A stretch of 22,746 nucleotides of DNA from a virus, in IMG/VR virus record IMGVR_UViG_3300042691_029549, positions 1-22,746 of that record; one strand, 5' to 3'. Numbering within the stretch: the first letter of the stretch is position 1; every line of letters begins with the position of its first letter. The translations under genes were made by a program, and so were the position numbers. The notes below the pieces were generated by a model, which was not told where the DNA came from, did not search any database, and saw only the letters and a program-made list of their open reading frames with translations. This document shows, piece after piece, positions 1 to 22,746 of this stretch.

Positions 1-70
1 GTATCCCGCGCCACGTACCGCGTTCGTGTGAGAGCCAAGTTTCAATTTCAATCTGACAGAAACTACCACA

Positions 71-733
71 ATGCAACCACCTGAGCAACGACAATTTGTC
101 ACCGTAGCAGAGGCGGCGGCGTTGTTGCACCGGACGCCGGCTACGATACGTCTGTGGTGCAAGCGCGGGAAGGTGAAACGGCGCAAGGGAAAGTTTGATT
201 TGAATGGGTTGCGGCTGTACGCGGCGACGCGGAAGCCGGGGCCGGAAGTGATTCACTTGGCAAAGGTGGAACGTGACGCGCAGAAGTCTGCGTCGGTAGC
301 GGCTGACCCGGTAGAAGAGACGCGGGAAGAATTGTCCAAGCTGATTGCCGCTATTGAGTCGCCGGCTGGAGTAGATGGCGCGATTGATCGGCTGCGGGCG
401 ATGGAGCGAACCACGTTCGGGCTGTACGTGGCAGCGCACCAGAAGCGCAGTCCTGAAAGCGAGCAGATACGAGCGCGGCTACATGCTGACGTGGTGCAGC
501 ACTTGTTGAAAGCGGAAGGCATCGTGGACGTGCGGAAACAGGTGGAGGCCGAAGAGCGCACGAAGATGCTGGACGCTCTGACGGCATGGTGGGAACCCGT
601 GAAGGCCTTGCTTGATCAGATGCCGCGCAGCATGGCGAGCCGGTGCAACGTGGCCGACCCGGCAGTAGCGGAGGCGTCGTTGCGGGATTGGTTGCTGACG
701 CAACTCTACCCGATGGCGAACAGGAAGCCGTGA
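71..733 (+). CDS. terS: terminase small subunit, Nu1-like
   Basis: Probable small terminase subunit (220 aa), which recognises the viral packaging site and recruits the large subunit. Residues about 10-50 form a helix-turn-helix of the MerR/excisionase type (VAEAAALLHRTPATIRLW, then a basic KRGKVKRRKGK wing), as in lambda gpNu1. The middle is charged and helical, suited to oligomerisation. The gene lies directly upstream of the large subunit and overlaps it by 4 nt (GTGA). The upstream 70 nt contain no gene and no clear Shine-Dalgarno site; by analogy with lambda they could hold part of the cos/packaging site, but I cannot identify one. The assignment rests on the HTH and position rather than a full-length match. 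Confidence 0.75.
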   Translation: MQPPEQRQFVTVAEAAALLHRTPATIRLWCKRGKVKRRKGKFDLNGLRLYAATRKPGPEVIHLAKVERDAQKSASVAADPVEETREELSKLIAAIESPAGVDGAIDRLRAMERTTFGLYVAAHQKRSPESEQIRARLHADVVQHLLKAEGIVDVRKQVEAEERTKMLDALTAWWEPVKALLDQMPRSMASRCNVADPAVAEASLRDWLLTQLYPMANRKP

Positions 734-2559
734 ACTCCTACACCGACCATCTCCGCAATCTGGCGGCCCCGCCCAACGTGTTTAACGTGTGGCAGTGGGC
801 GGAGCAGAACGTCATCTTGTCGGCGCGGGTGACGCCGCGACCGGGGCCGTACCGCACGGACTGGTGCCCGTATGTCCGCGAGCCGCAGGAGGCGTTTACC
901 GACCCGAAGGTGCGGTTGATTGTGTTGTGTTGGGCGTCGCGTACCAGCAAGACCGAAACGGCGTTGAACTGCGTCCGGTACTCGGTGGGTGGGGACGCGC
1001 AACCGTGCATGATTGTGATGCCGTCGAAGGAACTGGCGCGGTCATTCAGTGAAGTGCGGTGGATGCCGGCTATTGAGGATTCGCCTATTTTGCGGGCGGA
1101 GAAGCCGGAGGACTCTGACCAATACAAGCTCCTCGAAATGCACTTCAAGCGGTGCAGCGTGTTCCTGACCGGGGCCAACAGTGCGGCCAACCTGAAAAGC
1201 CGTGGCATTGGCGTGCTGATGGCCGACGAGATTGATACGTGGCCGGAGGAAAGCGACAAGGAAACTGGCGCGTTGCAACAGGCGATGGAGCGCATCAAAG
1301 ACCGGCCCGGCGCGAAAGCCATTCTCACCAGCACCCCGACCGTCGAAAGCGGTCAGATTTGGTACGAGTTCGGGCTGGGCGACCAGCGGTACTACTTTCT
1401 CCCGTGCCCGGAGTGCGGTCACATGCAGTCGTTGAAGTTCGGGCAGATACGGTGGCCGGAGGAGTGCAAGGACGGCGACGGGTGGAAGCTGAACGAGGTC
1501 AAGCGGCTGGCGCGGTATCATTGCGAGAAGTGCGATGCGCCGTGGAATGACGGGCAGAAGCTCGCGCAGTTGAAGGCGGGGGCGTGGCAACCGACCAACC
1601 CGAAGGCGGAACACGACCGTCGCAGCTATCACCTGAGCAGCATCTACCCGGCATGGATTACCTATGGCGAGGTGGCCGTCCAGTTCCTACGGGCCAAGAG
1701 CAACCCGGCAGAATTGCAACGAGTAGTCAACTCGTGGTTCGCGGAGCCGTTCTACTTGGGCGGGATGCGCGGCGAGTTTGAGGCGGCGATTGAAGCCAGA
1801 AGCGAGGAGACTGCGGCAGAGGTTCCGCAGGGTTACAAGCCGCTGATGACGGTGGACGTGCAGCAAGACCACGTCCGCTATGTGGTGCGGGCACACGACG
1901 AACAAAGAAACAGCATTCGCTTGGACTACGGACAACTGCCGGGCTTTGAGGAAGCGGAAATGGTAGCAAGGAAGTATGGGTGTTCCTGCGTCGGCGTTGA
2001 CATGCGGTTTCGTCAGCAACAAGTTGTTACGTGGTGTTTCCATCACGCCGGCTGGATACCCATGCTTGGAGCAGATGGCTTGATGACGGAAATCAGGCGC
2101 GGACGAGTTGTTGTCGATGGTGGCGTAATCAAAGGGCAAGAGGTTGATTGTATCAAGCACCGGCCTGCCGCGTGGAAGGAGGAACTTTACCGGCGAATCA
2201 AGCCGCCAAACAATGCGAAGGTGCCGAAGTGGGGAATCGCCGGCGATGTTGGTCGGGACTACAAGAAAGAAATGTCGGGCGAGGCTCGCGTGTTGCGCAA
2301 GGGGAGCCGGGGGCGGCAAGTTATTGAGTGGGTCAAGACAGGGCCGAACCACTATTGGGATTGCGAAGTGTATCAGTTGGCACTCTTTGAGGTTGTTCGA
2401 CCGTTGCTGTTTTGTACAGTGGAAAAACCTGTGGTGCAGCCGCCGTCGTTGCCTAGTGGCCCGTTCATGGGCGAGTTGGAAGAGATTGACCGGGCGCGTC
2501 GGCTGGCGCAGGCCGGGGAACGAAATGACATCGAAATCACAGAAAGGTTGTGGACATGA
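730..2559 (+). CDS. terL: terminase large subunit, GpA-like
   Basis: Packaging motor ATPase and nuclease of the lambda GpA family. The GTG at 730 is chosen because it overlaps the TGA of the preceding gene; this gives 609 aa, near the roughly 640 of lambda gpA. Visible motifs: an atypical Walker A at about 69-76 (ASRTSKTE), Walker B at 163-169 (LMADEID), the coupling motif TSTPT at 200-204, and a zinc-binding pair CPEC (226-229) and CEKC (265-268). Acidic candidates for the nuclease metal site are D376 (TVDV) and D424 (GVDM). The coding sequence becomes visibly more AT-rich after about 1900, which suggests mosaic ancestry of the nuclease half. The family assignment is secure. Confidence 0.95.
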   Translation: MNSYTDHLRNLAAPPNVFNVWQWAEQNVILSARVTPRPGPYRTDWCPYVREPQEAFTDPKVRLIVLCWASRTSKTETALNCVRYSVGGDAQPCMIVMPSKELARSFSEVRWMPAIEDSPILRAEKPEDSDQYKLLEMHFKRCSVFLTGANSAANLKSRGIGVLMADEIDTWPEESDKETGALQQAMERIKDRPGAKAILTSTPTVESGQIWYEFGLGDQRYYFLPCPECGHMQSLKFGQIRWPEECKDGDGWKLNEVKRLARYHCEKCDAPWNDGQKLAQLKAGAWQPTNPKAEHDRRSYHLSSIYPAWITYGEVAVQFLRAKSNPAELQRVVNSWFAEPFYLGGMRGEFEAAIEARSEETAAEVPQGYKPLMTVDVQQDHVRYVVRAHDEQRNSIRLDYGQLPGFEEAEMVARKYGCSCVGVDMRFRQQQVVTWCFHHAGWIPMLGADGLMTEIRRGRVVVDGGVIKGQEVDCIKHRPAAWKEELYRRIKPPNNAKVPKWGIAGDVGRDYKKEMSGEARVLRKGSRGRQVIEWVKTGPNHYWDCEVYQLALFEVVRPLLFCTVEKPVVQPPSLPSGPFMGELEEIDRARRLAQAGERNDIEITERLWT

Positions 2560-2828
2560 AATGCACCAAGAAAGAACTCGTTGAGCAGATAAAAAAACAG
2601 GAGTCAACAAATCAGTTGTTGCAGCAGCATATCGGACTATTAGAAGCGGAAAACAAGCGACTTTCGGATGAGGTGTCCGCTTTGCCTGAAAACCGGTTCA
2701 ACCTTGAGACCATAGTTCCTGAGGAATGGAGAAAGCCGGTGTTGCAAATTGTTCGCGCATTGCGAGCCCGAAGCAAGGCAAATAAGGATTTGCTTGAAGC
2801 CATTAAGGGCTGCGTGGAGGAACAATGA
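2556..2828 (+). CDS. small coiled-coil protein of unknown function
   Basis: A 90-aa soluble protein. Residues about 8-45 are heptad-like and charged (QIKKQESTNQLLQQ, LLEAENKRLSDEV), predicting a coiled coil; the C-terminal half is a basic helix (RALRARSKANKDLLEAIK). The ATG at 2556 overlaps the terminase stop (ATGA) and has AAAGG 8 nt upstream; a GTG at 2550 would add two residues. Its stop overlaps the next gene by 4 nt, so it is translationally coupled between terminase and the glycosyltransferase. It could be a packaging accessory or a cofactor of the adjacent enzymes. I recognise no family. Confidence 0.75.
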   Translation: MKCTKKELVEQIKKQESTNQLLQQHIGLLEAENKRLSDEVSALPENRFNLETIVPEEWRKPVLQIVRALRARSKANKDLLEAIKGCVEEQ

Positions 2829-4360
2829 AATACGGTTTAGCCTACGTGACGAAGCGGGCGCATTGCATCCCGCAGGTGGTGAAGATGTGGAACGACCGGG
2901 CGGCGGACAAGTCGCGGGTCAAGTGGTGCATCGGGGCGGACAGGGGCGATGCTGATGTTCGCGCCGAGGCGCATAAACTTTCGATATTAGTGTCAAGCGA
3001 CGGCGGCGAACAGAATTACGTCAAAGCAGCAAACGCGGCTTGCGGCATCCTGTCGGGGTGGGGAGTGGATTACCTCATCGTCGTCAGTGACGACTTCATC
3101 CCGCCGAACCATTGGGACGCCGCACTCGACGCCGTGATTGCGGAGAACGGCGGCACCACCAGTGCCGTGATTCACGTCAGCGACGGCGGCAGCAACGACC
3201 TCTGCACTATCCCCATCGTCGGCATCAACCGCTACTGGCGGTTCGGGTACATGTACCACCCGTCCTATGAGTCCATGTTCTGTGACACGGAACTGACGGC
3301 GCGGGCGGTGTTGGACTGTTCGTTGGTGGATGCGCGGCATTTGCTGTTTGAGCACATGCACCCGGTCAGCAATAAGCGGCCAACGGATGACGTGGACAAT
3401 GTACACGCCAGCAGCGAACGCTACAAAAAAGGAGAACAGATATTTTTGCAGAGGGTGTCTATTGGCTTCCCGCCAGACAAAGACCCGACTGACGTGCCTC
3501 CGGTGCTTGGAAATCGCTACTGCGCTAGTTTACAGGTGACACGCGACGATGTTTGCTTGCTGGGCGTTGTTGAAACGCTATTTCGGTATGGCGTCAGGAA
3601 CTTTCAATTTAATGTTCCTACGCACCATTGGGACGGTTCGACCGTGCCAGAGTCGGACCATCAACAAGTCAAGGACATTGCCGCCAAGTTGGTCGATATG
3701 GGGGCGCAGTATGTCAGGGTCAATATTGACAGTCGTGTGCACATTACAACGATTGACAAAAAGAAAATGTGGATACGATTCGGACACGAGGGTATGGCGC
3801 GAGGTGATGTTGAGACTGCTTACCGAAACAACTGTTTGTCTCGCCTGCGCTCGCTTGGGTTCAACCACCTACTTATTGTGGATGGCGACGAATTATTTAA
3901 GCCGGGCGCTTTGGCGGCAGTAGATTGGAACGTGCGGTGGTTTCATCCCCACACGGCGGCGTTAAGGGGCGTGCCTCTGGCTGGCCTGCCGGCGGTTGCT
4001 GTGGAAGGCGCGGAAGATAGGATTCTCGTGTACATGGGACCGGATGATTGGTGGAAAGACGTGCGAAGTCCTTATCAGCGAACGCGGGATATTGAGATAT
4101 TCGGCGTCCTGCACTTCTCCGCCGTCCGCAAGACCCGCGACGAGATCGCCGCGAAAATGCGGAAAAGCGGCCACTACGACGATGCGGAGTATCATTTCGA
4201 GGACTGGATTACCCGCAAACTGCCGGCGCTCAAGCCCGGTGCGGTCAATGTCCATATGTACCGCGACGGCTCGTTGTGGCCGTTGGCGCGTGAACTCAAA
4301 CCCGAGGAATGGGCGGCGATACCCGAGAGCGTCAAGCCGCTGTTGTGGGGGGCCAAGTAA
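2825..4360 (+). CDS. two-domain glycosyltransferase (GT-A/GT2-like)
   Basis: A 511-aa protein that looks like two GT-A-type glycosyltransferase domains in tandem. Domain 1 (about 1-200) has a hydrophobic strand ending in an acidic motif, VDYLIVVSDDF, with S88-D89-D90 as the DxD-like site. Domain 2 (about 228-511) has HLLIVDGDELF with D353-G354-D355, then LHFSAVRKTRDEIAAKM (429-445), typical of the C-terminal part of GT2 enzymes. The likely reaction is transfer of a sugar from a nucleotide-sugar; the acceptor (virion protein, tail or host glycan) cannot be told. The start overlaps the previous stop by 4 nt. DNA from about 3425 to 3960 is more AT-rich than the flanks and begins with a ribosome-site-like run AAAAAAGGAGAAC, so the gene may be a fusion. 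Confidence 0.8.
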   Translation: MKYGLAYVTKRAHCIPQVVKMWNDRAADKSRVKWCIGADRGDADVRAEAHKLSILVSSDGGEQNYVKAANAACGILSGWGVDYLIVVSDDFIPPNHWDAALDAVIAENGGTTSAVIHVSDGGSNDLCTIPIVGINRYWRFGYMYHPSYESMFCDTELTARAVLDCSLVDARHLLFEHMHPVSNKRPTDDVDNVHASSERYKKGEQIFLQRVSIGFPPDKDPTDVPPVLGNRYCASLQVTRDDVCLLGVVETLFRYGVRNFQFNVPTHHWDGSTVPESDHQQVKDIAAKLVDMGAQYVRVNIDSRVHITTIDKKKMWIRFGHEGMARGDVETAYRNNCLSRLRSLGFNHLLIVDGDELFKPGALAAVDWNVRWFHPHTAALRGVPLAGLPAVAVEGAEDRILVYMGPDDWWKDVRSPYQRTRDIEIFGVLHFSAVRKTRDEIAAKMRKSGHYDDAEYHFEDWITRKLPALKPGAVNVHMYRDGSLWPLARELKPEEWAAIPESVKPLLWGAK

Positions 4361-4935
4361 TGTATTCACAGAACGACGAAGAGAAGATCATCCTCGATTA
4401 CTTCGGGGACACGTTTGGCCGGTTCTACGACATCGGCGCGTGGGACGGCAAGACGTTCAGCAACACCCGCGCCTTGCTCGAAAAGGGCTGGACGGGAATC
4501 ATGGTGGAGCCGTCGCCGGCAGCATTTGTCGGGCTGCTGAAAAACTGCTCGGAGTTCGGGGACAAAGTGAAACTGGTCAACGCGGCGATCACCCCGAAGC
4601 CGTCCCTGATGGAGTTCTACGACGCGGACGGGGACGCGGTTGGCTCGCTCAATCCCGACCACGCGGTCAAGTGGGGCCACGGTCAGGTCAAGTTCACCGT
4701 TCACACCCTGGCCGCGCAGACACTGTTTGCCTCGTTCGGCCCGGCGGAGTTCATCAACCTCGACGTGGAAAGCATCAACGCCATCCTGTTCCAACATCTA
4801 CCGTGGACGTGGTCGGAATTGAAGCTGGTCTGCGTCGAACACGACGGCCACGACAAACAGATGGAAGAACTGGTCAAGCCCGCCGGGTTCAAGCGGATTC
4901 ACCGTACCGGCGAAAACCTGATTTTAGCCCGATGA
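4360..4935 (+). CDS. FkbM-family methyltransferase
   Basis: A 191-aa SAM-dependent methyltransferase of the FkbM type, typically O-methylating sugars or polyketide-like hydroxyls. Motif I is FYDIGAWDGKTFSN (DIGAWDG at 24-30), the acidic residue closing strand 2 is E50 (GIMVEPSP), and the diagnostic NLDVESINAILF block lies at 133-144, followed by LKLVCVEHDG. The ATG at 4360 shares one base with the preceding TAA; upstream in-frame extension would only read the previous gene out of frame. The position between a glycosyltransferase and a pyruvyl transferase suggests that it methylates a glycan built by the same cassette. Confidence 0.9.
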   Translation: MYSQNDEEKIILDYFGDTFGRFYDIGAWDGKTFSNTRALLEKGWTGIMVEPSPAAFVGLLKNCSEFGDKVKLVNAAITPKPSLMEFYDADGDAVGSLNPDHAVKWGHGQVKFTVHTLAAQTLFASFGPAEFINLDVESINAILFQHLPWTWSELKLVCVEHDGHDKQMEELVKPAGFKRIHRTGENLILAR

Positions 4936-5633
4936 AACCCATTGCCGCGCAATGGTGCCAGTCGGATAATCTGGGCGACAAGCTCATGCCGTGGCTGGTG
5001 AGCAAGGTTGCCGGTCAGTGGCCGTGGTACACCGCCACCGGTAAACGGTGGTTGCTGGGCGGCAGCATCCTGAATTGGGCGGACGCGGACTGCTACGTCT
5101 GGGGCGCGGGCTTGGCCGACCGGAAACACAAGGTCAACCCGGCGGCAAAGTTGCTGGCGGTGAGGGGGCCGGAGTCGGCACGGTTAGCGGTGGCTTCCGG
5201 GTGCCAGCCGCCACTCGCCATTGGCGACCCGGCCTTGCTCACGCCGCTCTATACGGGCGCACCCCGTGAGATTCGGTACGAGTTGGGGGTCTTTCCCCAC
5301 TACGCCGACTGGCACGGCCCGGTGGCCTTATACGGCGACGTGGAGGGCGTCTATCTCGGCAACGTGCTGGCCGACAGGCTCGACACCATCCGGGCTATCC
5401 ACCAATGCGCCGAAGTCGTTACGTCCAGCCTGCACGTCCTGATTCTGTGCGATGCGTACCAGATCCCGAATAGCTACCACCATTGGGGCGGGGACATCCA
5501 CGGCGACGGGTTGAAGTATCAGGACTACTTTGCCAGCGTTGGGCGCACGGCGGACACGATGGCAACGGCGGCAGCGGTACAGGAACGGCAACGGGCACTC
5601 CGCAACCTGCTGGTGAATTGGGGTGGATTATGA
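4932..5633 (+). CDS. polysaccharide pyruvyl transferase family protein
   Basis: A 233-aa protein of the polysaccharide pyruvyl transferase family, which adds ketal-linked pyruvate from phosphoenolpyruvate to sugars. Landmarks in order: SDNLGDKLMP (11-20), LLGGSILN (41-48), the LAVRGPESARLA block (75-86), IGDPALL (97-103) and the C-terminal VTSSLHVLILCDAY (163-176). These match the family's NxGD, GGG-like, VRxxxS and SSxLHxxxxA pattern. It is shorter than many family members (about 300-380 aa), so the N-terminal lobe may be minimal. The start ATGA overlaps the methyltransferase stop by 4 nt, giving tight coupling within the glycan cassette. Confidence 0.88.
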   Translation: MKPIAAQWCQSDNLGDKLMPWLVSKVAGQWPWYTATGKRWLLGGSILNWADADCYVWGAGLADRKHKVNPAAKLLAVRGPESARLAVASGCQPPLAIGDPALLTPLYTGAPREIRYELGVFPHYADWHGPVALYGDVEGVYLGNVLADRLDTIRAIHQCAEVVTSSLHVLILCDAYQIPNSYHHWGGDIHGDGLKYQDYFASVGRTADTMATAAAVQERQRALRNLLVNWGGL

Positions 5634-6349
5634 AGCGCATCATCGTCAACGTCGGGGTGGGGCAGTGGTATCCACGGGGGCAGGCGCGGTTGCGGGACAG
5701 CCTACAGGCGCACGGTGCCGGCGCGGAGTTGCACTTCTACGGCGACTGGCCGCCCGGTGCGCCGGCTCATTCGGTGCTGCCGTTCGCGTTCAAGGCCCAT
5801 GCGATGATGCTCGCCCAGCGGGCCGGTGCCGAGAGCATCCTGTGGCTGGACTGTTCCTGCTGGGCTGTACGGTCGCTAGAGCCGTTGTGGGATAAGATCG
5901 AGCGGGACGGCTTCTGCTTTATGAACAACGGCTGGCATCTGGGGCAGTGGGCATCCGATTACTGCCTTGACCTGTTCGGCCTGACCCGCGACGAGGCCAT
6001 GACCAAGCTCGACCTTACCGCCATGTTGATGGGCTTGTCCATGCGCGACCCGCGAGCCGTGGCGTGGATGGACGAGTTCTACCTGCATTGCCACAACCCC
6101 CGGCTGATGAACGGGAGCCTGCACAACCGACCGGGGCAGGAAATCGTTGACCCGCACAGTGGCGTCAATTACGGCATCATCTCCGCCGACCCGCGCTGCC
6201 GGGGGCATAGCCGGGAACAGGTAGTCGCTGGGTTACTGGCGCACAAGCACGGGTTGCTGCCGTACACCAACCCGCCTGAAATCCTCCAATGCCTGCACCC
6301 GGACTGGAAACCCGATGACCGGGCCGTGATACAGGCGTGCGGGATGTGA
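5630..6349 (+). CDS. putative glycosyltransferase-like protein
   Basis: A 239-aa protein starting at the ATGA overlap with the pyruvyl transferase. The N-terminus is a Rossmann-like strand (MKRIIVNVGVGQWYPRG). Residues 51-80 read PFAFKAHAMMLAQRAGAESI then LWLDCSCWAV; a lysine-containing helix before a strand ending in an acidic residue resembles the DxD-strand architecture of GT-A sugar transferases that act on glycan chains. The C-terminal half has several His/Cys/Trp residues but no motif I can name. Position at the end of the four-enzyme cassette supports a sugar-transfer role; I regard the exact family as unresolved. No terminator separates it from the convergent gene starting 2 nt further on. 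Confidence 0.6.
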   Translation: MKRIIVNVGVGQWYPRGQARLRDSLQAHGAGAELHFYGDWPPGAPAHSVLPFAFKAHAMMLAQRAGAESILWLDCSCWAVRSLEPLWDKIERDGFCFMNNGWHLGQWASDYCLDLFGLTRDEAMTKLDLTAMLMGLSMRDPRAVAWMDEFYLHCHNPRLMNGSLHNRPGQEIVDPHSGVNYGIISADPRCRGHSREQVVAGLLAHKHGLLPYTNPPEILQCLHPDWKPDDRAVIQACGM

Positions 6350-6351
6350 GC

Positions 6352-6582
6352 CTAGTAGAAAATCTGATAGTCGCCGCTGTAGTATGTCTCGCTGCCGTTG
6401 GGCCAACGGAACCGCACCCAGCCGGGGCCGTTCTCCACAATCGTGACGTTCGGTGTCTGCACCCAAAGACGGGAGCCATTCTGGGTGTCGTGGTAGTTGA
6501 TGGACGCGGCTTTGCGGTTCGCGTCACCGGCACCCAGACACACCACACCCGCCAACACCACCGCGAGGATTGTCCATTTCAT
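6352..6582 (-). CDS. small secreted protein of unknown function
   Basis: A 76-aa protein on the minus strand. Residues 1-20 are a Sec signal peptide (MKWTILAVVLAGVVCLGAG) with likely cleavage around LGA-GDA; the Cys at 15 lacks a clean lipobox. The mature part is about 56 residues, aromatic and Asn-rich (WVQTPNVTIVENGPGWVRFRW, abbreviated), suggesting a small beta domain in the periplasm or outside the cell. The ATG at 6582 has GGAGG 6 nt upstream; longer in-frame extensions run back through the terminator and array and are rejected. It has its own candidate promoter and no match I recognise. It may be a lysogeny-expressed accessory gene acting on the host surface. Confidence 0.75.
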   Translation of the reverse strand: MKWTILAVVLAGVVCLGAGDANRKAASINYHDTQNGSRLWVQTPNVTIVENGPGWVRFRWPNGSETYYSGDYQIFY

Positions 6583-6599
6583 ATCATACCTCCACCGGC

Positions 6600-6627
6600 A
6601 CCGTACCCCTGTCCCGGCCAGTGTCAA
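6600..6627 (-). promoter_or_regulatory. candidate promoter of the small secreted gene
   Basis: On the minus strand TTGACA (6627-6622), a perfect -35 match, is followed after 16 nt by TACGGT (6605-6600), a 3/6 match to -10. It begins right after the U-run of the upstream terminator, exactly where a new transcript would be needed. The predicted leader is only about 11 nt, which makes the exact start uncertain. Confidence 0.4.
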
Positions 6628-6663
6628 GCAAAAGGCGGCAGGCTCGTGCTGACACCTGCCGCC
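6628..6663 (-). terminator. intrinsic terminator after the pentamer array
   Basis: On the minus strand GGCGGCAGG (6663-6655), a 12-nt loop and CCTGCCGCC (6642-6634) form a perfect 9-bp GC-rich stem followed by TTTTGC. It lies immediately after the last array unit, closing the transcription unit that starts at about 7816. Confidence 0.8.
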
Positions 6664-6666
6664 CCA

Positions 6667-7106
6667 CTTTGCCAGTAGTCGCCTCGCGCGACGGTGCGAC
6701 GCCGATGCTGCGCCGAACCTTGCCGTTGCTGGACTGAGCCGAACTTTGCTCCACCATGCCTTTGCCACTCTTGGCGTGACCTTACGCCTCGTCTCAACGC
6801 CCTTCCGTAGCGTTACCGAGCTCGACCGTGCGGTGCCTTTGCTCTGCCAAACGTCGCGCCGCGTAGCCTTTGCCTGACAATTCCACGCCTTGCCTTTGCC
6901 GTTCCGTTCCGTGCTCTACCCGGCCTTGCCTTTGCTTCACGCTTCTGCTCTCCGCAGCGCCTTTGCTCATCAGGGCAAATCGTCGCCTTGCCTTTGCTGT
7001 GCGGCGCGTCGCGTCGCGGCACTTGACCCTGCCTTTGCCATGCCTTTGCCGCGCTGCTCCAGGCTTCGCCCTTGCTTTGCTTCTCTGTGCCTTACTCTGC
7101 CTTCGC
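6667..7106 (-). repeat. pentamer-phased G array (85 units of 5-6 nt)
   Basis: Read on the minus strand from 7106 to 6667, the 440 nt divide without remainder into 85 units: 70 of 5 nt and 15 of 6 nt. By my hand parse 84 units begin with G (51 with GC, 16 GT, 12 GA, 5 GG); the exception is TACTG at 6677-6673. Ten of the 6-nt units are GCAAAG, and GCAAAG (with two in-phase extra copies) recurs mostly at 31-nt or other 5n+1 spacings. Mean unit length is 5.18 nt, so two units span 10.35 nt, near one helical turn. Period 5 excludes normal coding. It starts 2 nt after the stop of the RAMP-like gene and ends at an intrinsic terminator, so it should be the 3' part of that mRNA or a processed RNA from it. 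Confidence 0.85.
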
Positions 7107-7108
7107 TG

Positions 7109-7705
7109 TTACTTCACTTCTTCCCAACTGAACCGGCCCTTGCCGCTGTTCCGCCACTGGCCCAAGCCCTTGTTCGCGCCGTAGTCCAGACACTGCTTGA
7201 CCAACTCCTCCAGCGCCGGCGACAGGCACTTGATTTCCGCCTCGATGGTCGCGCCAGACTTCACCGTCTCGCTGCTGGCAAGGCTGACCCGCTCGCCCTT
7301 CATGGTGTCGGCACGGAGCGGACGGGTGCAAATCTCGCCCATCTCGCCGTTGATCGCCAGCTTGCGCGGGCTGACAAACACGAAGTTATCCACCATGCGC
7401 TTGAACGTCCACTTGGTGAGCTTGGTCTTGCCGACCTTGATTTCGTCGCCGCTCAGGTCAATCAGGATGCCCACGGCTTCCTTGATGAACCCCTTGAGTT
7501 GGTAGTCCCACACGAATGGCTTGCCATTCTCCTTCGGGAACACCGTCAACGACTTTTCGACCAACTCCTCCGCGCCCAGCGCGTGGATTTCCTCATCCAT
7601 CTTCTCCGCGTCCTTGCTCTTGGACGCGATGAACTCGCGGTGGATTTCGGGGTTGTTGCTGGCCGTACCGAGCATGTCTTCCGTCAGTGTAATGCGAACC
7701 TTCAT
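7109..7705 (-). CDS. RAMP-superfamily-like protein upstream of the array
   Basis: A 198-aa protein on the minus strand, opposite to its neighbours. The ATG at 7705 is preceded by GGAGGAACC; a longer in-frame reading would translate the structured leader and is rejected. It opens with a beta strand (MKVRITLTEDMLGTAS), has a central block FVWDYQLKGFIKEAVGIL (about 64-81) like the SLKGxxR region of RAMP proteins, then RPLRADTMKGERVSLASSE, then SGATIEAEIKCLS, and finishes with a Gly-rich loop GLGQWRNSGKGRFSW. Strand, LKG block, E-V-x-x-G-x-x-hydrophobic strand and Gly-rich C-terminus are the layout of Cas7/Cas6-type RAMPs, which bind RNA. No other CRISPR gene is near. Family placement is inference from pattern; conserved phage protein of unknown function is the fallback. 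Confidence 0.7.
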   Translation of the reverse strand: MKVRITLTEDMLGTASNNPEIHREFIASKSKDAEKMDEEIHALGAEELVEKSLTVFPKENGKPFVWDYQLKGFIKEAVGILIDLSGDEIKVGKTKLTKWTFKRMVDNFVFVSPRKLAINGEMGEICTRPLRADTMKGERVSLASSETVKSGATIEAEIKCLSPALEELVKQCLDYGANKGLGQWRNSGKGRFSWEEVK

Positions 7706-7719
7706 GGTTCCTCCATAAG

Positions 7720-7816
7720 AAAACCCGCCCCAGCCTGTGAACGTAGTTCCACTAGCGTGGAAGTGTTGCCGGATAACCGGCGGCCAAGGCGGGCTGATAT
7801 TGGTGCTACGTTCACA
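7720..7816 (-). promoter_or_regulatory. structured 5' leader RNA of the RAMP-like gene
   Basis: From the predicted transcript start near 7816 the minus-strand leader folds as a junction. P1 is an 11-bp perfect stem (TGTGAACGTAG at 7816-7806 with CTACGTTCACA at 7746-7736). P2 is GCCGG-TTAT-CCGGC (7781-7768). P3 is TTCCAC-GCTA-GTGGAA (7762-7747) and abuts P1. CCCGCC (7793-7788) can alternatively pair with GGCGGG (7729-7724), which is followed by TTTT, a terminator-like alternative just before the ribosome site. This looks like a cis-regulatory RNA; no known riboswitch class is recognised. The same palindrome could also be a DNA operator. Confidence 0.5.
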
Positions 7817-7822
7817 ATCCAC

Positions 7823-7851
7823 CTTCTACCAGACCTCCGCCGGTCTGTCAA
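7823..7851 (-). promoter_or_regulatory. sigma70-type promoter for the RAMP-like gene and array
   Basis: On the minus strand TTGACA (7851-7846) is separated by exactly 17 nt from TAGAAG (7828-7823): a 6/6 -35 and a 4/6 -10. Transcription would begin near 7816, the first base of leader stem P1. A host-type promoter in a late structural region suggests expression by host polymerase, possibly in the prophage state. The spacer contains an inverted repeat, CAGACC/GGTCTG at 7830-7847, which could be an operator. Confidence 0.6.
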
Positions 7852-7863
7852 CAGGTAAGTAAC

Positions 7864-7888
7864 GGTTGACGCCATGCACCAAGTAGGA
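7864..7888 (+). repeat. intergenic motif, copy A (before gpW-like gene)
   Basis: First of four copies of a 24-25 nt motif with the core GTTGACGNCANNCACC followed by AARTAGGA. Copies A and B (10807-10831) are identical over 25 nt. It ends 4 nt before the ATG at 7893, and its AGGA may double as the ribosome site here. It faces rightward, in the direction of the structural genes. Confidence 0.7.
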
Positions 7889-7892
7889 ACGT

Positions 7893-8150
7893 ATGCCAAT
7901 CCGCTCTGCACAAACCACGCTCGACCAGCTTTACGCCGTCAGAGACGACTTGCTGACAGGCAAGGTGGCAAGTTACAGTATCGGTGACAGGAACATCACC
8001 TTGCAAAACCTTTCCGAGTTGGAAACCATCATCCAGCAATACGAAGCCGTGGTGGTGGCCAGTGAATCCGGCCCCGTGCTGGCGGACATGAGCGGCGCGG
8101 CCAACGCAACCAACTTGGCGTCACCTTACCCGTGGCGTCAGTACCCGTGA
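7893..8150 (+). CDS. gpW-like head-tail joining protein
   Basis: An 85-aa protein resembling lambda gpW, a small neck protein added to the head after DNA packaging. Residues about 9-50 (TTLDQLYAVRDDLLTGK, a short strand pair VASYSIGDRNITLQN, then LSELETIIQQYE) reproduce gpW's helix, hairpin and helix, including the LxTGK turn. The C-terminal 30 residues are Ala/Ser/Pro-rich and probably flexible. In lambda, W lies between the large terminase subunit and the portal; here it also precedes the portal, but is separated from terminase by the glycan cassette and the leftward island. The start is supported by AGGA 4 nt upstream. Confidence 0.8.
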   Translation: MPIRSAQTTLDQLYAVRDDLLTGKVASYSIGDRNITLQNLSELETIIQQYEAVVVASESGPVLADMSGAANATNLASPYPWRQYP

Positions 8151-8157
8151 GGAAACA

Positions 8158-8511
8158 ATGCACGCAACTTTGACGGCAAAGACAATCAAGCACCCCGATG
8201 AAAACGGTGACGTAGCCTACTTGGAGGTCGTTGGCGGAGTTGAGGGCGGTAAACTCTCACTCATCAAGAGCATTGGCGACCGCCAATACAAAAACCTCTC
8301 CGCCATCTGCGACCGCGAACTGGCACGGGTGGGGCTGGCGAATCAGGAGCAATATCAAGTCTGGATGAAAAAATACGGAAAATGGGAAGCGCAATCTGAA
8401 CACGGCCCGCTGACGCTTGAGCAAGCGAAGCGGGTGCTCGGAAGCATAAAACAGTTTTTTGATCCGAGTGAGAATCCATCCAAGATTTTGCCCTACAGCG
8501 AAAAACCGTAA
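8158..8511 (+). CDS. hypothetical protein before the portal
   Basis: A 117-aa soluble protein, no signal or membrane segment. The N-terminal half looks beta-rich (LTAKTIKHPDENGDVAYLEV then VEGGKLSLIKSIGDRQY, abbreviated) and the C-terminal half helical (LTLEQAKRVLGSIKQFF). The ATG follows GAGGAAACA, and its TAA shares a base with the portal ATG. The gene is moderately AT-rich compared with the portal. Constant linkage to the portal would suggest a neck or packaging role, but I recognise no family. Confidence 0.75.
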   Translation: MHATLTAKTIKHPDENGDVAYLEVVGGVEGGKLSLIKSIGDRQYKNLSAICDRELARVGLANQEQYQVWMKKYGKWEAQSEHGPLTLEQAKRVLGSIKQFFDPSENPSKILPYSEKP

Positions 8512-10100
8512 TGCACGAGTCCCCCGCCAATGCCGGCAGCGTTGACCTTGCGAAGATTTTGACCCCTTCGCGCATGGAGAGCACCATTGATAACCTACTC
8601 GCTCCATTTGCGCCGGGTCTAGTGGCACGCAGGCTTGAAGCACGGGCGAAAGCCGGTGCCACCCGTGCCATGCTTTCCTATGCGGCAGCCTACCCATCCC
8701 TGCAACGCGAATCGGCATGGGGGCCGCTGGTCACGGAGGAAGCCGAGTTGCCGGGATTCACCCGGTTCCAACTCATCCTAGAAGGCCGCGACCTGTACCG
8801 CAACATGCCCATCATTCGGGCGGGCGTGAACGGCGTTGCCCGTCGCGCCGTGGGCACCGGTATTCGTTTGCAGTTGTCCACCGATGACGACGGCTGGAAC
8901 CACGAAGCCCTGAGCCAGTGGAACGACTGGTGCGAGGAAGTTGACCTGTCCGGCAACTACGATCTCGCCGGTCTCTGCCGGCAGGCCATCCGCTCCGCGT
9001 ACACGGACGGCGACCTCGGCATCGGGCTGGTGGACGTGGACGGCGACTTGAAGGTGCAACTGATTGAAGGCGACCGGATAGCCGAAGAAATGCGGGCCGG
9101 CATCAACATTGACCGGAACAACCCGATTGGTGGCGTGCAGGTGGATTGGGAAACAGGCCGTCCGGTCGCCTACTTTGTCGGACGCCGCAACGCCGGCGGA
9201 GTGCTGGAAAAGTGCAAGCCGTGGGACGCCGAGAGCTTCCTGCTGTTCTACCGGCGGCAGCGCGTTGACCAGGTGCGCGGTGTGCCGTTGCTGGGGCCGG
9301 TCATCCAGACCGCCCGCGACCTCGACAAGTACCTGACTGCGACCCGTATCGCCGCCAACGTGCAAGCGACCTTCGGCGTATTCATCAAACGCCACAACGC
9401 CGCGCAGTTGAGCTTGGCGCAATCGCAAGCCGTCAACGGCACCAACGATTACCGCACGCAGCCGATGAAGACGGGGCAGATTTGGCATTTGCAGCCCGAT
9501 GAAGATGTGGTCGGCTTCTCCCCCACCATGCCGGCCAGTCAGTTTGACGATGTGGCGAAGTTCTGGGTGCGCCTGATTGCGTGCGGCATGGGCACCACCT
9601 ACGAAGCGGTCATGTCCGACTTCGGGGACATGAGTTTCTCCGCCAGCCGGGTGCAGTTGATGGAACACGACTCGATCAACCGCGAGTGGCAGCGGCTCTT
9701 GGTGCAACGGGTGTTGCAACGGATTTACCGGGTCTGGGTGAGCAAGCGCATGACTCCCGTCAAGGCGGGCGGGTGCGGGCTGCTCCCGTTCAACCCGCAG
9801 GCGTTTGACAAGTACAAGTGGATTGGCCCGGCCAGCGAGTCCGTTGACCCGGTGGGCGATGCGTCGGCGCAGTTGGAACTGATGAACGCCAAAGTCCTGA
9901 GCAAACAGCGGTACTACACGCAGCTTGGGCTTGACTGGCAAAGCGAAATGGCGCAAGTGAAACGGGAAGAAGAATACGCCGCCGAGATCGGCATGGCGGG
10001 CGTGAACCCCAGCAGCGAGCCGGTTGTTGACGACAAGCCCCAAGTGGAGCAAGATAAGGAACCAGAAAAGGAGCAGGAACATGAAGCTATCAAAGATTGA
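8511..10100 (+). CDS. portal protein, lambda GpB family
   Basis: A 529-aa portal protein, the dodecameric ring through which DNA enters and leaves the head. Family hallmarks: DLAGLCRQAIRSAYTDGDLG in the N-terminal half, a wing region with QVRGVPLLGPVIQTARDLDK, a run of small residues after it (TRIAANVQATFGVFIK), and the block YEAVMSDFGDMSFSASRVQL near residue 365, equivalent to the lambda-type D-x-S-S-x-R segment. The C-terminus is highly charged (EQDKEPEKEQEHE), as is common for portal tails. The length is normal for the family. The start forms a TAATG junction with the previous gene. No lambda-type S49 protease (gpC) follows; a different protease is encoded at 10831. Confidence 0.93.
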   Translation: MHESPANAGSVDLAKILTPSRMESTIDNLLAPFAPGLVARRLEARAKAGATRAMLSYAAAYPSLQRESAWGPLVTEEAELPGFTRFQLILEGRDLYRNMPIIRAGVNGVARRAVGTGIRLQLSTDDDGWNHEALSQWNDWCEEVDLSGNYDLAGLCRQAIRSAYTDGDLGIGLVDVDGDLKVQLIEGDRIAEEMRAGINIDRNNPIGGVQVDWETGRPVAYFVGRRNAGGVLEKCKPWDAESFLLFYRRQRVDQVRGVPLLGPVIQTARDLDKYLTATRIAANVQATFGVFIKRHNAAQLSLAQSQAVNGTNDYRTQPMKTGQIWHLQPDEDVVGFSPTMPASQFDDVAKFWVRLIACGMGTTYEAVMSDFGDMSFSASRVQLMEHDSINREWQRLLVQRVLQRIYRVWVSKRMTPVKAGGCGLLPFNPQAFDKYKWIGPASESVDPVGDASAQLELMNAKVLSKQRYYTQLGLDWQSEMAQVKREEEYAAEIGMAGVNPSSEPVVDDKPQVEQDKEPEKEQEHEAIKD

Positions 10101-10368
10101 AGCCATCGTCGAAAAGCAACTGGCACAGGTGCAGATGGCGGCAGACCCCAGCACGTTTCAAGAGTTGAAGCGAGCAATGCAAAAAGAGCCGAAGCGTTTT
10201 GACGTAAGCGGCTGGTCTGCCGGTCGGCTTTATTCGCGGTGGAGTGATAGGCCCGCCGGTGAGCCGGCTATGCTGGTCGTGGATGATTTGCACAAGCAAC
10301 GGACATTCCACGTAAGGGCTACGCCCCAAGAGGGAGTGTCCATCGGCGCACCCAACCCGGACCGCTAA
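10081..10368 (+). CDS. hypothetical protein overlapping the portal end
   Basis: A 95-aa protein starting inside the last 20 nt of the portal gene. The ATG at 10081 is chosen because it follows AAAAGGAGCAGGAAC; an earlier in-frame ATG at 10024 lies deep within the portal and lacks such a site. The N-terminal half is helical and basic (KLSKIEAIVEKQLAQVQM, QELKRAMQKEPKRF); the C-terminal half has short strands (AMLVVDDLH, RTFHVRATP). No family is recognised. Position between portal and head genes suggests a head accessory factor. Confidence 0.7.
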   Translation: MKLSKIEAIVEKQLAQVQMAADPSTFQELKRAMQKEPKRFDVSGWSAGRLYSRWSDRPAGEPAMLVVDDLHKQRTFHVRATPQEGVSIGAPNPDR

Positions 10369-10371
10369 GTA

Positions 10372-10734
10372 ATGGCCTCTGAACTCTCACTAGGATTCAG
10401 CCTGTCCCTGAACAAATCCGGGGCCGTCCTGAGCCGCAGCTACTCGGCCTCGGTGGACGTGACGGGCAGGCCGGTGCAGTCCGGTATCGCGCTGGTGACA
10501 CCGGCGGGGCTGGACTTGGACTTGGGCACGGTCACGAACATCGGCCATGTCAGCGTCAAGCATATCAGCGACGGCTCGACGGCTCCCTACATCCTGCTGG
10601 GCGAGTCCGGCGGCAGTTTCGCGCACAAGATGAAACCAAACGAGTGGACAGAGGGCCGGTGGAATCTGTCAGCCGTCAACGTCAAGACCACCAGCGGCAC
10701 AGCGTATGTCGAATACGCCGTGATTAGCGAGTAA
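10372..10734 (+). CDS. hypothetical beta-rich head-region protein
   Basis: A 120-aa protein with alternating Ser/Thr/Val/Gly strands (LSLGFSLSLNKSGAVLSRSY, SVDVTGRPVQSG, NVKTTSGTAYVEYAVISE), suggesting a compact beta-sandwich such as a minor head decoration or fibre-like domain. It starts 3 nt after the preceding stop and is the last gene before an intrinsic terminator, so it ends the portal transcription unit. No signal peptide and no named family. The Shine-Dalgarno site is weak, consistent with translational coupling. Confidence 0.7.
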   Translation: MASELSLGFSLSLNKSGAVLSRSYSASVDVTGRPVQSGIALVTPAGLDLDLGTVTNIGHVSVKHISDGSTAPYILLGESGGSFAHKMKPNEWTEGRWNLSAVNVKTTSGTAYVEYAVISE

Positions 10735-10763
10735 CTTCTAGGCTCCGGCCTATCCCACAATAG

Positions 10764-10797
10764 CGGTCAGTCCTCACGGGCTGGCCGTTTTTGTTTT
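10764..10797 (+). terminator. intrinsic terminator after the portal unit
   Basis: CGGTCAG (10764-10770) and CTGGCCG (10781-10787) form a 7-bp stem with one G-U pair and a 10-nt loop, followed by TTTTTGTTTT. It separates the portal unit from the head-protease unit and is followed within 10 nt by motif copy B. Confidence 0.8.
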
Positions 10798-10806
10798 GCC
10801 GGCATT

Positions 10807-10831
10807 GGTTGACGCCATGCACCAAGTAGGA
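10807..10831 (+). repeat. intergenic motif, copy B (before head protease)
   Basis: Identical over 25 nt to copy A. It lies just after a terminator and its last A is the first base of the protease ATG, so here it cannot provide a normally spaced ribosome site. Its placement after a terminator favours a role in transcription start. Confidence 0.7.
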
Positions 10832-11781
10832 TGCAGAGCGACAACACACTCACCGGCGTTCAAGTCGTCGCCATTGGCGAGGCGCAGGGACACGACTTCG
10901 AGATTACCGAGGATTTCCTCTCCGCCGTCGTTGACCTCGGCCAACAGGCCGGCACGGTCAAGGTGCGCGTCAATCACCCCGAAGGCCGGGGCGACGTTCT
11001 CAGCATCGTCGGGGAAGCCTCTAATTTCCGTCTCGACGGCCAGTGCGTCCGCGCCGACGTGACGTTGTTTGACGTACCCGACGCGCCCCGCCTCCTCACC
11101 CTGGCCCGCCAAGCCGGTCACCTGTTCGGCATGTCGTTGGACTTCGCCGGCGAGACCGTCAAGAAGGCCGGGCAGAAGCTGAAACAGATGACCTGCGAGG
11201 CCATCTACGCCGTTGATTTTGTGGACACACCCGCAGCGACCCGCGCCCTTTTTTCGGCGGGAGAAACCAAGAACCGGTGGCGGCACGTCTGCGCGTTGTC
11301 GCTGCCAAAGGTTGACGAGAAACAACTAACAGAGGAACACGACATGGCAAAAATCAAAGAAGAGAAGAAGCAACTCGCGGAAATCCCCCCGGTCGCGGAC
11401 GAGACGGAAGTCAAGCACGTCGAGCCGGACGGTGACGAAGGCCAAGACAAGGTGTTGACGGCACTCGCCGGCATCGAAAAGCGTCTGGCCGCTCTCGAAT
11501 CCAAGAACGACGGCACGGAAGAGAAGCTCGAAGACAAGTCCGAAGAGCCGCCCGTTGAGGACGAGAAGAAAGAAGAGCAGATGGCGACGATGGCCGCCAA
11601 AGTCTGCTCCATCATGCTGGCCAAGGTGGGCGTCAAGCCCCGTGCGGCCAGTGCCCCCGACAAGGAAGAGTCCAAAGACTACGAGTTGAGCGCGGATGAA
11701 GCCAAACTCGCCAAGTCGCTGTGCCTCGATCACAAGCAATTCGCGGCCAATCTGGCCCGCGCCAAACAGGTCAAGTTCTAA
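10831..11781 (+). CDS. prohead protease with C-terminal scaffold (Mu gpI-like)
   Basis: A 316-aa head maturation protease fused to a scaffold-like tail. Residues about 10-140 resemble Mu gpI-type serine proteases: VNHPEGRGDVLSIVG gives the candidate catalytic H49, and HLFGMSLDFAGE gives S102. Residues about 172-260 are acidic, charged and coiled-coil-like (KIKEEKKQLAEI, IEKRLAALESKN, EEPPVEDEKKEEQ), as in scaffolding domains. The gene precedes the cement protein and capsid. An internal ATG at 11344 with its own ribosome site could produce the scaffold alone. The start at 10831 abuts motif B with no proper Shine-Dalgarno spacing; I see no better in-frame start. Confidence 0.85.
   Translation: MQSDNTLTGVQVVAIGEAQGHDFEITEDFLSAVVDLGQQAGTVKVRVNHPEGRGDVLSIVGEASNFRLDGQCVRADVTLFDVPDAPRLLTLARQAGHLFGMSLDFAGETVKKAGQKLKQMTCEAIYAVDFVDTPAATRALFSAGETKNRWRHVCALSLPKVDEKQLTEEHDMAKIKEEKKQLAEIPPVADETEVKHVEPDGDEGQDKVLTALAGIEKRLAALESKNDGTEEKLEDKSEEPPVEDEKKEEQMATMAAKVCSIMLAKVGVKPRAASAPDKEESKDYELSADEAKLAKSLCLDHKQFAANLARAKQVKF
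11331..11781 (+). promoter_or_regulatory. internal ribosome site and start for a separate scaffold protein
   Basis: AGAGGA (11331-11336) stands 7 nt before an in-frame ATG at 11344 within the protease gene. Initiation there would yield a 145-aa product (to 11781) comprising just the acidic scaffold region, as lambda Nu3 is made within gene C. The DNA before it (GTTGACGAGA at 11311) weakly recalls the start of the four-copy intergenic motif. Confidence 0.5.
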
Positions 11782-11793
11782 GGAGGAACACAC

Positions 11794-12216
11794 ATGGCCG
11801 CTCTCTCAGCAGACTTCGATAGCTACATTCTCAACCAACGCGCCTTGACGGAACGTCTCGTGGACGCCGGCGACGCGATTTACACGGGCGGGTTGCTCCA
11901 GTTGGACGCGACCGGCACCTACGTGGAAGCCGCCGCTTCGGGCGTGACCCGCAAGATCGTCGGGCAAACCATGAAGGCCGTGGCCAGCACCGCCAGCGCG
12001 GACACCAAAGTCCCCTGCCGGGAAGGCGACATCTTCCTGAACCTCGCCGAGGACGGCGCGGACAAACCCGTGGCCAGCGACATCGGCGCGGTGGTGTACG
12101 CCGCCAGCGACAACGAAGTGACGATGCGATCCACCAACAATGCCAAGGTCGGCATTTTGATTGCCATCGAGAACGGCGGCGCGGTCGTGCGCTGCACGCA
12201 GGAAGCCAACCTCTAA
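11794..12216 (+). CDS. head decoration (capsid cement) protein
   Basis: A 140-aa protein between scaffold and capsid, the usual place of cement proteins that lock onto the expanded capsid. It is rich in Ala, Thr and Asp with beta-strand patterns: DAIYTGGLLQLDATGTYVEA, REGDIFLNLAEDG, SDIGAVVYAASDNEVT and a final NAKVGILIAIENGGAVVR. This layout (early strand, VxxGDxV-like turn, AxxDNxV near the C-terminus) resembles phage decoration proteins of the DUF2190 type. Start supported by AAGGAGGAACACAC directly upstream. Family assignment is probable rather than certain. Confidence 0.75.
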   Translation: MAALSADFDSYILNQRALTERLVDAGDAIYTGGLLQLDATGTYVEAAASGVTRKIVGQTMKAVASTASADTKVPCREGDIFLNLAEDGADKPVASDIGAVVYAASDNEVTMRSTNNAKVGILIAIENGGAVVRCTQEANL

Positions 12217-12228
12217 GGAGATCACCCC

Positions 12229-13197
12229 ATGGAACTGAACAGTGCAGCGATTACCGCCTTCAAGACGAAGTACGACACCGAGTTCAACAAGGCGTTTGAA
12301 CTGGCCGCGACCAACTACGAGAAGGCGTCCTACGTCTTCAACAGTGGCCGCGTCGAAACCGTGACCCACCGCTGGTTGACCGGCTTGACGGGCATGAAGG
12401 AGTTTGTTGGTGCCCGGCAGGTCAACAACGTCAACAGCAAGGGCTTCAGCCTGAGCAACAAGCTCTGGGAAGACACCGTCGGCATCCGCCGGGTGGACTT
12501 GGAGCGCGACCAGTACGGCATCTACACGCCGCTCGTGTCCCGCATTGGCCAAGTCGCCAAGCAGCACCGCGACAAGCTCGTGTTTGAGCAGTTGAGCGAT
12601 GCGTTGGCGTCCAGCACCCGCGCCGCGAACGTGGCTTACGACAGCCAAGCGTTCTTCGGCACGCACACCCGCAGCAACACCAGCTACAACTACACCAACC
12701 TCGCCACTGGCGGGTCGAGCGCGTTGGCGGAGTCGAGCCTGATTACCGGCATCGTCAATCTGCGCAAGCGGACGGACGACAAGGGCAACAAGCTCGCGGC
12801 GGCCAGTGCGAAACCGTTGCTCATCATCCCGCCGGACTTGGAGTTCACCGCGCAGAAGCTGCTCAATTCGAGCTTCTACCCCGGCGTGGCTCCCGGCGCG
12901 TCGGCCACTCAGTCCAGCAGCAACTACGCTGCCGCGACGGAGAACATCCTCAAGGGTGCGGCGGACATCGTGGTCAGCCCGTGGCTCAAGACCAGCACCG
13001 AGTGGTATCTGGTGCTCAACGAGTCCCCGATGCTCAAGCCCGTCATCTTCCAACTGGAACAGGACGTGGAGATCATGACGTGGGACAAGTTCCTGCACCG
13101 CTGGGCGGACTTCGACGAACTGACATGGGGCGTCCGCGCTCTTTATAATGTCGGCGTGGGCCTGCCGGAGGCCGTGTACGGCTCGGTTGGCGCGTAA
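12229..13197 (+). CDS. major capsid protein, Mu gpT-like
   Basis: A 322-aa major head subunit of the Mu gpT family, which forms the icosahedral shell. Recognisable features: an N-terminal helix AAITAFKTKYDTEFNKAFE, the segment WLTGLTGMKEFVGARQVNNV, then GFSLSNKLWEDTVGIRRVDL and YGIYTPLVSRIGQVAKQHRD, the same order of W-L-G, E-F-G-R, I-x-x-K-x-W-E-x-T-V and D-x-x-G-x-Y-x-P elements seen in gpT. The length is close to Mu gpT. Start supported by AAGGAGATCACC. A terminator-like hairpin follows, fitting a highly expressed gene at the end of the head unit. Confidence 0.92.
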   Translation: MELNSAAITAFKTKYDTEFNKAFELAATNYEKASYVFNSGRVETVTHRWLTGLTGMKEFVGARQVNNVNSKGFSLSNKLWEDTVGIRRVDLERDQYGIYTPLVSRIGQVAKQHRDKLVFEQLSDALASSTRAANVAYDSQAFFGTHTRSNTSYNYTNLATGGSSALAESSLITGIVNLRKRTDDKGNKLAAASAKPLLIIPPDLEFTAQKLLNSSFYPGVAPGASATQSSSNYAAATENILKGAADIVVSPWLKTSTEWYLVLNESPMLKPVIFQLEQDVEIMTWDKFLHRWADFDELTWGVRALYNVGVGLPEAVYGSVGA

Positions 13198-13218
13198 GCA
13201 TGAAGTGAATCGCCTTCG

Positions 13219-13248
13219 GGGGCGGGGCTGAAACGCTCCGCCCCTTTT
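13219..13248 (+). terminator. intrinsic terminator after the capsid gene
   Basis: GGGGCGG (13219-13225) and CCGCCCC (13238-13244) pair over 7 bp with a 12-nt loop, followed by only TTTT. The GC-rich stem is strong but the short T-run suggests partial termination, lowering expression of neck genes relative to capsid. Confidence 0.65.
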
Positions 13249-13260
13249 GGCTTATAGGAC

Positions 13261-13587
13261 ATGGCCCTCTCCCTCTCCATCCTCAACGGCCACATGGCGC
13301 GAGCCTTCACGGATTTGCCGTTGTCGGTGTACTGGCAGGGCAAGGCCATCCCGGCGGTACGGAGCACGCCGTCACTGAATCAGACGGTGGAGATTGGCGG
13401 GCCGGAGGAGAAGGTCGAGTTCGATTTGTTTTTGCGGTCGAGTGACCTGCCGCGAATCCCCCACGAAGGGGACATCTTCACCGTGGACAAGCTGCAAATG
13501 CGCGTCCAGTCGGTGCGGAAAGGCAGTGAGACGGGCGAACTAATAGCCTGCGGCATGGGCTTTGCGCGGGGAGGAGATTATCCATGA
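13261..13587 (+). CDS. putative head-tail connector (stopper-like) protein
   Basis: A 108-aa protein following the capsid gene. The pattern RIPHEGDIFTVDKLQMRVQSVRKG (abbreviated: IPHEGDIFTV then LQMRVQSVRK) is like small neck/stopper proteins, which carry a GDxhxxxxxxhxVxxV beta barrel. EKVEFDLFLRSSDL precedes it. It would close the portal after packaging or bridge head and tail. TAGGAC immediately before the ATG is too close for an ideal ribosome site. It ends with an ATGA overlap into the next gene. Assignment rests on position and weak pattern. Confidence 0.55.
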   Translation: MALSLSILNGHMARAFTDLPLSVYWQGKAIPAVRSTPSLNQTVEIGGPEEKVEFDLFLRSSDLPRIPHEGDIFTVDKLQMRVQSVRKGSETGELIACGMGFARGGDYP

Positions 13588-13976
13588 AGGCAAAGGGTGA
13601 GTTCTGGAGAGACGGCGGCTTAATTTATTTTGTTGCCAATGGGAATGTTTACGCTGCGAAGCCAACTGACGTTGCAGATAGTCGATCTGGTTATTTGCAA
13701 GGCCGTTGGGAATCGTCTGTTGAGCAATGGAATCGGTACGCCGATGCGCTCGGTCGCCCGAAGGTGTCTTTGTCCTCCCTCCGCGACCGTATCGCGCTGG
13801 CGGCGGTCAGACGGGAGTTGGCCGGCATGAAGATGGACTACAAGACCGCGATGGCGATTGGTCAGGACGCCGGCAACCGCAACATGAAGAAACACGGGCG
13901 CACGGCTTGGAATGAGGAAGACGCTGCCGTCGCTGCCGCTGCCGCCAACAAGGCATTGGACTTGATCGAGGAATAA
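13584..13976 (+). CDS. hypothetical neck-region protein
   Basis: A 130-aa protein with ATGA overlap to the stopper-like gene and GGGGAGGAG upstream. The N-terminal 40 residues are beta-like (GGLIYFVANGNVYAAKP), the remainder helical with basic and Ala-rich stretches (LRDRIALAAVRRELAG, DAAVAAAAANKALDLIEE). The first about 170 nt are visibly AT-richer than the surroundings. Position between two neck genes suggests a head-tail completion factor; no family is recognised. Confidence 0.7.
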   Translation: MKAKGEFWRDGGLIYFVANGNVYAAKPTDVADSRSGYLQGRWESSVEQWNRYADALGRPKVSLSSLRDRIALAAVRRELAGMKMDYKTAMAIGQDAGNRNMKKHGRTAWNEEDAAVAAAAANKALDLIEE

Positions 13977-14440
13977 TGCCGCTCGTCCTCAACCAATTCG
14001 ATTCCGGCGTCTCTACGGCCCTTGTGGAGCGATTGCGGGCCTATCTGGCGGCTCTGGGCGAGGAATACCGGGCGAAAGTGGTCGAGCAGACTTCCGGGGA
14101 CGTGCAGGAAGCCCCGCTGGTGGTCGTGTCGGCCACGGAACTGGAAGAAGTCGTGTACCAGACCGGCCATTACCGGGTCGGGCTGGAAATCACCGTCAAA
14201 GTGGACGCCAACACGGGCGGTTCACAGCAATTCAAGGCGTTATCGGCGGCAGTTTTGGACGCCTTGCAGCAAACCGACCTCGTTACGCAACTGAACGCGG
14301 TCACAGACGAGACGGGGCGGGCGTTGTGCGTGGTGCAGGGCATCACGTTGGAACAATCCCGCATCGAAGACGTGGGGGATTGGCTGTTACGGCGCGTTTA
14401 CAGCCTCAACGCCTACGGATTCAACCCCGGCAACAGTTGA
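13976..14440 (+). CDS. putative tail terminator/completion protein
   Basis: A 154-aa protein between the neck and tail-tube genes, the usual place of the tail terminator that caps the tube (lambda gpU role). Pattern: an N-terminal helix ALVERLRAYLAALGEEY, a strand APLVVVSATELEE, then GHYRVGLEITVKVDANTGGS, a helix FKALSAAVLDALQQTDLV and C-terminal strands; this beta-alpha-beta order is like small terminator proteins. It starts at a TAATG junction, and its TGA stop lies inside motif copy C. Assignment mainly from order and fold pattern. Confidence 0.6.
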   Translation: MPLVLNQFDSGVSTALVERLRAYLAALGEEYRAKVVEQTSGDVQEAPLVVVSATELEEVVYQTGHYRVGLEITVKVDANTGGSQQFKALSAAVLDALQQTDLVTQLNAVTDETGRALCVVQGITLEQSRIEDVGDWLLRRVYSLNAYGFNPGNS

Positions 14441-14459
14441 CGACAGACACCAAGTAGGA
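14436..14459 (+). repeat. intergenic motif, copy C (before tail tube)
   Basis: GTTGACGACAGACACC followed by AAGTAGGA. The TGA of the preceding gene (14438-14440) lies within it. A separate ribosome site (ACAGGAGAAC) stands between it and the ATG at 14479, showing that the motif is not itself needed as a ribosome site here. Confidence 0.7.
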
Positions 14460-14478
14460 ACCAACAGGAGAACACATC

Positions 14479-14829
14479 ATGGCATTAGTACGATTTGGCG
14501 ATGGCGGGCCGGTTTTCGGATTGACAGCGGAAACCACGGGCTTTGTGCAGGAGTTTCGGGTCAATGAGATGTACGACGAGGCGGAAGTCCCGAACGAAGT
14601 GGGCGAAACCCTCGCCTACGGCATGTTCAACAAGCGGTGGGAAGGCTCCCTCGTGCTGGTGAACAAGTCCGGCGCGACCGTCCCCGCGACGGCGACTGCC
14701 GTTGCCCTGGCCAACCTCACGGAAGCCAACAAGTGCGTCATCACCAGCCGCGAGCGCGTGCCGGAGCAAAAGGGTTTCCAGAAGTACACGCTCAATTTCA
14801 AGGCGTGGGCGAACATCACGCTCTCCTAG
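14479..14829 (+). CDS. putative tail tube protein
   Basis: A 116-aa protein, likely the repeating subunit of the tail tube. It is a compact beta-rich sequence: VFGLTAETTGFVQEFRVNEM, EAEVPNEVGETLAYGMF, then WEGSLVLVNKSG and a final FQKYTLNFKAWANITLS, a pattern like short tube proteins with a central loop and a closing strand. Position after the terminator-like gene and before tail chaperones and tape measure fits. A strong ribosome site (AGGAG) precedes the ATG. At 116 aa it is shorter than lambda gpV, which has an extra Ig domain. Moderate confidence. Confidence 0.65.
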   Translation: MALVRFGDGGPVFGLTAETTGFVQEFRVNEMYDEAEVPNEVGETLAYGMFNKRWEGSLVLVNKSGATVPATATAVALANLTEANKCVITSRERVPEQKGFQKYTLNFKAWANITLS

Positions 14830-14835
14830 TCGGTT

Positions 14836-14867
14836 CACGGTGAGGGGCAGCACCGTGTTCCTGCCCC
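14836..14867 (+). promoter_or_regulatory. mutually exclusive hairpins between tail tube and next gene
   Basis: CACGGTG (14836-14842) pairs with CACCGTG (14851-14857) around an 8-nt loop; GGGGCAG (14844-14850) can instead pair with CTGCCCC (14861-14867). No T-run follows. This could be an mRNA-stabilising or attenuating structure that keeps the tube message more abundant than downstream genes. Confidence 0.4.
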
Positions 14868-14893
14868 GCAAATGAAATGAAAGGAGGTTGCCA

Positions 14894-15220
14894 ATGAGCA
14901 ACCAAGAAGGTCAGGTCGTAGCGAGCGTACTGTGTACCTCGTCCACCCATCTGGCGGATTTTCTCGCCACTTGCGGTTGCAAGATTCAGCAAACCACGTC
15001 CGGCCCCGAACGCACCCCCGATGGCCGCCCGGTCGTCAAGTGGGTCTTCGATGAATCCCCCACCGCGACGGAAATCATGGTGCTGTGGAAGAATCCCCCG
15101 AAAAACTCCCGCGATTGGGAGCAACTCAGTTTCGAGGAGAAGCAGATCGTCATCAACTTCGTGACGGCGTTCTCCGATAACCTCCGCCACTTCATCAAAC
15201 AGGCGAAGGAGGGCTGCTAA
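14894..15220 (+). CDS. hypothetical tail-region protein
   Basis: A 108-aa protein between tail tube and tail chaperone. The ATG at 14894 sits 6 nt after AAGGAGG; a TTG two codons earlier is less likely. Pattern: VVASVLCTSSTHLADFLATC, a hydrophilic middle with WVFDESPTATEIMVLWKN, and a helical C-terminus EEKQIVINFVTAFSDNLRHF. Two Cys near residue 25-30 (CGC) stand out. It ends one base before the next ATG. It could be a tail assembly factor or a small regulator; no family is recognised. Confidence 0.7.
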   Translation: MSNQEGQVVASVLCTSSTHLADFLATCGCKIQQTTSGPERTPDGRPVVKWVFDESPTATEIMVLWKNPPKNSRDWEQLSFEEKQIVINFVTAFSDNLRHFIKQAKEGC

Positions 15221-15221
15221 C

Positions 15222-15686
15222 ATGCCCGCCGTCCAACTTGTCGGGGTGCCGGAAGAAGTCCTGAACGATTCACGCGTCCAACAGGCGATTGCGGACGTGG
15301 AACGCAAGCCCGAAGTCACCGCGAGCCAGACGTTGACCCGTGCGCTGCAAAACGGCGTCGAGAAATACGGCGTCAAGTTGCGCACGATTAGCCTGACGGT
15401 AACCGGCCCCATCTTGGCGCAAATGATGGGGTTTAAGCTGCCAGAAGCCCATCAACTCCCGGCCATGCTGTTTGTATTGGGTGCGCCGTTGAAACAGGTT
15501 TACCGTGCGCTGGCGGAAGGAGACAAGGAAGGCTGGCCGTCTTTCATGGCAATCGCAAGTGAATGGGTCGCGCAGTCCGGCATCCCGATGGATATGTCGC
15601 AAGAAACAATGGATGCCGTCATGCACACGTTCACCGTGGCGAACAAACTCATCGGCGGAGGCAATGACGACGGAAAAAAAGCGTAG
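15222..15686 (+). CDS. tail assembly chaperone, zero-frame product
   Basis: A 154-aa protein in the position of lambda gpG, which binds the tape measure during tail assembly. It is mostly helical (EVTASQTLTRALQNGVEKYG, HQLPAMLFVLGAPLKQVYRA, MDAVMHTFTVANKLIGG). The start has AAGGAGGG upstream. Its last codons run over a seven-A slippery stretch and stop at TAG 15684-15686; a -1 shift there continues into a second frame (see the fusion entry). Function is inferred from gene order and the frameshift architecture. Confidence 0.8.
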   Translation: MPAVQLVGVPEEVLNDSRVQQAIADVERKPEVTASQTLTRALQNGVEKYGVKLRTISLTVTGPILAQMMGFKLPEAHQLPAMLFVLGAPLKQVYRALAEGDKEGWPSFMAIASEWVAQSGIPMDMSQETMDAVMHTFTVANKLIGGGNDDGKKA

Positions 15687-15910
15687 GGCCGCCGTGGTTT
15701 GTGGCGGTGGCCGACCTGATTGCCAGCGAGTACGGCTGGACGCGGGAGTGCATCTGGTGGGAGTTGGACTTCGCCGAGATCGCTTGGTACTTGCAGGCGA
15801 TTATCTGCCGGAAACGGGCCGAGGGCGGGCAGGACTCTGCGCCGGTCACCGACGAAATGGCGGAACTGTACGAGGTCATCGAACGGGTCAAGGAGGAGCA
15901 GCGTAGGTGA
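15222..15910 (+). CDS. tail assembly chaperone, -1 frameshift fusion (G-T type)
   Basis: The 153 codons to 15680 joined by a -1 shift to the frame ending at 15910 give about 229 aa. After AAA AAA the shifted frame reads AGC GTA GGG CCG CCG TGG with no stop, then VAVADLIASEYGWTRE, CIWWELDFAEIAWYLQAII and CRKRAEGG; this W/Y-rich helical region is typical of the second part of tail chaperones. The downstream segment alone (GTG at 15701, 69 aa) lacks a good ribosome site. In lambda the gpG/gpGT ratio is essential for tail assembly, with GT recruiting tube subunits. The fusion overlaps the tape-measure start by 4 nt. Confidence 0.82.
15674..15712 (+). promoter_or_regulatory. programmed -1 frameshift site with stimulatory hairpin
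   Basis: The heptamer A-AAA-AAA (15674-15680, read GGA AAA AAA in zero frame) is followed after 6 nt by an 8-bp hairpin: GGCCGCCG (15687-15694) with CGGTGGCC (15705-15712), one G-U pair, loop of 10 nt. Slip site, spacer and stem fit the standard -1 signal. Confidence 0.85.
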
Positions 15911-17709
15911 AAGACCAAATCCAAATCACGATGGGGATGGACATTGCCGCGCTCCGCAAGAGCATGGACGCGGCAAAAGCTCTGGTGGACAACGCCATTG
16001 CCGGCATGAAGAAGGCGTTTTTGGCGTTGGCCGGCGTGATGGGCGTGGCGTTGGGGTTCAAGGCCATCGGGGAGGGGATTGGCGCGGCGGTGCGGAAGGG
16101 CAAAGAGTTGGACATGCTGGCCCGCGAGACGGGACGGACGGCGGAGGAGATTGCGTTGCTCACGGAGGTCGTGCACCGGGCGGAGTTGAGCATGGGCGAC
16201 GCCGCCAGCATTGCGGAGGCGTTGGGGAATAACTGGCGCGAGTCGGCGGTCGGCGCGACACAGTTTGCCGGGCAGTTGGCGTTGCTGGGGCTGTCCACGG
16301 AGAAGCTGTTGAAACTGTCCACGGCGGAGCAGTTCGACGTGATTGCCACGGCCATCAACAAGCTCCGCGACCCGGTCATGCGGGCGAAGCTGGCCTACGA
16401 CATGTTCGGCGCGGCGGGTCACAAGGCGGTCGCCAACTACCAGAGCGGGGATTTGCAACGGGCCGCGCAGTTGATGGGCAAGAACGCCATGCAGTTGGCG
16501 GCGGCGAGCGGTTTCATGGCTCGACTGAATGATGCATGGACTCGCATTAAGAAGGTCGGAGAGGTGTTGTTCGGGGGAATAGCCTCCAAAATCGCGCCAA
16601 TTTTGATGCTGGTGGCCGACCGCATGGAAAACATTTTGCCGATGGTTTCGGAGTGGGGAACCAAGATCGGCACATTCCTAGTGAATGCCGTCAAAGTGCT
16701 CTATCAGGCGTTCAAGGAAGGCAAGCTGATGATGGTTTTCAAAACTGGAATGGAGGCGGCCATCCGGTCGGTTGCAAACTATCTGTTGGCATCGTTTCGC
16801 GCTTCGATTCAATTCCTGTCCACCATGCTGCGCGACATCTTCGGCGGCGGTGCAATCGGCACGTCGCTGAAGGAGGCGTTTTTGGCGGCGGTATGGGCTA
16901 TTCCGAAGGCATGGGCCGAAATCCAGCTTTACGTAGCGGCCGGTTTGATGACCGTGGTGCAAACGGCTTTTGGGCTTGTGCCGGACTTGTTGTCCGAGGC
17001 GGCGGAAAACTTTAGCACCATCATCATGTCATTCATGCCGTGGTGGGCCAAGGCGTTGAAAGGGTTGTACGAGATTTTCAAGAGCGGGAAGATTTCGTTT
17101 GATATGGATGCTGTGCTGGACAAGGCCAAACAGGCGATTGGGGCCACTAAGAAGTGGATGTCGGGGAAGGACGCGGACACTTTCGGGCAAAAGTTCCAGC
17201 GCAACTATGACTTTGTGAAGACGGTATCCCCGATTGGCTGGATTGCCGAGTATGCCGGCAAGAAGTTTGAGGAGCACGTCAAGGCGGCGGCGGCGGCGTT
17301 CAAGGACGCCGACTTTAGCAAGGCGTTTGACGAGGCGGTTGCCACATTCAAGCGCACGGTTGGTGAAGACCCATTCAAGAGCGAGGAAGCGTGGAACCGG
17401 TTTAAGCAGTTGAACAAGGGATTGGTAGCTCGGTTTGGCGACATCAAACTACCCGACTCTGCCAAGCGTCCCGGTGAAGGCAGCAAGGGGGCGTTGGTCA
17501 ACTTGGGGCTGGGCGGGGAGAATGGCTTTGACGAGTTCCGTCGTGTCGGCGGCGGCATCGGCGGGGCGGTGCAGAACATCCAGCAACGGATGTATCAGAA
17601 GCTCGAATCCATCGCGCAGAACGCGGCGGCACAGGTGGACTTGACCCGGCAACTGGTGGCGCGGAACACCGGGGGCGTCAAGGGCATGGAACTGGCGGGG
17701 GTGAAATGA
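15907..17709 (+). CDS. tape measure protein
   Basis: A 600-aa tape measure protein, which sets tail length and is ejected with the DNA. It starts with GTG overlapping the chaperone stop (GTGA). The N-terminus is helical with a hydrophobic Ala/Gly segment (FLALAGVMGVALGFKAIG, about 38-55), then ELDMLARETGRTAEEIALL, typical of siphovirus tape measures. Several further hydrophobic stretches occur around 240-370 (IAPILMLVADRM, YLLASFRASIQFLSTML, AGLMTVVQTAFGLVPDLL). The C-terminal part (about 520-600) is Gly-rich then helical. At roughly 0.15 nm per residue the tail would be about 90 nm, a short siphovirus tail (inference). Confidence 0.9.
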   Translation: MKDQIQITMGMDIAALRKSMDAAKALVDNAIAGMKKAFLALAGVMGVALGFKAIGEGIGAAVRKGKELDMLARETGRTAEEIALLTEVVHRAELSMGDAASIAEALGNNWRESAVGATQFAGQLALLGLSTEKLLKLSTAEQFDVIATAINKLRDPVMRAKLAYDMFGAAGHKAVANYQSGDLQRAAQLMGKNAMQLAAASGFMARLNDAWTRIKKVGEVLFGGIASKIAPILMLVADRMENILPMVSEWGTKIGTFLVNAVKVLYQAFKEGKLMMVFKTGMEAAIRSVANYLLASFRASIQFLSTMLRDIFGGGAIGTSLKEAFLAAVWAIPKAWAEIQLYVAAGLMTVVQTAFGLVPDLLSEAAENFSTIIMSFMPWWAKALKGLYEIFKSGKISFDMDAVLDKAKQAIGATKKWMSGKDADTFGQKFQRNYDFVKTVSPIGWIAEYAGKKFEEHVKAAAAAFKDADFSKAFDEAVATFKRTVGEDPFKSEEAWNRFKQLNKGLVARFGDIKLPDSAKRPGEGSKGALVNLGLGGENGFDEFRRVGGGIGGAVQNIQQRMYQKLESIAQNAAAQVDLTRQLVARNTGGVKGMELAGVK

Positions 17710-18461
17710 GCACGATCAAATGGTTTCCCGGCAGCCTAACGGGGGCACAGTCCACGGACGGCGACGGCAAGGTGTCATTCGACACAGACGGCAGCATCTT
17801 CATCGAGCGTCGGTGGGTGTGCCGGTATCAGGACGCATTCACGCTCTGCCCCAAGCCCCGCGACTTTGCGCCGGCGGGGACACCGGGCACGAACACCCGT
17901 TGCATCACGTCCGGGTACGAGCGGCAGAAGCCCGACGCGGCGATTATCAGCGCGACGTATCAGGGCATCTGGAACATGCCGTTCACGGTGTACCAGTTGG
18001 ACGCCGCAAGGGGTGAGCACCCGATCACCTACCACCCAAACTTCAGCAACACGTCATTGTTTGGCACGTATGTCGGCGACTCCACTCCCGGCCTGACGAA
18101 GACCAAAATTGCCGGTTCAACCGTGGATCCGACGACCGGACAAAAGGCATGGACGTTCGAGAAGTTCCGTGACATTGGCACACCCGCAGAGATCAAGTTT
18201 CGCGGAGTGACGCACTACCTGGTCGCCACGGCGGTGTGGCGCAAGACCAGTTACACCTTGACGCCGGTCTTTGGCGTGTCGGGACTGTTCAAGATTGATG
18301 GGCCGGACACAGGCGGACTGTGGACGGTAGCCGATGCCAACCAATGGCTGAAGGCGGACAAGACGTTCCGCAACCTGTACCGTGGCGCATCGGAAATCTG
18401 GGAGATTCAGGAAAGCTGGCTCTACAACGCGAACGGTTGGCTCACGGAAATCTACGGCTAA
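17706..18461 (+). CDS. distal tail protein of unknown family
   Basis: A 251-aa protein immediately downstream of the tape measure (ATGA overlap), the usual position of distal-tail or minor tail proteins. It is aromatic and beta-rich: GKVSFDTDGSIFIERRWVC, YQGIWNMPFTVYQLDA, FRGVTHYLVATAVWRKTSY and a C-terminal EIWEIQESWLYNANGWLTE. No signal peptide and no motif I can name. It probably forms part of the tail tip connecting tube to fibres. Confidence 0.7.
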   Translation: MSTIKWFPGSLTGAQSTDGDGKVSFDTDGSIFIERRWVCRYQDAFTLCPKPRDFAPAGTPGTNTRCITSGYERQKPDAAIISATYQGIWNMPFTVYQLDAARGEHPITYHPNFSNTSLFGTYVGDSTPGLTKTKIAGSTVDPTTGQKAWTFEKFRDIGTPAEIKFRGVTHYLVATAVWRKTSYTLTPVFGVSGLFKIDGPDTGGLWTVADANQWLKADKTFRNLYRGASEIWEIQESWLYNANGWLTEIYG

Positions 18462-19063
18462 TGTTCGACACCAGTAAACTCCGGTTAGCGGACGGGCCGG
18501 GATTCCCCCGGTTATGGAACCGTCTAATTGACGAGTTGAAGCGCAACACGCTCGTCTCGGCGGCCTCGCCGTTGATGCTCAGTGGCGACACGTCCGGTTT
18601 GCGGCTGGGGATGATGCGGCAGACTTCAGCGGCAACGGCAGAGGACGAGGTGTTCTACGGCACCGCCGCCGCCGACTACAGCAGCGGCAGCACCATCAGC
18701 CTGACCCCGTGCGACGCCAACGGTGTGGCGACAGGTGCCAGTGCCGAGACCGTCAGCATCCCGACGTCGTGGGGCACCGTAAACTTGTTGTCAGCGACCG
18801 TGGGCGGGGCGACGACGACCGTGACCTGCGAGGTCGCCAGCGGCACCCTCCTGCAATACGCCTTTGCCGCCAACGGCACCGCGTACCTGCTCGGCCTGCC
18901 GCCAACCGTAGTGGAGTTCCTGCGCTACGACTCCGCAACCTACAAGTTGCAACAGCGCGTCCGCTGGCTGTTCGGCACCAACGTCAGCACACTCAGCGAC
19001 TGGATTGACTTCGCGCAATCAGAGGAAAGCCTCAAAACATCATGCAACCAACCCGGATCCTAA
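18461..19063 (+). CDS. minor tail/tip protein of unknown family
   Basis: A 200-aa protein starting at a TAATG junction. The N-terminus is hydrophilic and helical (FPRLWNRLIDELKRNTLV); the middle is a Thr/Ser/Ala/Gly-rich beta region (YSSGSTISLTPCDANGVATG, TVNLLSATVGGATTTVTCEV) such as is found in phage fibre or tip domains; the C-terminus is W/R-rich. Repeated virion-like strands and position suggest a tail-tip component. It overlaps the next gene by 22 nt. Confidence 0.7.
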   Translation: MFDTSKLRLADGPGFPRLWNRLIDELKRNTLVSAASPLMLSGDTSGLRLGMMRQTSAATAEDEVFYGTAAADYSSGSTISLTPCDANGVATGASAETVSIPTSWGTVNLLSATVGGATTTVTCEVASGTLLQYAFAANGTAYLLGLPPTVVEFLRYDSATYKLQQRVRWLFGTNVSTLSDWIDFAQSEESLKTSCNQPGS

Positions 19064-19458
19064 CCGTCCTACTCACCTTGGCCGTCGTCCTCGGCTTGGC
19101 CGCAACGTATGCGCCCGAAGGCATGGTGCGCTTCTACGGCGACACCACGTTGACCAACCTTCAGCCCGGCGCAGTATATTTCAACACCAGCAATTCGACG
19201 TTCTGGGCGGGCGGCTCCACGTCCAACCCGGTCAAGGTGGGCGACGCGGCATGGAGCAACAACGTCACCGCCTCCGTCACCAACGGGCTGGCTACGACCG
19301 GCTTCGTCAACTCAGCCGTTGCGCCACTGGCCGATACCAACTACGTCAACAACGCCGTCAGCGGCCTGACGACCAACCTCGGCTTCCTCGACCTGTCCAC
19401 GAACGCCTGCACGCTCTACGTCACCAACGGACTCATCAAGGGGGTCACAACACCGTGA
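19042..19458 (+). CDS. tail-module protein with N-terminal signal/anchor
   Basis: A 138-aa protein whose first 24 residues form a Sec signal or membrane anchor (MQPTRILTVLLTLAVVLGLA, then ATYA). The rest is Asn/Thr/Gly/Ala-rich and fibre-like: VYFNTSNSTFWAGG and repeats such as TNGLATTGFVNSAVAP and TNYVNNAVSGLTTNLGF, suggesting a short trimeric stalk. The start lies 22 nt inside the previous gene, with GAGGAAAG about 10 nt upstream. A signal peptide on a fibre-like protein in a tail cluster is unusual. It ends with a GTGA overlap to the next gene. Confidence 0.7.
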   Translation: MQPTRILTVLLTLAVVLGLAATYAPEGMVRFYGDTTLTNLQPGAVYFNTSNSTFWAGGSTSNPVKVGDAAWSNNVTASVTNGLATTGFVNSAVAPLADTNYVNNAVSGLTTNLGFLDLSTNACTLYVTNGLIKGVTTP

Positions 19459-20168
19459 GTCTGCCGGTCATCCAACTCAAATGCGGCACCAGCGGCGACG
19501 CCGTCCCCACAATGCTGCTCAAGTGCGGCACACAGGCCAACGCCGTCCCCACGCTGCTGCGGGCGTGTCCGGGCGGTGAGATTGTGCCGCCCGTCAGTTG
19601 CCTTCCATGCAGCGGGACTGCCCCCTCGTGGATATATGTCACGTTGACGGTGCCCGGTGGCTACCAAGAGCTCTGTCTGCCGGACATCAACGGACGCTGT
19701 ACTGACCGGGCTTGTGTTCACATTTGGTCGACCGGCGAACGGGTCAAAATCCCTATTACTCCGCCTTTCCCCAGCCTCCCGTGTTTCTATCGAGCTTTAA
19801 CCTCTGCCGGAATAACGTATTCGTACAAGCGAACTTACCGGACGGAAGCAAACTGCGACGCCTATGAAGACATTATGGGTGGCTGGTACGACCCCTGCGA
19901 CCATACGGGTTCCACATTGTTTCCTCTGTGGGAAGTGTTCTTGGGCTGGTCTGCTGGTGATACATGGAGTCTCGGACTAGCCAACGATTACCCCCAAGGT
20001 GGATATGGCTACGGCAGGGGCGGCGGCTCGGTTGTTATCCCGCAGTGTACCCCAGGAATCTATACGTTCGTCGCCGATTTTGTGGTAGCATTTCAAGGCG
20101 GCCTTGACTTGTGTGACGCAGGCCCGATTCCGATTACCGCCACCGTTGAATTCCCGGAGGTAGGATGA
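19455..20168 (+). CDS. Cys-rich tail-module protein with short tandem repeats
   Basis: A 237-aa protein. The GTG at 19455 (GTGA overlap) is chosen; the frame is open further upstream but only as an out-of-frame reading of the previous genes. The N-terminus carries two and a half copies of a 14-15 aa repeat: IQLKCGTSGDAVPTM, LLKCGTQANAVPTL, LRACPGGEIVP. A CLPCSG pair follows, and further Cys are spread along the protein. The C-terminal half is aromatic and Gly-rich (DYPQGGYGYGRGGGSVVI, YTFVADFVVAFQGGLDLC), probably a beta domain. Perhaps a disulfide-stabilised or zinc-binding fibre/adhesin component. DNA after about 19740 is AT-richer. No family recognised. Confidence 0.7.
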   Translation: MSLPVIQLKCGTSGDAVPTMLLKCGTQANAVPTLLRACPGGEIVPPVSCLPCSGTAPSWIYVTLTVPGGYQELCLPDINGRCTDRACVHIWSTGERVKIPITPPFPSLPCFYRALTSAGITYSYKRTYRTEANCDAYEDIMGGWYDPCDHTGSTLFPLWEVFLGWSAGDTWSLGLANDYPQGGYGYGRGGGSVVIPQCTPGIYTFVADFVVAFQGGLDLCDAGPIPITATVEFPEVG

Positions 20169-20380
20169 ACGCGCTTTGTCAATCAAAGGCGCACTGCGCT
20201 ACCTGCCTGAACTCACAGCAGTTCCGGTCGGCTCACGGCCTGCCCTCGCCCTGCCCCCACGGCATCACCGCCGACAACATTCCCAAGTCCCAACCCACCG
20301 AGCGCGACCGGGCACTGCAAGCCCAAGCCCGTGGCGAGGTCTATGCCCCACCGGGTAGATGCAGGGGGTGCGGCAGTTGA
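20165..20380 (+). CDS. small Cys-rich protein (putative zinc-binding)
   Basis: A 71-aa protein beginning at an ATGA overlap. Cysteines at C5, C11, C14 and C30, then a C-terminal CRGCGS pair, with His near CPHG, form a likely zinc-binding set (C-x5-C-x2-C ... C-P-H ... C-x2-C). No hydrophobic segment. Its TGA stop lies inside motif copy D. Coupled to the larger Cys-rich gene upstream, it may assist its folding or be a partner; this is inference. Confidence 0.7.
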   Translation: MNALCQSKAHCATCLNSQQFRSAHGLPSPCPHGITADNIPKSQPTERDRALQAQARGEVYAPPGRCRGCGS

Positions 20381-20399
20381 CGGCACACACCAAATAGGA
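20376..20399 (+). repeat. intergenic motif, copy D (before fibre gene)
   Basis: GTTGACGGCACACACC followed by AAATAGGA; one difference from copies A-C in the 3' core. The preceding stop TGA (20378-20380) lies within it, as in copy C. It is 7 nt before the next ATG, and its AGGAG extension likely serves as ribosome site. Confidence 0.7.
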
Positions 20400-20406
20400 G
20401 CACACG

Positions 20407-21132
20407 ATGGCCAATTACAAGAAACTCAGGCTCTATTACGACCGTTGGAACGACAAGCTCTTAGACGCAAGGGGCTTGCCCGTCAAGCGGTTGGACGTGA
20501 CCCGCAACGACATCTATCAGGTAGAATTACAGGTGTTCGACGGCGGCCAGTTCGCCGTGGACTCCGTCGGCTTGGTCGGCTCAGGCATCGCGGTTGACCT
20601 CACTGACTACACCAACATCGTTCTCGGCTTGAAAACCGCCGCTCAGTTTACCGGCGACGGCGCGTTCACGCTGGCTATGTCCGGCTACGATCTCAACAAC
20701 ACCGTGCATTCACTCCTCAATGGCCGGGCGGCGATGCTGGCGTTATTCTCCGCCACGCCTGCGGATTACTACACCGGTCTGGAACTGCGCACCACCGCCG
20801 GCAACCCGTTCTCCGCCATCAGCAAGCCGACCGTGGCGACGGTACACCGGGACGTGGTTATCGGCACCGAAACCAACATGCCAGCAGGAGTGACGGCAGT
20901 CGTCAGCGGCAACGCCTCGATCAGCGGCAGCAACACCAGCGTGACCGTTTCCGTGGCCGGCATGACCGCCACGGGACATGTCATTCTCGGTTTTCTGGCA
21001 CCAACGGGCAGCCCGACCGAGCCGACATACTACGCCAGCTATGCAAGCGGCTCGTTCACCATCCACACCAGCGTGGCACCGGGCACCGGCAACGCCTACA
21101 ACTTCCGTTGGACACTTGTGAGGGTCTCGTAA
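20407..21132 (+). CDS. putative tail fibre/baseplate protein
   Basis: A 241-aa protein with an N-terminal domain (about 1-125: YYDRWNDKLLDARGLPVKRL, DVTRNDIYQVELQVFDG, VDLTDYTNIVLGLKTAAQF) resembling attachment domains at the start of phage receptor-binding proteins, where a quantity is declared and a beta-sandwich follows. The rest is Ser/Thr/Gly-rich (SGNASISGSNTSVTVSVAGM) and ends in RWTLVRVS. It begins after motif D with AGGAG and joins the next gene by TAATG. A fibre or fibre-adaptor role is likely from composition and position. Confidence 0.65.
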   Translation: MANYKKLRLYYDRWNDKLLDARGLPVKRLDVTRNDIYQVELQVFDGGQFAVDSVGLVGSGIAVDLTDYTNIVLGLKTAAQFTGDGAFTLAMSGYDLNNTVHSLLNGRAAMLALFSATPADYYTGLELRTTAGNPFSAISKPTVATVHRDVVIGTETNMPAGVTAVVSGNASISGSNTSVTVSVAGMTATGHVILGFLAPTGSPTEPTYYASYASGSFTIHTSVAPGTGNAYNFRWTLVRVS

Positions 21133-22746
21133 TGCGTTGGCTACTAATTCTCCTGTTCGCCACACCGGCATGGGCGCAGTTCGGCGCGTTTGAGCGTGAG
21201 TTCATCGTTGGCACGTCCAATATCACTGCTCGGTCTGGAATCACGCTCGGCGGAGTGACGCGGACAACGTGGCCGAGCGGCAGCGACACCTTCAACCCGA
21301 CCGGCTTCCCCCTCTCCGTGTTCCAGAACGATGCTGGCTACCGGACGACCGACAGCAACGCGGTCATCGCGGTGGGCAGCGGGTGCAGCATCGTGGCTGT
21401 GACCAACGGGACGGTCATTACTTACACGCTCACGGTTCCGCCGTCCGGCACCGACTCCAACACGGTGGACGCTTTGATTGCCGCCGGCACGTCGCTCAAC
21501 GCCTCGAACTGGCTCGGCTGGGCGGGGGCGTCGAACTGGATGCACACGGCGTTCCTGTCCATCAACGGCACCGCGACTGTAGCGCAGACCGCCTTGGCCG
21601 GCTGGCCGACGCAGTGGAGCGGGGGCAGCATCACCAGCGCAGTCGCCAACGCGACGACGGCAACGGTCTGGACGGCAGAAGCGAGCAAGGCGGACACCGG
21701 CACTGTCATCACCGTCACCGGGAACGGAAACAGCGGCTCCGCCACCGTGGGCACCGGCGGCACCATCACGCTCGGCAGCGATGCGAGCAAACTCTCCACC
21801 AACTACAACGGGGCATGGCTCGTCGGCAGCGGCGGCAGCACCAACATCACCGGCGGCGGCACTTGGACGCTGAACGCCGGGACGTGGACGTTCGCGCCCA
21901 CCGGCATCACGACAGAGGTGCAGTCCGCCCTTAACGCCAAGGCCAACTCCAACACGGTCATCACGGTGACGGGTCTGGGCAACAGCGGTTCCACCACGCT
22001 CAACGGCGGCACCATCACGCTCGGTAACGCCGTCCTCAACATCGCCACCAATGGTACGGCGGCTATGGCAATCACCAATACCGGCACACTCAACTTTATC
22101 GCAGGCGCGGGTCTCCTGCGCACCGTCTCAAATGCGGGCAATGGACAGGCGAATCTGACCATGAGTCTCGACGATGCGGGTTACGACGCTTTCGGCCGGA
22201 GCCTGTCCGCGTTGCGGCAGGTGCCTTTTTCCGACATGGGATCGGCCACCGTCAGCGGCACGGTCACGCGCAACACGGGCAAGCTCGATTTGCGCACCGC
22301 GTCCAACGCTCCGACCAATGCCTATGCACAGGTGACAATATCTTCTTTTAACACGGAGATCGGCAGCGGTCAGAGCAGCCGGAGTCTGCCGATGAGTTGG
22401 GAGATTGCCGGGAACATTAACGCCACATGGGGCGCGGCGGGTTTTTGGTGTGGGTTGGGGTACTTTGACCAGTCCACCGGCCTGCTCACCAACAAAGGCA
22501 TCGGCGTGTACATGCAAACCAATCTGGTGCTGGTGTCGCAGGTGCACAATGGCACCACGTTTAACGCCGTCACCAACGGCACCTTCGCCGACGCTGCTAA
22601 CCATAGCCGGTTGATCTGCAACTACCGGAGCGGCGTGTTCGAGGTGTATCTGGCAACCGCCGCCGCCGCCAACGCACTGCCGGCTCCGGCGCTGGTGGCG
22701 AGCATCACCAACACACTGCCGGCCACGCTCGGCAACGCCTCCCCCT
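21132..22746 (+). CDS. large tail fibre-like protein with signal peptide (partial)
   Basis: An ORF open to the right edge of the window, at least 538 codons. It starts at a TAATG junction. Residues 1-15 form a Sec signal peptide with a clean signal-peptidase-I site (LLILLFATPAWA then QFGAFE). The body is Thr/Asn/Gly/Ser-rich. Two copies of a roughly 30-aa unit are visible: TVITVTGNGNSGSATVGTGG-TITLG and TVITVTGLGNSGSTTLNGG-TITLG. The later part has lectin-like strands (LPMSWEIAGNINATWGAAGF, WCGLGYFDQSTGLL), possibly a receptor-binding head. Composition and position indicate a tail fibre or adhesin; the C-terminus is missing, so a chaperone or spike domain cannot be checked. Confidence 0.8.
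   Translation, partial: MRWLLILLFATPAWAQFGAFEREFIVGTSNITARSGITLGGVTRTTWPSGSDTFNPTGFPLSVFQNDAGYRTTDSNAVIAVGSGCSIVAVTNGTVITYTLTVPPSGTDSNTVDALIAAGTSLNASNWLGWAGASNWMHTAFLSINGTATVAQTALAGWPTQWSGGSITSAVANATTATVWTAEASKADTGTVITVTGNGNSGSATVGTGGTITLGSDASKLSTNYNGAWLVGSGGSTNITGGGTWTLNAGTWTFAPTGITTEVQSALNAKANSNTVITVTGLGNSGSTTLNGGTITLGNAVLNIATNGTAAMAITNTGTLNFIAGAGLLRTVSNAGNGQANLTMSLDDAGYDAFGRSLSALRQVPFSDMGSATVSGTVTRNTGKLDLRTASNAPTNAYAQVTISSFNTEIGSGQSSRSLPMSWEIAGNINATWGAAGFWCGLGYFDQSTGLLTNKGIGVYMQTNLVLVSQVHNGTTFNAVTNGTFADAANHSRLICNYRSGVFEVYLATAAAANALPAPALVASITNTLPATLGNASP

What the first reader, a model, noticed from the sequence alone, without database searches (positions are those of the whole stretch)
6628..7851. 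Promoter, structured leader, RAMP-like gene, array and terminator form one self-contained unit
TTGACA-N17-TAGAAG at 7851-7823 predicts transcription from about 7816; a 9-bp GC stem plus TTTT at 6663-6630 ends it. Everything between is leader, gene and array. The array would be the 3' untranslated part, or be cut out of it. The unit is antisense to the surrounding late genes and has a host-type promoter, as expected for an accessory gene expressed independently of the lytic programme.
Basis: partly seen in the sequence, partly recalled or inferred. Interest (0 to 1): 0.75.

Follow-up and report, generated by a model that had tools for sequence, protein, structure and literature searches.

The report
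VIPR-like RNA-guided unit in phage
This phage carries a small stand-alone gene for a CRISPR-like RNA-binding protein, followed by a strictly patterned "GNNNN" RNA array; together they closely resemble VIPR, a recently reported system in which phages make RNA guides to silence rival phages, but the array pattern here is different from the one that was tested.

Summary
The unit is real. On the minus strand a leader, a 198-aa gene, an array and a hairpin terminator lie between phage late genes. The protein has the CRISPR RAMP fold (AlphaFold pLDDT 92; type VII Cas7 and Csm3, Z about 13).

The array is not repeat-spacer. It is a lattice of 5-nt units, G-H-A-N-N, with a 6-nt unit GCAANG about every 31 nt. 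The G-spectral power is 44; shuffles reach 12 at most. In 125 non-redundant relatives, 113 have such an array, nearly all beside the gene and all on its strand. The period is 5.158 +/- 0.020 nt. Near-identical phages differ by swapped patches that keep the G lattice.

This matches VIPR (bioRxiv 2026, PMC13142463): a phage RAMP plus GGY/NN pentanucleotide guide RNAs that bind DNA through the NN letters. The best reading is a VIPR-like guide cassette, acquired as a moron. It differs from VIPR type II: GHA/NN instead of GGY/NN, 15.7% six-nt units against 0.8%, long continuous arrays, no conserved accessory gene, and a RAMP closer in sequence to type VII Cas7. I found no target, so guiding is inferred. 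The promoter is only plausible, and terminators at array ends are not general.

The parts
7823..7851 (-). Candidate sigma-70-type promoter TTGACA-N17-TAGAAG; the spacer holds an AGACC-N6-GGTCT inverted repeat
   Evidence: Sequence; one such site in the window against 0.39 expected. Weak -10 (4/6).
7706..7816 (-). Structured leader. Arms TGTGAACGTAG 7816-7806 / CTACGTTCACA 7746-7736 cross AGCCCGCCTTGGCC 7795-7782 / GGCTGGGGCGGG 7735-7724 (H-type pseudoknot topology, or two alternative stems), then TTTTCTT and GGAGG
   Evidence: Fold z -3.3. L010 keeps the element with compensatory changes in the second stem; L001/L002 has the same crossing topology with unrelated letters (L002 leader z -4.3).
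7109..7705 (-). Vipr/Cas7-like RAMP protein gene, 198 aa, C-terminal glycine-rich loop GLGQWRNSGKGRF
6663..7106 (-). Array: about 85 units, 5-nt GNNNN with 6-nt GCAAAG-type units about every 31 nt; candidate guide RNA (vrRNA) array
   Evidence: Spectral power 44 against shuffle maximum 11.6; parse; period 5.15
6630..6663 (-). Intrinsic-terminator-like hairpin GGCGGCAGG-N12-CCTGCCGCC-TTTT
   Evidence: Sequence

Best explanation
A phage-borne VIPR-like guide cassette. Shown here: a small RAMP-fold protein is encoded next to a same-strand array whose letters form a strict lattice, one fixed G every 5 nt (occasionally 6), with variable letters between. The same gene-array pair recurs in hundreds of phages, and the variable letters turn over in local patches while the G lattice stays. 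Inferred from the VIPR preprint: copies of the protein polymerise on the array transcript, one copy per 5-nt unit. The fixed GHA letters (GGY in type II) are held and excluded from pairing by the protein, and the two free letters of each unit (positions 4-5, or 3-4) pair with DNA of a competing phage or prophage, repressing it. In the window the cassette has its own leader and terminator, so it could be expressed outside the late programme. The leader may dock the complex or control its own expression. The 6-nt GCAANG units, the most conserved part of the array, probably mark register or boundaries of overlapping guides.
For: RAMP fold: AF2 pLDDT 91.8; Foldseek to type VII Cas7 E 3.7e-8; Z 13.8, 157 aligned, 4.8 A, and Csm3 Z 13.0, 2.5 A. 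Profile hit to type VII Cas7 E 9.4e-5. Gene-array linkage: 113 of 125 loci, all on the gene's strand. Lattice: 11,998 units, 84.2% 5-nt, 15.7% 6-nt. Position-specific turnover: G 3%, free positions 14-15%, 6-mers 0-5% with one position at 10%. Patch swaps. VIPR text: phage RAMP plus tandem pentanucleotide guides, 'or a related consensus', 'staggered arrays with overlapping vrRNAs'. SUSP1 Vipr is the best ORF for our profile in 50 kb of SUSP1; hhalign E 8.6e-5, colinear over 170 columns. Vibrio/Listonella relatives of SUSP1 Vipr use GCANN arrays like ours.
Against: No target DNA was found for any array, so guiding is untested. Homology to type II Viprs is weak (at most 10.5 bits) and weaker than to type VII Cas7 (25 bits). 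The motif is not GGY/NN, and the 6-nt units are not described in the preprint's main text. No vap-like accessory gene. No conserved 3' tail after the array was found.
Confidence: 0.8

Rival explanations
1. The array is only a binding scaffold. The RAMP protein coats its own transcript in 5/6-nt register (as TRAP does on NAG repeats) for autoregulation, RNA stabilisation or as a decoy, with no guide function.
For: Array and gene are always on one strand, in or near one transcript. The leader is strongly structured. No target was found.
Against: Arrays of 465 nt median (up to 1,550) are long for autoregulation. The free letters turn over in patches between near-identical phages, as expected of guides. 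Related VIPR arrays are experimentally guides (PMC13142463).
Confidence: 0.12
2. A degenerate CRISPR array with a stray Cas7: GCAAAGGC as repeat, about 23 nt as spacer.
For: Cas7-type fold; GCAANGG recurs about every 26-36 nt; profile closest to type VII Cas7.
Against: The G lattice runs through the would-be spacers in every array. No cas1/cas2 or other recurrent cas-like gene stood out among neighbours. Repeats are 6-8 nt and of variable spacing.
Confidence: 0.05
3. The periodicity is a by-product of sequence composition or coding, with no function.
For: G+C-rich window; spurious ORFs run through the arrays.
Against: Power 44 against at most 11.6 in shuffles. Same period in 83 arrays, sd 0.02 nt. 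Coding flanks show period 3 only.
Confidence: 0.01

Closest known systems
VIPR (Viral Interference Programmable Repeat), type II, Escherichia phage SUSP1 (PMC13142463; protein ALH47069.1, PDB 36pp)
   Same: Phage-encoded ~200-aa RAMP with C-terminal G-loop (GVGDWRPRFGRF against GLGQWRNSGKGRF); flanking same-strand array of tandem 5-nt units with fixed and free positions; often a moron, in some phages antisense among late genes.
   Different: GHA/NN instead of GGY/NN; 15.7% 6-nt units (GCAANG) against 0.8%; period 5.16 against 5.02; continuous 300-1,550-nt arrays instead of ~100-nt guides each with a 3' pseudoknot tail; no conserved vap; weak sequence homology.
CRISPR type VII Cas7 and type III Csm3 (8yhd, 6ae2)
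   Same: RAMP fold, G-loop; closest solved relatives by sequence and fold.
   Different: No CRISPR array and no recurrent cas-like neighbours; the array has a 5/6-nt sequence lattice instead of repeat-spacer; phage-borne single gene.
TIGR-Tas (PMC12045711)
   Same: Phage-encoded protein plus tandem guide array.
   Different: [quoted passage not shown] the array grammar was not compared in detail here.
TRAP and NAG-repeat RNA (own knowledge)
   Same: Short motif every 5-6 nt bound by identical protein subunits.
   Different: Unrelated fold; short leader targets; no hypervariable letters.

Membership tests
VIPR | RAMP fold with RRM core and G-loop | tested here: met
   AF2 pLDDT 91.8; PDB RAMPs Z 12-14; GLGQWRNSGKGRF invariant core
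VIPR | vipr gene flanked by an array of tandem 5-nt units with fixed and hypervariable positions | tested here: met
   113 of 125 loci; 84% 5-nt units; variability by position
VIPR | GGY/NN motif proper (type II) | tested here: not met
   Position 2 is G in only 7%, position 3 is A in 46%; type II control gives GGY. The preprint allows 'a related consensus'; its figure S17 was not available
VIPR | Mostly in phages and prophages, minimal locus | tested here: met
   260 relatives in IMG/VR; 59 loci in 84,980 bacterial and archaeal genomes
VIPR | Vipr clade in RAMP phylogeny | tested here: inconclusive
   hhalign E 8.6e-5 to 1.3e-3 colinear, but Cas7 scores higher; no tree built
VIPR | vap accessory gene | tested here: not met
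   No recurrent neighbour next to the gene; described as typical, not universal
VIPR | ~100-nt vrRNAs with 3' structured tail, bound to Vipr | not testable with these tools
   Needs small-RNA sequencing; no repeated tail seen in the window array
VIPR | DNA targets matched by NN with 1-nt skip | tested here: inconclusive
   No convincing match in 2.0 Mb of fetched DNA; one IMG/VR scan gave only chance hits
CRISPR-Cas | Repeat-spacer array and cas genes | tested here: not met
   Lattice instead of repeat-spacer; no recurrent cas-like neighbours

The most novel reading that the evidence does not exclude
A distinct branch of VIPR-like systems whose guide code is not purely pentanucleotide. Two unit types alternate (GHANN, and a conserved 6-nt GCAANG about every 31 nt) in continuous arrays read as overlapping guides, and its RAMP lies between Vipr and CRISPR Cas7 (type VII/III-D), making it a possible bridge to the origin of CRISPR effector backbones.
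Probability: 0.25. Interest if true: 0.85.

Novelty: new variant of a known kind. Interest (0 to 1): 0.6.

Why it matters
VIPR was reported in April 2026 as an RNA-guided DNA-recognition system proposed to predate CRISPR. Most of what is shown experimentally in that paper's main text comes from one type. This clade (at least 260 phage contigs in IMG/VR, plus MAGs labelled Clostridia, Coriobacteriales, Synergistaceae, Saccharibacteria, Verrucomicrobiota and an Asgard archaeon) gives a measurable second grammar: where the 6-nt units fall, which letters are free and how guides turn over. These can be tested directly and would show how a RAMP filament sets its guide register.

Tried and rejected
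CRISPR-like repeat-spacer reading: rejected, the G lattice fills the spacers.

DNA-helix reading (5.16 nt = half a turn): no 10.33-nt component. A fixed non-integer ruler is not needed, because successive gaps between 6-mers are uncorrelated (r = 0.01), so regular placing of 6-mers explains the coherence.

31-nt minisatellite: no 31-nt component.

Array RNA secondary structure: z +0.55, none.

Rfam elements including hammerhead: none at gathering threshold, two junk matches at relaxed threshold.

Target search with six choices of letter positions and skips 0-3: only chance-level or low-complexity matches; guides shared between arrays: none; one IMG/VR scan with an 8-unit guide: 6 hits, none extends.

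Empty-site comparison: a portal query found no relatives, so the exact insertion 6352-7860 could not be tested.

Accessory gene: none. General terminator after arrays: not supported. The leader's exact core occurs elsewhere in IMG/VR only in L010's contig.

Full report
WHAT IS THERE. The window is a 22.7-kb viral record. Left of the unit are terL and genes with glycosyltransferase and methyltransferase matches; right of it are a head-tail adaptor, portal and capsid, all on the + strand. Between them, on the minus strand, lie a promoter-like site (7851-7823), a structured leader, a 198-aa gene (7705-7109), an array (about 7106-6663) and a terminator-like hairpin (6663-6630). The promoter is plausible but not significant on its own: one in the window, 0.39 expected. 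The leader is more stable than all 200 shuffles (z -3.3).

THE PROTEIN. It has no Pfam family and no significant PHROG, and PADLOC gives Cas7_IIId at E 5.6e-4. Searches with alignments found 260 relatives in IMG/VR and 59 loci in bacterial and archaeal genomes. Invariant residues cluster in the glycine-rich loop GLGQWRNSGKGRF. AlphaFold2 on a 122-row alignment gave pLDDT 91.8 and pTM 0.83. The fold is that of CRISPR RAMPs: type VII Cas7 (Foldseek E 3.7e-8; Z 13.8, 157 aligned, 4.8 A) and Csm3 (Z 13.0, 2.5 A). The best viral model is annotated 'Cas system-associated RAMP superfamily protein'. So 'RAMP-like' is right.

THE ARRAY. Read on the gene strand, the array breaks into 5-nt units starting with G, with an occasional 6-nt unit, typically GCAAAG. 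G spectral power at about 5.15 nt is 44; 500 shuffles reach at most 11.6, and nothing else in the window behaves like this. A scan of 125 non-redundant loci (1.1 Mb) found such arrays in 113, nearly all beside the gene (3' side most often, 5' side in about a third, both in some) and always on the gene's strand. Across 83 long arrays the period is 5.158 nt with sd 0.020. There is no 10.33- or 31-nt component, so all units look equivalent, and coding flanks show only period 3. In 11,998 units, 84.2% are 5 nt and 15.7% are 6 nt. The 5-nt unit is G(91%)-H-A-N-N; the 6-nt unit is its own motif GCAANG, placed every 26-36 nt, more regularly than chance (length variance over 30 units 0.55 against 2.45 when shuffled). 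Successive gaps are uncorrelated, so this is regular placing and not a hidden ruler. Between near-identical phages, arrays differ by local patches in which letters change and the G lattice stays (L012/L013, L001/L002). In aligned homologous arrays G changes least (3%), positions 3-5 most (14-15%), and the 6-mers hardly at all (0-5% at five of six positions).

WHAT IT IS MOST LIKELY. A literature search found the 2026 preprint on VIPR (PMC13142463). VIPR is a phage-encoded ancestral RAMP plus guide RNAs made of tandem GGY/NN pentanucleotides, whose NN letters specify DNA with a 1-nt skip, used against competing phages. I located the SUSP1 Vipr in its genome. It is the best-scoring ORF for our profile in 50 kb of SUSP1 (E 0.06, G-loop aligned), and hhalign aligns the two over 170 columns (E 8.6e-5; E 8e-4 to 1.3e-3 with broader alignments). 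PDB already holds it as 36pp. Relatives of SUSP1 Vipr carry GGYNN arrays, and the Vibrio and Listonella ones use GCANN, like ours. Those two also score best among them against our profile. The preprint says its seven types use GGY/NN 'or a related consensus' and mentions 'staggered arrays with overlapping vrRNAs'. I therefore read the unit as a VIPR-like guide cassette (0.8). Shown: fold, linkage, lattice, turnover. Inferred: filament formation, guiding, repression of rivals.

WHERE IT DIFFERS. Measured side by side, arrays of the SUSP1-like clade have 99.2% 5-nt units, a GGY consensus and period 5.02; ours have 15.7% 6-nt units, GHA/NN and 5.16. Our arrays are continuous, with no repeated tail seen, and no accessory gene recurs beside them. 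By sequence our protein is closer to type VII Cas7 (25 bits) than to type II Viprs (at most 10.5 bits). Membership by phylogeny is therefore inconclusive, and I file it as a variant. Whether the authors already class this clade as one of their types could not be checked, because the supplement was not available.

LEADER AND MOBILITY. The leader's two stems cross (TGTGAACGTAG/CTACGTTCACA and AGCCCGCC.../...GGGGCGGG), a pseudoknot topology. L010 keeps the element with compensatory changes in the second stem and is followed directly by an array. L001/L002 has the same topology with unrelated letters. This rests on three lineages only. The unit moves between phages: vipr is 74% identical to L014 while terL is 26%, and in L014 and L017 it also lies between terL and portal. 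Antisense placement among late genes also occurs in Listonella phage phiHSIC and mycobacteriophage LittleE. Terminators at array ends are not general (7 of 77 against 3 of 77 controls).

WHAT FAILED. I tried to read targets from the arrays with several letter choices and skips against 1.2-2.0 Mb of fetched DNA, including prophage regions of host MAGs, and with one IMG/VR scan. Nothing rose above chance. The code of this clade is therefore open, and no function has been demonstrated here.

Noticed in passing
window 6582-6352 (-): Small ORF (76 aa, MKWTILAVVLAGVVCLGAG...) with a signal-peptide-like start just after the terminator, same strand; no Pfam or PHROG match. Possibly a second accessory gene.
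   Followed up: partly
window 2825-6349 (+): Genes between terL and the unit: glycosyltransferase-like (phrog_14945), FkbM-type methyltransferase (phrog_8156, PF05050) and one without a match; unusual for a head-gene region.
   Followed up: partly
L066 and L029 arrays: Some arrays hold partial internal duplications of several units, suggesting growth by local duplication as well as patch swapping.
   Followed up: no
L082: 744-1302, 3131-4681, 5611-6696: Three separate arrays around one gene; a 1.55-kb array is the longest seen.
   Followed up: no
L025 (gene 4992-5612, array 5642-6169): This array uses GTNNN units instead of GCNNN, so position 2 varies by lineage.
   Followed up: no
L090, L134, L140: Relatives in MAGs labelled Saccharibacteria, Lokiarchaeota and Verrucomicrobiota; only L090 shows a clear array. 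Binning errors not excluded.
   Followed up: no
window 19476-19560 (+): Two imperfect copies of a 42-nt tandem repeat inside an ORF.
   Followed up: no
L155 (phiHSIC) and L154 (Vibrio phage 1.266.O): Several GCANN guide-like arrays next to a Vipr relative, each with a shared leader (TAAAACTCAA) and a following hairpin; a good cultured model for the GCA/NN consensus.
   Followed up: partly

Follow-up and report, generated by a model that had tools for sequence, protein, structure and literature searches.

In the known structures, RNA is coated by protomers of Cas7 and has an unpaired base at regular intervals. Tandem interspaced guide RNA (TIGR-Tas) systems, which serve here as a lead only, have phage-linked arrays in which guides are interspersed with constant parts, and their effector carries a Nop-type domain. 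The closest described system is the Viral Interference Programmable Repeat (VIPR), a system of phages, related to CRISPR and proposed as its ancestor, that a 2026 preprint describes (PMC13142463). According to the main text of that preprint, VIPR pairs guide RNAs made of pentanucleotide repeats (GGY/NN; YNNGG repeats) with a phage-encoded RAMP protein of ~20 kD, which has an RRM core and a glycine-rich loop. In the type II form, described from Escherichia phage SUSP1 and a P. fulva prophage, the vrRNA consists of 9-16 repeats and closes with an invariant 3' tail (PMC13142463). Double-stranded DNA is recognised by pairing of the NN dinucleotides, each unit skipping one target base and thus spanning 3 target nt (PMC13142463). 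Seven types with varying array architectures are distinguished, and the accessory gene vap is typical of VIPR, without being universal (PMC13142463). Neither a punctuation of the array into segments nor a gapless code appears in the main text of the preprint (PMC13142463).

The window, as we call the whole stretch of DNA that was analysed, comprises 22,746 nt (positions 1 to 22,746 of IMG/VR virus record IMGVR_UViG_3300042691_029549). An original prediction, made from the letters alone, had described a minus-strand array with a G every 5-6 nt, ordered in phase rather than in sequence, which could act as a ruler for a multimeric RNA- or DNA-binding protein. Our analysis partly supports this interpretation. 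We propose that the array and the adjacent 198-aa gene together form a small cassette, situated in the late region of a tailed phage, that encodes an RNA-guided system of the VIPR type, and we give this reading a probability of about 0.7. As in the VIPR of SUSP1 and P. fulva, a single phage-borne RAMP protein of ~200 aa with a G-loop stands beside a tandem pentanucleotide RNA with a constant G core and variable bases; each 5-nt unit appears to account for 3 target nt, and the modules vary between close relatives. The predicted model of the protein has the same fold as Cas7 of types III and VII (Class 1 CRISPR-Cas). Unlike CRISPR-Cas, the system has no repeat-spacer array, guide and handle appearing to be interleaved every 5 nt. 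It also differs from TIGR-Tas in the predicted Cas7 fold of its effector and in unit size and anatomy.

Results

The array and its unit

Between 6667 and 7106 on the minus strand, the autocorrelation of G against dinucleotide-preserving shuffles peaks at lag 5 (z=8.4), with further peaks at lags 10 (7.2), 15, 21, 26, 31 (7.1) and 36, a slow drift that is expected from the mean unit of 5.18 nt. The best chain of 5- and 6-nt steps between Gs scored 78.8, against 11.1 on average and 26.8 at most in 1000 dinucleotide shuffles. Thus, the predicted G every 5-6 nt is real, the lag-5 peak proposed as its check is present, and the predicted mean unit is practically equal to that of 125 clean arrays of the family (5.175 nt). 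An independent parse from ~7107 to ~6664 gave 87 units, of which 73 have 5 nt and 14 have 6 nt, and the array starts 1 nt past the stop codon of the 198-aa gene (Table 1). In the position model of the window array, position 1 is variable (G 0.46, A 0.26, C 0.21, T 0.07), position 2 is G (0.96), position 3 is C 0.63, T 0.20, A 0.16 and G 0.01 (non-G in 99%, C or T 0.83), and positions 4 and 5 hold mixed bases. The earlier description of the unit, which left all content between the Gs free, is therefore to be corrected, position 3 being constrained too.

No Rfam family matched the window array above the gathering score. A tandem-repeat scan revealed no CRISPR-type array (direct repeats of 21-48 nt with unique spacers), and no cas genes, including Cas1 and Cas2, were seen nearby, the neighbourhood consisting of phage head and packaging genes. 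We judge that the original prediction was right to see neither coding sequence, CRISPR, microsatellite nor iteron here. Antisense ORFs and a structured RNA were also considered as explanations of the array and found no support. A hairpin with a T-run resembling the terminator of the window is present in the close relatives L003 and L004; as a feature of the whole family, a terminator after the array was rejected (7/141, against 25/705 random).

Table 1. Positions of the cassette and of neighbouring features in the window
Feature	Position	Strand	Details
vipr-like gene, 198-aa protein of predicted Cas7/RAMP fold (P0001)	7109..7705	(-)	ATG at 7705, stop at 7109
Tandem array of 5/6-nt units, putative guide array	6664..7107	(-)	~87 units N-G-H-N-N (H = not G), ~14 segments
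Array start	7085..7107	(-)	first 6-nt unit AGCGAA, then GGCAG AGTAA GGC...; from parse
Intrinsic terminator	6630..6663	(-)	GGCGGCAGG-12 nt loop-CCTGCCGCC-TTTT; RNA fold; would close the putative array transcript
76-aa ORF	6352-6582	(-)	signal-peptide-like start; behind the terminator of the array; no family match
Glycosyltransferase, FkbM-type methyltransferase and other possible sugar-modifying genes	2550-6349	(+)	between terminase and portal
Two tandem 42-nt copies	19476-19560	(+)	in a coding region

The neighbouring gene and its surroundings

The AlphaFold2 model of the 198-aa protein (pLDDT 84.8, pTM 0.78) found type VII and Csm Cas7 as its top PDB matches in Foldseek, with E 7.7e-8 (type VII Cas7) and weaker, probability 1.00 and TM about 0.5. 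The family profile likewise retrieved type VII Cas7 from the PDB sequences (E 1.5e-5), and 11/32 family members matched PADLOC Cas7_IIId (best E 1.3e-5); the protein had no match in Pfam and PHROGs. The four glycines G180, G182, G188 and G190 of its glycine-rich GxG...GxG loop, GLGQWRNSGKGRF, are invariant in a 9-member alignment. As judged from the model, the gene encodes a Cas7/RAMP-fold protein. A product of this kind, encoded just upstream, would be a natural reader of the array, which agrees with the prediction of a multimeric RNA-binding protein that places one protomer on each unit.

The cassette is oriented opposite to the lambda-like packaging/head operon, with genes for the gpA terminase, a glycosyltransferase and a methyltransferase to its left and for the head-tail adaptor and portal to its right. 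Together with the cassette on the other strand, the possible sugar-modifying genes make up a moron-like region.

Arrays at homologous loci

Homologues were sought in viral contigs, GTDB genomes and phage records; a relative is encoded in 260 viral-contig stretches, the best 80 of which were analysed further, and 59 loci come from MAG assemblies. A significant array lies within 3 kb of the gene in 127/141 loci from phages, prophages and MAGs (74 downstream, 35 upstream, 18 both), and several of the remaining loci carry weaker arrays (L004, L005, L016, L020). The original prediction had proposed a search for lag-5 arrays beside homologues of the 198-aa protein, and its outcome is thus positive in most loci. 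In 0.745 Mb around the gene, 95 arrays are on the strand of the gene and 5 on the opposite strand; elsewhere in the same phages, 5 arrays occur in 2.25 Mb, two of them in the multi-array genomes L082 and L084. The array stands directly behind the gene in L002, L003, L004, L006, L007 and L008, though the array sequences are unlike, and in L005 a short antisense stretch separates the two. Two copies of CATGGCAGCCGGGTTAGATACCGGACACAGC occur at the L005 array (6282-6313 and 6628-6659), one before it and one within it; this repeat may be a leader or promoter at the head of each array half. According to MAG titles, the hosts are mostly Clostridia, and also Coriobacteria, Synergistaceae, Saccharibacteria, one Verrucomicrobiota and one Lokiarchaeota bin. 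No neighbour is conserved across the loci, the commonest being a phage SSB (32 loci); the clade, unlike SUSP1, therefore has no conserved accessory gene.

Segments as modules

Across the 125 clean arrays, the number of units ranges from 25 to 331 with a median of 98; in total they consist of 10,869 five-nt and 2,303 six-nt units. The 6-nt units are not scattered: one comes every 4-8 units and GG follows, since GG opens the unit after a 6-nt unit in 80% and after a 5-nt unit in 22%. The spacing between 6-nt units peaks at 5-7 units and is far from geometric. A 6-nt unit and then GG thus form the boundary between segments of ~26, 31 or 36 nt (4-8 units), and the junction consensus is NGC(A)(A)N followed, across the boundary, by GG(C/A)(A)N.

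Segments behave as modules. In the near-identical phage contigs L012 (468-1566) and L013 (380-1473), the arrays differ by exactly two adjacent whole segments, and the arrays of L074 and L076 also differ by whole segments; the difference between L002 and L003 lies inside one segment and consists of one 5-nt unit in length plus substitutions. L012 and L013 form a natural guide-swap pair. Substitution rates from array-to-array BLAST were discarded, being biased by the period itself, and true orthologue pairs were too few for such rates. For the window's own array, the association with the gene and the anatomy were observed directly, and by analogy its segments would behave like those of the family.

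Comparison with SUSP1

Our array detector, applied to SUSP1, found all four vrRNAs around the 195-aa protein, with 13-17 units and no 6-nt units. The SUSP1 protein ends with GVGDWRPRFGRFSVE, and its C-terminal loop GVGDWRPRFGRF resembles GLGQWRNSGKGRF. With hhalign, the family and SUSP1-group profiles aligned weakly (E 0.0025, probability 12%) over the C-terminal G-loop region. While SUSP1 has four separate vrRNAs, all built of uniform units and all ending in a structured 3' tail, the arrays of the clade are contiguous, reach 25-331 units and have no 3' tail. The strong GGY of SUSP1 is replaced by an N-G-H anchor with a variable first base, and a 6-nt unit with GG recurs every 4-8 units, unlike in SUSP1. 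Tailed arrays similar to those of SUSP1 are also present in distant relatives.

Reading the arrays

For decoding, the anchor (positions 2-3) was dropped and position 4, position 5 and the next position 1 were read contiguously (N4N5N1'). The step test asks whether successive units resemble genomic neighbours at a given target step; 32 token/step pairs were tried in it, and ~17 readings in match tests. At steps 3-6, N4N5N1' gave z=6.7, 1.8, 2.6 and 0.6, and N4N5 gave z=1.5, 3.4, 1.5 and 0.5 at steps 2, 3, 4 and 5. N1N4N5 reached z=7.6 at step 3, a value that comes partly from array-adjacent bases, and z=4.5 at step 4, and the anchor-containing control N3N4N5 gave z=-0.9 at step 3. Tokens at steps other than 3 mostly had z near 0-3. 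The leading z-scores survive correction for the many readings, and the weaker ones would not. In a locus bootstrap, the excess PMI was 0.033 bits/pair for N4N5N1' (CI 0.022-0.042), 0.008 for N4N5 (CI 0.003-0.013) and -0.005 for the control N3N4N5 (-0.014 to 0.005). Moreover, the dependence of the following position 4 on position 1, across the anchor, tracks genomic dinucleotide preferences (r=0.69, p=0.013). Taken together, the step-3 z-scores, the bootstrap and this dependence indicate that each 5-nt unit of the arrays corresponds to 3 target nt, which is the geometry of the VIPR rule, with the third base apparently specified too. The window's own array gave 2.45 bits over 43 pairs, too few to judge by itself, and we infer its code from that of the family.

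Compared with related phage DNA, the contiguous reading gave an excess of matches, 147 against 101±12, and of windows, 196 against 155±11 when the order was shuffled inside segments. The published decoding (NN plus a 1-nt skip) showed no excess over order shuffles in 2.2-3.4 Mb of related phage DNA under several treatments of the 6-nt units. Matches under a skip-3 reading were rejected as unmasked array remnants.

Decoded segments are enriched in gene starts: Shine-Dalgarno...ATG was found 44 times (20.9±4.8 expected) and AGGAGG 26 times (12.2±2.4 expected). An example is GAGAAAGGAGGTGCTCCCATATGAAAACCGTCAACTGG; one segment of L028 decodes to the gene start GAGAAAGGAGGTGCTCCCAT-ATG-AAAACCGTCAACTGG and one of L057 to GAAGGAGGACTAT-ATG-AAGTCATTGAACATAAACG. 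An ATG at the end of a segment can stem from the junction, where AAT is followed by G, so that the interior ATGs are the safe ones. The L056 segment GAAGGAGGGCAAACATGACAACG is identical in 23/23 nt to the RBS and start codon of a gene in phage L032, another VIPR phage; the match spans the segment exactly, ends at its borders and scores 23, against a best null score of 14 among 6,340 gene-start sites. This is the sole convincing guide-target pair in the family, and the scarcity of matched targets is the main gap of the guide reading. The decoded segments of the window array had no match in phage records, and scanning IMG/VR for the exact patterns of five guides, skip-decoded or contiguous, gave nothing or chance matches without extension. 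One long skip-decoded guide found nothing in 300 genomes, and BLAST of the contiguous decodes against phages and some MAG families returned nothing significant. When whole segments were matched against 2.3 Mb, their matches did not exceed those of shuffles, which is expected if the DNA searched contains few targets. The arrays also showed no excess of decoded words shared out of phase.

The nearest alternative is an ordinary VIPR with the published code, in which only N4N5 counts: the third target base is passed over, and the first base of the unit is uninformative. Its rule has an experimental test in type II VIPR (PMC13142463), and N4N5 alone carries the step-3 signature. However, adding N1 doubles this signal in both z-score and excess PMI, the exact-window excess was seen with the contiguous reading and not with the skip rule, the first-position bases all agree in the L056-L032 match, and position 1 is variable in the clade, unlike in GGY; we therefore regard an unchanged published code as unlikely here. 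We lean instead towards a gapless 3-of-5 code, in which each unit would offer three contiguous guide bases around a G-H clasp and every target base would be read, apparently with none skipped, unlike in the published rule. Long arrays would then hold 5 to 50 or more guides of ~20 nt, in ~31-nt segments set off from one another by a 6-nt unit; many of these guides would be directed at translation starts of rival phages.

A sequence-independent scaffold, in which the protein coats a periodic RNA serving as ruler, decoy or structural RNA and the bases between the Gs hold no target information, would fit the far better conservation of phase than of content and a secondary structure of the array RNA that is not above shuffles (z=0.63). 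We consider it very improbable, given that decoding yields text like genomic DNA at precisely 3 nt per unit, gene starts included, and that relatives swap whole segments as modules. Of the earlier view that the order is one of phase and not of sequence, the first half stands, since phase is conserved; the content between the Gs does read as phage DNA at 3 target nt per unit, and the passive ruler thus gives way to a probable guide RNA. That the array is part of a coding region, decayed or overlapping and on whichever strand, or that base composition produced it by chance, is hardly credible: on the plus strand, open frames (104 and 322 aa) run across it, but period 5 clashes with codon structure, arrays differing in length and content recur at homologous loci, and dinucleotide shuffles never approach the array score.

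Discussion

Our results are consistent with an RNA-guided repressor used between competing phages. In the mechanism that we propose for this VIPR-type system, with binding, processing, DNA targeting and repression modelled on VIPR, the 198-aa Cas7-like protein (Vipr) would be made and the array behind its gene would be transcribed up to the terminator and processed. Vipr protomers might then coat the array RNA as a filament, one per 5-nt unit, each clasping the constant dinucleotide at positions 2-3 (G and non-G) and displaying position 4, position 5 and the next position 1. The displayed triplets of one segment, ended by its 6-nt unit and GG, would form one contiguous guide of ~15-25 nt. Such a guide may pair with DNA from a competing phage, frequently where a gene has its Shine-Dalgarno sequence and start codon, and the gene so targeted would be repressed.

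The clade may be one of the seven types of the preprint. In any case, it is large and widespread, and it extends a proposed CRISPR ancestor for which one preprint has so far been the only source (PMC13142463). It also suggests that the reading rule of VIPR is not fixed, since this clade seems to read the base that the published rule skips. The contiguous decode might thus serve as a decoder for thousands of natural guides, with phage-phage targets computable by ordinary BLAST. It bears, moreover, on how contiguous CRISPR-like guides might have originated from interleaved ones.

Some further observations concern single arrays. One segment each of L087, L128 and L006 decodes to a perfect 16-bp palindrome (CGGTGTTCGAACACCG, TTTTAATATATTAAAA and GCATATTTAAATATGC), each essentially within one segment; three such palindromes, against 0.7 by chance, are too few to use, and these segments possibly target repressor operators. 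In L103 and L106, two unrelated prophages, segments decode in different unit registers to a common 16-mer, GGAATGGCAGGCAAAC, which could be one shared target or chance. Finally, the related 73-kb phages L082 and L084 (L157-L164) each carry several arrays, in more than one place, which together amount to ~700-800 units, far above the 9-16-unit vrRNAs given in the main text of the preprint (PMC13142463).

Follow-up and report, generated by a model that had tools for sequence, protein, structure and literature searches.

A phage-borne Cas7-like RAMP gene paired with a G-phased array, probably a relative of VIPR

The RAMP gene, its leader and its array

The window analysed here, i.e. the 22,746 nt at positions 1 to 22,746 of the IMG/VR record IMGVR_UViG_3300042691_029549, belongs to a virus with terminase, portal and capsid genes, and it harbours a gene for a RAMP protein as an antisense insertion between the terminase (643-2559) and portal (8511-10100) genes. 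The gene is preceded by a structured leader and followed by a phased array that ends in a terminator-like hairpin (Table 1).

Table 1. Features of the RAMP locus (positions in the window)
Feature	Position	Strand	Basis
RAMP (Cas7-like, Vipr-like) gene	7109..7705	-	Open frame of 198 aa, AlphaFold2 fold, profile matches
Phased array, GHNNN pentamers and GCAAAG-type hexamers	6667..7107	-	HMM, decoded units, Fourier analysis; end position is the end of the HMM segment
Terminator-like hairpin ending the array	6626..6663	-	Read by eye: GGCGGCAGG..CCTGCCGCC, then TTTTGCTT
Structured leader 5' of the RAMP gene, two competing hairpins	7706..7822	-	Folding

The reading frame of the RAMP gene remains open up to a C-terminal end of GLGQWRNSGKGRFSWEEVK. 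The initial annotation had proposed a RAMP from the layout of this protein, and the predicted fold confirms that reading, with sequence matches likewise placing the protein among RAMPs. The AlphaFold2 model (pLDDT 86.2, pTM 0.80) gave type VII Cas7 as its top Foldseek match in the PDB (E 1e-7), with Csm3 also matched, and VIA-align returned Z scores of 13.0 to 8yhd_O (type VII Cas7) and around 12 to Csm3. Among the matches listed, Foldseek reported only CRISPR RAMPs or RAMP-containing proteins and VIA-align exclusively CRISPR RAMP-containing chains (50 of 50 rows), i.e. the comparison with Cas folds brought up no non-RAMP fold. At the sequence level, a profile of 63 homologues matched type VII Cas7 (E 3e-4) and Csm4 (E 0.01) in the PDB through the glycine-rich loop GLGQWRNSGKGRF, which is conserved in the 63 homologues and lies at the C-terminal end of an RRM-like core. 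The top named match in PADLOC was Cas7_IIId, reached by 26 of these 63 family members with a best E value of 1.2e-5, and a viral relative with 47 % identity carries the label 'Cas system-associated RAMP superfamily protein'. No family covering the protein was present in Pfam, NCBIfam or PHROGs, and the plasmid collection held no match to it.

The leader shows a fold z-score of -3.9 and an MFE of -54.3 kcal/mol, with one hairpin followed by TTTTCTT and a terminator-like site at 7743-7726, and its sequence is partly common with that of another locus of the family, L010. Structured RAMP leaders with competing hairpins were also seen at L014:3850-3990 (z -4.8) and L010:3630-3770 (z -2.8), and a leader hairpin ending in a T run is found in both the window and L014. 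In appearance, these RAMP leaders resemble a transcription attenuator.

On the other side of the gene, the array of around 440 nt shares the strand of the gene. The proposed start of the array 2 nt after the stop codon is confirmed by the junction, which reads ..AAG TAA CA/GCGAAG GCAGA GTAAG GCACA GAGAA GCAAA GCAAGG .. (the slash marking the start of the array). Over 560 nt, the G signal reaches a Fourier power of 36 at a period of 5.16, with a power of around 1 expected. Thus, the periodic G step first noticed in this region holds up in both Fourier and HMM analyses, but the 6-nt step of Cas7, to which it had been likened, does not, as the period is 5.16 nt and hexamers occur at intervals of around 31 nt. 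The pentamer/hexamer HMM gives the array 220 bits, an in-sample score considering that the window array was one of the 32 lineage arrays used for training (loci beyond these 32 and the VIPR loci are out-of-sample). With the same HMM, 655 kb of an order-1 Markov control yielded zero segments above 5 bits.

The hairpin at the end of the array has a 9 bp stem (6663-6626), and a similar hairpin ends the arrays of L011 and L014. It was not listed by the consensus scanner because its 12-nt loop exceeds the limit of the scanner. No Rfam families or tRNAs were found in the window, and a tandem-repeat search reported no CRISPR repeat in it, in agreement with the earlier remark that the gene stands without a CRISPR locus. 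Directly past the terminator, a protein of around 78 aa with a signal-peptide-like start and no Pfam family is encoded at 6352-6588 (-). Between the terminase and portal genes, positions 2825-4935 harbour a glycosyltransferase-like protein of 511 aa without a Pfam match as well as an FkbM-type methyltransferase just below the cut-off.

In many phages, the RAMP gene is located near genes for a repressor, SSB, RecT, YqaJ-like and NinB-like proteins (names assigned by eye). No next-downstream gene family was common to more than 3 of 125 loci, and cas partners were absent among the recurring neighbours. The top 'neighbour' cluster was rejected as a partner gene, since it represents the antisense frame of the RAMP gene itself. 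The lineage, which includes a cultured isolate, occurs in phages infecting Clostridia and related gut bacteria, and also in MAGs with the labels Verrucomicrobiota, Sedimentisphaerales, Gemmatimonadales and others. The genome of a cultured isolate, Porcincola intestinalis (G043; L225 and L321-L331), harbours three RAMP-plus-array loci on three contigs, and two RAMP matches of this species are fragmented inside one open frame, as if holding insertions.

Co-occurrence of RAMP genes and arrays, and the array grammar

Searches with the RAMP profile identified 260 relatives in viral contigs, 80 of which were kept, and a genome set comprised 64 RAMP loci in bacterial and archaeal contigs. Among 86 viral and phage loci, 85 had period-5 arrays, as did 60 of the 64 genome loci, nearly always beside the gene, i.e. 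the pairing of RAMP and array is near-universal across the homologues. Of 146 loci, which include near-duplicates, 139 have an array no more than 300 nt from the RAMP gene, either downstream (84), upstream (35) or on both sides (20), and the remaining 7 have none at this distance. The initial annotation had placed the RAMP upstream of the array, which is correct for the window, but among homologues the array can also precede the gene. The main array was on the strand of the RAMP gene in every case, and minus-strand HMM matches were weak and nearly all overlapped plus-strand arrays, as expected because GC is self-complementary.

The array-less loci L213, L219 and L224 are truncated by the end of their contigs. 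In L036, around 20 nt of array are followed by an abrupt switch into a lysin-like gene, and this locus is probably a chimera, and L207 has only a weak short phased tract upstream of its RAMP gene. The latter, from a MAG labelled Lokiarchaeota, also carries around five CRISPR-like repeats (GTGACGCCCACGTGCGCATGGGAGGATGG) with short unique spacers 3' of the RAMP gene (L207:6970-7220).

The pairing also holds when starting from the array. The gene-blind DNA pattern GCAAAGGCNNN(GNNNN)x4GCAAAGGC matched 41 of 2.9 million viral contigs, 40 of which encode this RAMP; in the remaining contig, the array is cut off by the end of the sequence. In a control of 80 RecT-related phage loci (1.09 Mb) that were not selected for RAMP genes, strong arrays were confined to the two loci that carry the RAMP, and one weak tract of 27 bits was found without a RAMP. 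Since the co-occurrence is confirmed in both directions, the link between RAMP and array that was initially proposed is no longer inference alone. An origin by chance or as low-complexity sequence is refuted by this two-way co-occurrence and its probability is practically nil: it could draw on the base bias of the tract and nothing further, but the window array scores 220 bits where the control had no segment above 5 bits, and such arrays recur in about 145 phage and genome loci.

Decoding of 210 arrays yielded 15,706 units. In the training set, 81 % of the units are pentamers, of which 93 % begin with G, and 17 % are hexamers, most frequently GCAAAG, GCAACG and GCAATG. Units start with G, have C, A or T as the second base and mostly A or G, preferentially A, as the third; the base preceding the unit G is itself G in about 24 % of pentamers. 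With the hexamer and the following unit left aside, positions 4 and 5 show an entropy of 1.91-1.98 bits, and they share little mutual information with other positions. Hexamers recur every 6.2 units with a standard deviation of 2.25, compared with 5.7 if they were randomly placed, and their spacing shows a serial correlation of +0.09, without long-range correction. Therefore, the superunit of around 31 nt obeys a local rule.

Comparison of homologous arrays shows that the phased Gs are conserved and that the bases between them change faster. Columns predicted to be G from their neighbours alone are G in 91 % and mismatch in 3.9 %, compared with mismatches of 9.8, 16.7, 15.2 and 16.7 % at offsets 1-4 from the predicted G, and the phase is kept in 4090 of 4269 aligned columns.

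RNA secondary structure was rejected as the basis of the arrays, as folding of 46 arrays showed no excess over shuffled sequences (mean z -0.26). Rfam families, including hammerheads, were absent from 16 loci examined, and no common 3' tail was found past the arrays, the downstream sequences being dissimilar and often entering the start region of the next gene. The arrays are most naturally understood as a lattice of single-stranded RNA that would be read by a repeated protein subunit. Helix-phased Gs could alternatively serve a DNA-binding protein or DNA bending, considering that 5.16 nt is near half a helical turn. However, the periodicity is strand-asymmetric (mean power 13.2 for G vs 4.3 for C) and tied to the strand of the gene, the hexamer spacing is local, and the partner is a RAMP, i.e. 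an RNA-binding fold. Helical phasing of the DNA was rejected on the strand asymmetry and the local spacing, and we regard a DNA-level element as extremely improbable.

A further alternative is that the RAMP binds the array within its own mRNA for autoregulation, or builds an RNA-templated filament with a structural role. The array lies in cis on the strand of the gene, before or after the coding region, and phased recognition elements of a regulator are known, TRAP being an example. On the other hand, arrays extend to 1.0-1.5 kb, some loci have several of them and one genome has three such loci, which is excessive for feedback. Considering also that the guides of VIPR, the phage system discussed below, are expressed as small RNAs of around 100 nt (PMC13142463), autoregulation or a scaffold appears quite improbable. 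Two of the loci, L082 and L084, carry an array of 1.4-1.5 kb upstream and another of about 1 kb downstream of a single RAMP gene, and T is prominent after G in these arrays, replacing C.

Relationship to CRISPR RAMPs and VIPR

The window RAMP resembles Cas7 of types VII and III-D and Csm3 in its predicted fold with a C-terminal glycine-rich loop, but differs from them in being solitary, with neither a cas operon nor a CRISPR array, in the step of 5.16 rather than 6 nt, and in the RNA, which would come from a G-phased array beside the gene. Other phage-associated RNA systems show only partial similarities. TIGR-Tas (PMC12045711) likewise combines an array with one protein and is RNA-guided, but it involves another protein class and another type of array, with no RAMP. 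The Racr RNA anti-CRISPRs (PMC10651486) are also phage-encoded non-coding RNAs tied to the CRISPR world; they are, however, solitary mimics of CRISPR repeats, whereas the window array is unlike CRISPR repeats and has its own RAMP.

The closest parallel is the Viral Interference Programmable Repeat (VIPR), described in a preprint of April-June 2026 (PMC13142463), and apart from this preprint our literature search found no solitary phage Cas7 with an array. According to its main text, the RAMP of VIPR, named Vipr, is ancestral and encoded by phages, and its guide RNAs consist of 9-16 YNNGG units in tandem, the hypervariable NN pairs of which specify a gapped DNA target with a 1-nt skip; VIPR represses competing phages and is proposed as the ancestor of CRISPR (PMC13142463). 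There, a guide RNA for an oligomerising RAMP was demonstrated experimentally, VIPR is divided into seven types, with 'GGY/NN or a related consensus' as the unit and with arrays of several architectures, a structured 3' tail of the guide (vrRNA) is said to be conserved, with details for the SUSP1 clade alone, and an accessory gene, vap, is typical but not universal (PMC13142463).

The same grammar detects arrays at VIPR loci. Trained without VIPR, the lineage HMM found three of four SUSP1 vrRNA tracts (locus KT454805.2, 28474-29061; ALH47069.1) at 21-25 bits, with no other segment above threshold in the 50 kb of SUSP1 scanned, and of six further loci of the SUSP1 type, it identified arrays at five (LittleE, Trine, phiHSIC, L314 and L315), but not at Medea1. 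The phiHSIC arrays consist of GCNNN units, two of them ending in GCAAAG, much like those of the window. ORF21 of phiHSIC, annotated antisense across phased arrays (L320:2114-2395), is probably not a gene. As for the proteins, the SUSP1 family profile matched PDB 36pp, 'SUSP1 Vipr protein' (E 3e-83), and hhalign of the window family against SUSP1-type Vipr gave only weak values (E 0.004-0.009); two members hit phrog_4652, to which SUSP1 Vipr belongs, with a best E of 0.023. Compared with the SUSP1-type family, for which PADLOC gave no hit, the window family lies closer to Cas7. The Vipr in GU169904.1 (Staphylococcus phage SA1) is 98.5 % identical to that of enterobacterial phages, and the host label of this record may be wrong or the record contaminated.

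The shared features are a small phage RAMP of around 195 aa for which neither a CRISPR array nor other cas genes were seen, and an array of 5-nt units, G-anchored and with hypervariable bases, beside the gene (up- or downstream) and on its strand; in LittleE and phiHSIC, the RAMP gene is moreover antisense among structural genes, as in the window. The window RAMP and its adjoining array, with G about every five bases, would therefore be a relative of VIPR. There are also differences. The lineage follows GHN/NN, with only G1 strict, compared with GGY/NN in the published main text of the preprint, and has a hexamer about every 31 nt. Its arrays are continuous over 0.1-1.5 kb, in contrast to the RNAs of around 100 nt with 9-16 units and a structured tail reported there (PMC13142463), it has neither a conserved vap gene nor a common 3' tail, and the similarity of its proteins to SUSP1 Vipr is barely detectable. 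Since a strict GGY is not kept, just the 'related consensus' part of the VIPR definition applies.

Regardless, the window lineage is probably a VIPR lineage that most likely works like VIPR, and the window array is most likely a guide (vrRNA-like) RNA. An unguided function is conceivable, i.e. the RAMP-coated array could act as a decoy or anti-CRISPR that poisons or titrates a class 1 CRISPR system of the host or another RNA-binding defence. Compared with SUSP1 Vipr, the family is more similar in sequence to Cas7/Csm RAMPs, in many phages its gene has early repressor, SSB and RecT genes nearby, a region in which counter-defence genes are frequent, and RNA-based anti-CRISPRs exist (PMC10651486). 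However, the grammar agrees with the guide RNAs tested experimentally for VIPR (PMC13142463), the arrays are unlike CRISPR repeats, and a decoy would not require near-maximum entropy between the Gs, even though neutral drift would give the same. We therefore consider a decoy improbable.

Proposed mechanism and significance

Our preferred reading, which we hold with good confidence, is that of a VIPR-type RNA-guided ribonucleoprotein, carried by phages and minimal in its make-up. By analogy with the VIPR preprint, from which the oligomerisation on RNA, the gapped pairing, the silencing of DNA and the rival-phage targets are taken, the RAMP gene and the array would be transcribed on one and the same strand, and RAMP subunits would oligomerise on the array RNA, one per unit of around 5 nt. 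Each subunit may hold the conserved G plus the next one or two bases, leaving the hypervariable bases at positions 4-5 free. Jointly, these free bases would define the gapped DNA target that the complex would bind and silence, and this target would probably belong to a rival phage or prophage. The hexamers, spaced about six units apart, may indicate where the register shifts, where the filament completes a turn or where one guide borders on the next.

Targets were searched under numerous combinations of base position and skip length, using unit-shuffled arrays as the control. There was no clear excess in 1.76 Mb of the loci of the lineage itself, and none of the code models gave one when 19,414 units were compared with 3 Mb of phage DNA, RecT-related phages included, the small differences of two models in the latter search being non-independent counts. 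In 400 kb of the Porcincola genome with three loci, no targets clearly above unit-shuffled arrays were found. An early apparent excess in the target search was rejected, being due to unmasked arrays. Two exact guide patterns with a 1-nt skip had zero matches in 2.9 million viral contigs, but so did the SUSP1 guide used as a positive control. Therefore, this test is insensitive and the negative results carry little weight.

In our judgement, the lineage is likely to be already within the VIPR set of the preprint. It is unlikely, but deserves consideration, that it represents a VIPR lineage outside the seven published types, with a single gene lacking an accessory protein, one long continuous array and a two-level code of 5-nt steps plus hexamers about every 31 nt. 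Being nearer to Cas7 in sequence than SUSP1 Vipr, such a lineage would be a possible bridge between VIPR and class 1 CRISPR. In that case, the hexamer would set the register or separate guides of around six units.

Either way, the findings extend the recently described RNA-guided VIPR system by a large phage lineage, the grammar of which, derived from around 15,700 decoded units, differs from the published VIPR grammar. This raises the questions of what role the 31-nt superunit plays and whether a RAMP can function from a kilobase array without an accessory protein. The similarity of the lineage to Cas7 of types III-D and VII, absent in the SUSP1-type family, bears on the origin of CRISPR effectors.
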